A stretch of 64,000 nucleotides of DNA from Chondrosia reniformis (lineage: Eukaryota > Porifera > Demospongiae > Chondrillida > Chondrillidae). The stretch's first letter is position 1; the number at the start of each line of letters is the position of its first letter. The notes under the pieces are model-generated. The model had not been told where the DNA came from. It did no database searches and worked only from the letters and a program-made list of their open reading frames with translations. The stretch covers positions 7,502,001 through 7,566,000 of the forward strand of contig OX359190.1 of NCBI GenBank assembly GCA_947172415.1, given 5' to 3'. This document shows positions 1 to 64,000 of this stretch, one piece after another. The position numbers and the translations under genes are program-made.

Positions 1-3000
1 GAGATAGGGCAAATTTTAAATTTCATCAAAATTTCAAAAACCCATTGGACATGCTCTATAGATGTCTGTGAATGCTGACACAAAGATTTAGCTTCATATC
101 TCTCCATTTGATAGAGTGACAGCCCTCAATGTACATTAAATTCTGGTATACAAAGTTAATGTATGGTGAGAGATAGGGCAAATTTTAAATTTCATCAAAA
201 TTTCAAAAACCCATTGGACATGCTCTATAGATGTCTGTGAATGCTGACACAAAGATTTAGCTTCCTATTTCTCCATTTGATAGAGTGAAAGCCCTCTATG
301 TACATTAAATTCTGTATACCAAGTTAATGTATGGTGAGAGATAGGGCAAATTTTAAATTTCATCAAAATTTCAAAAACCCATTGGACATGCTCTATAGAT
401 GTCTGTGAATGCTCACACAAAGATTTAGCTTCATATCTCTCCATTTGATAGAGTGACAGCCCTCAATGTACATTAAATTCTGGTATACAAAGTTAATGTA
501 TGGTGAGAGATAAGGCAAATTTTAAATTTCATCAAAATTTCAAAAACCCATTGGACATGCTCTATAGATGTCTGTGAATGCTGACACAAAGATTTAGCTT
601 CATATTTCTTCATTTGATAGAGTGACAGCCCTCAATGTACATTAAATTGTGGTATTTAAAGTTAATGTATGGTGAGAGATAGGGCAAATTTTAAGTTTCA
701 TCAAAATTTCAAAAACCCATTGGACATGATCTATAGATGTCTGTGAAGGCTGACACAAAGATTTAGCTTCCTATTTCTCCATTTGATAGAGTGACAGCCC
801 TCAATGTACAGTATACAAAGTTATGTATAGTGAGAGATAGGGCAAATTTTAAATTTCATCAAAATTTCAAAAACCCATTGGACATGCTCTATAGATGTCT
901 GTGAATGCTCACACAAAGATTTAGCATCATATCTCTCCATTTGATAGAGTGACAGTCCTCAATGTACATTAAATTCTGGTATTCAAAGTTAATGTATGGT
1001 GAGAGATAGGGCAAATTTTAAATTTCATCAAAATTTCAAAAAACCCATTGGACATGCTCTATAGATGTCTGTGAATGCTCACACAAAGATTTAGCATCAT
1101 ATCTCTCCATTTGATAGAGTGACAGTCCTCAATGTACATTAAATTCTGGTATACAAAGTTAATGTATGGTGAGAGATAGGGCAAATTTTAAATTTCATCA
1201 AAATTTCAAAAAACCCATTGGACATGCTCTATAGATGTCTGTGAATGCTCACACAAAGATTTAGCATCATATCTCTCCATTTGATAGAGTGACAGTCCTC
1301 AATGTACATTAAATTCTGGTATACAAAGTTAATGTATGGTGAGAGATAGGGCAAATTTTAAGTTTCATCAAAATTTCAAAAACCCATTGGACATGCTCTA
1401 TAGATGTCTGTGAATGCTCACACAAAGATTTAGCTTCATATTTCCCCATTTGATAGAGTAACAGCCCTCAATGTACATTAAATTCTGGTCTACAAAGTTA
1501 ATGTATGGTGAGAGATAAGGCAAATTTTAAATTTCATCAAAATTTCAAAAACCCATTGGACATGCTCTATAGATGTCTGTGAATGCTCACACAAAGATTT
1601 AGCTTCATATCTCTCCATTTGATAGAGTGACAGCCCTCAATGTACATTAAATTCTGGTATACAAAGTTAATGTATGGTGAGAGATAAGGCAAATTTTAAA
1701 TTTCATCAAAATTTCAAAAACCCATTGGACATGCTCTATAGATGTCTGTGAATGCTGACACAAAGATTTAGCTTCATATTTCTTCATTTGATAGAGTGAC
1801 AGCCCTCAATGTACATTAAATTGTGGTATTTAAAGTTAATGTATGGTGAGAGATAGGGCAAATTTTAAGTTTCATCAAAATTTCAAAAACCCATTGGACA
1901 TGATCTATAGATGTCTGTGAAGGCTGACACAAAGATTTAGCTTCATATTTCTCCATTTGATAGAGTGACAGCCCTCAATGTACAGTATACAAAGTTATGT
2001 ATAGTGAGAGATAGGGCAAATTTTAAATTTCATCAAAATTTCAAAAACCCATTGGACATGCTCTATAGATGTCTGTGAATGCTCACACAAAGATTTAGCA
2101 TCATATCTCTCCATTTGATAGAGTGACAGTCCTCAATGTACATTAAATTCTGGTATTCAAAGTTAATGTATGGTGAGAGATAGGGCAAATTTTAAATTTC
2201 ATCAAAATTTCAAAAAACCCATTGGACATGCTCTATAGATGTCTGTGAATGCTCACACAAAGATTTAGCATCATATCTCTCCATTTGATAGAGTGACAGT
2301 CCTCAATGTACATTAAATTCTGGTATACAAAGTTAATGTATGGTGAGAGATAGGGCAAATTTTAAATTTCATCAAAATTTCAAAAACCCATTGGACATGC
2401 TCTATAGATGTCTGTGAATGCTCACACAAAGATTTAGCTTCATATTTCCCCATTTGATAGAGTGACAGCCCTCAATGTACATTAAATTCTGGTCTACAAA
2501 GTTATTGTATGGTGAGAGATAGGGCAAATTTTAAATTACATCAAAATTTCAAAAACCCATTGGACATGCTCTATAGATGTCTGTGAATGCTCACACAAAG
2601 ATTTAGTATCATATCTCTCCATTTGATAGAGTGACAGTCCTCAATGTACATTAAATTCTGGTATACAAAGTTAATGTATGGTGAGAGATAGGGCAAATTT
2701 TAAATTTCATCAAAATTTCAAAAACCCATTGGACATGCTCTATAGATGTCTGTGAATGCTCACACAAAGATTTAGCATCATATCTCTCCATTTGATAGAG
2801 TGACAGTCCTCAATGTACATTAAATTGTGGTATTCAAAGTTAATGTATGGTGAGAGATAGGGCAAATTTTAAATTTCATCAAAATTTCAAAAAACCCATT
2901 GGACATGCTCTATAGATGTCTGTGAATGCTCACACAAAGATTTAGCTTCATATTTCCCCATTTGATAGAGTAACAGCCCTCAATGTACATTAAATTCTGG

Positions 3001-4145
3001 TCTACAAAGTTAATGTATGGTGAGAGATAAGGCAAATTTTAAATTTCATCAAAATTTCAAAAACCCATTGGACATGCTCTATAGATGTCTGTGAATGCTC
3101 ACACAAAGATTTAGTATCATATCTCTCCATTTGATAGAGTGACAGTCCTCAATGTACATTAAATTCTGGTATACAAAGTTAATGTATGGTGAGAGATAGG
3201 GCAAATTTTAAGTTTCATCAAAATTTCAAAAACCCATTGGACATGCTCTATAGATGTCTGTGAATGCTCACACAAAGATTTAGCTTCATATTTCTCCATT
3301 TGATAGAGTGAAAGCTCTCTATGTACATTAAATTCTGGTCTACAAAGTAATGTATTGTGAGAGATAGGGCAAATTTTAAGTTTCATCAAAATTTCAAAAA
3401 CCCATTGGACATGCTCTATAGATGCCTGTGAATGCTGACACAAAGATTTAGCTTCATATTTCTCCATTTGATAGAGTGACAGCCCTCAATGTACATTAAA
3501 TTCTGGTATACAAAGTTAATGTATGGTGAGAGATAGGGCAAATTTTAAGTTTCATCAAAATTTCAAAAACCCATTGGACCTGCTCTATAGATGTCTGTGA
3601 ATGCTCACACAAAGATTTAACTTCATATTTCCCCATTTGATAGAGTGACAGCCCTCAATGTACATTAAATTCTGGTATTTAAAGTTAATGTATGGTGAGA
3701 GATAAGGCAAATTTTAAGTTTCATCAAAATTTCAAAAACCCATTGGACATGATCTATAGATGTCTGTGAATGCTGACACAAAGATTTAGCTTCATATTTC
3801 TTCATTTGATAGAGTGACAGCCCTCAATGTACAGTATACAAAGTTATGTATAGTGAGAGATAGGGCAAATTTTAAATTTCATCAAAATTTCAAAAACCCA
3901 TTGGACATGCTCTATAGATGTCTGCGAATGCTGACACAAAGATTTAGCGTCATATTTCTCCATTTGATAGAGTGACAGCCCTCAATGTACATTAAATTCT
4001 GGTATTCAAAGTTAATGTATGATGAGAGATAGGGCAAATTTTAAATTTCATCAAAATTTCAAAAACCCATTGGACATGCTCTATAGATGTCTGCGAATGC
4101 TGACACAAAGATTTAGCTTCATATCTCGCCATTTGATAGAGTTAC
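1..4145. repeat. ~168-bp satellite array, about 25 monomers
   Basis: Head-to-tail monomers of 168-169 bp, each opening with GAGATAGGGCAAATTTTAA and closing near AATGTATGGT, fill the window from its first base, so the array probably continues to the left. A few monomers are about 11 bp shorter (tails at about 811, 1985 and 3834). Variants recur at fixed offsets: the TCTTCATTTG/GTGGTATTTAA variant and the short-tail variant both reappear 1,174 bp later, which implies a higher-order unit of seven monomers. Short ORFs on the minus strand simply read through the monomers and I do not regard them as genes. Confidence 0.97.
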
Positions 4146-4373
4146 AGAACTACAGTTACTGTACTGCTTTGTTAGAGAAAATTGCGTAATACTATATATG
4201 GCCGACCGTTAGAAGGTATAATATTATAATAAAGAAAAAAATTCCATACTATATCTGAAAATCTAGAATACTTTCCATTTTTTATACATAGGGATATATC
4301 CTCTGTAGTACTTGATTGTTATTGAAGTACTATCTATCCATATATTTTATATGGATCTCGTTAAAGTGAAATT

Positions 4374-4711
4374 TCGTCAATCGACAGCCAACGAAACTCC
4401 AAAGAAAAAAAGTTGGACCATACCGAACGCTACCATCCACGACGCTCATAGGCCGGGATCGGTGGTAACGCTCTGCCGAGTTGAGCTTTGGGTGTCACTT
4501 GCGTGAGAAGAACCAGTTCTTCTCGATATGGCCGACTCATATGAATCCTAAGATATCAGATGCCAATCCCACATTACGTGGAACCCCCCCGAAATCCGGA
4601 TTATTGGTGAGCACGTCTCTATGGCACCAACCGATTAGGAGACAGCTTCAGAGTCTAAGCGCTACCAACCTCTATGGGAACCGCAACCACCATAGAGATG
4701 TGTCCAGGTAG
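4374..4711 (+). pseudogene. Very decayed histone H3-like sequence (tentative)
   Basis: A GC-richer island next to the satellite. Around 4374 the sequence reads like the H3 N-tail RKSTGGKAPRKQL (here RQSTANETPKKKS), and at 4444-4480 a stretch resembles the H3 segment HRYRPGTVALRE (here HRPGSVVTL), about 24 nt closer than in H3. Near 4665 a TNL motif may match the H3 DTNLCAI region. The frame is not open throughout, so it could not encode a histone. The resemblance was judged by eye against a remembered H3 sequence and could be coincidence. Confidence 0.3.
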
Positions 4712-4799
4712 GCCTACTATATAAGGTTTTTCGCTTCTATTTATATGAAGTTTTGTCCAAAGAAAACGGTTGTGGTTGGGGCTTTTTTTTATATATTTC

Positions 4800-5107
4800 T
4801 CGTTATTTCCAGATCGGTGAATTGTTCCAAGCAGGTTTAAAGACATAGGCAGTATTTGTGGTTCATCTGAATACTGGGGAAAGCGAAAATAATCCTGTAA
4901 GTGTCTTAATGGGCCGAGGAGAACGACTTTTTTGATCCCAATTATTTTCCAGAAATCGTCAATTAATTCCACTCTAATTCCAGACCAGTAAATCGTTCCA
5001 AGCAATTTTACACACATGCGCAGTATTTCCAATACATCTCAAAACTGTGGCAAATGGATAAAATCCTGTATGTGTCTTGGTGGAGGGAGGAGAGCGACTT
5101 TTCATGA
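4800..5107. repeat. Two diverged tandem copies of a ~171-bp unit
   Basis: The stretch from 4809 (CCAGATCGGTGAATTGTTCC) recurs from 4980 (CCAGACCAGTAAATCGTTCC), and the copies stay collinear through ATCCTGTA-GTGTCTT and GAGAACGACTTTT/GAGAGCGACTTTT. Identity is clearly lower than within the satellite, so this is an older duplication. From 5108 to 5360 I see only AT-rich sequence including a (TA)n run at 5275-5294. Confidence 0.7.
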
Positions 5108-5359
5108 TACAGAAAACCATATAATATTGTGCGAGGTCCGATATTTATCGCCTTGACGATATTAATGTTTCTGATCGATATTTCACCTGACCCGGCTATA
5201 TGAATTACTCTAAATCTGATTCCAAACTTACGTTTTAGCGTAATATACCGATATAAATATATAGATTCAAATTTATATATATATATATATATACTAAGAA
5301 AATGTTTTTCAAAGAAACTGTAGCTCCAAAAATGTTGTTAAATATATTCTGTCTAGCTA

Positions 5360-5863
5360 TGTATTGTGAGAGATAGGGCAAATTTAATGTTCCATAAAAA
5401 TTTCAAAAATTCATTGGACATACTCTATAGGTGTCTATGAATGCTGACCCCAAGCCACCGGTTCATATCTTAACGGTTGACAGAGTTACAGCACTAAATG
5501 TACATTAAATTACTGATATTAAAAGTTAATGTATGGTGAGAAAAAGGGCAAATTTAAAGTTCCATCAAAATTTCAAAAATTCATTGGACATACTGTATAG
5601 GTGTCTATGAATGCTGACCCCAAGCCACTGCTTCATATCTTACCGGTTGACAGAGTTACAGCACTAAACGTACATTAAATTACTGGTATTAAAAGTAATT
5701 GTATGGTGAGAGATAGGGCAAATTTAAAGTTCCATCAAAATTTCAAAAACTGATTGCACATACTCTATAGGTATCTATGAATGCTGACCCCAAGCCACTG
5801 GTTCATATCTTAACGGTTGACAGAGTTACAGCACTAAATGTACATTAAATTACTGGTATATAC
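5360..5863. repeat. Second satellite subfamily, three ~169-bp monomers
   Basis: Three monomers begin with GAGAGATAGGGCAAATTTAA-like sequence at about 5370, 5539 and 5708. They are recognisably related to the main satellite (same TTTCAAAAA-CATTGGACATRCT core) but share their own changes, such as GACCCCAAGCCAC and GGTTGACAGAGTTACAGCAC. This is a diverged subfamily rather than a continuation of the array. Confidence 0.9.
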
Positions 5864-6189
5864 ATGCATATACGTAGCTGCTAAAAGTCGTTGTACTGTA
5901 TAGCTTTGTGTGTATATATGTGCATGAACCCCATGCAGCCTTTACTATATATATATAATTCATGGAGGATGCCCCTAGCTCTTATGATGTTTGTTGTACT
6001 GCTAAAACTTTTGAGGGATGAGTATTACTTTCACTGAATATACATATATGTCATTTTCTAGATCTCATATTAACTAAGTAAATATGAACATTGGGTTCTC
6101 TTTTCAATTAGTGGTGATTATCATTGCATTGATATAATTGCCAAGGCACTCATCATTCACTCAAACTGAAGAGAATGAATTTATAACAC

Positions 6190-6430
6190 TCATGGGGGTA
6201 TATACTTTATGAATTGTCTGTGAATGTTGCCACCAAGTGCTAACTTCACAACAGACCATTTGGTAGACTTGTAGAATTAAGTGTACTTTAAATTCTAGTA
6301 TACAAACATAATGCATGGTTAGAGATAGGACAAATATATCAAATATATGAGTATTATAATACAGTACATTAAAATTTGTAAAACTCATTAGATATGCATG
6401 CTTTATAAACATCTAAGAATGTTGACACCA
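6190..6430. repeat. Strongly decayed satellite monomers
   Basis: Fragments such as GTCTGTGAATGTTG, ACCATTTGGTAGA and AGTATACAAACATAATGCATGG line up in the order seen in the satellite, at much lower identity and with insertions. They extend the satellite history to within 80 bp of the CFAP206 stop codon. Confidence 0.5.
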
Positions 6431-6506
6431 GTGAAAATATGTAGATGACATGGAAAGGTAACACTTGTGCATGGTACGTACATGTACAGTCTATTAAGAT
6501 ACATGC

Positions 6507-9500
6507 TTAGGAATGAATGTTATTATGAGTTGCAACATCAAGTGTTAATTCAACTTTTTGGGGTTTAATGTCCTTTCCCCTTAGACCTGCCATAAACATA
6601 GCAGGTTTTGGTACACTAGTAGCATGGTCACTCCTTGTCTGAGATTCCTTTGTCCTATATGTACACACATAAAGATAGAAGGGACTAACCAAGTTATTCA
6701 ACATGATGTACAACCCTACCAAACACTCTACACACAAACATATGTATTAAATTATTCTGTGATAATGAAACCACAACCATCTTGATGTATCTTTTGAAAG
6801 GTCACTGAAGAAGACCCTCGGGGTCAAAATGCCTGACAACCAAGAAGAGATAACATAACTGTGTCTTTAGACGCTCTAAAAGTTGAAGGGTGATCCTTTC
6901 AAAAGATAAGTTCGACACAGTTAGAAGAAATCCTTATTCTATAATCTTGATGTATTAATAAGAATATGCACAATTAAGTTACAAATCTACTACACTCAAT
7001 CCTCCTTTATCCGGATGCCCAAGATACAGGCATGTCCCTCTACGAGGCAGCATGAAAGTGGTTGCTGAGTCAGTAAGCTGATAAAATGGCAATGGCAGCA
7101 GTTGCGTACATGTCCTGTGCATGGCCATTTTTGGAGGCAAATGTGCTTACCGATCTTGTTAATCGCCAAGAATGTGAACAAGTTCAGCAGCAAAGTGTGA
7201 AGTCAATTTTGAAATTCATTTTCCTCACACAGCAAGCGTTGTAGCTTACTCAATTTGTATATAAAACAGCTATACTCTTCAAGTGTTCTGAGTTCCGGCA
7301 TATCTGAGTTACGGACAGTGCCCGGTTACAAGGTGCCCCGATAAGGGAGGATTGAGTGTACTGGTAATTAGTTTATGCTATGTAGTATGAATTGTCAGCA
7401 AATGTGTGATACAAATGAACTACCAACTTTGAAAGGTAGACTTGAGTGTCATTCTCTCTTCTGTAGTGACTGAGGTCAGTTTGAGTTGAGTGAGTTAACT
7501 TTTGACGAAGGTTGGCCTGTTAGAACATAAATGTAAGTACTATGACTATTGAATAGAATGCACTGTATGTGCCATGACCGTAAACAATACGTGTATATAC
7601 ATACACACATACATATGTACCTCAAGTACCTGAACCAAGGAAAAGACAATGTAGGCAATTTGCCTTTTCTACAGCTTAAATGATTATAAAAAATGTTTTT
7701 TAATAAAAAAGTAATAATTTAATGTAGCTTACTAATTTAATGGCCTTTCTCCTAAGTTCCCATTCATTCCATTCATATGACTTAACAATGTTTGATTCCA
7801 TAGGATGAGTATCAGTTTGTGTTCCAGCATCTGCCTTCATCACCGGGGGCACTATCAAGCCTTCCTACATGCATATATACAGTATATATTCATCAGCATG
7901 TACAGACATCAATGTAGCTAAACCATACATAATGACCCTTAGATTTAACATTGACAGTCAAGGATTCACAAAAGATCAAGAAAAAGACCCAGGGTCACTG
8001 ATGAAGGGTGGAATTCCCAGAAGCAGCTGTCTGGCCCAGTGGAGCAGAAGAAGAAAGAAAAGACTCCTGTATCTTCTTTTTCCAAAGCTCTCATTAGGTG
8101 CAGTTCCCTATGGGCATTTTCATTTATTACAAAGTAGACATAGCACATAGGAAAATGGTGTATTAGATTATTCATCACAAGAGAGTTTCTACAATTAGTG
8201 GAGAAGGAGATGAAAGAAGGGAAAAGAAGGAAGAAAAGACTCCTATATCTTCATCCAAAGCTCTCTCCAGGTTTAGTTCCCCTATAGGCTCTTTTACGGA
8301 ATAGGCATAGCATGTAGGAAATGCAATTAGTAGTCAGTATGCATATTGTACAGATATTATTTAGTACTATGTACAGTGACAACATTAAATTTTTGGTATG
8401 AATAAATCAGTGCCACTCATCATGAGGGTATTCATACCAGCTGTGGCAAGAATGTTTATCAATGTGATTCATGCCTCATCCAGGTAAGGCTTACCATTTT
8501 ACCATTCCTGAGGGGAGCCAAGTGTGAATGCATTCCTAACAGATGAATCAGTTCTGGATTGCGCTTTCCAGCATTAACAGACATGCTCAGATGCCTAAAA
8601 GCACAATCAATTAATGCACATATATTCATACGTACACATTCATATAAAAGCTATAAACATTCAAATGTATGCATGTAAATACATACCCATATCATACATA
8701 TATGCATACACAATAGCAACCGAAGCTGCAAATCAAATGTTCTGTATTATGAGGAGTGTGTAATGACCCACTGGGACAGATACATGTTATGATATACGTA
8801 TGTAAGTACTGGGTCTTCGAGAGGAAACATGAATGGAGTATTGCTGTGGTAATTGTAGCTCAAGTGTAGAGTCCTGGTGGTCATAACCAGCTGTCCTGGG
8901 TTTGATTCCCAGTAATTGCTTTTTTCATGTTTTCCCTCTTCATGTTAGAAAAGGGTTATTTGTGATTCAATTATCACTTCAACTAATATATTATCCACTT
9001 TTTAGTCACTATACGAGGGGAAACATGAATGGAGTATTAACATTACTTAAGTTTGTGTATTAGCTTATGAAAACAAATATACAGTAGATGAATTCTGTGA
9101 CCACCATACGTATGGCATATCATATGAGTAAGCAGCCAATTAAACTCACTTTTCAGGCTCATTAGCAAAGGCATCTGCTGCCTCCCTATTGGAGAAGGCA
9201 TAGTATTTTCCTCTGTACTGTAAAACACCAATGGAAGGGTTGCCAGGCACTATAACACCATTGTGAACGCCAACCATGTGAGCACAGAAGGTCTATGGGA
9301 AGATTTATTTGTGCATATACCTTCAGTTACAATGTTTAATACATCAGATGAGACCAGATTTGTACATGAAAAATCTAAGATACCATTTTCCTACGTGCTA
9401 TATGCCTATTCTGTAAAAGAGCCTATAGGGGAACTAAACCTGAAGAGAGCTTTGGATGAAGATACAGGAGTCTTTTCTTCCTTCTTTTCCCTTCTTTCAT

Positions 9501-12500
9501 CTTCTTCTCCACTGGGTCAGACAGCCGTTTCTGGGAATTCCACCCTTCATCAGTGATCCTGGGAGTCTTTGTCTTTTTCTTTATCTTCTGTGAATCCTTG
9601 GCATACATGTTTTAACTTAGCCTTGCCTTACTTACTGTATAATGTAATGATGTACATACATACGCATATGATAAAGAGTTATGATATGCACAACTTACAT
9701 TAAACTCCAATGGTAATTGATTGAAATTTTTAATATTTTCTGGAAACAAGAATTCTGCCTTGCGATAAGCAGTAACATCCACTCTGTCTTCAAGGTTACT
9801 TTTCTGTTACACATGTCAAAAATAACATTCAATTTGGTAACAGAAATAGTCATATATACGCTGTACGTAGTCTAAATACATACGTACGTAGGTCCATGTA
9901 TGCAAGCATATGTAAGGTGGTCTATATGGACATACCAAGATATGTATGTAAGAACAGACAAGGATATGCCATATACTGTATAGTTAAGCATACCATTTGT
10001 AGTTTGTATCTCACCTGTATTCTTCTCTGCTCATCCGAGAGCACTACTGACTGGTTGACAACTATTTTTATTTCATCTCTAGCTACTATTTCAGCTGTGT
10101 TCTATGTCAAAATCATGTACATACGTATGTACGTATGTACGTATGTAGAAGCAAGGAATATAGATACGTAAGCTATTAGTACACAAACATATGTATGTAT
10201 TGTATACTAATATACCTTCAATAAATCAATGAGCAGTTATATACCAATTGTACGTACGTACAAATGAATATGAGTAAATGCATGAATGTTCAGGTGAAAT
10301 AAGAATAAGATCATTTTTACACATACGTACATCACTTAACCACACAATTCTCAAGTCAGATAGATTATTATTGTCAACGGTACTCACTTTGGTAAAAGGA
10401 GCTAGGCTTGTTAGTAAGCTGCTCAAAACACTCAGTAAAACTACTTCATCTTGGAAGCCACACCAGATTTGAGAAACAGCAATAAAGAGAGGCTATTATA
10501 AAAAGTAAGTACACGTTCATACGGTATATACGTAGTTCCATGTACATAGATACAAACACATACGTACATTTATCTATATGTATATACATATATGTGTATT
10601 AAAGGAGAAATGTGTGAACATTCCATATACATACAATACTGATGTTTACACTCTTGATAGGGTGTTACAGACGTACGTACGTATGTGAAAAGGAAGTTAC
10701 AAGTAGGCACAAAAGAGTGATGTAATTTTAATTGTTTAAATGTGTCAAACAGTTATAGGTGTACTCACGTATACTTGGGAGGTTGGAACAGCTGTCTTAG
10801 TTTGCACTGTGGTCCTCAGAGACTCCATTTTCATCCTAAATTCACCTTCTAACTTGTCGAGTTGCTCGGCACAAGTCAGAACATCAGCCTATTATACAAA
10901 ACATACATATTCCTTACACTTTACACTCACTAGTAGATTATAATGATAGCATTCACGTACATACACATTGACACACCTACATAGGTAGGGATGCAGGGCC
11001 TTCTTAAATTGTACTGTATCGTGCTAACTGTGTAGTCAAATCAAATGATTAGTAATGTAGCTAATCTAAATCTCTAAAATGCATGAAAACCTTTAGCCTC
11101 TGTACTGCACATGACAACATTTTCAAAATATAGCAGTGCAGGTGTAAGCTGTCTTTTTACACGTACATACGTATGTACAAAAGATGCTAAATTCCCCAGA
11201 TAATAACATTTATTTTACCATAAGTATCTTTAGGAATGCTTGGTGTTGCCTTGCATTGATTAATGACTCTTTCATATCCTTAATAGTAGACTCAGGTGGA
11301 GGTGGAAGGGGTGAATCAATCACGTGCACTAAAGCGGCTGTGGAGACAAAAAACATTTTTAAGAAGCTGTGAGTAAGAAATGTGGGTATTACGTAGCATA
11401 GATTTGGTAAGGAAATGAAAGGGAACCTGGGAAGGGTTCTAGTGTGGTAAGCAGTAAAAAAACTATATACTGGCCAATTTTTAAACATTTTGGAAGCAAC
11501 CAATGTATTTCGTACTTAAACCTATCAATCACCATAAGTATGTGTACGTACATAAAGTCATGAAACTGTATATACGTATTTTTTTTATGTACATAGAATG
11601 TTAGAATGTTGTCCCCGTGGCTCTTTAATGTGTACATGGACCATATATTGAGGGAGGCGAAGGAGAGGTTTAGTGGAGGAGTCAAACTGGAAGATAGAAA
11701 TGTGCAGTCTCTCTTATTTGCGGATGACCTAATGCTAGTGGCTGAGAAAGAGGAGGATGTGGAGAGCAATCTAAGGATCTTAGACGGTGTGATGGCAAAG
11801 TGGCAGATGAAGATAAACTGGGGGAAGACTAAGGCAATGGTTGTGAAAAGAGGAGGAGGTCCATGCAATGTATCGGTAAAGGGGGAGAAGATAGAAGAAG
11901 TGAAAGTGATGAAGTATTTAGGGGCAATGTTCAATGAGGAGGGGTCATGCGAAGATGAGGTTGATAGCAGAATAGGGCTGACATGCAGAACCATAGGGGC
12001 ACTGAGAAAGGAGGTTGTAGATCGTAAAGAGCTAAGCAAGGCCACAAAATTGAGAGTATACAATGCCGTGGTGAAGCCTACACTACTCTATGGCAGTGAA
12101 ACGTGGACACTGCAGAACAGGCACAAGAAGAAGCTGCAGGCAACAGAGATGAGATACCTGAGGAAAGTTGAGGGTGTCACAAGAATGGACAGGATGAGAA
12201 GCGATGACATTAGAGAGAGACTGAGGCAAGAAGATGTTATTGATACTGTAATAAGAAAGAAGAAGCAATGGATGAAGAAGATTGAAGAGATGCCAGAAGA
12301 GAGACTAGTGAAGACGGTGTATATAGAGGAGCTGCCAGGAAAGAGACCAAGAGGGAGACCGCGGAAAAGATGGGAAGATGACTTGAATTAATGATAAAAC
12401 TTATACAGAACTGTGCATGCATATATCTAAGTTCGTATATCTTTATTTTAAAGCAACAGGTCCAGTAGGTATTATAACAATATGTATTCTGGCTACCTCC

Positions 12501-15500
12501 TGCATAGGAGAAACGCTGTTGTGATTGATTGATTGATAGAATGTTAATGCAATAAAAGGCTATTTTTGCATGTATACAAACATGCATGTAAGCCTTGCAG
12601 GGTAAAAATTCAATTACCTAAGTCCTGTTTTTTGGTTGGAGAACAAAGTTCCCTTTCAGATGAGAATGGGTGTTTCAGGAATTCTAACTATCACACTTTA
12701 TGTACAGTCATATAGTCATACATACATATGTATGTAACTACGTACACACATACAAACCTGTTAGTTCATATGCATATTTTAGTGTGTGTGACATTTCAAA
12801 TTCCAACTGTTCACTGGTTGTCTGTATGGCATCCCTCAATATACCTGACACTGTAGGAATATACATATCAAGCATAGCAACTTATACTCAATTACGTACA
12901 TACATATGTATATGCCAGCATGTATTCAATGCATGATGCAGGCTGAGCCATGTATGTATGTATTAACGACACAGAAGCACCCTTCATTTCTCTTCAGGGA
13001 AGGATATACGTACATACGTACATACGTAGATATAGGAAAATGGGAGTTAATTGCACTAAACCAGTACAAAGGCTATGATATGATAGAAATAATCACTGGT
13101 TGCCATTGAATAGGACTTTGGTCTCCCAACCAAGATCAGACTTTGGTCACTTGGTTGGCCAGGCATATAACTCCCAATGATTAATACTATTACATATAGG
13201 AAACTGATGTTTTGTAGTAGATCATATATGAGTTACACATGTTTCTACATATGTACATCAATTGGTAAACTCAGTGTCAACGTACAATCGTCAATGCCAG
13301 CTCCCCCTTTGCCACACTCTTTGTTAAAGAGCCTGATGCCAGTACAGATGTGAGTCAGCTCTGCAAGTTGCTGCACCTTTTCAGCCTTGGATAGGACCAT
13401 AAAGGTGCCCAGTTCACTTGGTGGCAACACACTCTGCAGCGCCGCTGAGGCTTCTTTCACTACTAAAATGTCCGTTGGGGACCCGAGGCCAGACCTCAAC
13501 AGGATATAGGAAACCACCTTGCGAAATAAGACTGCATAAATATACAAAACTTGGTAGGTTATACACAAAATGTGTGCCAGTACCAACACAATCTAAGCTA
13601 TTAGGGCTATAAATTAGGGGTGTAATTCCTATATTTCAGTTAGATTCAATATTTAAAATCAAGATTTTTGGAATGAGATACGTATTAATTGTATAAACAT
13701 CATTTCTATATAAATTAGACTAAAATTAGAAAAGCATTGGCCTTTATTTCTACCCTCATACATAGGTATGGGTATATACACATACAGGTACATACGTACG
13801 TAAATATGTATACAACATTTAGGGTATCATAGGTACGTACATACGTATGTAGCTCAATTTCAGGATACCAGTAAGCTTAATTAAAGATTTATTGGTTATA
13901 CGTACGTAGTTACAATGGCACATTTTATGCACTCACTCAGCTTATGATATGTTTTCATATCAGCTTATGATATGTATGCATATATACCCCATACTCACTG
14001 TCAATTTCTTCTTTAGATCTAGCCCTTGTATCCGTGATCTCACGCAATATTGGTTGCAGTCTTTCTTCCAGCATATGTCGATGTTCATCCAAAAAATCAA
14101 CTACATACATACGTACCAGCAGTTAAATTGATTCAATAATTATCACATTAATGTTACAACAAGTATAAACATACGTAATATCCTTCATACCATACATATT
14201 TGTAAATCCATACCTATAATTTATCCATGTATATTTTAAATCAAGGATACGCAATACAATTATCCTTACTAGACAAGTCCTGATAATGATATCAAATCTG
14301 TAAGCCCAAAATTGAAGGAAATCTCAGGTATGCCAATACAATATGCACAGTCAACTTTATTTCAGTCTACGTAACTACATACATACGTACATACGTACGT
14401 ACCTACAACTGATAACATACAGTGTACATACGTACTGATACTGATTATTAATGACTGACCAACCTCTTTTAGAATAGTTCATATCAAAATGGACTTGCAT
14501 CCTTATTGTATCCATAGCAGGAGATTGAGTGCTCATCAGCATGTTTACACAAATCTGGGAAATGAGGAATAGATTAAAGCAATTACTGTGTACTGCAGTT
14601 ACAGTCAAATGTGGATTATAAAGAACTTCCTTTTAAATACGTTATATTATACTGTGTATTATAAATCTTTAAATTTCATTCCAGTCATTGCTATATATAC
14701 TGTATAGAGTATACGGACATACAGATATTAGTGTACACTAGAGTATACGGACATACAGATATTAGTGTACACTAGAGTATACAGACATACAGATATTAGT
14801 GTACACTAGAGTATACAGACATACAGATATTAGTGTACACTAGAGTATACAGACATACAGATATTAGTGTACACTAGAGTATACAGACATACAGATATTA
14901 GTGTACACTAGAGTATACGGACATACAGATATTAGTGTACACTAGAGTATACGGACATACAGATATTAGTGTACACTAGAGTATACGGACATACAGATAT
15001 TAGTGTACACTAGAGTATACGGACATACAGATATTAGTGTACACTAGAGTATACGGACATACACATATTAGTGTACACTAGAGTATAGGGACATACAGAT
15101 ATTAGTGTACACTAGAGTATAGGGACATACACATATTAGTGTACACTAGAGTATAGGGACATACAGATATTAGTGTACACTAGAGTATACAGATATACAG
15201 ATATTAGTGTACACTAGAGTATACAGACATACAGATATTAGTGTACACTAGAGTATACAGACATACAGATATTAGTGTACACTAGAGTATACGGACATAC
15301 AGATATTAGTGAACACTAGAGTATACAGACATACAGATATCAGTGTACACTAGAGTATACGGACATACAGATATCAGTGTACACTAGAGTATACGGACAT
15401 ACAGATATTAGTGAACACTAGAGTATACAGACATACAGATATCAGTGTACACTAGAGTATATGGACATACAGATATTAGTGTACACTAGAGTATACGGAC

Positions 15501-16100
15501 ATACAGATATTAGTGTACACTAGAGTATAGGGACATACAGATATTAGTGTACACTAGAGTATACGGACATACACATATCAGTGTACACTAGAGTATACGG
15601 ACATACACATATTAGTGTACACTAGAGTATACGGACATACAGATATCAGCTGCTGCACATCTGATTTAGTGAGCGCTCTCTCACTGCTGAAATCTTGATC
15701 TGGATTTAGCACTGCAGCTTTCACCTAAAGCAACACATAGAACAACACACTAACCGGTAAACATTTATTAAGGGCTAACTGCACTAACTATAATTAGGGT
15801 ACATTTGTAGTCCCTGATTGATTTATAAGGAGTCATTTCTACCCCCCCTTTGAAGAAAATCAAATTGCCAATTTTAATATCTAACAAACATTTTGAAGTA
15901 GGTTACCCTCAAAATTGTAATTTTTCTTTTTTGATATTCTCTAAGCAAATCGCTTTTTATTACATTGCTATGCATATAACGTATTCGCTTACCAGAAATG
16001 CAGCAAGTGTTTCAGAAACATTCTGTCCTTGCCTACTTGCTTCTATTGTAATCTCTTTTATAATGTTTTTGATAACACTTTCTGCCTGCCTGACAGCCAT
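6507..16100 (-). CDS. CFAP206: Cilia- and flagella-associated protein 206
   Basis: Axonemal protein that in other species helps dock radial spoke 2 to the doublet microtubules. Seventeen coding exons join in frame to 636 codons (human about 622): 15993-16100, 15641-15724, 14464-14554, 13999-14100, 13286-13531, 12758-12844, 12618-12683, 11219-11337, 10769-10888, 10388-10492, 10015-10101, 9699-9803, 9150-9292, 8503-8594, 7733-7851, 7428-7516, 6507-6654. All junctions are GT-AG with matching phases. Diagnostic stretches are AESVIKNIIKEI (exon 1), SYILLRSGLGSPTDI and CGKGG (exon 5), TAVPTSQV (exon 9), SYEWNEWELRRKAIKL (exon 15) and MAGLRGK (exon 17). Exon 14 has a second in-frame donor (GTAAGC at 8494), but exon 15 phase fits the donor at 8502. 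Introns hold MITE, SINE, LINE and minisatellite insertions. Alignments are from memory of the family. Confidence 0.96.
6786..6946. repeat. Foldback repeat family F1, copy 1
   Basis: Contains the family core CTGAAGAAGACCC-GGGGTC and ends AGATAAGTTCGACACAGTTAG-AAATCCTTATTC, shared with copies near 29.9, 42.1 and 43.4 kb. The outer parts are inverted (TCTTTTGAAAGG / CCTTTCAAAAGA). It lies in the last CFAP206 intron. Confidence 0.75.
6993..7358. mobile_element. 366-bp pogo/Tc1-like MITE with TA target site
   Basis: Termini CACTCAATCCTCCTTTATCC and the inverse of GATAAGGGAGGATTGAGTG form terminal inverted repeats flanked by TA on both sides (6991-6992, 7359-7360). The TTATCCGGA and TTCCGGCATATCTGAG stretches resemble pogo/Tigger-type ends. 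There is no transposase; it sits in the last CFAP206 intron. Confidence 0.75.
7963..8330 (+). repeat. Dispersed repeat family F2, one full and one partial unit
   Basis: The first unit (7963-8172) has a hammerhead-like head at 7992-8037 followed by the family body (purine-rich AAGAAAGAAAAGACTC, CCAAAGCTCTC, AGTTCCC-TA, TAGACATAGCA-TAGGAAAATGG). The second (about 8190-8330) has the body only. In the first unit the ribozyme core is not conserved. Intron 14 of CFAP206. Confidence 0.8.
8819..9038 (+). mobile_element. tRNA-derived SINE with 24-bp target duplication
   Basis: A-box-like TAGCTCAAGTG near 8857 and B-box-like GGTTTGATTCC near 8909 are arranged as in a tRNA gene, followed by a short unrelated tail. 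The copy is flanked by direct repeats GAGRGGAAACATGAATGGAG at 8819-8842 and 9015-9038, differing at one base. It lies in the CFAP206 intron between exons 13 and 14. I see no functional tRNA: the 5' half does not fold convincingly. Confidence 0.75.
9398..9611 (-). repeat. Dispersed repeat family F2, full copy
   Basis: Reverse-complement copy of the unit at 53.1 kb, from the tail (CCTACGTGCTATATGCCTATTCTGTAAAAG) to the head (GGATTCACAG). It carries a ribozyme-like head with every core base in place (listed separately). Intron 12 of CFAP206. Confidence 0.85.
9514..9559 (-). ncRNA. Hammerhead ribozyme, type I, minimal stem III
   Basis: On the minus strand: stem I GGATCA/TGACCC (one A-C mismatch), core CTGATGA, stem II GGG/CCC with an A-A at its base, core GAAA, stem III of two base pairs (AC/GU) closed by the loop GGCU, then cleavage position C. 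This is the architecture known from hammerheads of Penelope-like elements and animal retrozymes. Activity is not shown; the A-A at the stem II base may weaken it. Confidence 0.7.
11593..12546 (+). mobile_element. 5'-truncated LINE with 11-bp target duplication
   Basis: The ORF 11606-12391 (261 aa) is the end of a non-LTR retrotransposon ORF2: reverse transcriptase pieces PWLFNVYMD, the active-site box FADDLMLVA, then LLYGSETW, and a basic tail GRPRKRWEDD typical of these elements. It is bounded by ATAGAATGTTA at 11593-11603 and 12536-12546, and its 3' end is a (TGAT)n run, as expected of target-primed insertion. The body 11604-12535 begins inside the RT domain, so the upstream endonuclease is missing. 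The intact ORF and perfect duplications suggest a fairly recent insertion, in the CFAP206 intron between exons 7 and 8 and antisense to that gene. Confidence 0.93.
14700..15640. repeat. 34-bp minisatellite, about 28 copies, containing a splice-donor sequence
   Basis: Unit AGTGTACACTAGAGTATACG-GACATACAGATATT repeats with single-base variants. On the minus strand each unit contains ATATCT-GTATGT, the exact exon 2 / intron 2 junction of CFAP206 (exon 2 ends at 15641). The array begins at the junction itself and extends about 940 bp into intron 2. Confidence 0.97.
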
Positions 16101-16269
16101 TTTAATTTCTCAAATTGTCATGGTTACGATCCGAACCGTGTTTTGTTTTGCTACGGGTTCGGGGCCGTAGCCAGCCGGCTCCCTCCTTACATGAGATGGT
16201 GAGTAAGACCCTAATTTTGTTCACTGATCACGCCTTTTAGGTTGGGTTTGTCATTATCTGGATAGAAAG
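16101..16269. promoter_or_regulatory. Bidirectional promoter between CFAP206 and RSU1
   Basis: The two start codons are 169 bp apart on opposite strands, so both promoters and 5' leaders must fit here. The stretch is GC-richer than its surroundings (CTACGGGTTCGGGGCCGTAG at 16151) and I see no TATA box. A consensus donor GTGAGTAAG at 16199 and acceptor CGCCTTTTAG ending at 16240 could form a 42-bp leader intron of RSU1. If spliced, a 10-codon upstream ORF from ATG 16191 would end just before the RSU1 start. Confidence 0.7.
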
Positions 16270-19200
16270 ATGAGTCGATCGGCCAGAAAAGCAATTGAAC
16301 AGGCGGCAACAGACAAGTCCAAGAAAGAACTTCACCTTCAAGATGAAGCGATAAGCGCTTTGGAGGATCTTCCAAGATTCTGTGAGTCTAGTTTTATTTT
16401 CAGTTAGTCGACGTCTAGTCAGTGTAGGTTCTTAGTAATCGCGCCCTAGTTATACCTCGTTTTGAAAGGAACAAATGTGTAAATCAATCGTTAATCTTAC
16501 CACACTATACAAGTAAATCAATGGTTGAAATTCAAAAATATTCCAATTGCATTAAATAGTTGAAGCATTCATTAGAATTTCTATGATTTAATTAGTTATT
16601 CTTAATCTGGTTTGTAACTGTTGGGTGCATGTGACGTACATTGTGTATTGAATCTTAGCAAAGATGGGAGATCCTGTATGGGGATCCCCCCATAACTTGA
16701 TAAGTGAACCATATCCTGCACCACCACTGCACCAACCAATGTTTCGAGAAACAGAGGGGGGCATAGGTTGGAGCTAAACTACATAAATTAATGAATTTTG
16801 CTGTAAGCTCAGAGGGAGGGAACCGTTTTCAGGGGGTGAAATGCCCTAAACCACCTAAAAACTGCCTATGTGAAAGAGCAATGAAATCAAAGGAATTTCT
16901 GAAAGCCTTTTTCAGGACTGGGCACTAGTCGGTACATGCCCAAAAATTTGGAATATGTTTGAGGAACATAAAGCCTAACCTCTCATGTATATGGTCATAT
17001 GAAGACTTTCTTACGTACCTACCATGGAACTACACATTGTGTCATTGATAGCTGCCTGCTGTGGATATAGTGCATTTCCATTGGGTTGCTGGTGATCTGC
17101 GTGTCTCTCTTTATCCTTTAGTTGAGTTGGGTCATGTGACAAGACTGATTCTATGTCATAATAAAATTTCAGAATTACCAGATTCTATCACAGAATTACG
17201 GAGTCTGGAGTATTTGTCCCTATTTGATAATCAACTGGAAGTGAGTGCTCTCCATCCTCCATCCATAAACATTTTAGCATCAATGCAAGTTCTTTAATTA
17301 GGGTAGTTAGTGCTCTTTTTTTAACAAATCGTAGTTTAATGCTGTTTATGTAATTAAAACTGTTTTGGAATATAATATTTTTTAGTTTCTACTCAAAGGC
17401 CATTAAATATTCCTTTTTTAATTAAACATTTTAATAAATCATGGAGACCAATTTTGTGTATAAATATAAATATGTAGCTTTTTCATTTCTATTTGTATTA
17501 ATAAGAGTGCCATTTTCTATTTTAAGCTGCATTGCGTATTAGGAATAGTGTTATGAATGTTTTGCAATATAAAAAGTATATAATTGTAATAATGTTCTTA
17601 GACTCCTACATATGTACTTACATATTAATATACACATGATATCCAGTAGCTCTCTAATCTGTTACTATTCCTTGTTTTGAATAGTTTTGTTGTAACCTGT
17701 CCTTACTGTAATTCTTTACATTTTGATTACAGGATCTTCCTCAATCCATAAGTGGCTTGTCCAGACTGAAGGAACTCAATCTTGCGTAAGAAATATAGTT
17801 CTCAGATATGTAAATACATACGTATGTATATACGTACATCTAGTACAGCCAGATTAATTTGGTACTGTGGTTGACTAGAATATGCAGGTTCTACATTATT
17901 GTCACAATTCCCTATATACACATACCTTCATATTTTCGTATGTTCGTATATATTGGTATGTGTGCTTTTATGTACACTTCAACAGTACGTATACCAAATG
18001 TACCAGTAAACAATTTAGTCTCTATATGTACCAGTTAACAGTTTAGTCTCTATATGTACCAGTTAACAATTTAGTCTCTATATGTACCAGTTAACAGTTC
18101 AGTCTCTATATGTACCAGTAAACAGTTCAGTCTCTATATGTACCAGTTAACAATTTAGTCTCTATATGTACCAGTTAACAATTTAGTCTCTATATGTACC
18201 AGTAAACAGTTTAGTCTCTGTATGTACCAGTAAACAGTTTAGTCTCTATATGTACATACCAGTAAACAGTTTAGTTTCTATATGTACATACCAGTAAACA
18301 GTTTAGTCTCTATATGTACCAGTGAACAGTTTAGTCTCCGTACCAGTTAACAGTTATGTATGTATGTAGTTGGATGTTAATGCTATTTTATGTATTAATG
18401 TAAGTGCGGCTTGATTGATAAGCTTAACTTGTTGTGTAGAATGAATCGTCTCTGTGAGCTACCTCGAGGATTTGGAGGGTTTTCCTCATTAGAAATTTTA
18501 GACTTGACTTATAACAACCTTCATGATGGCTGTTTCCCTGGCAACTGGAAGTTCCTAGGAGAGTCTCTCAGGGGATTGTACATGGGTGACAATGATCTTA
18601 CCAAGTTCCCGCCAGATATTATGGATTTCAAGAAGTTGACCGTTGTAAGTGGATTCATATTATCCTTAATACCTACGTATAACTTCACAGGTACCATGTA
18701 CGTACATATGTCGTATATGCAAGCAGTAGTTATAGGTACCAATCATCCTCCAAATAATGCTTCCTTAAACAAGTGAACAGTGTTGTGGGATATTCTTTAA
18801 CTAGTTATAAGTTGATAATTAAACCACAAATACATATATAAGGACAGTCATACATTATGAAGAGATATAATCATGAATAGTCTTTAAAAGCCAAAATTCT
18901 CAGCAAATGAGTCCTCTGGATGAAACCCAGGACATCTTGTTATGATCGCCAGTATTCTACCACTGAGTCACAGTTGCCATGGCAATGCTCAATGTTTGCC
19001 TCCCACTTATACTGACCACAAGATACGTAAGTTTTCATTCTTACCAATTAGTAACTCTATTCAGAAGAATCACATGACAGTAGAGATCTATGCATGTATG
19101 TATACGTATGTACATACATCTTCTGTTATTACACAATAGGTATGTGTTTGTTTTGTAGCTGGTACTAAGGGACAACCAAATAAAGGAAGTTCCTCCGGAA

Positions 19201-22200
19201 ATTGCTTATCTTTCAAATCTACAACAACTGCACATACAAGTTAACCAACTGAATGTACTACCCCTGGAATTTGGTTAGTTTAAATTATAAAAAATATTTT
19301 TAAAATATATTTTTCTATTGGACTTTTATGCTTACAATGGTGTATTATCTATTCTTTGCAGTACGTCTTCCACTTTTGATAAGGGGCTTTTCTTTTAAGA
19401 TATCCGGCAATCCACTGATAAAAGGTATAGAAGATGTGTTGAAAACTGGTGTCAAGCAGATGTTGGACTACCTGAAGTCAGAGGACTACAAGAGGTACGT
19501 GAATGGGAGTGTGCAAGATTAAATACAGAATAATAAATAATGAGTAGCGGGTAACAGGAAGTAATAGCAGGTAACAGGAAGTAGTAGCAGTTAACAGGAA
19601 GTAATAGCAGGTAACAGGAAGTAATAGCAGGTAACAGGAAGTAATAGCAGGTAACAGGAAGTAATGAAGTGACTAATATGGAATAATATTTACTCAGTTT
19701 CCCCTAACTATTTGCATGTGACTGAAGTGGTGAATAATTAACTAGGTAAAGGTTACCACTAAGTCATGTTGTTTTCATCGTGTACGTAAGTGGTCAAGTG
19801 GTCTTTATCGGGTAGCACAGTAGCCTATTATGGTGTGTTGTGGGCCTTCATATTAACCTTTATTTTATTACCTGTTTTCTGCTATTCCATCTTTCTGTTT
19901 CTGTATTCCCATTTTGTAATGCTGACATAAATATGTAAGTATCTTAGTTCATTAACATACATAGTAATCCTAACCATAATAACTAATAAAATAGAACTAT
20001 TTTGTTACTTGGCACATATACACGTATGTACGTATGTATATTATAGCTAATGTGTTTATGTATGTACATTTATAGTATAATACTATTATTTTGCATATGT
20101 AGATTTGTTAAAGTATATATGGTTTACGTACGTAGGTGTATGTACTGAGGTACCTGATGTACGTACGTATGTCGTAGGGTCATACATACATACGTATGTA
20201 CGTATATAGTAATTGGGTGTTTATCTGTAAATAGCATATCCTACTGCACCTAAGCAGATTGGAAAACATCTAACGCTAGTAAATACATAAATGGACAAGG
20301 CTCTCTAATGGTTTATTTTAGTAGAACCACACACTTGTGGCTAAATGACTATAACAGATTAAACTGTGAAGATGTAGAGGATACCATTCAAGAGCATTCG
20401 TTACCTACTACTGTAATCATTATTCCCATATATATACTTTAAAGTTCAGGACGTATCTAGGTGAAAGTGGCTGCTACCAACCTTTTACTATGTACTAGTA
20501 CTCAGCAACCAGAGTTCACACTCCTAATCTTCATAAACTGACATTTGGTCTCCTAGCAACCTGACTTTACACTCCTAATCTTCATAAGCTGACATTTGGT
20601 CTCCTAGCAACCTGACTCCCATATTCCTAATCTTCATAAACTGACATTTGGTCTCCTAGCAACCTGACTTTGGTCTTCATTAGGTCTCCTAGCAACCTGA
20701 CTCCCATATTCCTAATTTTCATAAACTGACATTTGGTCTCCTAGCAACCTGACTTTGGTCTTCATTAGGTCTCCTAGAACCTGACTCCCATATTCCTAAT
20801 CTTCATAAGCTGACATTAGATCTCCTAGCAACCTGACTCCCATATTCCTAATCTTCAGAGGCTGACATTAGGTCTCCTAGCAACCTGACTCCCATACTCC
20901 TAATCTCCCTAAACTGACATTAGGTCTCCTAGCAACAAGACCTTTGGCATTATATGCAATACATAACACCCTATCAAGAGCCAAACAGTTATAGGTACAC
21001 AAAATGTACTCACTTATACTTGGGAGGTTGGAACAGCTGTCTTAGTTTGCACTGTGGTCCTCAGAGACTCCATTTTCATCCTAAATTCATCTTCTAACTT
21101 GTCTAGTTGCTCGGCACAAGTCAGAACATCAGCCTATTATACGTACTTCATATTAACCCTTTATTTTATTACCTGTTTTCTTCTATTCCATCATTCTGTT
21201 TCTGTATTCCCATTTTGTAGTGCTGACATAAGTATCTTACTTCATTAACATAGTAACCATAACATAACCATTCAAGAGCATGCTTTACCATTATACCCAC
21301 ATAGGTACGTATATACTTTAAACTTTAGGACATATCTAGGTGAAAGTGGCTGCTACCGACCTTTTTACTATGTACTAGTACTCGTAGCAACCAGAGTTCA
21401 CACTCCTAATCTTCATAAGCTGACATTTGGTCTCCTAGCAACCTGACTCCCATACTCCTAATCTTGATAAACTGACATTAGGTCTCCTAGCAACCTGACT
21501 TTATACTCTTTGGTCTTCATTAGGTCTCCTAGCAATCGACTTCATAATCCTTGGTCTTCAATAGGTCTCCTAGCAACCTGACTCCCATACTCCTAATCTT
21601 CATAAGCTGACATTAGGTCTCCTAGCAACCCAATTCCCACACTCCTAATCTTCATAAACTGACATTAGGTCTCCTAGCAACAAGACCTCTGGCATTATAT
21701 TAGCTGATATCTGTTGCTAAGTGATGCATGTTGCCTTGTTAGTCATTATCATCTGTTAATGGGTGAAACCCTATTATGGCATTTATGTTTGCTTCACACC
21801 TGATTAGGGTAGTTAGAAACCAATCAAAAATTACTAATTTTATACAAAGTTCCAACTGCTCCTACTTGCTATAAATGTTAATTTAAGGAAAGCTATTTGT
21901 ATAATATACGTACGTACATTCATAGTTGTACTTGTGTATTGATATTTCCTTGTTTACTGTTTTTCATATCCTCCATACTTTCCCACCATCATACTCCTAG
22001 ATATGTTCACTTTAGTAGTGCAGCCATTGTACATATGTAGAGTATGTATGTATTAGAATCTGGTTTATTTATCTATTGTGAAGTAATTTTTCTGTAGAAT
22101 GTTTTCTTTCATTATTCTTCCTATTTTTGGCTCAGAATTAAAGGATGCGTGTACATACTGTATCTGTTTTGTAGTGTTTTATTAGAGTTCAGATCTGAGG

Positions 22201-22298
22201 AAAAGAAGCCTACATTGATCAAGAGGGACAAGACACACAAGTTGAGTCGCAAAACCAAAAAGCACAAAGTTCACCCCATTGAAGGCTGTGAAAAGTAG
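16270..22298 (+). CDS. RSU1: Ras suppressor protein 1 (leucine-rich repeat adhesion protein)
   Basis: LRR protein of the ILK-PINCH-parvin complex, which links integrins to actin through PINCH. Seven coding exons give 286 codons plus stop (human 277): 16270-16381, 17122-17240, 17733-17785, 18440-18644, 19159-19273, 19362-19494, 22175-22298; phases agree at every junction. Recognised family stretches: RLILCHNKISELP, LPRGFG, LEILDLTYNNL, PGN, LYMGDNDL, PPDI, LVLRDNQI-E-P-EI, LHIQ-NQL-VLP, then the conserved C-terminal GNP and DYLKSE-YKR block and a lysine-rich tail. The last intron (2.7 kb) is unusually long and full of minisatellites. It shares its promoter with CFAP206. Confidence 0.96.
17998..18352. 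repeat. 28-bp minisatellite, about 12 copies
   Basis: Unit TGTACCAGTTAACAATTTAG-TCTCTATA, with A/G and T/C variants and a few units lengthened by TACA. It lies in RSU1 intron 3, ending about 90 bp before exon 4. Confidence 0.95.
18890..19010 (-). mobile_element. tRNA-derived SINE fragment
   Basis: Reading the minus strand, GTGACTCAGTGGTAGAATAC resembles an A box and GGGTTTCATCC a B box at tRNA-like spacing. The element is short and I cannot define target duplications. RSU1 intron 4. Confidence 0.5.
19551..19662. repeat. 20-bp minisatellite, about 6 copies
   Basis: Unit AACAGGAAGTAATAGCAGGT starts about 30 bp downstream of the in-intron stop that follows RSU1 exon 6. Some units differ at one base. 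Confidence 0.9.
19848..21700. repeat. Duplicated block with ~51-bp minisatellites
   Basis: The segment 19848-20945 recurs in shortened form at 21147-21690: the pyrimidine-rich TATTTTATTACCTGTTTTCT block, the GTATCTAGGTGAAAGTGGCT block, and then a minisatellite with unit TCCTAGCAACCTGACTCCCA plus CCTAATCTTCATAAACTGAC. Between the copies sits the stray CFAP206 exon 9. The whole structure fills RSU1 intron 6. Confidence 0.85.
20982..21141 (-). pseudogene. Stray copy of CFAP206 exon 9 with flanking intron
   Basis: Nearly identical to 10745-10898, including both splice boundaries of exon 9 (10769-10888). In this copy the last codon before the donor has become a stop (TAC to TAA) and neighbouring exons are absent. 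It is oriented like the parent exon but lies about 10 kb away, inside the last intron of RSU1, which runs on the other strand. Confidence 0.92.
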
Positions 22299-22714
22299 TC
22301 CTGCTATTCTCTTACTCTCTATATGCACATAGTAGTACCAACTCTCCTGGTCACTCAGAAAGAGAATATTAATGATTAATGCACAGTTTCATAAAAGTCA
22401 TGATCAAAAATATCTTTTGTTGTTTGCTCCAAAATTGTAGCTTTTGATTTATGTAGTTGATATTTTTAGAATTTAAAGTGAAAATTGGCAAAATTGAACA
22501 TGTTCATGTTGCAGATAAAAAGTAAAAGACGGGGCTGGAGAAAGGATAAAGATATATTCATTGAAATGAGTGTCTATCAGTAGATAGCTCTCTTTTTAAT
22601 AAATTATTTTCAAAAACTAGAGCATCATTATTAGCTAAATTGTTGAAAGGTGAACCATGCTTAAGCTTAACTATCAATTTTATAGATGATGATTGTCATT
22701 ATTTATTCAGCCAT

Positions 22715-22995
22715 CTTCTTCTTGGTCTTCTCTGAGGATGTCTACCTGTAATTTCACCTTTATACACTTTATTTGTCACTCTACATTCTACTGCTTATCT
22801 TCTTTATAATTCTCTGCCATCTCTTAATCAAATCCAAAACCTTCCCTACCTCAATCTACACCTAAGATCCGCATTCCTTATTCTATTCTTGACACCCCTT
22901 TATCACCCTCAGCTGTATTCATCCCTTATGTCTCACTTGCAGAGCCCAAGTTTCACATCCAAAGGTCAGGGTGGGTATCACCATGTACGACCTGA
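22715..22995 (-). mobile_element. Old LINE 3'-end fragment
   Basis: Translated on the minus strand, broken pieces read like the C-terminal tail of a LINE ORF2: a TLTFGCETWAL-like start, RRMNTAEMR-like, RRIEGI-like and a terminal RPRRR-like region, in the right order but with several stops. It is much older than the LINE at 11.6 kb. Confidence 0.55.
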
Positions 22996-24570
22996 CCTAA
23001 TTATATATGAATATGCGGATATATACCATTTGTATCATGTTATACAATTATGCAATGTAAAGTGTGTAGAGTAACCTTTAAATTCTGTAATTTTGAAAAT
23101 TATTAACTTTACAAGTAACTAGTGCTTCAGTCAATATAAAAGTAAAAAACCCTAACCCTACGGTGCCCCAAAAATGGTTTCTTAACTATTAATACAATAT
23201 TTGTTAAATTCTAAGCAGTGTGTCCATGCAAGCTTTGGTCATAATCATTGATGTATACAGGTGTATATAGATACAATGTGTAAGTGGGATTAATGAAAAA
23301 ATATGAATATTAAATTGAGATAATATTGTTAAATTACGTCAGTATATCCTTTCTAAGTACATTGTTTAAGCACCTATATATATATATATCTGTATAGCTA
23401 GAGCATACAGAGTGCAACTATAATAATGTTATAATATAGACAAGGTCCAGTCTTGGTTAAATTTCATAGTTATGGGGTCTTTTCCAATTCAATTACTGTG
23501 TCTCGATTACAAAGAAAAGAATTTAGAGCAAGACCAAAAATAATGATGATACAGTTAAGCCTCAATCAGTATATCTCATAATAATATGTTTTGTACACAT
23601 TAGGTAAGTCATTACATTATGGATTCATTGGGCTCCTGATAGGCCAGGGACATGAGTGGGCAGGGATAATATCCAGAGTTCAATGATCGATAACAATACA
23701 TTATGTTGCTAGGAGATTGGTAAATGATATTTTATAGGGGTTGTGGTATATGTAGACTAAGGTATACCTCAAGCATTGAAAGGGATATATGGTTATTATA
23801 ATGAACTTTGCTATAGGAATCTGTATCTTAAATTTTAATACTCTACAGTGTACTAAATACAGTTCAACACATATACTAAGGTTTCATAGGTATCCAAGTA
23901 AAACTGCTTTGAAGCTAACTTTCTATCTATGATCATGAGTTACAATGTATGCTGGATATGTATATACAATATTTACAATACATAAGCGACAGGTACTTAC
24001 CTTGATTCATGTGACCTTAATCCCTATATACATACGTATGTACATACTTATAATTATCGAATGTACATATACGTATACTTCTCCATTTATCCTCAGCAAG
24101 ACATCTTTATGAGAATATATATGCATACATGACTATAGATCATTTGTGCAAAGCTAGTAATATATTTTATGGATATACATATGTTGACTACGTATATAGC
24201 ATACAAGTGGAGGTATAAATCAATATACATAGTATTTGTGTTATATACATACATACATGCACATACTGATGGGTGCAATCTTCTCCCATGGCTTGGCAGT
24301 ATCTAGAAGGGTTAGTAGTTGAAAGACCTTTAAAAGCTATATATAGAATTATTTAAACACATATATATATATGTATATATTTATTGGGGATATCTAACTA
24401 CGTACTGCAGTAGTTAACTGCCTCAACAGAAGTAACAGAAACATTTAATTACGTAGCTATTTCCTGTAATGAATAAAAATATTGCTAGGCAACCAATTGT
24501 GTATATCAGAAAAGTTATTCTAGCACATACGTAGCTTCCCCCTTTGCATACTAACATTGCTGCATGGTAG
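22996..24570. other. Intergenic, no gene seen
   Basis: AT-rich DNA between RSU1 and the sushi-like gene, with short TATATA runs and scattered TACGTA motifs. Open frames are short and show no splice-linked continuation. Confidence 0.6.
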
Positions 24571-24574
24571 CAGG

Positions 24575-24583
24575 TATAAAAGG
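24575..24583 (+). promoter_or_regulatory. TATA box of the sushi-like gene
   Basis: TATAAAAGG in a GC-containing context. Transcription would start near 24605. A plausible leader exon ends at the donor GTGAGT (24741) and joins the acceptor CATTACAG (ending 25068), 29 bp before the start codon. Confidence 0.55.
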
Positions 24584-25097
24584 CCTGCAAGTGGCAGTCC
24601 CATGCAGGCATCTTCAGAGGAACAACCTAAAGATATCCCTTTAGACTATCCCGTAACTTGAGGGAAGTTATAGAAAATTATTCCTTCTCTGGTACAGAAA
24701 GAGAAAATTATTATCAACAAATCCACTTTGGAATAAATAAGTGAGTTGTCATTGAGTCCTTTGGTTAATGATAGAATGAGTTCAGCCCGTATACACCATG
24801 CAGTTGGAAAGTTTGATTTTTGTATATGAAGAATATACAACTGCTAAATATATATGTACATATAATTAACCTTAAATTAATTTTAAAAACAATATATAGA
24901 AATGAAAACCTCGGCCTTGTCTGTACGTGTAAGTACGTACATTTTCCAGAAGTGTTGGTTAAAGCGATTCTCATGCAAATATTAAAGTTTATGATTCATA
25001 GTATAATATGTTTAGAGGTATATTCCAACTTCCTTAAAGTCTGATCTGTATTATGTATTTCATTACAGGTGAATATTCAATAGTAATCTTGCAAATC

Positions 25098-27216
25098 ATG
25101 ACAAAGTTCTTGTTGAACCAAGCAATCTTTGCTGCTCTGGCAATCTTTCTAAAATATGCTAGCGCTGAGTGTGATGACATTGCACCACCTTGCCCTACTG
25201 ACAGTTTATTACTGCTTCAGCACCTCAGTTGTGTTGAAATAGGCAATGTCACACTTGCCACAGCTGCTTACAGATGTGACACCTTTTGTCACAAATTTGT
25301 GGGAAAATCACTATACCATTATTCTGATGGAAATTGGACAGACTTGGAAGAGTGCCCCCGTTGTGAAAGTAAGTTGTATAATCTCATTCTTCTTTGTGTT
25401 GATATATATATATATATGTATCCCTATATACATCCAAATTATTATAGGATTCAACTTTACATGTGGTCCACCAGTGAAAACTATTGGAGCAAGCAGCACT
25501 GTCCGCCTTTTGGAGGACCCGCCTCGCTGTGGAACTAGAGCTATTCATACATGTCCACCAGGATTCAAGGCACCAGAACCAGATGAATGTGTTCGTGACT
25601 GGAGAGTACCTGGAATTTCCAAAGGTAAGGAAAATAGTATATAGTACATATATTAGGGTATTTTGTAATGTATATAGATTGCATATATGTATATATACTA
25701 AGGTATGTATATGCAGGTACGTACGGATACAATTACGTATATGATATTAAGTATAAGTACTACATGCCATATGTCTATATACGTATATACAAACGTGGTA
25801 TAATTTTTACGTGATCCCTATTTGTATGCATAATAGAGACTTATATGCTTCAAAATGCTTAAGCGGCTATGTACTTAACTTCTTTCACAAACTATAATAT
25901 GGCCAAATTAATAACTCGGCCCATACAGTGGAATTACAACTTGCTAAAAGAAGTACATAAAAGGACCCTATAAAGAATTGCTTGGTATAGTACATACCAG
26001 TGGAGGTCTGACCTTATATTGAACTGATATTGGTGCACTTATATTTAACCAAACACAGAAATAATAAATTGTGTTTCAATTGTCTGTCTCTATGTAAATG
26101 CACATGTACTATAGGGGAACTAAACCATACATACATACATACATGTACTGTAGTCTTTATGACTGCTGTTCAGTTATGAAGCCTAGCTGTACATGTAAGC
26201 TGCTGCAATGATATCTAAAATTATAGGCAGTTATTTGGGCTAGTGTGTCAATGATTAGAAGAATTTATAAACATAAAATAAATTTGGTTGCACTGCTTTT
26301 TAGGTGCATGGTTGAGTGAAGCAAGTGGAAGTGGACTAGTTTGTTTTCCAGAGATGGCTGAATGTAGTTTAGAGAATATGACTATTGTCTGTGGAGACAC
26401 AGAGCAACCAGTTGGACAAGTAGCTATGCCTGGTGAAACAATAACTTGGAGGCCACATGATGGATGTACTCTATTGGGAGAAAGTCAATCTACCTGTCAG
26501 CCGGATGGAACATGGAGTCATCCTCCGCCATGTTGTAAGTAAATAGGCTGTTGATTCATTTACTTTATATATAATTACATTTATTTCATTGTCTAACAGA
26601 TAAATAAACGTGTACATACACTTAGATTTATTCTATAACTTTGCCAATATATACGCTGCATATATATTCTATGTAATACATTTTTACATATATGTATGTA
26701 TGTATACACATATAAAGTGTCTCTGAGTGTATATTTAGTTACCCCATTCCATAGGTCATTGTGGTGGAACGCCTGATGGTTTCAATGTAACCAGTAAGCA
26801 GGTCTCTGATGGCTATAAAATTCAAGTTAACTACACTTCAGAAAATGACACTTTCACTATGCCGGTAATAGACACCTTCTACGAAGATCAGAGAGGCTTT
26901 TATTGCAAAGCTGGTGTACTGCAGAATACTAGCTTGTCCTATCTGCAATTGAAGGTCTATTTTTTTGAATGTAAGTAATTGGTCAAGTATGCTATTTGTC
27001 TGGAATAATATTCACATATATATACATTACAATGTAGGGGACACTATTTGTGAAGAATATTTTAAAGGACTTCCAAAGCGTGCACAGATCTCTAGTTTTA
27101 CATTTTACAAGGTTGGCAGACGTAAAATTTATCATTTAACATTTAAGAAAAAGGATGTCACAAAAAGTGCTACCTGTGAAGTAAGGACCAAAATGTATCC
27201 AATTCCAATTTGTTGA
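25098..27216 (+). CDS. Secreted cysteine-rich protein with sushi (CCP)-like modules
   Basis: Five exons, 357 codons plus stop: 25098-25368, 25448-25624, 26304-26534, 26755-26970, 27038-27216, all introns in phase 1, as is usual for shuffled extracellular modules. The start is followed by a signal peptide (NQAIFAALAIFLKYASA). Exon 1 ends like a sushi module (YRCDTFC, DGNW, CPRC). Exon 3 is the clearest one: C-FPEMAEC, MTIVCG, GDTITWRP-like, GC-LLG, STCQPDGTWS-PPPC. Exon 4 carries GGTPDG and GFYCKAG with NVT, NYT, NDT and NTS glycosylation sites. No transmembrane segment or GPI signal is visible, so it is probably secreted. Partner and function are unknown; sushi proteins commonly mediate recognition or adhesion. 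Confidence 0.85.
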
Positions 27217-27883
27217 ACTCAAGAAATGAACTGTACTCCTTAGGATCCTTTATTAAACAATAAATACCAATCTTTAATGATCTACATATACAATCTTCAT
27301 TTCTTGTAACACATATATGGATACTTATATTATCATAATTAAATTACTGGAAACATCTCTTTAAGAATCAAAGATGAGTAGATAAATTCAAAGACTCTAT
27401 AACAATATGCAATGTTATCAATTACATATAAAGAACATTTGATAGTGCAAAAAGATGTATGAGTATACAGTTTATACTAGTGCTGCTATCATAATGGCTT
27501 ACCTCTTTAGCATGTGTGCAGTATATAAACATTCATAGTAAAGCATTTATAGTTGTAGTAAGGAGTGGGCAGTATTTCAGTGTACAGTTAGTTAGTTAGT
27601 TTCAGTATTTATACAATTGATACCAGTATGATGAATCGATATATGATGCAAACCCGCAGATGTTATGGCTATATAGCAATAAGATTGTTTCTCCTATGTA
27701 CGTCGTATGTGTGTGTTGTCGACCTTTATTGTGCTCATTTTCAAAGTGTTACAAGTCGTCACTGGAATGTATTTGAGTTATGACTTACTGCCACCTGGAA
27801 GAGTAGTTTTCGTTCTGTTCCGTTCCGCTCCGTTCCGTGAAATAGGCCCGTTTTTCATCGTTTTATTATATACGAAGGGAACC
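27217..27883. other. Intergenic, MRTO4 upstream region
   Basis: No ORF of note. The stretch TTCCGTTCCGCTCCGTTCCG just upstream of 27840 may belong to the MRTO4 promoter or leader. Confidence 0.5.
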
Positions 27884-30398
27884 ATGCCTAAATCAAGAAA
27901 AAACCGTGTTGGTAAGGAAATGAGCCAAACTTATATTTTTATCGGGTAAACCAATTTCTGTACACTTTCGTAGTAACGTTATCACGGGCAAGACCGAAGA
28001 AAGGTTTAAAGCAAAAGTCCCAATTGATACAGGAGGTATTTCTATCGTATTGCTGAGATGTTACACATTGTATGCTGCAAAATTGATATTCTTAATAATG
28101 TGACCTTTCTTCGTGATACACATAATATATGTTTCTATTGTATTCTGTCAAAGATTCGGAACTGTGCAACATCATATCCTTCCGTTTTTGTATTCTCTGT
28201 TGAGAATATGAGAAATTCCAATTTAAAAGAGGTTCGCCAGCACTGGAAGAAGAGTAGGTAGGTCATTGACATGATTGTTGCTGCTAAGCTGTACAGCAAG
28301 GCAAGCCAGGAGAGGATCTAGGGTAGTGGCAGAGACCACAACTTTTCTATCTTCCCACTTATATAGTTGTCATTACTCTAGCATGTAGTGGCTTAGTTAT
28401 AATGGCAGCTAGGTGAACACCCTGTTTTTGACTTCAGGTCATTGGGACATTATCTGTTTGATAATTGATAATTGCAGTTCTTATGTCAGTACTTGTACAT
28501 ACATTTATACATATACATCTTGTATGAATGTTGGTCAGTCAGGACTGCGTAGAGGGAGGCGGGCAGGGGGGATTGATTCCCCCTCCCCCCTTAGACTTTT
28601 GGAAAATGATATACAGCTTAACATTATATACCATTGCCCCCCCCCTCCCTCCCCTAAATTTTGAAATTTTCCATTTTGCCTATTTTGCAGTATTTCTGTC
28701 TGTTAGGTTTTTCTTTGGGAAATCCAAAGTGATGCAGTTAGCACTGGGGCGTACTGATAGTGATGAGTTTATGGATGGCTTGCATCTAATCAGTAAGGTT
28801 GGTGTGACCTCTTTAGGGCTCATCAGCAATGTAGGTATGCTAATACCGATATTTGTGGTTTAGAAATTAGTTGGAAACACAGGACTGTTATTCACCGACA
28901 CACCTCAGGAAGAGGTTTTGAGGTAAGCATATACAAGTATGTATGTAATATATACATGTGTATATATGTAAATGTATATGAGTGACACCAGTTGAAAAAA
29001 TGGCCAAACCTGTCAGGGTTTCTTTCAGGGGGAGGAGGGCAACTTGAAAATAACAAATGTTATATGCTATATATGTGCTAGAATGAACATTGGTGCACTA
29101 AATAGGTTTGCCCCCCTTCATTTCTATTATCATCATTTTGCCACCTCCCCTTGCTAAATTACTCTGAAAGAAACACTGCCTGTTTATGGAGAATCAGCGT
29201 CCCTATTTGTTTTCACTTTTAGCCTATTTTTAGTCTTCATGTTCATAACCCTGTTAATATCTGTCACCAAAATGGCTGATGATTGGGCACTTTTTGTTTC
29301 TAAACTTTAAATTACAAATCTGCTTGAAATTGATGGCAGTCAAATGATAGGCTAGAATCCTTTTGGATGAAGTGTTATGCGATTAGGTATCTTCCTGACC
29401 AATTCAAATAGATCAAAAAGCTGTATTTAACTAACTAACTATCATTTTTACAGATGGTTTGAATCATATTCAGTTCCAGAATATGCAAGATCTGGAAATA
29501 GAGCTTCTAAGACTGTAACTGTTGTAGCTGGTAAGACTCATGCTTAATATGTTTATTTGCATACTACATATGTACAAACCTTTTGTAACATTCTGTTAGT
29601 TAAAATGATATCATCTGTTGATGTTTTTTAAGTAAGAAGTTTGATTTCAGTTACCAATGCTGTTCACCAGTATGGAAAACCAATTCAAAAGTCTGTTTAC
29701 ATAATATGGTAGACCATGTCATCTGTTTCTTTTACAAGGTCCCCTTGAGCAGTTTGTTCATAGCATGGAACCAGGTCTGCGGCAGTTGGGAGTCCCAATC
29801 AAGCTAGTAAAAGGTGTGATACTGCTTCAGTTTTTTGTACAACATTTCAAACGTTTCATGTCAGCTAATGACCACTCCCTTAGGAATGGACCATCTTTAG
29901 TTTTTGGAGTTTCTGGAGATGCAGTTTGTCTCTTGAGAATCATATGTTTCAACACCGGGGTCTTCTTCAACAACTGACACTGCAGGTTGAAATGTCAGAT
30001 TCTCAAGAAACACTGCATCTCTAGACACTCGAAAGACTAAAGATGAACCATCTCAAAGATAAGTTTGCCACAGTTAGAAGAAATCCATATCATCTAATTG
30101 ATCACTCTGTCCCTCTATACTTTGCTTGCATAGGCAAATTACATTTAACACAAGACTACACAATTTGTAAAGAGGGTGACATCCTTTCTCCTGAGCAATG
30201 CAGAGTTTTGGTGAGGCTGTCTTGTCATGACATTTGGACCTCATTTTACACTATCACTTTTAAAGAGGCAGTTTTACATACGTATATATTGCATCTAAAT
30301 TTTCCCTTTAGAAGTTGTTTTCTTATCAACTTGTTGATTTCCAAGTTGTGTTGGTGGCTTGTTGGAATAAGGAGAAAGGTTTTGAAGAGTTAAACTGA
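27884..30398 (+). CDS. MRTO4: mRNA turnover protein 4 homologue, ribosome assembly factor
   Basis: Nuclear paralogue of ribosomal P0 that occupies the stalk site of pre-60S particles. Nine exons, 219 codons plus stop: 27884-27911, 27974-28035, 28154-28257, 28707-28797, 28864-28922, 29454-29530, 29739-29813, 30134-30210, 30312-30398; all phases match. Family landmarks: MPKSRKNR start, [74 protein letters not shown], then KLFSYQL. The acidic tail of the vertebrate protein is missing: this one ends shortly after the conserved domain (FEELN). The reading frame also continues past 30210 without splicing, but only the spliced product matches the family. Confidence 0.95.
29011..29180. repeat. Foldback repeat in MRTO4 intron 5
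   Basis: CAGGGTTTCTTTCAGGGGG at the left pairs with the inverse of CTCTGAAAGAAACACTGCC at the right, with GGAGGAGGG / CCACCTCCCC also inverted. Confidence 0.65.
29890..30092. repeat. Foldback repeat family F1, copy 2
   Basis: Inverted arms CCATCTTTAGT / ACTAAAGATGAACCATCT and internal inverted GAGATGCAGTTTGTCTCTTG / CAAGAAACACTGCATCTC. It contains CCGGGGTCTTCTTCAACA, the family core in reverse, and ends AAGTTTGCCACAGTTAGAAG. MRTO4 intron 7. Confidence 0.8.
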
Positions 30399-30493
30399 TA
30401 ATGACTCACTAGGGTAGCTTATTGTAATACATGTCACTTTTGAGGATTTTTTTATCATATTGTTTGATTATGAAGAGTTTAGCTAGTCCGAAT

Positions 30494-31196
30494 CAGAGAG
30501 TACCGTAGTAGGAATGGCCGAAAAAAATATGGCCGCCCTATCCAATGTATTAGCAAGCAACACCTCATAAATCACCAACGAAGCGATTTTCGATTATATT
30601 CAGTATGCAGAACTTATATAATTAAGCAAGCTATGAGAGCAGCATTCAATAAGGAATTATCTTCAGAGAAAATTAGCTATATATACTCTACCAGCCTTTC
30701 TACAGTTCCATCTGATAAGGCACACACATGAATATGATACCACATACCACCACATGCCACCACGTACATTCAAATCAACACCACAAACATGTACAATTGT
30801 CTTATTCTCGAGCCACTTGGAATTCGAATGGTAGTTTTGCTCTCACCATTTTACATGCATGATCCTGCTTAATATATATAAATTCAAAATAAAATATCAT
30901 ATGGACCCACACACATATTCATGTAGGGAGTGTTCTACACGAGCTATATTTGTCAATGAAGGCCCCTTTGGGTTGAAATATATAATTCTTTTCCAAAGAA
31001 TTCATTGTTACTGAAGCTTGCTTATATTCCCAACAACTATATACTTCATATCTTTTGATAAATGATGGTAGGTAGTCAATACAAATCACATTCAATTTGT
31101 TATATATATTATTATTAATTGTTGGTTTACATTGAATAGGGTGCACCATGTATTATTGTTTTTTGGCCATCCCTACTATATGGAGGGTACTACTGT
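30494..31196. mobile_element. ~700-bp TIR element, family A
   Basis: Left end AGAGAGTACCGTAGTA-GGAATGGCCG and A-rich GGCCGCCCTAT; right end is the inverse, GGCCATCCCTACTATATGGA-GGGTACTACTG. The same termini bound the composite element at 32784-38467. There is no transposase. The ORF 30919-31149 (minus) looks like chance. It fills most of the gap between MRTO4 and the C-x6-C gene. Confidence 0.8.
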
Positions 31197-31439
31197 ATGT
31201 ATATCAATGTGGTGGTAATAAATGAATGATAAAGCCACTTTGAATTGAATTCTATATAACCAACTGAAATTTCTAAAACATTGAATTATTTTGAATTCTT
31301 ACAGAGCTGCATAACAAATGTACTACATAGCTATAGACTATATGTTATCCTAAAGAATAGTTGACCTGCTTATTCTTGCTGTACTAATGCTTAATCTGTG
31401 TTCCTACTATAGTGCAGCATCTGTCTTATTAAGAACTCT

Positions 31440-32045
31440 TTATCTTGCTGACTCTAGTTCACATTCTACATAGTTAGTTTCGCATGCAGTTACAGCAATT
31501 TCGTTGTCATCAGATATTTTAAGACATTCTTCCAACTCTTCATCACAATCTCTAGGTTCTTCAGGGACTCGCTCCCTAAATGACTCACATAGTGCTTTTC
31601 CCTCTTCCAGGTAGCTTGGCCAGGTTACAATGTGTCTGTTGATAATACATAAAAAAGCCCCATATTGACATTCAGTAATGTCATCAAGAGGAATTTCTTC
31701 CTCCTCTCCTTCATTTTCATGTGCACATTCTGCAAAATCTTCAATACAGCTATGATCCCTTTTAAGTTCTGAGTGTCTCTTTTTGGCTCCCCCACAAAAT
31801 GCTGGCAAGCTACAAAACCTTTCAAAGTACTTGTGCATTTCATCTTGGGTGAAATATGCTAACATACATTCAAATCCTTCCTTTTCACATTCTTCAAGAG
31901 GTTGACTTTCCTCACATTCTTCCATCTGTTTAAAGCAATCGGTGCCTCTCTTCACAGTTACCTTTGCATAGTGATCAGTTGCTGGAGCCCCATTAGTGAT
32001 GACATTTGCTCTCAGTAGAGTAAGGAACAGGATCATTCCCTTCAT
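31440..32045 (-). CDS. Secreted acidic protein with six C-x6-C motifs, family not recognised
   Basis: Single-exon ORF of 201 codons from the methionine at 32045; the frame extends 20 codons upstream, but a TATA box at 32131-32139 places transcription start near the upstream ATG, and the chosen start is followed by a clear signal peptide (MKGMILFLTLLRANVI...). The mature part is rich in Glu/Asp and contains CFKQMEEC, CEKEGFEC, CIEDFAEC, CQYGAFLC, CDEELEEC and CETNYVEC: six C-x6-C motifs grouped as three pairs, each pair separated by an acidic linker. This suggests three disulphide-stapled helical hairpins. A CSLPAFC segment follows the first pair. There is no membrane anchor. Function is unknown. 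Confidence 0.85.
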   Translation of the reverse strand: MKGMILFLTLLRANVITNGAPATDHYAKVTVKRGTDCFKQMEECEESQPLEECEKEGFECMLAYFTQDEMHKYFERFCSLPAFCGGAKKRHSELKRDHSCIEDFAECAHENEGEEEEIPLDDITECQYGAFLCIINRHIVTWPSYLEEGKALCESFRERVPEEPRDCDEELEECLKISDDNEIAVTACETNYVECELESAR

Positions 32046-32130
32046 TTTTGTGACTGTTACGAAGATAATATACCTATTGATTTTCACTGCAGTATAAAAT
32101 GCCAAGTTTTAAATCTATACCAAGTTAAAC

Positions 32131-32139
32131 TCTTTTATA
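32131..32139 (-). promoter_or_regulatory. TATA box of the C-x6-C gene
   Basis: TATAAAAGA on the minus strand, 86 bp upstream of the chosen start codon. Confidence 0.55.
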
Positions 32140-32328
32140 GGAGAATCTATAGCTATATATTAACTGTTTTTATATTGTATATATTTAGCTAGTATATATT
32201 TATTTAACCGGGCATCCTTATTAGGTACAAAGTAGAGGTAAGCTCTTGCTAGTGTTAATACGGAAATTTACTAGGAAAGCGTGGGTAAATGAGGGGAGGA
32301 GTTAAGGCTTCATGGAGGATATACTATA

Positions 32329-32679
32329 CAGGGGCGTAGGAAGTAGTTTAATAATGGGGGGGCTGTAATAATGTGAGTAAGGTTTGCGAGCGGAGCGAGC
32401 GAAATTTTTTTGACGTATTGCGCAACTCCTTCCACTTGCGCAATACAAAATGGCGGCAGGAGACTGGACAGTGCAGGGAAATGAATGGGCTACTGCTAGC
32501 CGTACGCGAGACTAATCACTGCGAGGCTTTAGCAACTTCAGACATCAGTCCAGTACAACAGACTGGCTACTATATTGGGCAAGTTGTGGTATTCATACCT
32601 TCATTGTATGAACTTCACAACTTGGCAGTGTTGCCCTATTTTTAGGAGGGGCCCAGCCCCCCTGCTTCCTACGCCAGTG
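32329..32679. mobile_element. ~350-bp TIR element (GGCGTAGGAAG type)
   Basis: CAGGGGCGTAGGAAGTAG at the left and the inverse of CTGCTTCCTACGCCAGTG at the right, flanked by TA-rich sequence. Next to the ends are G-rich/C-rich inverted tracts, and inside is GCGAGCGGAGCGAGCGAAAT. An internal 90-codon frame is not credited as a gene. Confidence 0.8.
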
Positions 32680-32859
32680 CTATATATAGTGTAAGTTACA
32701 AAATACCATAGTAATCAGTACCTAATTGATAATATGTATAATTCATATGATTGGACCTCATTCATTAGTACTATTATATATATCAGAGAGTACGGCAGTA
32801 CTCTCTAAGTAAGGATGGCCGAAAAAAAAACATGGCCGCCCTATTCAATGTATTATCAA

Positions 32860-33233
32860 AAGTTAAATAAAAACATTCAAAAATGAAGTTAAAAGTAGGG
32901 ATGGCACTATAACAGTGATTGGCACATCTAGAAAAAGTAACAAAACAAGAAAGTGATCATCTGGTAAGGCTAACATTGCAGAAGTGGCATACTGAAACTT
33001 AACTATACACATCACTTCTATGTTTGGGCGCATCATGGATATACTAGAAGTAGGGATCGATGCGCCCAAACATAGAAGTGATGTGTATAGTTAAGTTTCA
33101 GTATGCCACTTCTGCAATGTTAGCCTTACCAGATGATCACTTTCTTGTTTCGTTACTTTTTCTAGATGTGCCAATCACTGTTATAGTGCCATCCCTACTT
33201 TTAACTTCATTTTTGAATGTTTTTATTTAACTT
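32860..33233. repeat. Palindrome P1, 374 bp
   Basis: Arms of about 172 bp, almost perfect, around a loop of about 25 bp (ATGGATATACTAGAAGTAGG). Ends AAGTTAAATAAAAACATTC / inverse. A second copy with a shortened right arm is at 39859-40137, and a decayed end at 63717-63770. Confidence 0.97.
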
Positions 33234-33239
33234 GTATTG

Positions 33240-33935
33240 CCCCTTTTTTCTTGTTAATATTTGTTTTGAAAGTTTTCTTGGCGAAAACTCGAAATAAAGT
33301 AGCAGAATAGACGATATAATAGAGAGTTCTAAATTAAAAAATGGCGTCCGAAAAGATCCCAAATTTGATAAGATGTTTTCTACCGTTCTTTAACATTCAG
33401 TTTAGGATATTAAAGGGTCCATAATCGTTAAGAATACGACTGTATATAGGCCCTGCAAAGCGACTAAGAAATTCGATCGCGGGTAACGGCAGTACCACAA
33501 ATATTACTCATTCGGGTTACTTATTTTATATAGAGAGAATTTGAAACTTAATTAAAAAATGGCGTTCAAAGAGGCCCTAAATTTGGCACTTTCAAAAGTA
33601 ACACGCTTCGGTTGGAGCGCGTTGAAATCTAGGGTAGCCTATTCCCTAGTTCGGAAACATTCATGACGATTTAGTATTTGTATGTACCTGCGTAAGTTCG
33701 CATGTTAGCGCTAGCTCATTTGAAAAAAGAAGAAGAAGAAGAAGAAGAAGAAGAAGAAGAAGAAGAAGAAAAAATGAGGAATTGCAGAATTTGGCCTATT
33801 TCGGTTTAACCACTTTGCGAAGGTTGTAGAGCATCGTAACATGTTTTGGCGTTTAGAAAAGCATGCAAAAACGACTGCAAACACACGAATGCAACCGAAA
33901 ATCTGAACGTTGTTGATTTATGAGGTGTTAATTTG
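33240..33935. repeat. Segment B with GAA microsatellite
   Basis: The part 33490-33930 has an inverted copy at 38470-38868 at roughly 85-90% identity by eye. The left copy carries an expanded (AAG)n tract at 33728-33771 that is a single short GAAGAAT in the right copy. It contains several ATGGCG stretches but no sustained ORF. Confidence 0.85.
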
Positions 33936-34006
33936 GGGCGAGCCTGAGCGAGCCCCACACTTACGTGAAGTACGCTTCCGCTGTCTGTATGTGTATATAT
34001 ATATAT

Positions 34007-34905
34007 AGTACTACACAGTGCAAGTTACAAATTTATACACGGATGCAAGTGACTCCCAAGATAATCACACTGAGGTATATAATATAATACGGATGCAAAT
34101 GACTCCCAAAATAATCACAATCAGGTATATTAAACGCTACAAGACTTTAGCCACACTGAAATTCTCAACTGCTGCATACAGAGTAGTAGTCTCTACAGAT
34201 CATATAAGGTTAAATACATGGCCTTCCAATTACCTTTTCACACCTAAGTATAGACTGAAGATGATGCATCTGGATGCCATTATCAGCAAAAATTCCAGTC
34301 TCATGCAGGGGATCTCAGCCAATAATCACCGCAGATTTGACTTGCCTTGAGTGTCAGCTAGGAGTACCATTGGTTGCTTGCATGCATTCACATAAACAAA
34401 GGGTTAGAGACGATTTGGTAACTTGCACACAGGGACATAAAGGCTGGGGCCTTTAATTTATTTCATGAACAATGTCCCTTGTGTGCAAGTTACCAAATCG
34501 TCTCTAACCCTGTTGTTTATGTGAATGCATGCAAGCAACCAATGGTACTCCTAGCTGACACTCAAGGCAAGTCAAATCTGCGGTGATTATTGGCTGAGAT
34601 CCCCTGCATGAGACTGGAATTTTTGCTGATAATGGCATCCAGATGCATCATCTTCAGTCTATACTTAGGTGTGAAAAGGTAATTGGAAGGCCATGTATTT
34701 AACCTTATATGATCTGTAGAGACTACTACTCTGTATGCAGCAGTTGAGAATTTCAGTGTGGCTAAAGTCTTGTAGCGTTTAATATACCTGATTGTGATTA
34801 TTTTGGGAGTCATTTGCATCCGTATTATATTATATACCTCAGTGTGATTATCTTGGGAGTCACTTGCATCCGTGTATAAATTTGTAACTTGCACTGTGTA
34901 GTACT
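34007..34905. repeat. Palindrome P2, ~900 bp
   Basis: Nearly perfect inverted arms of about 430 bp centred at about 34456; ends AGTACTACACAGTGCAAGTT / inverse. The same ~110-codon frame appears in both arms because of the symmetry and is not evidence of coding. The arms are homologous at lower identity to the inner part of P3. Confidence 0.97.
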
Positions 34906-34940
34906 TGATTGTATTTTTAAACAATATTATATATATATAT

Positions 34941-37782
34941 ACAGTGCAAGTTACAATATACTAAGGTAATCTAATATAATATAATATAAATAATATAATT
35001 AATTCATATGGCTCCAAGAAAGGACCTAGAAACAAAATGGGCATATCATCATAAAGTTTAGGGTATAAAACTCATTTTAAAAGAAGGGATTTTTTATTTA
35101 GGCCTCCGTTTGTTAGAAAACGGAGGACAAAGTTTGCATATAAAAGGCCATAGGACTATAGAAAACCTATGGGAAATTTATATGCAAACCATGTGTTATA
35201 TTTATAAAAAATTTCAATTTGTCAGATAACTGTGAAATCAACATATATCATGGTACATGTGTATAAGAAACGTCTGGCGAAGTTTTGCTTAATTAAATGA
35301 GCAAAATAATCAAGATATAATGAAGAATTCAAAGTTACGATTGCGCAAGCTGGTGATGTATTGTGATGTTTTTCTAATGCGTCACCAACACCTTCGTATG
35401 TCGCTCCGTACACACATTTTGTGAATCATGTGATGTTGCGTAAACGTCACCGACTCGTTGCTAAAGAAGATCATCCTTTCGAGAACGGCTATGACAAGTC
35501 GACGCTCTCCTACGAGAAGGAGCTACCGAATAAGTGAGTTGTAGCGAAGGTTAGATAAAACGTATTTGTATACGTTCATGCTAAGTTTAAGCCTAAAGTG
35601 TTGCTATATATATTGATGTAAAGAAATAAAAGAAATTCGTTTAGACGACCGTAGTAAAACTGTGGTACTTTAAGCTCCGTCATAATCTGCTTATGTTTTC
35701 TATTACTTATCCATGTGTGTACGTGTGCAGGAGTGTAATTGGATACGTAGGGGTGGATTTGGATAAATATGCGTGCGTGCAAGCTCATGAGTTGAGTTGA
35801 GATGAGTTGAGATAACGAGTTTCACTATAATGAGATTCCACTCTATATACAGTGCAAGTAAATTCATGTACACATTCATCCATGGGCTCCTGTGTACCTA
35901 TTTCCTCATTTAGAGCATTATATATATAAATATATAAAATATTAAATTACAATCAAGTACTACACAGTACAAGTTACAAATTTAAGAGATCCAAGTGACT
36001 ATGTAATATTAAAATTACAATCAAGTACTAGCTACACAGTGCAAGTTACAAATTTAAAGAGATCCAAGTGACCCCTAGGATAATCAGTATTTTAAACAGT
36101 ACAAGACTTTAGTCACACTAGTACTGTTGCAGGCTTTGAAATCCTCAACTACTGCATAGAGAGTAGTAGTTGATACAGATCATCCAATTGCAAGGTAGAA
36201 CACATGGCCTACCAATTACCTTTTCACACCTTAGTATAGACTGAAGATGATGCATCTGCATGCCATATATCAACAAAGGCTTCAGTATTAAAGGGGTCTC
36301 AGCTAATAACCACAGCAGATTTGATTTGCCTTGTGAGGGAGCTAAGAACACCGACGGTTGGTTGCATGCATTGGCATAATCAACAGGGTTAGAGACCATT
36401 TTGTAACTTGTACACAAGGGACATAAAAGGCCAAGGCCTTTATATACGTATATGATGTCCCTTGTGTACAAGTTACAAAATGGTCTCTAACCCTGTTGAT
36501 TATGCCAATGCATGCAACCAACCGTCGGTGTTCTTAGCTCCCTCACAAGGCAAATCAAATCTGCTGTGGTTATTAGCTGAGACCCCTTTAATACTGAAGC
36601 CTTTGTTGATATATGGCATGCAGATGCATCATCTTCAGTCTATACTAAGGTGTGAAAAGGTAATTGGTAGGCCATGTGTTCTACCTTGCAATTGGATGAT
36701 CTGTATCAACTACTACTCTCTATGCAGTAGTTGAGGATTTCAAAGCCTGCAACAGTACTAGTGTGACTAAAGTCTTGTACTGTTTAAAATACTGATTATC
36801 CTAGGGGTCACTTGGATCTCTTTAAATTTGTAACTTGCACTGTGTAGCTAGTACTTGATTGTAATTTTAATATTACATAGTCACTTGGATATATATATAT
36901 ATATACTCAACTCATGAGCTTGCACGCACGCATATTTATCCAAATCCACCCCTAGTATCCAATTACACTCCTGCACACGTACACACATGGATAAGTAATA
37001 GAAAACATAAGCAGATTATGACGGAGCTTAAAGTACCACAGTTTTACTACGGTCGTCTAAACGAATTTCTTTTATTTCTCTACATCAATATATATAGCAA
37101 CACTTTTGGCTTAAACTTAGCATGAACGTATACAAATACGTTCATTCTAACCTTCGCTACAACTCGCTTATTCGTAGCTCCTTCTCGTAGGAGAGCGTCG
37201 ACTTGTCATAGCCGTTCTCGAAAGGATGATCTTCTTTAGCAACGAGTCGGTGACGTTTACGAACGTCACATGATTCACAAAATGTGTGTACCGAGCGACA
37301 TACGAAGGTGTTGGTGACGCATTAGAAAAACATCACAATACATCACCAGCTTGCGCAATCGTAACTTTGAATTCTTCATTATATCTTGATTATTTTGCTC
37401 ATTTAATTAAGCAAAACTTCGCCAGACGTTTCCTATGCACATGTACCATGATATATGTTGGTTTCAAAATGATCTGACCAATTGATAATTTTTATTAATA
37501 TAACACATTGTTTCAATATAAATTTCCCATAGGTTTTCTATAGTCCTATGGCCTTTTATATGCCGACTTTGTCCTCCGTTTTCTAACAAACGGAGGCCTA
37601 AATCAAAAATCCCTTAATTTAAAATGAGTTTTATACCCTAAACTTTATGATAATATGCCCATTTTGTTTCTAGGTCCTTTCTTGGAGCCATATGAATTAT
37701 TTAATTATTTATATTATTTATATTATTTATATTATTTATATTATTTATATTAGATTACCTTAGTATATTGTAACTTGCACTG
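34941..37782. repeat. Palindrome P3, ~2.84 kb
   Basis: Ends ACAGTGCAAGTTACAATATA and its inverse; centre near 36440. The left arm is about 150 bp longer than the right because of an extra stretch around 35800-36010. The inner ~870 bp (36010-36860) is itself a diverged P2-type foldback with the ACAATCAAGTACTA-CACAGTGCAAG end; the outer arms (34960-35790 and 36913-37765) are different DNA with a GGCCTCCGTTTGTTAGAAAA hairpin. Mirrored ORFs in the two arms are symmetry effects. Confidence 0.95.
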
Positions 37783-37904
37783 TATATATGTATGTATGTA
37801 TGTATATATGTGCCGTACGTCATGCCGTATAGTTCTATTTACTCATTCACAATGGCTGCCGCTAGCGAACCTCTGTAGACTAGCTGGTGCGGAAGGCTTC
37901 TGAG

Positions 37905-38350
37905 GAAAGAGGATGCGCACCAAACACGGCTAATCGACTACTGTGTTCAGGTGCTACGCTCAGAGGAAGGCAATGCGGGGAAGGCTACTTCGCATTCGCC
38001 CTCCTGCAGTCTAAAACACGGCTAATCGCACCAAACACGGCTAACCGACTACTGTGTTCGGGTGCTACACTCATAGGAAGGCAATGCAGGGAAGGCTACT
38101 TCGCATTCGCCCTCCTGCAGTCTAAAGCACGGCTAATCGACTACTCTGTTCAGGTGCTACGCTCCGAGGAAGGCAATGCAGGGAAGGCTACTTCGCATTC
38201 GCCCTCCTGCAGTCTAAAATACGGCTAATCGACTACTGTGTTCAGGTGCTACGCTCGGAGGAAGGCAATGCAGGGAAGGCTACTTCGCATTCGCCCTCCT
38301 GCAGTCTAAAATACGGCTAATCGACTACTGTGTTCAGGTGCTATGCCCGG
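37905..38350. repeat. 92-bp tandem repeat, about 4.5 copies
   Basis: The marker TTCGCATTCGCCCTCCTGCA occurs at 37988, 38099, 38191 and 38283 (spacings 111, 92, 92). The first unit carries a ~19-bp internal duplication (CACCAAACACGGCTAA). It is GC-rich compared with its surroundings and lies just inside the right family A terminus. Confidence 0.95.
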
Positions 38351-38469
38351 AAAGGTATGCTCGCCCCCACGATGATTATCATCTGTCTAGTTGATAATAC
38401 ATTGAATAGGGCGGCCATGTTTTTTTTCGGCCATCCCTACTTATAGAGTACTACCGTACTCTATGATTA

Positions 38470-38868
38470 ACACCTAATAAATCAATAGGATTTTTGCTTG
38501 TATTCGAGTGTTTGCAGTCGTTTTTGCATGCTTTTCTAAACGCCAAAACATGTTTCGATGTTATACAACCTTCGCAAAGTGGTTAAACCGAAATAGGCCA
38601 AATTCTGAATTCCTCATTTTTATTCTTCTTTTTTCAAATGAGCTAGCGCAAACATGCGAACTTACACAGGTACATACAAGTACTCAATCGTCACGAATGT
38701 TCCCGAACTAGGGAATAGGCAACCCTAGATTTCAACGCGCTCTATCCGAAGCGTGTTACTTTTGAAGGTGCCAAATTTAGGGCCTCTTCAAACGCCATTT
38801 TTTAATTAAGTTTCAAATTCTCTGTATATAAATAAGTAACTCGAGTTAGAAATATTTCTTGTACTGCC
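38470..38868. repeat. Inverted copy of segment B
   Basis: Reverse complement of 33490-33930, immediately outside the right family A terminus; ends at a poly-C run (about 38869-38888). Confidence 0.9.
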
Positions 38869-38889
38869 GCCCCCCCCCCCCTCCCCCCC

Positions 38890-40137
38890 TGCATAGAGAG
38901 AAGTAGTTGATACAGATCATCCAATTGCAAGGTAGAACACATGACCTACCAATTACCTTTTCACACCTTAGTATAGACTGAAGATGATGCATCTGCATGC
39001 CATATATCAACAAAGGTTCCAGTCTTAAAGGGGTCTCAGCTAATAACCACAGCAGATTTGATTTGCCTTGTGAGGGAGCTAAGAATACCGATGGTTGGTT
39101 GCATCCATTCGCATAATCAACAGGGTTAGAGACCATTTTGTAACTTGTACACAAGGACATAAAAGGCCAAGGCCTTTATATACGTATGTCATATGATGTC
39201 CCTTGTGTACAAGAAGACAGAGCCTTTCCTGGAGCCATATGAATTATTTATATTATATTATTTATTTATTTATATATATTATGCTTGTTTAAATACAATC
39301 AAGTACTACACAGTGCAAGTTACAAATTTATACACGGATGCAAGTGACTCCCAAGATAATCACACTGAGGTATATAATATAATACGGATGCAAATGACTC
39401 CCAAAATAATCACAATCAGGTATATTAAACGCTACAAGACTTTAGCCACACTGAAACAAGGGACATTGTTCATGAAATAAATTAAAGGCCCCAGCCTTTA
39501 TGTCCCTGTGTGCAAGTTACCAAATCGTCTCTAACCCTGTTGTTTATGTGAATGCATGCAAGCAACCAATGGTACTCCTAGCTGACACTCAAGGCAAGTC
39601 AAATCTGCGGTGATTATTGGCTGAGATCCCCTGCATGAGACTGGAATTTTTGCTGATAATGGCATGCAGATGCATCATCTTCAGTCTTATACTTAGGTGT
39701 GAAAAGGTAATTGGAAGGCCATGTATTTAACCTTATATGATCTGTAGAGACTACTACTCTGTATGCAGCAGTTGAGAATTTCAGTGTGGCTAAAGTCTTG
39801 TAGCGTTTAATATACCTGATTGTGATTATTTTGGGAGTCATTTGCATCCGTATTATATTAAAGTTAAATAAAAACATTCAAAAATGAAGTTAAAAGTAGG
39901 GATGGCACTATAACAGTGATTGGCACATCTAGAAAAAGTAACGAAACAAGAAAGTGATCATATGGTAAGGCTAACATTGCAGAAGTGGCATACTGAAACT
40001 TATCACTTCTATGTTTGGGCGCATCATGGATATACTAGAAGTAGGGATCGATGCGCCCAAACATAGAAGTGATGTGTATAGTTAAGTTTCAGTATGCCAC
40101 TTCTGCAATGTTAGCCTTACCATATGATCACTTTCTG
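38890..40137. repeat. Scrambled pieces of P3, P2 and P1
   Basis: In order: a half-copy of the inner P3 arm (38890-39215) joined to the outer end of P3 (39216-39262, GGAGCCATATGAATTATTTA), then a P2 piece running from its end (39293) to about 39455, joined directly to the P2 centre and opposite arm (to 39858), then a P1 copy (39859-40137) whose right arm stops abruptly. The middle of one P2 arm is missing compared with the full copy. Confidence 0.85.
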
Positions 40138-40144
40138 TGCTTGG

Positions 40145-40380
40145 GGCAGAGAGGTATGACAAGGACTAAAGCACTGGCTAGAAGTTATGTGCATGGTGGA
40201 CTGCTTTTGATAATGACATCAAGAGGTAGAACTAGGACAGTCACTCTTGCCAGAGAGCCAAAAACTCTCCTCCAGCAGTACCCCATGCATCACCATGGAT
40301 ATAGCCTACCAGACCTTGGGCCAGGATACATGTGGGCTTTATTGGCCCCTTTCAGGGCAAGTCTCACCTCTTAGCAGTGA
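40145..40380 (+). mobile_element. Ty3-like integrase-region fossil
   Basis: A short stretch whose translation resembles the zinc-binding and core region of Ty3/gypsy-type integrases. It is a broken fragment with several interruptions, no recognisable ends and no other element parts nearby. It abuts the shortened P1 copy. Probably old. Confidence 0.45.
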
Positions 40381-41201
40381 GAGTGAAAATGGCCTCCCAT
40401 CTATAGTTAACCTCAAGTGAATTAGACAATTTTATGAAGATTACGTATAATGGTATCAACCATATTCAAGTGCTTCAGGCACCTTATAAATTATTACCTC
40501 TAATTAAGCATGCAAGCTATGAGAGCATCATTCAATAATGAATTTTCTTCACAGAGAAAATTAGCTACACTACAGAACACTCAACCCACACTCTACCAAC
40601 TGTTACACAATCCGAAATGGCATTTGAAGCAAGGAACTTAAAAATTGGTCCATGGGATGTAATAAACCACTGAACCACAATTAGGAAATCTTTAGGTCAT
40701 TCTCATGCAAGTTTGCAATTATGAACAGTAACCCTGGAAGAGGTGAACTGCTGCTACACTGTTACACTGTGTCTCTCTACTTTGGCTCTCTAGCACATGA
40801 TAGGGTTACTCAATGTGACTTGTTTTTGATCTCAGTATTTTAATAATCATCATATGGGTTGTGTACAACACTTCCTACACTTGTAACTAGTCATTCAGAT
40901 AATGGGAGTGCTATTTGAATCAGTAATCATGGCAGCGTTTATCCATAATTTATGACTGAGAGTGGGTCATTGCCAATGCTACCTGTAATCAAAAGGTTAG
41001 AGTCTACAAAGGAGGGTTGCTTGAGTCTAAAAATATATGTACACGAATAAAAAGTAACATTGCATCACAGAAAATGGTTGTACCATGAATAAATTATACA
41101 TGATTGCACCAACAATCATGGGATCGTGATTGCATCATAAATGTATATATATTAGACAATCAATGCTTGCACCATAATCACAAGATCAGTGCAAACTTAA
41201 A
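40381..41201. other. Intergenic, upstream of the WD40 gene
   Basis: No gene seen. The segment 40500-40570 (AAGCTATGAGAGCA and TTAGCTA) matches 30625-30690 inside the element at 30.5 kb, so a remnant of that element lies here. I cannot point to a TATA box for the WD40 gene. Confidence 0.5.
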
Positions 41202-44200
41202 ATGGCTACTCCTAGCGAGCCGAAGCTGTTAAAGACGATTGAAACATTCACTGGTGATGTAAATTACTGTTCGTTTTCGCCATCGGAGTCAACGATTGTT
41301 ACGGCCAGTGGAGAAGGAACCGTTTATTTGTTTGATGCAAACAACGGCCAACAATTGGCATCTTCCCCACTCTCTGCCCATAACACGCGCTATTATGTGA
41401 ATATTTGCGAATTTAGCCCTGATGGGAAGATGCTGGTCACGGCAGGGAGTGATCACGCTGTGAAGATATGGGATGCGGCAACTTGGAAGGAAATAGGTAA
41501 GTAACTGAACTGAACTCAACTGAGTTGCATTTATTACTTGAAAGTAATGGTCCCTTTGTGATGTAGCTAATAGCTAGGCTTAATGAAGACCAGACTTGGT
41601 AGCTATGTCTAATAAAGAAAAGAAATTCCTAAGGCTAATTGATGCAGAGGAAAACTTTTAGCATCTAGATATTACCTGAAAGTAATGGTCCCTTTGTGAT
41701 ATATCCAATAGCTAGACTTAATTGATAATAATGAATATAATATGTTACCAATTGTATCAATTTATTATTAACCTAATTTAACTGTCACTGTTTCTGCTTA
41801 CAGGTTCAATAACAGATCACACTGCATCAGTGAAATGCTGTTGTTTTAGTCCAAATAATCGCTACCTTCTGACGACCTCAGCTGACAAATCAGCCAAACT
41901 ATGGGATGCAAACAGCTTCAAATTGCTGGCAACGTACAAGCGAGGAGATGAAAAGTATGTTGTTTATTTCTGGATGTTCCCTTAAGATTTATGCACAAAC
42001 TAAGTACTCTTGTACTTCAAGATTGTATCCTTCCTCTGGCTTAATATAATATGTTACTTGCTACATCTACTAGGGTTGGTAGGGATTTCTTCTAACTGTG
42101 TCAAACTTATCTTTGAGATGGTTTGTCTTTTGTCTTTTGAGCATCTAAGTACAGTATGCAGTTGGTTTCTTGAGAAATCGAACGTTTTGATCCTGGGGAT
42201 CACAGTCATTAAGGAATACTCCCAGGGTTGAAACGTCCCACTTTCAAGAAACTGAACAGTATCTTCAGATGCTTAGAAGACTAAAAATAAACCTCTGAAA
42301 CATATACAAGTTGTTTCTTTTTGGGGGGGGGGGGGGAGGGGAGGGGGGAAGTGTACTTTTTTGGTATGTTTAGCAATTGTATAGATATGCTAAAAAAATA
42401 TGCTACAATCGAGGAAATGCTAGGGACATTTTCTTAATATTTGATATACAATATTTGTGGTTGCTTTCTTTTTGGAATTGTATACTGTTGAATTGTGTAC
42501 TTCATTAATGATATTGATGTATGTAGCGTTAATGCCTGCTGCATGTCCCTTGATGGTACCTATGCTGTGACTGGAGACAGTGCAGGAGAAATATGTGTGT
42601 GGGACATAAGGAACCATGCCCTTGTAACTCGGACTATAGCTCACGATCTGGGAGTAAATTGCATTATTAGTGGACCACAAGATCTCTCAGACAAGGGTAT
42701 GTTTAGGACAGTTTTGATAGTTTTGACTAGGAAGTGGTTGGTTTAACTTGACCGATGGCTTACGTATATAACATCAAGTTTTCCCTGTACAATTATGGAA
42801 AATGCTTCTAGCCGTTAAAATGACATTGTAATTAATAGCATACTTGGTAAAGACAGAATTATTGGTCTTACCGCTGTAGGAATACATACACGTGGTACAT
42901 ATAGAATGGTCCGTAGCCCTAAATAAAGATCATACCCGTAGGCATTTAATAACGTTCAAAGACTCAGTGGGAGATCGACCTGAGCAATGAATGAAAAAGA
43001 ATAACTGCTCACCGAGACAGTCTTCAAATGATACTGGTGTGGCACAATTTCTCTTTTGTACATTGATGTAATTTTTCCAGCACTTACTGAAACTATATGC
43101 AAGTAATTGTTGGAATGTTTTATGCCTTTACTTTTACTATGTTTATGTGTGCATCTTTAGGACTAAAGAGTTGGAAAAGTGTGTTTATCACATGTGGTAA
43201 CAACCCAGAGGTAAAGGCCTGGAAATTGGATTTCATTAAAAGTAAGATTTTTATCCCAAAATTTGAGTTCATCTTGATTGCTAAGATACATTCACATGAT
43301 GGTGTAAGGATTAGGGAATACTTGTATAGTTTCTATTAACTGATTATCTTTTGGATGGTTCATCTTTTGATAATTTTGAGCTGTCTAAACTGTCGCTGAA
43401 GAAGACCCCAAGGGTTGAAACGTCCAACAGAACAAAGAACAAAAAACTGCGTCTTTAGACGTTCAAAATTATCAAAAGTTGAACCATCCAAAAGATAAGT
43501 TTGATGCAGTTAGAAGAAATCCTTATTCTATTATTAACTAATTGTTGACCAAATAAGCTGTATGTAAAAGATTTACCCAAGGTTGTTACTTATACTCTCT
43601 GTAGATAAGTTTGTCTTGACTAAACTGGCAACCATGACCCAACACTCCAATGCTGTGTACAGATGTGCTTTTGCTGCTGGTTATGAGTTTTTCATTACTG
43701 GATCTGCAGACAAAAGTGTTATTCTCTGGAAAACTGTAAGTTGCATTTATGTAATACTCATTGCCAAGGACAGAATAATCTACTTTAAGTATCTCATAAT
43801 ACAAAAAATGGCATTAGAATGATCTAAAAAGCTCTTTCTAACTAAATAAACTCAGTAATAGACCCAGAACTTGGCATTGAAGACTATCCATTCCACAAAT
43901 TGGTTATGATGAAGTGCTTGTATAATGTGATAGATATGTACTTCCATTGCACTATGAATGTATATAATTATCACTTTATGAAGTACAATTTGGTGTACCA
44001 CCATCTTAAAACAGTATTTAGAGCCACTGTAATTAGAGTTTGTGGAGAGATGGAGGAGTGGAGAGTATTCAGGGAAATGTTGTATTCATAAGTTGTTTAT
44101 TAACATGTAATCAAATGTTGTAGGTTTGTGCAAAGGGTTTCTTAATTACATGCAGTAGGTATGAACAATCAATTTTCATTCAGTTGTAATCTTGTATTTT

Positions 44201-45139
44201 GTGGTAGCTCAGTTAAGTGTTACCCATGCTGATATGTTAATTGTCTTTTTATTTTGTCCAAACTACTGTACCTAATAGGCAACTTGGAGTATGGTGTGGA
44301 GAACACAAGTTCATTCCAGGTATGTTTGTTTATAACCCTATTCATAGTATGTATTAGGTATTATTTGGCTAATCAAGCATGCTTTATAACTAGACCGTGT
44401 CAATACTTTAATGGTTAAATTGTGATATTGTGATACATTTATCCTGTTTCAATCCTATTTATAACTAGATCTTTTTAGGATTAGGATTAGGATTAGGAAT
44501 ATTATTTAATGTGGGAAGCCTTTAGCCAAGAGGCTACTCTTCCAGGCACCCACAATAGTACAAACAACATAACAATAACAACATAAACACAACATACAGT
44601 AAATCAGTCAGCAATAATCAGTTTTTTCAGTTGGCAATGTTTGTTGTCAAGGGGGTGCTGTCACTGAAAAATTGCTGCCATGGCCTGGGCTCGAACTTGA
44701 GACATCCCATAATAGCTTGATCTTGAATCTTCTGCTTTAGCTCCAGACCACCAACACCCCCCTTTACACGTGTCAATACTTTAATGGCTAAATTGTGATA
44801 CATTTAATTCTATTTCAATGTAGATATGTAACTTGCTGTGCTTTTTCACCAAATATGTTGCTAATGGCAACCACTTCAAATGATCGTATGCTGAAATTAT
44901 GGGATGTAAGTGGTGGAAAGGTATCATCCAATGACTATAACTCTTCTGTGTCATCAGTTGAGTCAGAAAAGAATCAAAAAGAAAATGTGGTCAACAGCGG
45001 TGTTCCCAGAGTTGCAGTGGAACAGGTCTGTAATTGGCTGGAGACTGTAGCTGGTCAAACTGACACAGATAAAGAAACTTTGGCCTTAGTTGATAAACTG
45101 ACTCAATCACTCAAGCTGTTTGATAGTAGAAAGACTTAA
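41202..45139 (+). CDS. Seven-bladed WD40 protein, WDSUB1-like N-terminal half
   Basis: Seven exons, 394 codons plus stop: 41202-41496, 41804-41954, 42527-42696, 43161-43241, 43605-43735, 44279-44319, 44824-45139; phases fit throughout. Seven WD repeats can be counted (ends YLFD, KIWD, KLWD, CVWD, KAWK, ILWK, KLWD), enough for one propeller. The fourth and fifth blades (TGDSAGEICVWD, then AHDLGVNC) resemble WDSUB1. Unlike WDSUB1 the chain ends about 70 residues after the last blade, with no SAM or U-box, so a ubiquitin-ligase role should not be assumed. The short tail (VEQVCNWLETVAGQ...) is predicted helical. The orthology call is inference. Confidence 0.9.
42085..42320. repeat. Foldback repeat family F1, copy 3
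   Basis: GATTTCTTCTAACTGTGTCA at the left, TTTCTTGAGAAATCG / ACTTTCAAGAAACTGAA inverted, and GGGTTGAAACGTCC inside. A poly-G run (about 42321-42351) follows directly. WD40-gene intron 2. Confidence 0.8.
43335..43535. repeat. Foldback repeat family F1, copy 4
   Basis: The clearest copy: ATCTTTTGGATGGTTCATCT / AGTTGAACCATCCAAAAGAT inverted arms, core CTGAAGAAGACCCCAAGGG-TTGAAACGTCC, and the end AAGTTTGATGCAGTTAGAAG. WD40-gene intron 4. Confidence 0.85.
44485..44768 (-). mobile_element. tRNA-derived SINE with TTAGGA-type tail
   Basis: On the minus strand the head holds GTGGTCTGGAGCTAAAGCAG and a B-box-like AGTTCGAGCCC, and the 3' end is a run of (ATTCCTA/ATCCTA). It sits in the last WD40-gene intron between two copies of GTGTCAATACTTTAATGG (44397 and 44770). 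Confidence 0.7.
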
Positions 45140-46362
45140 AGCAACAATAGAAATGTATCTTAAGCCTATTTTCTAACTTTGCTTCTTCAGCTGTGTATTT
45201 CTAACTCAAGTAACTGACACTGCATTTGTAATGTGCCTATTATATAAATATCCAATAATCTCTTCACAATTTGAAAATATATGCAGTATTCCAGCTTTTT
45301 ATTGGCTGCCTGTGATAGCCCCTCTATTATTATTTTTATTCTTACTTCTGGCTGTTACGCTCATCTTATGTGTATATACTGTATACAGGGCAAGTTATAA
45401 GCTAACCTAGCTTAGCCTATATATATTCAATACAGCTTGAAATGTATATGAAAAATGTGAAAAATGAACTTTACTGATTGACTAAAGCACACATATACGT
45501 ATTACATACTGCCTTAAATACTTTAAAGAATAACACATATATGTGTGCACGTGCTTGCTGCTTTGGCTGTAAGTATACAACTATATCGACTATTGTTTGA
45601 TGCAACAGTGCATGTTTAATCTTAATTCCTTTTATCTTTTTTTCCATAATACAATTTGTTATGCAATAATTTACAGGAGTATACTGATCATGAATGCTTT
45701 GTACAATCGATAGGTGTATTTCTGATAAGCAGGCTTATACTGCTGTCATTATGCATGAACTCGTCATTATCAATATGGCAACCAGTTCCATTCGCAATAT
45801 TCAAATTAAAATTGATTTTCCTATATAGCTAACTTTACATATATATAATCCTAGACAGTGCAAGTTGCACAAATATACTAGAAGAAGAGAAGCTGAGACC
45901 TAATCAAAAATTTGTCATGTAAAACTCTTAAAATTCTCTAAATAACTTATGGACGTTGGGAGGGTCATGTGATCTAACTGAGTAGATTTTGGATTACTGT
46001 ACTATAAATGCATAATGTATATATACTCTGCAGCCTTAAGCCCTAACCTTAAATTGGTTTAGTGTGGATCAAAATGTTTTATAATATAATTTTTGATTCC
46101 ACAAATTATAGATCCTGTATACACCAATGATTCAAATGACCAAATTCAAATAGCCAACTTGTAAACTCAACAGATGTAGGATTTATGATTGAAACCACAA
46201 GCAATTTAACTTTATGGCAATCACCTTTACACTGCACAAGATAATATATACGTATATCATTTACAGTGTACAAAAATGTTACATAGCCATATGTTCTGTA
46301 TAAACATTGAGAAGACCAATTCGGACATGTTCAATAACATTGACAGTATTTTCTAAAGAAAG
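45140..46362. other. Intergenic between convergent genes
   Basis: No gene seen. It contains CAGTGCAAGTTGCACAAATA at about 45855, similar to the P2/P3 terminus, so old element ends may lie here. Otherwise AT-rich with TACGTA-type motifs. Confidence 0.5.
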
Positions 46363-48312
46363 TCATCCTCTTAGGTGGGCAATATCACCTAAAACAAGAT
46401 ATGTAGTTATTCCTGCTATTACTCCGGCAGTGTAGAGTAGGAAGGTCACTATCATACAGACTGCATTGCAACAAAATGCTCTTCTGCTGTTCTTCTTGGA
46501 TTCATTGTAATCTTTCCTTCTGGCGGCAGAGTATGCCTAAAAACACGAGTACAAATAAAACAAATGCATAAGATCATAACATTGTGGTAATACTAACTAC
46601 ACAAATAAAAATAAATACTGTACATATTAATAAAACACATGTATGGCTCAGTGGAGAAGAGAAATAGGAAAGACAATCTTGTATCCTCATCTAAAGCTCT
46701 CACTAGGCTTAGTTCCCTATAGACCTTTACTCTAAAGTAGACGTAGCATGTAAGAAAATGGTGTATCTGATTATTTCTGCATGAATTTCTTGTTTAATGA
46801 TAATAATAATACAGTACTTTTTGGGTCGGTTGCCCAGAGACCAAACATTGCAATCGGTAACTAGCAACTACCACTTGAACAAGCTTTCTCAATAGAATGA
46901 CGTCACCATGCATCAGTGATAACCTTTTACGATTACCAATTGCAATGTCTGGTCTGGACAACCGACTCATAAAGTACTGTATTGTTAAAATGACACACAC
47001 AATATACAATATCCTCCGTTAGCATACATTAGCTCCAAACACAACTGCGGGGATAGTGCAACACCACATCAACATTAATGTTAGAAAGAAGGCAAATATG
47101 CTTGTGACGACAGACAGCATAAGGTAACTAGGTGGGTATATGGGTTGCTTGGTAGTGCTGTCTGGAGTAGCTGATTCAGCATTGTTGGGCCTCCTGTCTG
47201 GTGTTAAACTTTGTCCATGATCCACTGGTATACCTGCAGTCATACCACTAGGTTCTGATGGCCTCTCTGAGATGACAGATATATAATCCAACATAAAAAG
47301 TGAAATAGAGCACTTCAAAATATAAAGTTTTAAGTAAGGAAGGCAGTGCTTGTAATAGTGACTAGAATAATTAAATAAACACGCAATAACGTTAATCATA
47401 AAGATGTTTAATAGTAAAATTTAAGTGACTTCATTATAAACACCATTTCTATATGCTTAGGCACACTAATACAGCTGAAGTATGGATGATGCACACAGTT
47501 CATGTATATTGAATTACATAGGCTTTTTTACAGAATAGGCATAGCATGTAGGAAAATGGTATACTAGATTTTTCATTGAAATAAAAAGATTGACTTTAGG
47601 AGCTTTTAAAATCGGTGTAGGTAATTTTTAGGGATGAAAGAAGTCTTAGAACAGTAGACTATACGTACTCACAACTATACCAATGTGCTGGAAGGCCTTT
47701 TCGGAGAATATTACTCCTCATCAGTAGCACTGGGTATTCTGGAGTCGCCAAGTACCAAATACCCAGACTTTCGAAAGGGATTCAACAAGCAACTCTACTA
47801 CAACTACAATATCTCTTTACATTTTTAGGGATGGTTGTTGCGCAACAAAAGGGGACGGACAACAGCAAGACGAGCTCTGTTGGTGCAACCTATTAAACTC
47901 ACGTCCAAGTTACCATGGACGTCGTTCCACATTTACCTTAAGAGCACGCGTTTAACGTTATAACGATGCATTTTTACTAGTAAACTTCAGTCTACTAACG
48001 ACACACAATCTAGTTGGCTACGAATAATATAAGTAGTAGATGCACGAAATCAGAATATCCAGACAACTATGTTGACAGAAAATATATTTCTGAAGGAACT
48101 TAAGAAGAACTGTGAGAGTTCTTCAGTATTGATATTAAGAAGGTAGTAGGACCTCTACCTCGAAAAGCATCGAATTCGCATTTCTAACGGCTGTGCCGCT
48201 ATACGGTTATATATTTTTATAATAACTATAGTTATCAGCCAAAGTAGTAAGTAAGTAATCGTATTTAGGAATCATAGGAGAACTCACCATGAGAGAGAGG
48301 CTGGTAGCTCAT
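46363..48312 (-). CDS. Dispanin A (CD225-domain membrane protein)
   Basis: Three exons, 145 codons plus stop: 48288-48312, 47028-47266, 46363-46536, phases 1 and 0. The short polar N-terminus (MSYQPLSH..., then a Pro/Ser/Thr-rich stretch) leads to a CD225 domain: first hydrophobic segment YLMLSVVTSIFAFFL, double Cys and TIPAVVFG, an intracellular loop AYSAARRKDYNES-KNS with the usual Ala and basic residues, then a transmembrane helix near FLLYTAGVIAGITTYLVLG. Dispanins, which include the IFITM and PRRT families, sit in cellular membranes; no specific role can be read here. It is head-to-head with dispanin B. Confidence 0.88.
46632..46775 (+). repeat. Dispersed repeat family F2, body only
   Basis: Matches F2 from GTGGAGAAGA to GTAAGAAAATGGTGTATC without the ribozyme head. 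Dispanin A intron 2. A further F2 tail fragment lies at 47521-47573. Confidence 0.8.
46812..46979. mobile_element. MITE family M (CAGTACTTTTTGGGTCG), copy 1
   Basis: Inverted termini CAGTACTTTTTGGGTCGGTT and GACAACCGACTCATAAAGTAC with TA on both sides. The other two copies are in the dispanin B gene and its duplicate. Dispanin A intron 2. Confidence 0.85.
47685..47730 (-). ncRNA. Hammerhead ribozyme in a dispanin intron
   Basis: Same strand as dispanin A, inside its first intron. Reading the minus strand: stem I GTGCT/AGCAC (5 bp), core CTGATGA, stem II GGAG/CTCC (4 bp, loop TAATATT), core GAAA, a two-base-pair stem III (AA/UU, loop GGCC), cleavage position C after UU. All conserved core positions are present and stem II has the preferred G-C base. 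The length (46 nt) and short stem III match hammerheads of Penelope-like elements and retrozymes. The surrounding sequence is not an F2 body. Cleavage activity is inferred from structure only. Confidence 0.75.
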
Positions 48313-49021
48313 CGTACGGGTTTATACTTTCCACGGCTTCCCACAAATAATTGATCACCTGATCCTAGAGAGAAATCAGCTTATTTCCGTATTCGGGTTC
48401 AATATGGCGGACTATGTGCTGACGAACGACGATTTGCAAATAAATTGTCAAGGGTAAATGTCGATCGAAATTATCATATACTGCCTGCGTATTAAACTTG
48501 GAGTATACTTACAAGTTTTATCGTATTCGTGCTTACTCAACGACTGCATTTTTTCCTGGAAACCATGAGCTTTAAGATCATGTTGAATGTAAGTCGCTAC
48601 CTGTAAAATGTGAACTTTAGCAGCTATATGCAATATATTTTGTGCAAAACAGCGAAGGGACTTCGTAGAAAGAGAGACGGATAGATACTTAGGCCATCAC
48701 CCGATACTTAGATATTATAACCCATCATTTTTTAAAAGATATTTCATATATATAGTTCCTACCACAACCTTCCATCCTGCTATACAAGTCATCACATCCA
48801 GAGTATATGGTCAATTGCTTGATGATAGGATAATTGGCTAATGAAGTATCCAAACAAAGTCAAATAACCTACGTACCTATAGATACATCGAGTTTGTGAA
48901 GACCAATCAACGTTAAAATTTCACTCGAATGTATATGGTCATGTGACGAACAAACTAATTAACTTTCTGAATACCCGTATATATACCCGTATCGTTTTGT
49001 CGTTAGATCTAAAGGGACAAC
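48313..49021. other. Intergenic between dispanins A and B, possible small exons
   Basis: On the plus strand, ATG 48403 opens MADYVLTNDDLQINCQ and meets a GT (48449); 48514-48590 could be a following exon. On the minus strand the same 48522-48602 interval reads VATYIQHDLKAHGFQEKMQS between good splice signals. The two readings exclude each other and I recognise neither. The stretch 48904-49021 is the duplicated dispanin B promoter and leader. Confidence 0.3.
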
Positions 49022-51631
49022 ATGAACGAAGTTGAAGATCCAGCCGCGCCTCTCCTGGGAAAGCGTAAGATCTTTAATATATCAAATACAAATTGCAACT
49101 GCTATTGGTGTGTGAATTCATGAATTCATGCAGATATTGAATTCGGAAAAGAGCCAATAGTTTTATCGTGGTACTACCTTATATGTTATCGTTTCAACTT
49201 TATATATCATAACGTTAACGTTGAAGGATCTCTATATAAAGAGGGTATTTATGTATACATGTAGTATAAAATAGAACTGCGCGCATCTACTGTAAATTTA
49301 AAGCTTACATGATTATAGTAACATGTATATATGTACATATATTTCTGCAATAACAAGATGTTTAAAATCCATTACAACCGTAGCATTTTGAGTTATACAA
49401 GTATCCTCTCTTAAACCATCCTTTTCAATTTATATACATTTACTGATTTTTACAGTAGAGGCTTCACTTTATAAGTTTAATTTTAATATAATACATTCAG
49501 TGGTATTTAGGGACTGCATAATGGGATAACTTACACTTGAGTCCAGTCAAAACACTGCATATTTAGAAAGGTGACAACCATGATACAGAGACTATATACA
49601 TGATCATTCCAATTGACTTATATTACTTATAGGCATCTACGAGGGGTATTAAACTTTTTGAAATTGAAGGAATTTGCATTTGTATTAAAATGACATTGTC
49701 TGAGTTAAAACACTTAAGAAAGGGGCAAAATTATGGAATTTGGACTTACATTTTAGAGTACATGTTTACAAACCTTTTAACAAATTAAATGTTACTTTGA
49801 AACCTCTTGATTCTCTTGAATTTCTCAGTTATTTTTATATAAAATTTAGGGAATAAGTCATAAATGTGAGATATTAAGTATATCTATGCACTGCTCCATA
49901 TTAACTGCTATAGAGGTTCCCCCACCTGGCCATGGTCCACCACAAGGTTACCAATCAGTCCCACCATCTTATGACACAGTTCCAAACTCTCCTCAACTCA
50001 GTCATGGTTATGGAGCTATATATGATGCTGTAAGTCTGTGTAGTTCGATAATTTTCTCACTATGTTCATCAAATACCAGATATGAAAGTTGCAAATAGGG
50101 CTTCATGCTATAGAAAACTTGAGTTTGGTCCTACTATAACTTTATCATTTTAACTTTTAATTCTCTTGCAGAATGTGGTAATGGAACCACAGCCAACAAA
50201 CCAAGTTGTCATAACAGATGATCCTGGAATATCATCCTACTTAATTCTCTCAGGATTGATGTTGATTTTCTGTTGCTGTTTTGGCGGTTGTTTAGCTTTG
50301 TTTTGCACCATACCAGCTGTGATATGCTCTATGAAGGTAATTATAAAGTTGTATATATTTGCTAATTCCTATGTACGTACATTATATAGCCCTAAAAATG
50401 GTCACCCTATATATAACTGTATTAATATATCATGTTCATTTATTTGATCAATAAATACAGTACTTTTTGGGTCGTTTGTCCAGACCGGACATTGCATTCG
50501 GTAATCATAAAAGGTTATCAAAGCATGCATGGTGATGTCATTCTAACGAAAGTTTGTTCAAAGGGTATAGTCGCGACTTACCGATTGCAACATCAGGTCT
50601 GGACAACCGACCCAAAAAGTATTGTATCCATGCTATATGCACCTATCAATGCTGTTTGAAATGGTTGCAAGGGAGGGTCGTACAGTCTAGTTACAAAATT
50701 CCACTCTTGCATATCAAATACTTATTATAGACCTCAAACTCCATAACAAATTAAACCAGTTACAATTGAATTGAGTGTGAATGTGATCAAGCTATATATA
50801 TTTACACATTAATAACCAAAAGTCAACGTATACATATTATGTAATGGGCTGTGATGAAGCCTTGGCTGAATACAATTATGTTCTGCTGGAAGTCCGAGGA
50901 AATACGCAGGTTATATATATATATACATATACTATATATATCACTTGCTATTTTGTCATTTGATTTTTTATAACCATTTATGATCCCAAGTTGCCTGCAT
51001 GCTATGCATGGCAATGGGGTATAAATCAGTTATAACCCATTTCCTCAGAAATAATAAAATTACTCAGTCTTGACTCTGCCTTGGCCTTGTATTATACTTT
51101 CCCCATATATACATAATCATCATCTCTGAGCTATGTATTAGTTATACCACGGCGCTGAGGTGTATATGGGTTTATATACGTACTCGCCCTCGTGACTCAT
51201 ACATATAAAATCCAAGTGCTGTGGTATAAGTGATATATACTCCGAAGCTTCTTATCGTTATTTTGGCGGGAATTTAAGAATCCGAGGGCAGTGTATAGCT
51301 TCTTAAACAGAATTTAAGAATCCGAGGGCAGTATATAGCTTCTTAAATACTGTTATATCCTGGCGGTTGCCCCGGCAACGGGGTATATATATATATATAA
51401 CTATGATATATAAAATGCATGTACATTATTGCTATTTTAAACAATGGTTAGGCGATGGAAGAGAATTCTAATGGTGAGATGGAGAATGCAAGAAGGTCTA
51501 ACAAGGCATCTCTCTCCCTGAACCTTGGAGCTGTTGTATGCGGAGTTGTGAATATAGTAATATTAGTAGTCTCATTGTTTATCTACTTTAATTCTGCAGC
51601 CTATCAAAACGACAATCCTAATTACAATTAG
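49022..51631 (+). CDS. Dispanin B (CD225-domain membrane protein)
   Basis: Four exons, 167 codons plus stop: 49022-49064, 49914-50029, 50172-50336, 51452-51631, in phase. Exons 1-2 encode an acidic start and a proline/tyrosine-rich tail (QVPPPGHGPPQGYQ, VPPSYDTVP with a PPSY motif) that could bind WW domains. Exon 3 holds the first membrane segment (ISSYLILSGLMLIFCCCFGG, TIPAVICSMK) with clustered cysteines, likely palmitoylation sites as in IFITM proteins. Exon 4 holds the loop (ENARRSNKASLSLN) and the second helix (GVVNIVILVVSLFIYF). Intron 3 carries a MITE M copy (50458-50624). Confidence 0.9.
50458..50624. mobile_element. MITE family M, copy 2
   Basis: CAGTACTTTTTGGGTCGTTT and its inverse, TA-flanked, in dispanin B intron 3. 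Its duplicate is at 54948-55115. Confidence 0.85.
51143..51345. repeat. Small foldback and a 38-bp direct repeat
   Basis: TTATACCACGGCGCTGAGG and AAGTGCTGTGGTATAAG are inverted (51143-51230). Next to it GAATTTAAGAATCCGAGGGC-AGT-TATAGCTTCTTAAA occurs twice in tandem (about 51269 and 51307). Absent from the duplicate copy at 55.5 kb. Confidence 0.7.
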
Positions 51632-51999
51632 TTTTAACTATGCATCATATACAACTATGATAACTGTTTGCAATTTGTATTTCATTTTTTGGTTATTCTC
51701 AATCATAGAATTTTTCTACCTCATTAATTATTTTCCAAATGGTTCGCATTGTCACTAGTATATGCACATCTTCCCCCATTTTATTGTGGGTGGCTCTTAT
51801 ATATAAACAAGCAACATTTACTATATACAGCAGCTTCCACACGCCGTTTTTCTTAAGTCTTGGTTATTACAGACACTACATCAATCAGTTTTGTGGTGGC
51901 AGTGTCTCCATTATTGCCATGCTTATGCACTACCGTGAGATCACGTATAGCTAAGTGAACTCACGCATGGGCTCTTCACTTGTTGTATGCTCATCTCAC

Positions 52000-52750
52000 T
52001 TTGCAGATGTAACCCATGAAAACAATGAGCCTCAGGATTTCAACCCGTAGCCAATTTGCTGGCTGGTTCCACCACTGAAGCTAACAAGGAAAGCAACCAA
52101 GCCACCAGCAGCAAGTCATCCACAGAAAATGTGGGGCTGGTGTTGAGTAGGGGTTTGCTAACCATCCCAGCAGACATCTTCACTATAAGATAAAAACTAA
52201 CCATTATGTGGAACTATCAGAACTCCTTCCGAAAAAATTCAGGACTCCATTCTCTATCCAGAAGGAAAAAAGAAGGCCCCAGCCATTGAGAAATTTACCG
52301 ACTGGGTGCTAGCATTTTGTACCTATATAGCCAGGCTCTTCTCTCTGTCAACACTCATCTTGGGGGAGACCTACTTACCTCCGTTGGTACTGTGGCCCGG
52401 TTGGCACAGGACCATCCCAGCTTAGCCTGGACTGCCTATGAGTGCTCTTTCAGAGCCAATATGGTTGCTAACCCATCCCTCAAATGGGGCCGGCTAGATC
52501 AGGAGCTGTGGGCCCTCAGTTTAGTTAAGGCCACTACCTCCATGTCACAACCACCAGCCAATCACCCCCTAAAAAGAGAAAGGCTCCCACTTGGGACAAG
52601 TAGAATGAGGGCAGCTATTATCCCTTTAAAACATGTAGGCTGACCCATGTTTGCTCAGTCTGCCGTAGCCCACAGCATATAGGACTACTACTTGCCCTTC
52701 CGCAGCTGGCTCCAAAGCACACTCAGGCAGCCAACAAAAGAACGCTTTAC
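52000..52750 (+). mobile_element. DIRS-like retroelement gag-region fossil
   Basis: Translation resembles the gag-like first ORF found in DIRS-type elements of animals (a conserved Trp/Leu-rich block near 52490-52530 and a basic block near 52570-52640). It is broken with a few interruptions, lacks the other parts, and has no clear ends. A possible further fragment lies at 53350-53620. It separates dispanin B from its downstream copy. Confidence 0.45.
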
Positions 52751-53104
52751 TCTGGATTATAGTCTCCAGCATATACAGCCCAACACTAATTCAACTCTGA
52801 ACTGTTATTATATTGCATATTTATTCATCTTATGGGTATCCAATATACTGTGATTTATCTTACAAGTTTATATATGTATGCATGTGCCTGGCTATATAAC
52901 ACCGGCATATCACCATATAGCTAATGCTGCTAACCATAGTAGCTTGCGTAGGCACTCTCAACAGTAGCCTTTTTACCCACATATGTAGTGCAAGTATATA
53001 CATGAACTCAAATATAAAACTATAATATTCACTCCTATGTACATGCAAAATCATTTAAAGTTAATTACTATATATATATGCATGGATTGATGCATGGATA
53101 TATG

Positions 53105-53346
53105 CCAAGGATTCACAGAAGATCAAGACAAAGAAAAAGACAGAGACTCCCAGGATCACTGATGAAGGGTGGAATTCCCAGAAACGGCTGTCTGACCCAG
53201 TGGAGAAGAAATGAAAGAAGGGAAAAGAAGGAAGAAAAGACTCTTGTATCTTCATCCAAAGCTCTCTTCAGGTTTAGTTCCCCTATAGGCTCTTTTAACA
53301 GAATAGGCATAGCATGTAGGAAAATGGTATCTTAGATTTTTCATGG
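53105..53346 (+). repeat. Dispersed repeat family F2, full copy
   Basis: The most complete copy: head with ribozyme (53153-53198), purine-rich middle, and tail ATAGGCATAGCATGTAGGAA. Very close to the copy at 9398-9611. Confidence 0.88.
53153..53198 (+). ncRNA. Hammerhead ribozyme, type I, minimal stem III
   Basis: Same 46 nt as the minus-strand copy at 9514-9559: CTGATGA, stem II GGG/CCC, GAAA, two-base-pair stem III with loop GGCU, cleavage C, stem I GGATCA/TGACCC with one mismatch. The copy at 7992-8037 keeps the layout, with better stem I pairing, but not the core. Confidence 0.7.
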
Positions 53347-53631
53347 GTTAGGCACACTTTGCGGTAGTGTCAGGTTAGGAGAGCCTTTTTTCCCCTCATT
53401 TTAGGTCATTCCGTCATTTCCACATCACAGGGTGGCTCCCACATTGGCATCTTGTTTCATCCGCTTGCAGTGTACTCAGCAAGCAGGTGTAGTCCCCCTA
53501 CCTTACCTAAGGCTTCTCTGTCGATCAAGACCCCACTTAATGTGGGGGCTTGGTCAGCTTTACTATAGAGGATCATGCACCCCTGACCTGGGTCAGTCAT
53601 CTGCTAAGTGGCCTAAAAGAGGGTGTTATAT

Positions 53632-56513
53632 CAACGCTAAAATTTCAATCGAAAGTATATATATGGTCACGTGACGAACAAACTAATTAACTTTCTGAAT
53701 ACCCGTATATATACCCGTATCGTTTTGTCGTTAGATCTAAAGGGACAACATGAACGAACTTGAAGATCCAGTCGCGCCTCTCCTGGGAAAGCGTAAGATC
53801 TTTAATATATCAAATACAAATTGCAACTGCTATTGGTGTGTGAATTCATGAATTCATGCAGATATTGAATTCGGAAAAGAGCCAATAGTTTTATCGTGGT
53901 ACTACCTTATATGTTATCGTTTCAACTTTATATATCATAACGTTAACGTTGAAGGATCTCTATATAAAGAGGGTATTTATGTATACATGTAGTATAAAAT
54001 AGAACTGCGCGCATCTACTGTAAATTTAAAGCTTACATGATTATAGTAACATGTATATATGTACATATATTTCTGCAATAACAAGATGTTTAAAATCCAT
54101 TACAACCGTAGCATTTTGAGTTATACAAGTATCCTCTCTTAAACCATCCTTTTCAATTTATATACATTTACTGATTTTTACAGTAGAGGCTTCACTTTAT
54201 AAGTTTAATTTTAATATAATACATTCAGTGGTATATAGGGACTGCATAATGGGATAACTTACACTTGAGTCCAGTCAAAACACTGCATATTTAGAAAGGT
54301 GACAACCATGATACAGAGACTATAAACATGATCATTCCAATTGACTTATATTACTTATAGGCATCTACGAGGGGTATTAAACTTTTTGAAATTGAAGGAA
54401 TTTGCATTTGTATTAAAATGACATTGTCTGAGTTAAAACACTTAAGAAAGGGGCAAAATTATGGAATTTGGACTTACATTTTAGAGTACATGTTTACAAA
54501 CCTTTTAACAAATTAAATGTTACTTTGAAACCTCTTGATTCTCTTGAATTTCTCAGTTATTTTTATATAAAATTTAGGGAATAAGTCATAAATGTGAGAT
54601 ATTAAGTATATCTATGCACTGCTCCATATTAACTGCTATAGAGGTTCCCCCACCTGGCCATGGTCCACCACAAGGTTACCAATCAGTCCCACCATCTTAT
54701 GACACAGTTCCAAACTCTCCTCAACTCAGTTCCAAACTCTCCTCAACTCAGTCATGGTTATGGAGCTATATATGATGCTGTAAGTCTGTGTAGTTCGATA
54801 ATTTTCTCACTATGTTCATCAAATACCAGATATGAAAGTTGCAAATAGGGCTTCATGCTATAGAAATTATATAGCCCCAAAAATGGTCACCCTATATAAC
54901 TGTATTACACTTCACAATTTAACAAAATATGATGTGATCATTTAATACAGTACTTTTTGGGTCAGTTGTCCAGACCAGACATTGCAATCTGTAATCATAA
55001 AAAGGTTATTGAAGCATGCATGGTGATGTCATTCTAATGAAGGTTTGTTCAAAAGGTATAGTCGGGAGTTACCAATTGCAACGTCAGGTCTGGACAACCG
55101 ACCCAAAAAGTATTGTATCCTATATGCACCTTTCAATGCTGTTTGAAATGGTTGCAAGCTATAGGGAGGGTCGTACAGTCTAGTTACAAAATTCCACTCT
55201 TGCATATCAAAGGCTCATTATAGACCTCAAACTCCATAACAAATTAAACCCGTCACAATTGAATTGAGTGTGAATGCAATCATGCTATATATATATATTT
55301 ACACATTAATAACCTAAAGTCAACGTATACATATTATGTAATGGGCTGCAACGAAGCCTTGGCTGAATAAAATTATGTTCTGCTAGAAGTCCGAGGAAAT
55401 ACGTAGGTTATATATACGTATCTATATATATCACTTGCTATTTTGTCATTTGATTTTTTATAGCCATTTATGATCCCAAGGTGCCTGCATGCTATGCATG
55501 GCAATGATGGGGTTATAACCCATTTCCTCAGACATCCACCAAAATAAAAATACTCAGTCTTGACTCTGCCTTGGCCTTACATAATCATCATCTCTGGGCT
55601 ATATAACTATGATATATATAAAATGCAGGTACATTATTGCTATTTTAAACAATGGTTAGGCAATGGAAGAAAATTCTAATGGTGAGGTGGTAAATGCAAG
55701 AAGGTCTAACATAGCATCTCTCTCCCTGAACCTTGGAGCTGTTGTATGCGGAGTTGTGAATATAGTAATATTAGTAGTCTCATTGTTTATCTACTTTAAT
55801 TCTGCAGCCTATCAAAACGACAATCCTAATTACAATTAGTTTTAACTATGCATCATATACAACTATGATAACTGTTTGCAATTTGTATTTCATTTTTTGG
55901 TTATTCTCAATCATAGAATTTTTCTACCTCATTAATTATTTTCCAAATGGTTCGCATTGTCACTAGTATATGCACATCTTCCCCCATTTTATTGTGGGTG
56001 GCTCTTATATATAAACAAGCAACATTTACTATATACAGCAGCTTCCACACGCTGTTTTTCTTAAGTCTTGCTGCTGTAAGTCTGTGTAGTTCGATAATTT
56101 TCTCACTATGTTCATCAAATACCAGATATGAAAGTTGCAAATAGGCTTCATGCTATAGAAAACTTGAGTTTGGTCCTACTATAACTTTATCATTTTAACT
56201 TTTAATTCTCTTGCACCAAAATAAAAATACTCAGTCTTGACTCTGCCTTGGCCTTACATAATCATCATCTCTGGGCTATATAACTATGATATATATAAAA
56301 TGCAGGTACATTATTGCTATTTTAAACAATGGTTAGGCAATGGAAGAAAATTCTAATGGTGAGGTGGTAAATGCAAGAAGGTCTAACATAGCATCTCTCT
56401 CCCTGAACCTTGGAGCAGTTCTATGTGGAGTTTTGAATATAGTATTAGCAGTCATATTGGTTTTCTACTTTAATTCTGAAGCCTATCAATCCGACAATCC
56501 TAATTACAATTAG
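53632..56513 (+). pseudogene. Rearranged tandem copy of dispanin B
   Basis: 53632-54866 repeats 48904-50116 almost exactly: exon 1 (53750-53792) and exon 2 (from 54642), the latter with a 22-bp internal tandem duplication that shifts its frame. Then 265 bp of the parent (50117-50381), including all of exon 3, are missing. The copy resumes at 54867 with the MITE (54948-55115) and exon 4 (55660-55839), open. After 55840-56067 (parent 51632-51860) comes a piece of parent intron 2 (56068-56213) that ends exactly where exon 3 should begin, and then a second terminal exon (56337-56513), more diverged but still open and one codon shorter. As it stands the copy cannot make a CD225 protein alone. Confidence 0.88.
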
Positions 56514-56809
56514 TTTTAACCATGCATCATATACAACTATGATAACTATTTGCCTTTTTTACTTCATTTTTTGGTTACCATTCTCAATCATAGAATTGGT
56601 TGCTATCTTTTTTGTATATAGTGTTTGTAATTGTTAGGTCTAAATACTGATCCTATGTATATGCCAGAGCTGTTACAGTATAGCTAACAGAAAATGACTC
56701 AGTTTGTTAGTTTATTTAGTTCCTTTCTAAGAGATGTAGCACAGAACAGCTAGTTTATAAGTAAAGGATTGAGTGTGTAAGTGGTTACAAGATACAATTA
56801 TATCTAGGT

Positions 56810-56945
56810 TCATTAACTGATTTTTGCAGTTGGGTGTACCTTTGATTTCACCATACAAGTTTAAAGATATGTATACATTCAGTGACTGTATAAGGATTGA
56901 GTCCAGTCGAAACACTGCATGTTTAATTGAATTCCATTGACTGCA
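56810..56945 (+). pseudogene. Old remnant of a dispanin B intron 1
   Basis: ACTGATTTTTGCAGT, then AAGTTTAAAG, CATTCAGTG, GACTG-ATA, TTGAGTCCAGTCGAAACACT match the order of 49440-49560 in dispanin B intron 1 at clearly lower identity. This points to an earlier duplication round. Confidence 0.6.
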
Positions 56946-57199
56946 CAAGGTACAACTTGAGGCCATATATATATAAGAGAGAGATGTATTGAAATCTCTA
57001 GCTCGTGAGCCACTACAGTTCGTACTTACTTCAATTCCATCCGTCTTTCTATTTAGTACAAATTTGCTATACTGTAAACGAAATGATAATTCCTGACATC
57101 GCCTTGATAGAGAGAATTTTTGGTCTTTTTTCCTCCGTTATTCGAATGTTGGTCATTTTTCGTCTTTTACCTGTCTGTTGTTACGCAAGATTAAATAAA

Positions 57200-59325
57200 A
57201 TGGCGGATGTAAATTTGATTGTAAAGTGAGCATGCATGTGCAAGTGCGCTTTCTCTTCTGTTTCTGACTTGTAATATGCTTTGAATTGTAGAAATCTCTA
57301 TGGATCAAAGTACTTAAAGAGCTTTCTAGTAAGTGTTTACACTGCATCAGTAGTTCTAGATTCCTATTCTCACTGATGCAGCCATAGCTGCGGGAGGAAT
57401 GTTATATGAGTCACTTTTCCGACATTGGAGTACACTGAGCTACAAATTGTATTCACCAAGGAGACTAGCTTCCTTCTACTGGAGCAAACATCGCTTGCAC
57501 AATACTACCATTACCCGCACACTGTATATTAGGTATTTCAACAGGAAGTACCCATCAGCTAAAGTTGCAGATCTACCTGGGTGTCCTGAATAATTAAATA
57601 GTAAAAATTAACATACACACGACATTAAAAACTCTTAATTAGGTTCAGTTATGTATATCTGGATGTCTCATCTGCCAGCCCTCTTAGGTGTTATATAGTC
57701 TAAAATGACGGCCTACCACTTTTCTCATTATGTAGGAAAGTGGACTGAGGCCGGATGGACGTGCTCCAAGTGGTTGCAGACCTGTTGTCATAAGTGCTGA
57801 CGTCTGTAGTGACACTCTAACTGAGCCTTCTCCTCCGGTTGTAGTGAGAGTGGGGAACACAATGGTGGCATGTGGCATCAGAGCTGTAAGTCTGTTATGT
57901 GTAGTGTGATGAAATAGGATCATCTTATTGTACAATCACCCCTTTGTTACTGCCAAGCAAGTCACCTGTTCCATATACCAGTGTCTGAGGATAAGTGTTA
58001 TTCACTTTTTGTCTTTATTTACCATTCCCTACCTCAGTGGCAAGGTACCATGACTCTACTAATAACCATGGTAACAGATAATGGGATGCCATCCTTTAAT
58101 ATTTATTTCTATCTATCCTGTTGCCATAGGAACTGTCTTCTCCTCAAGCAGAGAGGCCAAACGAAGGCTATATTTTGCCCAATGTAGAAGTACATCCAAT
58201 GTGTGATAGGACAGTTCGACCTGGACCACCTTCAACACAGTCCCAAGTACTGACACAATATCTGAAAGAAATTGTCTCAATGTAAGTTGAATGATATTAT
58301 TATATACATGAGACAATGGGTTGTGCAATATAGACCAAGTGTTTTGCAATGTGTAACTATATTGTGCAATGTAGGGTACCAATTGTCAGGGCTACAGATC
58401 TAATTATTGTCAATGAACAGGTACTGTCCAGTGAACTAGCACAAGTGGTATACTGCAATCGCTTAGTCACATCTTATACTGTACAAACAGAATTACTACA
58501 TTTAGCTGTAATAACTGTAAATTTATCTCTCTGCCCTCCTCCAGTTGTGTTGGTGTTTGTACGTTGATGTCCTTTGCCTGAGTAATGATGGATGTTTATT
58601 GGATGCTGTAGTACTAGCCGCTGTTGTAGCATTACAGAAATGTGAGCTCTATGTGATCCCTCATCCCAGCACACCATTAATAATCACCTCCATGCTGTTG
58701 CTATGGAAACCCTTATCACCACTATGGAACTCATTATGTACTGCTTACTATTCTTTAGTGCAGCTGCCAAAAGTGGTTGTTGAAGAAGGGACTCCCCCTA
58801 AAGTGGATCCCACAAAATGGTTTCCTCTACCTCTCCAGTCCACAGTGGCTTGTGCAACCGTCTGTGTTCTTGAAAAGTTAGTATTTTTAACAAGAAGGAA
58901 TGTATACATTTTTAGCCATCACATTTAATTACAGGAATATCCTCATGGATCCCACTCTAGATGAGTTGATATTGTGTCATTCCACAGTATCACTGCTGAC
59001 AAACACAAAAGGGGATATTTGTGGTCTTTATAAGAAAGGTAAAGAGTGTACAGCCAGACCTCTCTACACCATCACCACTTCTAAAAGCTAATGTTAGATT
59101 CTTCACACACAAACAGACTGTGAATGTTTTATATGTCTTGCTCTATGTGGCTCAGTTAGTAGGAGTTACGCATTAAATGCGTTTCACTTTATTCTGTTTC
59201 TCTACAATCTTTTAGGAGCAGAAATTGAAGATACTATGCTGTTTGAATGCATTTCCAAATTAAAATCAAAATGTCATTCAATTCACAGTTTAATTACTGA
59301 AACATGTACAATGCATACAAAATAA
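57200..59325 (+). CDS. EXOSC8: Exosome complex component RRP43
   Basis: RNase PH-like subunit of the exosome core ring, catalytically inactive in animals. Nine exons, 279 codons plus stop (human 276): 57200-57225, 57292-57328, 57736-57885, 58130-58281, 58375-58420, 58545-58641, 58759-58876, 58935-59038, 59216-59325; all phases agree. Landmarks: YLKSFLESGLRPDGR, VVVRVGNTMVACGIRA, NEGYILPNVE, CWCLYVDVLCLSNDG-LLDA, LPKVVVEEG, CATVCVLEKNILMDPTLDE, GDICGLYKKG and the helical C-terminus (GAEIEDTM-FECISKLK). Exon 6 ends at the strong donor GTGAGC (58642) paired with acceptor TTTAG (58758), which restores the family spacing. The frame is open upstream of 57200 to 57005, but family length favours the start used. 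Confidence 0.94.
57346..57593 (+). CDS. Unassigned ORF inside EXOSC8 intron 2
   Basis: Open frame ending at the stop after 57590, with ATG at 57399 (64 codons) and open upstream to about 57346 (PILTDAAIAAGGMLYESLFR). Basic and aromatic with a possible short hydrophobic start. Its GC content is above that of the intron around it. It could be an alternative exon, a n nested small gene or chance; I recognise no family. Confidence 0.25.
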
Positions 59326-59679
59326 GTATATTTTCTTATAAATATTCATTTTCTGATCATATGAAACTGCATGCATTGCAGCATAGTTAAATTTATGTTC
59401 ATATATGAACTCTAAATATAATTTGTGCACCATTCATCTGTTAGCTCTCTTTGTATGTATATTTAACTATGCTTGTTATGCAAGCTTTTACAAGACCATT
59501 ATATACCGTTGTTAGGATCACCTCTTCTCACTGCCTCCCCATGCAAGTCTCACCTTGAGAGTCCTCTTTGTCTCACCTATATATATAGGTCCTGTTGCAG
59601 TCCTTGCAAGGGACTTGGTACTTGACCCCTCTCTTCTTATTCTCTGGAGTACACGCTATGTAGAATACATACCTATTTC

Positions 59680-59870
59680 TTTTTCCTTTTTTTACTCTTT
59701 TCATTTTTCCTTTTTCTTTTTCGGTTTACTTTTTTCCTTTTTTGTTTTCGTTTCACTTTCTTCCTTTTTTCCTTTTTTGTTTTCGTTTCACTTTCTTCCT
59801 TTTTTCCTTTTTTGTTTTCGTTTTACTTTCTTCCTTTTTTTCCTTTTTTCTTTTTCGTTTTTACTTAAAA
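59680..59870. repeat. Polypyrimidine tract with 35-bp units
   Basis: Almost pure T/C on the plus strand. GTTTTCGTTTCACTTTCTTC recurs at 59744, 59779 and 59814, so the unit is 35 bp. The Phe-rich open frame across it is an artefact. Confidence 0.9.
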
Positions 59871-60139
59871 ACATGTCTGGATCATACAATGTTGCCGCAA
59901 TCTTAGGGACCTGCGTTTTTATAATACTTGTTATGCAATAATTTACAAGAGTATACTGAATACTTACATAGGTGCGATGAGCTGGGTTATAACGTTTATC
60001 TTATTACCAATCTCATGAATTCATCATCATTATCGATTGTATATAACCACTGCACAATGATCATTTCTGTTCGACAATTCTGAAATATACAAGTACATGG
60101 TTTTAAATTAAAAAAAATTGTTCCAAACAATGTAGTTCT

Positions 60140-60860
60140 TAAACAAGGTCTTCATGGTTGTAAAGAGGCCATGCTGTTTCTTTGAATGTTACTGGAACGT
60201 TGCTGCAGTACTTCTTTTCGCATCACTTTACTGAGTGTAAAAGTGACCCCAGGGCACACCACGTGGAGGTAGAAGTACTTCGTGCCCCAAAAGGCCTCCG
60301 GTTTCTCAACTCTGTTTGACACTTCCACTACTTGCGTCGTAAGAGAAGTTGCTCGGGAACGGTCCGGCGTACCTGACCGACCTGTGACCAGTTACTAGTC
60401 TTGCACTGCCTCACGCTACGGACAGAACAAGCCCGACCCTGGCGGACCACAAACTCCCACCAATGAGAATCATCATGTGCACACAACGCAGCTTGAGAGC
60501 ACTGTACACAGACTTTAGCTCATTGGGATCGGCCAGGTTGCTTTAGAGTAGGGACCCATCGATGAACTACAAGAAAAGAATTAGAGAATACATAATTACC
60601 AGCATAGGACAAACATTGGGCACATACGCATGTAAAATTCCAAATGCAAATGCAAATTCTTCTAAACCAACCTGATGTGGCAGCCTACAATAGCTTCCTG
60701 ACCGACTACGTAGTGGCACTGGACCACACCAACCTCCAGGTACGGGTCGTATAGCAAGAATCCGCAAGTGCCAATTTAACACACAAGCAGGATTAATAGT
60801 GAGATACATCTCCAGGCACTAACCCATAGGTAGAGAGACCACCCCACTATACGAACACCG
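60140..60860. other. GC-richer region with unassigned coding-like pieces
   Basis: Noticeably richer in G+C than its surroundings. Minus-strand pieces such as LLYDPYLEVGVVQCHYVV (about 60660-60760) and NLADPNELKSVYSALKLR (about 60480-60540) look protein-like but do not join into a model I trust. It may be a decayed gene or an old insertion. 59326-60140 is plain intergenic sequence apart from the T/C tract. Confidence 0.3.
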
Positions 60861-61127
60861 ATGACCCTTCGGATAGGCATGTACCATTACTCGTACTCCA
60901 AGAATGGTTGGCGCATCGATCCACACCAAAGTAGACCTCCAGAGTTGATAGCCCGGAGGCCAAAGACTGAAAATTTACTTGCCTATTTATTAGAAATTGT
61001 CGGCGGGAAACATCGTGAACTTGGCGGAAAATCGTGGAACCAAATTGTTTTCGATGTCATGTTCGAGAACAATAGACAATTTGTAGTACATGCCCCGGAT
61101 TATTCAGCAAGTTGTTATTTCTATTGA
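60861..61127 (+). CDS. Unassigned 88-codon ORF
   Basis: MTLRIGMYHYSYSKNGWRID at the start and LGGKSWNQIVFDVMFENNRQ further on. GC content and codon use look coding compared with the flanks. No domain recognised. No upstream TATA box seen. Confidence 0.3.
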   Translation: MTLRIGMYHYSYSKNGWRIDPHQSRPPELIARRPKTENLLAYLLEIVGGKHRELGGKSWNQIVFDVMFENNRQFVVHAPDYSASCYFY

Positions 61128-61793
61128 GTTCAAACTCGAAAACATGCATGCATAGCTATCAGCGAAGTTATGAGTGAATCATATAACAATTGCATGAATT
61201 GAAGTGCTTACACAAGCTATTAATATATCAATTAATCTCAATTGTCCAGCAGAAATCATGCAGAAATCATGCATACGTATGTCATGCGGCATGTTTCATG
61301 CACATTGATAATCAAGGATACAGATGTATTTGTTACAAAATCACAGGTTTCTTAATTATCATATCCATATTAATGAAGAAAGTCTTTTGAGTGACTTCTT
61401 CGTGCATACGTTACGTACGTGGCTAATCCCTCAAATCAATTTGTGAATCCAAAATGGCCGTTGCTACGTAAATTATGAGGAACTTTGGCATGCCCTAAAC
61501 CTCACTGGTTGGTAGGTCATTTTGTGTAGGGAATCAGACAGATTATAGCCTCTTTAAAATGATATTTTTTCTTTTAAGTTATATGATTTGCAAATTAATC
61601 AGCATCTTTACCGCAAGTAAGAATACTAACTTGTGAGACTGCTCAAAATGTAATTTGTCACTGTGGGTACAAATTATGCAAACCAACATTTGATTATACA
61701 CGTATATATTTGGATTATTGTACAGCCTTGACTCTATTTGCAGAGGAATTGTCATGGAAATCAAATGTCAGTTACCTAGCAACATGTCCATTT

Positions 61794-62357
61794 AAGTAAC
61801 AAGAAGGACTTAGTGGTTAATTGGCTTCAGGTGGGAAAAGAAAGTATTGGATCAACGTAAATTTTATGGAATCAGCAGTGAGTATAACAACTGTAAAGGA
61901 CCTGGGTTACATTTGTCCAATGGGACTACCAGATTTAGCATCTCTACCAGTCCCTAAGTAACTAGTAACTCCTAGCTATACCATAGTTTAGTTGGGGGAG
62001 GTGTATAGTACATGCTTACCAGGTTCTCTGTATCCTATATATCAGTTTGCTATTTGGCTATGAAACTGTACAGTTCCTAGTAGCTATGGATACACACATT
62101 TGGGGGAGTGGTTACAGTTCTGGCCATCAGAGGTGTAAATAAGTAAATTGTCTAAATGTGCTTACATTGTACTTTTTGTTTATTTCTTTACCTAGCCTAC
62201 CTTAATTGCTAAAGGTATATCAATAGAAAAGTCTCCATAACAACCAGGTGCAGTTCCCCGGCAACCATTCAATTGGAAATACAAAGTTGTTTAGTTCCAA
62301 GTAACAAGAAGGACTTAGTGGTTAATTGGCTTCAGGTGGGAAAAGAAAGTATTGGAT
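61794..62357. repeat. 59-bp direct repeats 505 bp apart
   Basis: AAGTAACAAGAAGGACTTAG through AAAGTATTGGAT occurs at 61794-61852 and 62299-62357 without visible mismatches. Between them is AT-rich sequence without an ORF. Confidence 0.9.
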
Positions 62358-62473
62358 TTAGTTCCCTTCTTGTTCACTTTAAGGTACATATGTGTATCAT
62401 ACTCCCAGCTTTGTATGTGATTGTTTGTCTTGCCATATGTTGACAATTTGATTGTTTTTCCTTTTAAACTCAG

Positions 62474-62581
62474 AGCACTCGTCAGAATGTACTGGACATT
62501 ATCTCAGACGACAAGTTTGACAGAGAAATTGACAGCTACCTAGAAGTTGATGGGAGATGTTACATGCACTGTGAGACTGCA
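62474..62581 (+). CDS. Putative internal exon of an unidentified gene
   Basis: Acceptor TTTTAAACTCAG and donor GTAAGT bound exactly 36 codons in phase 0 (STRQNVLDIISDDKF..., ending CYMHCETA). The amino-acid composition looks like a conserved globular protein. A possible further exon ends at the donor GTGAGT at the window edge (63995). I could not name the family; the gene probably continues beyond 64000. Confidence 0.5.
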
Positions 62582-64000
62582 GTAAGTTTTTAGTATGTAA
62601 ATTAAAAATGGCAGCAAATGTTTGTAAACCCAGTTAGCACTTGCAAGGTACATCTGTAGTCTTTAATTGATTAAAATTAATAGATTATAGCCATTGCTAT
62701 TGCAATGTTGTTATTTGGGAGTTGCCATGGTAACTTGCTTGATAGGTATTTGAACTTAATTGTTCTCAGGCAAGCTAGAATCATTTGAATTGTTTTTTGA
62801 AATGTATTATTGTACATTTGTATTTTGTAGTCTCCTTTTACAAGTTTCAATTCTTTTCTATTTAGCTATACATTTGAAGTTTTGTTTCTTTAAAATGATT
62901 AAGGAAAGTTTTGGTATACGTTATAACTAAACTTGTGTTTTTCCTCTTTAACTTTAACTTTCAGTTAAAATTCTTTAGCTAAACTGGAAATGTGGCATTA
63001 CTCAACTGGAGAGCTACATAGTCCCTTTACAAGCCATTTATGAAGGTCAATTCTCAATTGTTCTAGTGCCTCAATGTCCTGGAGCAAGATATCTGCTTCT
63101 TTTTAGCAAATTTGGGCTTCATAGTAACCTAGCTACCATATTCAAAGTTTTATATTGTCAGTTGTTTGAATTTAAACTGGATGAATGTACAGTTCAAAAG
63201 TCAAAATGTTTTAAAATTAAGTATTGCATGTCAGTTTGTATTATCACTAACAAATTCAGAGTTTTAGTATGTCATGTGTTTGCTAAAGTGCTTAATTAGA
63301 GAGGTTCGTTAGAATGTTCTAGTCAGTTGTAATTACAATTGTATTAATACAATCAAAAAAGTTGTTGTGTAGACAATAGCAAAGATCAATAGCATGGTAA
63401 GGCTGTAAACAACTGAATAACAATTCTTTTTGACAGGAAATGATAGTTATTACCATGGCGACAAATCAATACCAATTTTCTTGGACCATACCAACCAAGT
63501 ACATCTGCCATGGTAACAGCAATAGGGCTGTTTCTAAACATTAGCTCACTGTAAATTGTCATTGTTACAGTTATGATTGCCAAAGGAGACCTAATGCCTT
63601 CTTCTGAATGAGACTTTACTCTTGATTATCCTTCTAGAGTAGTTTTTTTTCAAGAACCACAGAATTTGTCATTTTGGTCTCTACTTGTGCATTATCCAAA
63701 AATATGCTTGTCCCATATTGTCTACCATCCCTACTTTTAAGTTCATTTTGAAAACATTTAATACAGGCAATTCCTGTGTTATGCAGCTGTATCACATCAT
63801 ATTATATCCAATTCTGTCAGGAAGCTTTTCAAAGCTATTCAAAGCTGTTTTCAAAGTTCAAATAATAACTGATAATCACCTAAAGATCAGTGGAGTGTTT
63901 AAAAATTGTTTTACAACCTCAAAACTAAAGCAATGTACGTACGTACTAATTGTGAAATGGAGATCTGTCGGACACTTTGGCTTTCTTACTCAAGGTGAGT
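62582..64000. other. Probable introns of the unidentified gene
   Basis: AT-rich, no further convincing exon until perhaps 63961-63994. 63717-63770 (CCATCCCTACTTTTAAGTTC and following) is a decayed end of the P1 palindrome family. Confidence 0.35.

What the first reader, a model, noticed from the sequence alone, without database searches (positions are those of the whole stretch)
47685..47730. Complete hammerhead ribozyme fold inside a dispanin intron
A 46-nt minus-strand sequence has all conserved hammerhead core bases, a clean 4-bp stem II, a 5-bp stem I and the two-base-pair stem III typical of Penelope/retrozyme hammerheads. It is in sense with the host gene, so it would be transcribed in the pre-mRNA and could cut intron 1.
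Basis: partly seen in the sequence, partly recalled or inferred. Interest (0 to 1): 0.85.

Follow-up and report, generated by a model that had tools for sequence, protein, structure and literature searches.

The report
Retrozyme hammerhead in a sponge intron
A short self-cutting RNA motif in a gene's intron is one slightly damaged copy of a small, much-copied mobile element in a sponge genome, and the way these copies sit in the DNA suggests that Penelope-type retrotransposons copied them there.

Summary
In detail: minus strand 47730..47685 has every conserved hammerhead core base. It is not a lone motif. The window copy lies in a 184-bp 5'-truncated insertion (47820..47637) between perfect 13-bp target duplications, in predicted intron 1 of a CD225/dispanin gene, same strand. 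Relatives form tandem repeats of 331-362 bp, so this is a member of the known metazoan non-LTR retrozymes. Stems covary between families (114 of 120 pairs; best of 5,000 shuffles 90). The window copy has lost the stem I pair next to the cleavage site, so it is probably weakened; cutting of the pre-mRNA is untested. Rfam finds no hammerhead here, but it also missed four other copies, three of them intact. Insertion ends cluster at two internal sites downstream of the ribozyme, often with two opposed arms (16 of 31). A few Penelope-like copies in the same genome show a like pattern, supporting the published, unproven idea that Penelope-like elements move retrozymes. My limited searches found no sponge retrozyme in print.

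The parts
47685..47730 (-). type I hammerhead ribozyme core (stems I, II, III); predicted cleavage after C at 47691
47678..47736 (-). same ribozyme with outer stem I (TACC/GGTA) and internal loop
47637..47820 (-). 184-bp 5'-truncated retrozyme insertion (subfamily B), 40.8% GC
47821..47833 (-). 5' target-site duplication CATCCCTAAAAAT
47624..47636 (-). 3' target-site duplication CATCCCTAAAAAT
47267..48287 (-). predicted intron 1 of the CD225/dispanin gene (GT..AG)
   Evidence: splice sites by eye; no RNA data
48288..48312 (-). predicted coding part of exon 1 (MSYQPLSH)
   Evidence: by eye
47028..47266 (-). predicted exon 2, first part of the CD225 domain
46363..46536 (-). predicted exon 3 with stop codon, second part of the CD225 domain
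   Evidence: by eye

Best explanation
The site is a degenerating, 5'-truncated monomer of a non-autonomous metazoan retrozyme. Family members also occur as partial tandem repeats of units of 331-341 bp, each with one type I hammerhead. Inferred cycle: multimeric transcripts cut themselves at the hammerhead, units may be joined into circles, and a Penelope-like reverse transcriptase primed on cut genomic DNA starts copying the RNA at one of two sites downstream of the ribozyme and runs 5'-ward through it, leaving target duplications of roughly 11-20 bp. The copy in the window landed in intron 1 of a dispanin gene in sense orientation and has lost the base pair beside the cleavage site, so it is most likely a weak or inactive passenger in the pre-mRNA. 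Shown: motif, family, unit repeats, duplications, clustered ends, opposed arms, presence of Penelope-like elements with a like kind of ends. Inferred: RNA cleavage, circle formation, mobilisation by Penelope-like elements, lack of function in the host gene.
For: 79 dispersed matches, reversed control 0. Window insert bounded by an exact 13-bp duplication just outside the end of homology to other copies. Spacing of tandem ribozymes 341 and 331 bp and 4-mers at 359-362 bp in a sister family (100 of 213 places listed). Cross-family covariation, 114 of 120 pairs against a shuffle maximum of 90 in 5,000. 15 of 31 independent insertions have matching flanks of at least 11 bp, and 13 of these end 74-92 nt after the start of CTGATGA. 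16 of 31 carry two opposed arms; in 14 of these 16 one outer end lies 37-63 nt and the other 140-173 nt after the cleavage site (counted by hand). Penelope-like elements with a GIY-YIG domain and a minimal hammerhead lie in the same genome; of seven ends read in six loci, five stop 66-68 nt and two, with a tail, 102-105 nt after the presumed cleavage site, and both double-armed insertions have one end of each kind. A purified lizard Penelope-like protein starts at two adjacent internal RNA sites and extends both target strands (PMC11167929, abstract and passages).
Against: No RNA or activity data. Outside the ribozyme core no clear sequence similarity links the retrozyme unit to the 20 GIY-YIG loci searched (hits of 13-37 bases, E 0.002 or worse), so shared machinery rests on anatomy. 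The two end sites lie about 100 nt apart here, about 37 nt in the Penelope-like copies. The lizard study saw no difference in start site between top and bottom strands, whereas opposed arms here mostly use one site each; [quoted passage not shown] Only about four or five Penelope-like insertions are independent (L040 and L044 are one locus; L045 and L046 are near-identical neighbours). Copies were found by their ribozyme, and six of the loci fetched held two ribozymes close together, which inflates the share of opposed arms. Two of 16 opposed-arm insertions do not fit (L027 both ends at the first site, L052 at 112 nt), and 6 of 15 single-arm copies end outside the main ranges by alignment. Opposed arms also occur in LINE insertions (recalled).
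Confidence: 0.75

Rival explanations
1. The ribozyme is a working part of the dispanin gene: it cuts intron 1 during transcription and tunes splicing or mRNA level, like the conserved intronic hammerheads of amniotes.
For: Same strand as the gene and inside its predicted intron; all core bases and stem II kept. Intronic hammerheads kept across amniotes are described (PMC6155905, passages).
Against: It is one of at least 79 dispersed copies, sits in an insertion with perfect duplications, has the stem I pair at the cleavage site broken, and scores below 29 of the 33 GGAG-family copies (most of which trained the model). Selection on this copy could not be tested.
Confidence: 0.07
2. The retrozyme is mobilised by a LINE by ordinary target-primed reverse transcription with twin priming, not by Penelope-like elements.
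For: 5' truncation, variable duplications and opposed arms also fit LINEs (recalled); a LINE-like reverse transcriptase fragment lies in the window (11597-12388).
Against: No poly(A) or simple-repeat tail evident by eye in the alignment; copying starts at two internal sites, and both kinds of end are found together in opposed-arm insertions, as in two Penelope-like insertions of the same genome. No LINE 3' ends were compared.
Confidence: 0.25
3. The match is a chance hammerhead-like sequence.
For: Rfam reports no hammerhead; single-strand folding is not better than shuffles.
Against: 79 matches against 0 for the reversed pattern, covariation between families, E 1.6e-21 with a model that left it out, and Rfam also missed four other copies.
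Confidence: 0.01

Closest known systems
Metazoan non-LTR retrozymes with type I hammerheads (Cervera and de la Pena 2020, PMC7229834; abstract, passages and sections 13, 14, 17 read)
   Same: Type I hammerhead with 2-bp stem III and tetraloop; tandem units of a few hundred bp; GC below 50%; target duplications longer than 4 bp; co-existing Penelope-like elements.
   Different: The words sponge and Porifera do not occur in that main text; here insertion ends could be mapped to two clustered sites with opposed arms. RNA circles not shown here.
Penelope-like elements, e.g. Poseidon of Anolis (PMC11167929; abstract and passages seen)
   Same: Hammerhead upstream of two internal copying start sites; optional tail; both target strands extended; copies in this genome show a like insertion anatomy.
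   Different: Autonomous, coding for reverse transcriptase and GIY-YIG; minimal hammerhead of other sequence; shorter tail; in the lizard no difference in start site between strands. The retrozyme is non-coding and shares no clear sequence outside the core.
Small hammerhead variants that act as dimers (Lunse et al. 2017, seen only as a reference entry)
   Same: Stem III strands AAGGCCTT and ACAGCTGT are 8-nt palindromes, and co-folding of two copies gains energy over two monomers.
   Different: Here a 2-bp stem III can form in the monomer and stems I and II are intact in most copies; dimer action is predicted only.
Conserved intronic hammerheads of amniotes, RECK and CTCL (PMC6155905, passages)
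   Same: Sense-strand intronic hammerhead.
   Different: Here a dispersed, damaged copy; conservation could not be tested.

Membership tests
Hammerhead ribozyme, type I | Core CUGANGA ... GAAA ... UH | tested here: met
Hammerhead ribozyme, type I | Stems I, II and III form, supported by covariation | tested here: met
   across families (ten hand-picked rows); in the window copy 11 of 12 pairs, pair 1.1-2.1 broken. Within the GGAG family alone it is not clearly supported: 47-70 of 500 shuffles reach the observed value on all five measures
Hammerhead ribozyme, type I | Match to an Rfam hammerhead model | tested here: inconclusive
   no hit for the window nor for four loci with other family copies
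Hammerhead ribozyme, type I | Self-cleavage | not testable with these tools
   needs in vitro assay
Metazoan retrozyme | Type I hammerhead in short tandem repeats of about 150-450 bp | tested here: met
   partial tandems with ribozymes 341 and 331 bp apart, sister family 4-mers at 359-362 bp; the window copy itself is a partial monomer
Metazoan retrozyme | Target duplications longer than 4 bp | tested here: met
   13 bp in the window; 11-20 bp in 15 of 31 insertions, none that long found in the other 16
Metazoan retrozyme | GC below 50% | tested here: met
   36.9-40.8% in the insert and two units; longest open stretch 60 aa
Metazoan retrozyme | No LTR, PBS or PPT | not tested
   no dedicated search made
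Metazoan retrozyme | Abundant circular RNA of unit length | not testable with these tools
   no RNA data; predicted circular folds of two units are 59-62% paired
Penelope-like element | Reverse transcriptase and GIY-YIG coding capacity | tested here: not met
   184-bp insert, units of 331-341 bp, no open stretch above 60 aa

The most novel reading that the evidence does not exclude
Sponge retrozyme insertions bear the mark of Penelope-like machinery: copying starts at two internal sites downstream of the hammerhead, and both target ends are extended so that one insertion often holds two opposed arms, one from each site. If so, this is genomic evidence that Penelope-like elements mobilise a circular or multimeric ribozyme RNA in trans, in a phylum for which my searches found no retrozyme described. 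(Lowered from 0.55 on re-reading the lizard study: its start sites did not differ between strands.)
Probability: 0.5. Interest if true: 0.65.

Novelty: new member of a known kind. Interest (0 to 1): 0.45.

Why it matters
What moves animal retrozymes is an open question: the 2020 paper names Penelope-like elements as a strong candidate, without proof (PMC7229834 discussion). A compact 117-Mb sponge genome with over a thousand hammerhead matches, several retrozyme families and possible Penelope-like drivers, with readable insertion ends, makes that question directly testable. It also warns that Rfam screening can miss hammerheads with a short stem III.

Tried and rejected
Rejected: chance motif; a longer coding element at this site (insert is 184 bp between duplications); clear sequence kinship of the retrozyme unit with the Penelope-like loci outside the ribozyme (hits of 13-37 bases only; several of 31 bases fall on the hammerhead of another family). 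Folding of four single 59-mers was uninformative (z -0.24 to -1.02), and the full hammerhead was not the minimum-energy fold of any of the three monomers scored. Within-family covariation was weak (one pair with a change on both sides; 47-70 of 500 shuffles as high on all five measures) because copies are too alike. The support comes from comparison between families, where I chose 10 distinct rows by hand from the 50 hits, two of them from the window; the detector itself demands pairing in stems I and II, so those rows lean towards being paired. Paper search on the assembly by generic terms found nothing.

Full report
WHAT IS THERE. The minus strand of 47730..47685 contains GTGCTA CTGATGA GGAG TAATATT CTCC GAA AAGGCCTT C CAGCAC. 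This is a type I hammerhead: core bases complete, stem II 4 bp, stem III 2 bp with a GGCC loop, stem I 5 of 6 pairs, then an internal loop and an outer stem TACC/GGTA (47736..47678). Rfam reports no hammerhead at the gathering score, at E up to 10 over the window or over 221 bases around it. It also reports none on four loci with other copies (L003, L005, L006, L008), of which the first three keep all ten pairs of stems I and II (where L003 and L005 are held as L010 and L011). So this negative says little.

FAMILY. A pattern with the same core and stem III loop has 79 matches in the window's own genome and none when read backwards. A looser hammerhead pattern has 1,062 matches against 64 backwards, with some sites listed more than once. 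Counts from this tool are stated to be lower bounds. The genome has 117,379,552 bases in 15 contigs; the ten contig lengths printed agree within 0.01 Mb with the table for Chondrosia reniformis odChoReni1.1 (PMC12181767, passages). A covariance model from 29 copies, window left out, finds the window copy at 79.8 bits, E 1.6e-21. It also finds three other hammerheads in the window, at 9507-9565 (-), 53147-53205 (+) and 7986-8044 (+, with GAAG in place of GAAA), and a fifth, weak match at 57303-57362 (-), E 0.06.

STRUCTURE. Across families the stems change in step: stem I GTGCTA/TAGCAC, GCCATA/TATGGC, ACCACA/TGTGGT, GGATCA/TGACCC (the last with one mismatch); stem II GGAG/CTCC, ATGG/CCAT, GTCC/GGAC, GCCC/GGGC, AGGG/CCCT; stem III strands AAGGCCTT, ACAGCTGT, ACGGCTGT. 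Over ten hand-picked distinct rows 114 of 120 pairs are standard; 5,000 shuffles average 75.5 with maximum 90. Within the GGAG family alone the evidence is weak. Of 40 GGAG-family copies held, 28 keep all ten pairs of stems I and II; 3, including the window copy, have lost the pair at the cleavage site. Co-folding predicts an intermolecular double hammerhead through the palindromic stem III: -36.3 against 2 x -12.0 kcal/mol for the window copy, -38.7 against -29.2 and -41.5 against -32.4 for two others. Single-strand folds are not better than shuffles.

INSERTION. Homology of the window copy to others ends near -90 and +89 of the CTGATGA start. Just outside lies a perfect 13-bp duplication, CATCCCTAAAAAT, at 47833..47821 and 47636..47624, leaving a 184-bp insert. 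The detector was checked on 396 mismatched flank pairs: 35 reached 11 bases and 16 reached 13, partly because flanks share element sequence. Against that, 18 of 40 observed entries reach 11, of which two are internal tandem repeats (L026, L027) and two are one insertion counted twice (L023), leaving 15 insertions; 13 of these end 74-92 nt after the CTGATGA start. Tandem ribozymes stand 341 bp apart in L026 and 331 bp apart in L027; these are partial tandems. A sister family has four-copy arrays spaced 359-362 bp (100 of 213 places listed). The window insert lies in predicted intron 1 (48287..47267) of a gene whose predicted product matches CD225 at 33.1 bits against a cut-off of 27.1 (exon 2 alone gave no match). 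The exon structure is my reading of splice sites, with no RNA data.

HOW IT MOVES. Of 31 independent insertions held (L015 and L016 counted once), 16 have two arms in opposite orientation (counted by hand; six of the 20 loci were visibly double, which inflates this share). In 14 of the 16 one outer end lies 37-63 nt and the other 140-173 nt after the cleavage site. The first site is mostly 40-51 nt in subfamily A and 61-63 nt in B; the second mostly 140-156 nt in A (173 in L018) and 167-171 nt in B. The two that do not fit are L052 (61 and 112 nt) and L027 (both ends at the first site). Of 15 single-arm insertions nine end at 36-47 or 61-62 nt; six align to other ends (L004 24, L024 52, L028 upper copy 13, L049 25, L050 12, window 50), though by their flanking duplications the L028 copy ends at 45 and the window copy at 54. 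The inserts run unbroken across the cleavage junction, so their template was not a cleaved linear monomer; but copies were found by their ribozyme, so this is partly forced by the search.

PENELOPE-LIKE ELEMENTS. A GIY-YIG search gives 38 matches in the genome. Of the 20 loci fetched, six (L038-L040, L044-L046) carry the same Penelope-like element with a minimal hammerhead; five others (L030, L032, L033, L035, L037) have other hammerhead-like motifs. Seven ends were read: five stop 66-68 nt after the presumed cleavage site, two have a tail and stop at 102-105 nt. L040 and L044 are one locus and L045 and L046 near-identical neighbours, so four or five insertions are independent. The two opposed-arm insertions (L038; L044 with L040, GIY-YIG hits about 2.3 kb apart) each have one end of each kind, with 9-bp matching flanks by eye (set off by two bases in L038). 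A lizard Penelope-like protein starts copying at two adjacent internal sites, extends both target strands and leaves an optional tail (PMC11167929, abstract and passages). In that study start sites did not differ between strands and hammerhead cleavage was not needed for insertion in vitro. The retrozyme shares the two-site, two-arm anatomy but no clear sequence outside the ribozyme core, and its two sites lie farther apart.

PLACE AMONG KNOWN THINGS. The features fit metazoan non-LTR retrozymes (PMC7229834, sections read). That paper proposes, without proof, that Penelope-like elements move them. The words sponge and Porifera do not occur in its main text. One search (hammerhead ribozyme, sponge, Amphimedon) gave one paper, on RECK; one search (retrozyme, Porifera, hammerhead ribozyme, any two) gave 31 papers, 10 listed, none of these with Porifera. 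Only open-licence papers are held, so absence from print is not shown. This is a new member of a known kind; the insertion anatomy is the part worth following.

HOST GENE. The ribozyme would be in the pre-mRNA. With the 1.1-2.1 pair broken and two loop II changes against its relatives I expect weak or no cutting, but this was not tested.

Noticed in passing
window 60206-60288 (-): Candidate HDV-like ribozyme below Rfam threshold (28.7 bits, E 0.26, gathering 44), with P1, P2, P3 and P4 pairings visible by eye; a homologous site in L006:539-621 scores 30.4 bits, E 0.37, and a 32-base pattern from it has 236 matches in the genome, reversed control 0. Possibly the 5' end of a retrotransposon (not tested).
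   Followed up: partly
window 9507-9565 (-), 53147-53205 (+), 7986-8044 (+): Three further hammerheads of another family (AGGG..CCC) with 1,195 pattern matches genome-wide; the third has a core change. Of ten copies aligned, eight share an apparent 3' end by eye.
   Followed up: partly
window 1-4147: Satellite array of 169-bp units, 24.7 copies.
   Followed up: no
window 11597-12388 (+): Reverse transcriptase fragment (RVT_1, E 4.5e-15), LINE-like by eye.
   Followed up: no
window 34343-34569 and 39946-40138: Long inverted repeats that score as miRNA precursor families below threshold, possibly short inverted-repeat transposons.
   Followed up: no
window 49000-50320 (+): By eye, a second dispanin-like gene on the other strand, head to head with the first.
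   Followed up: no
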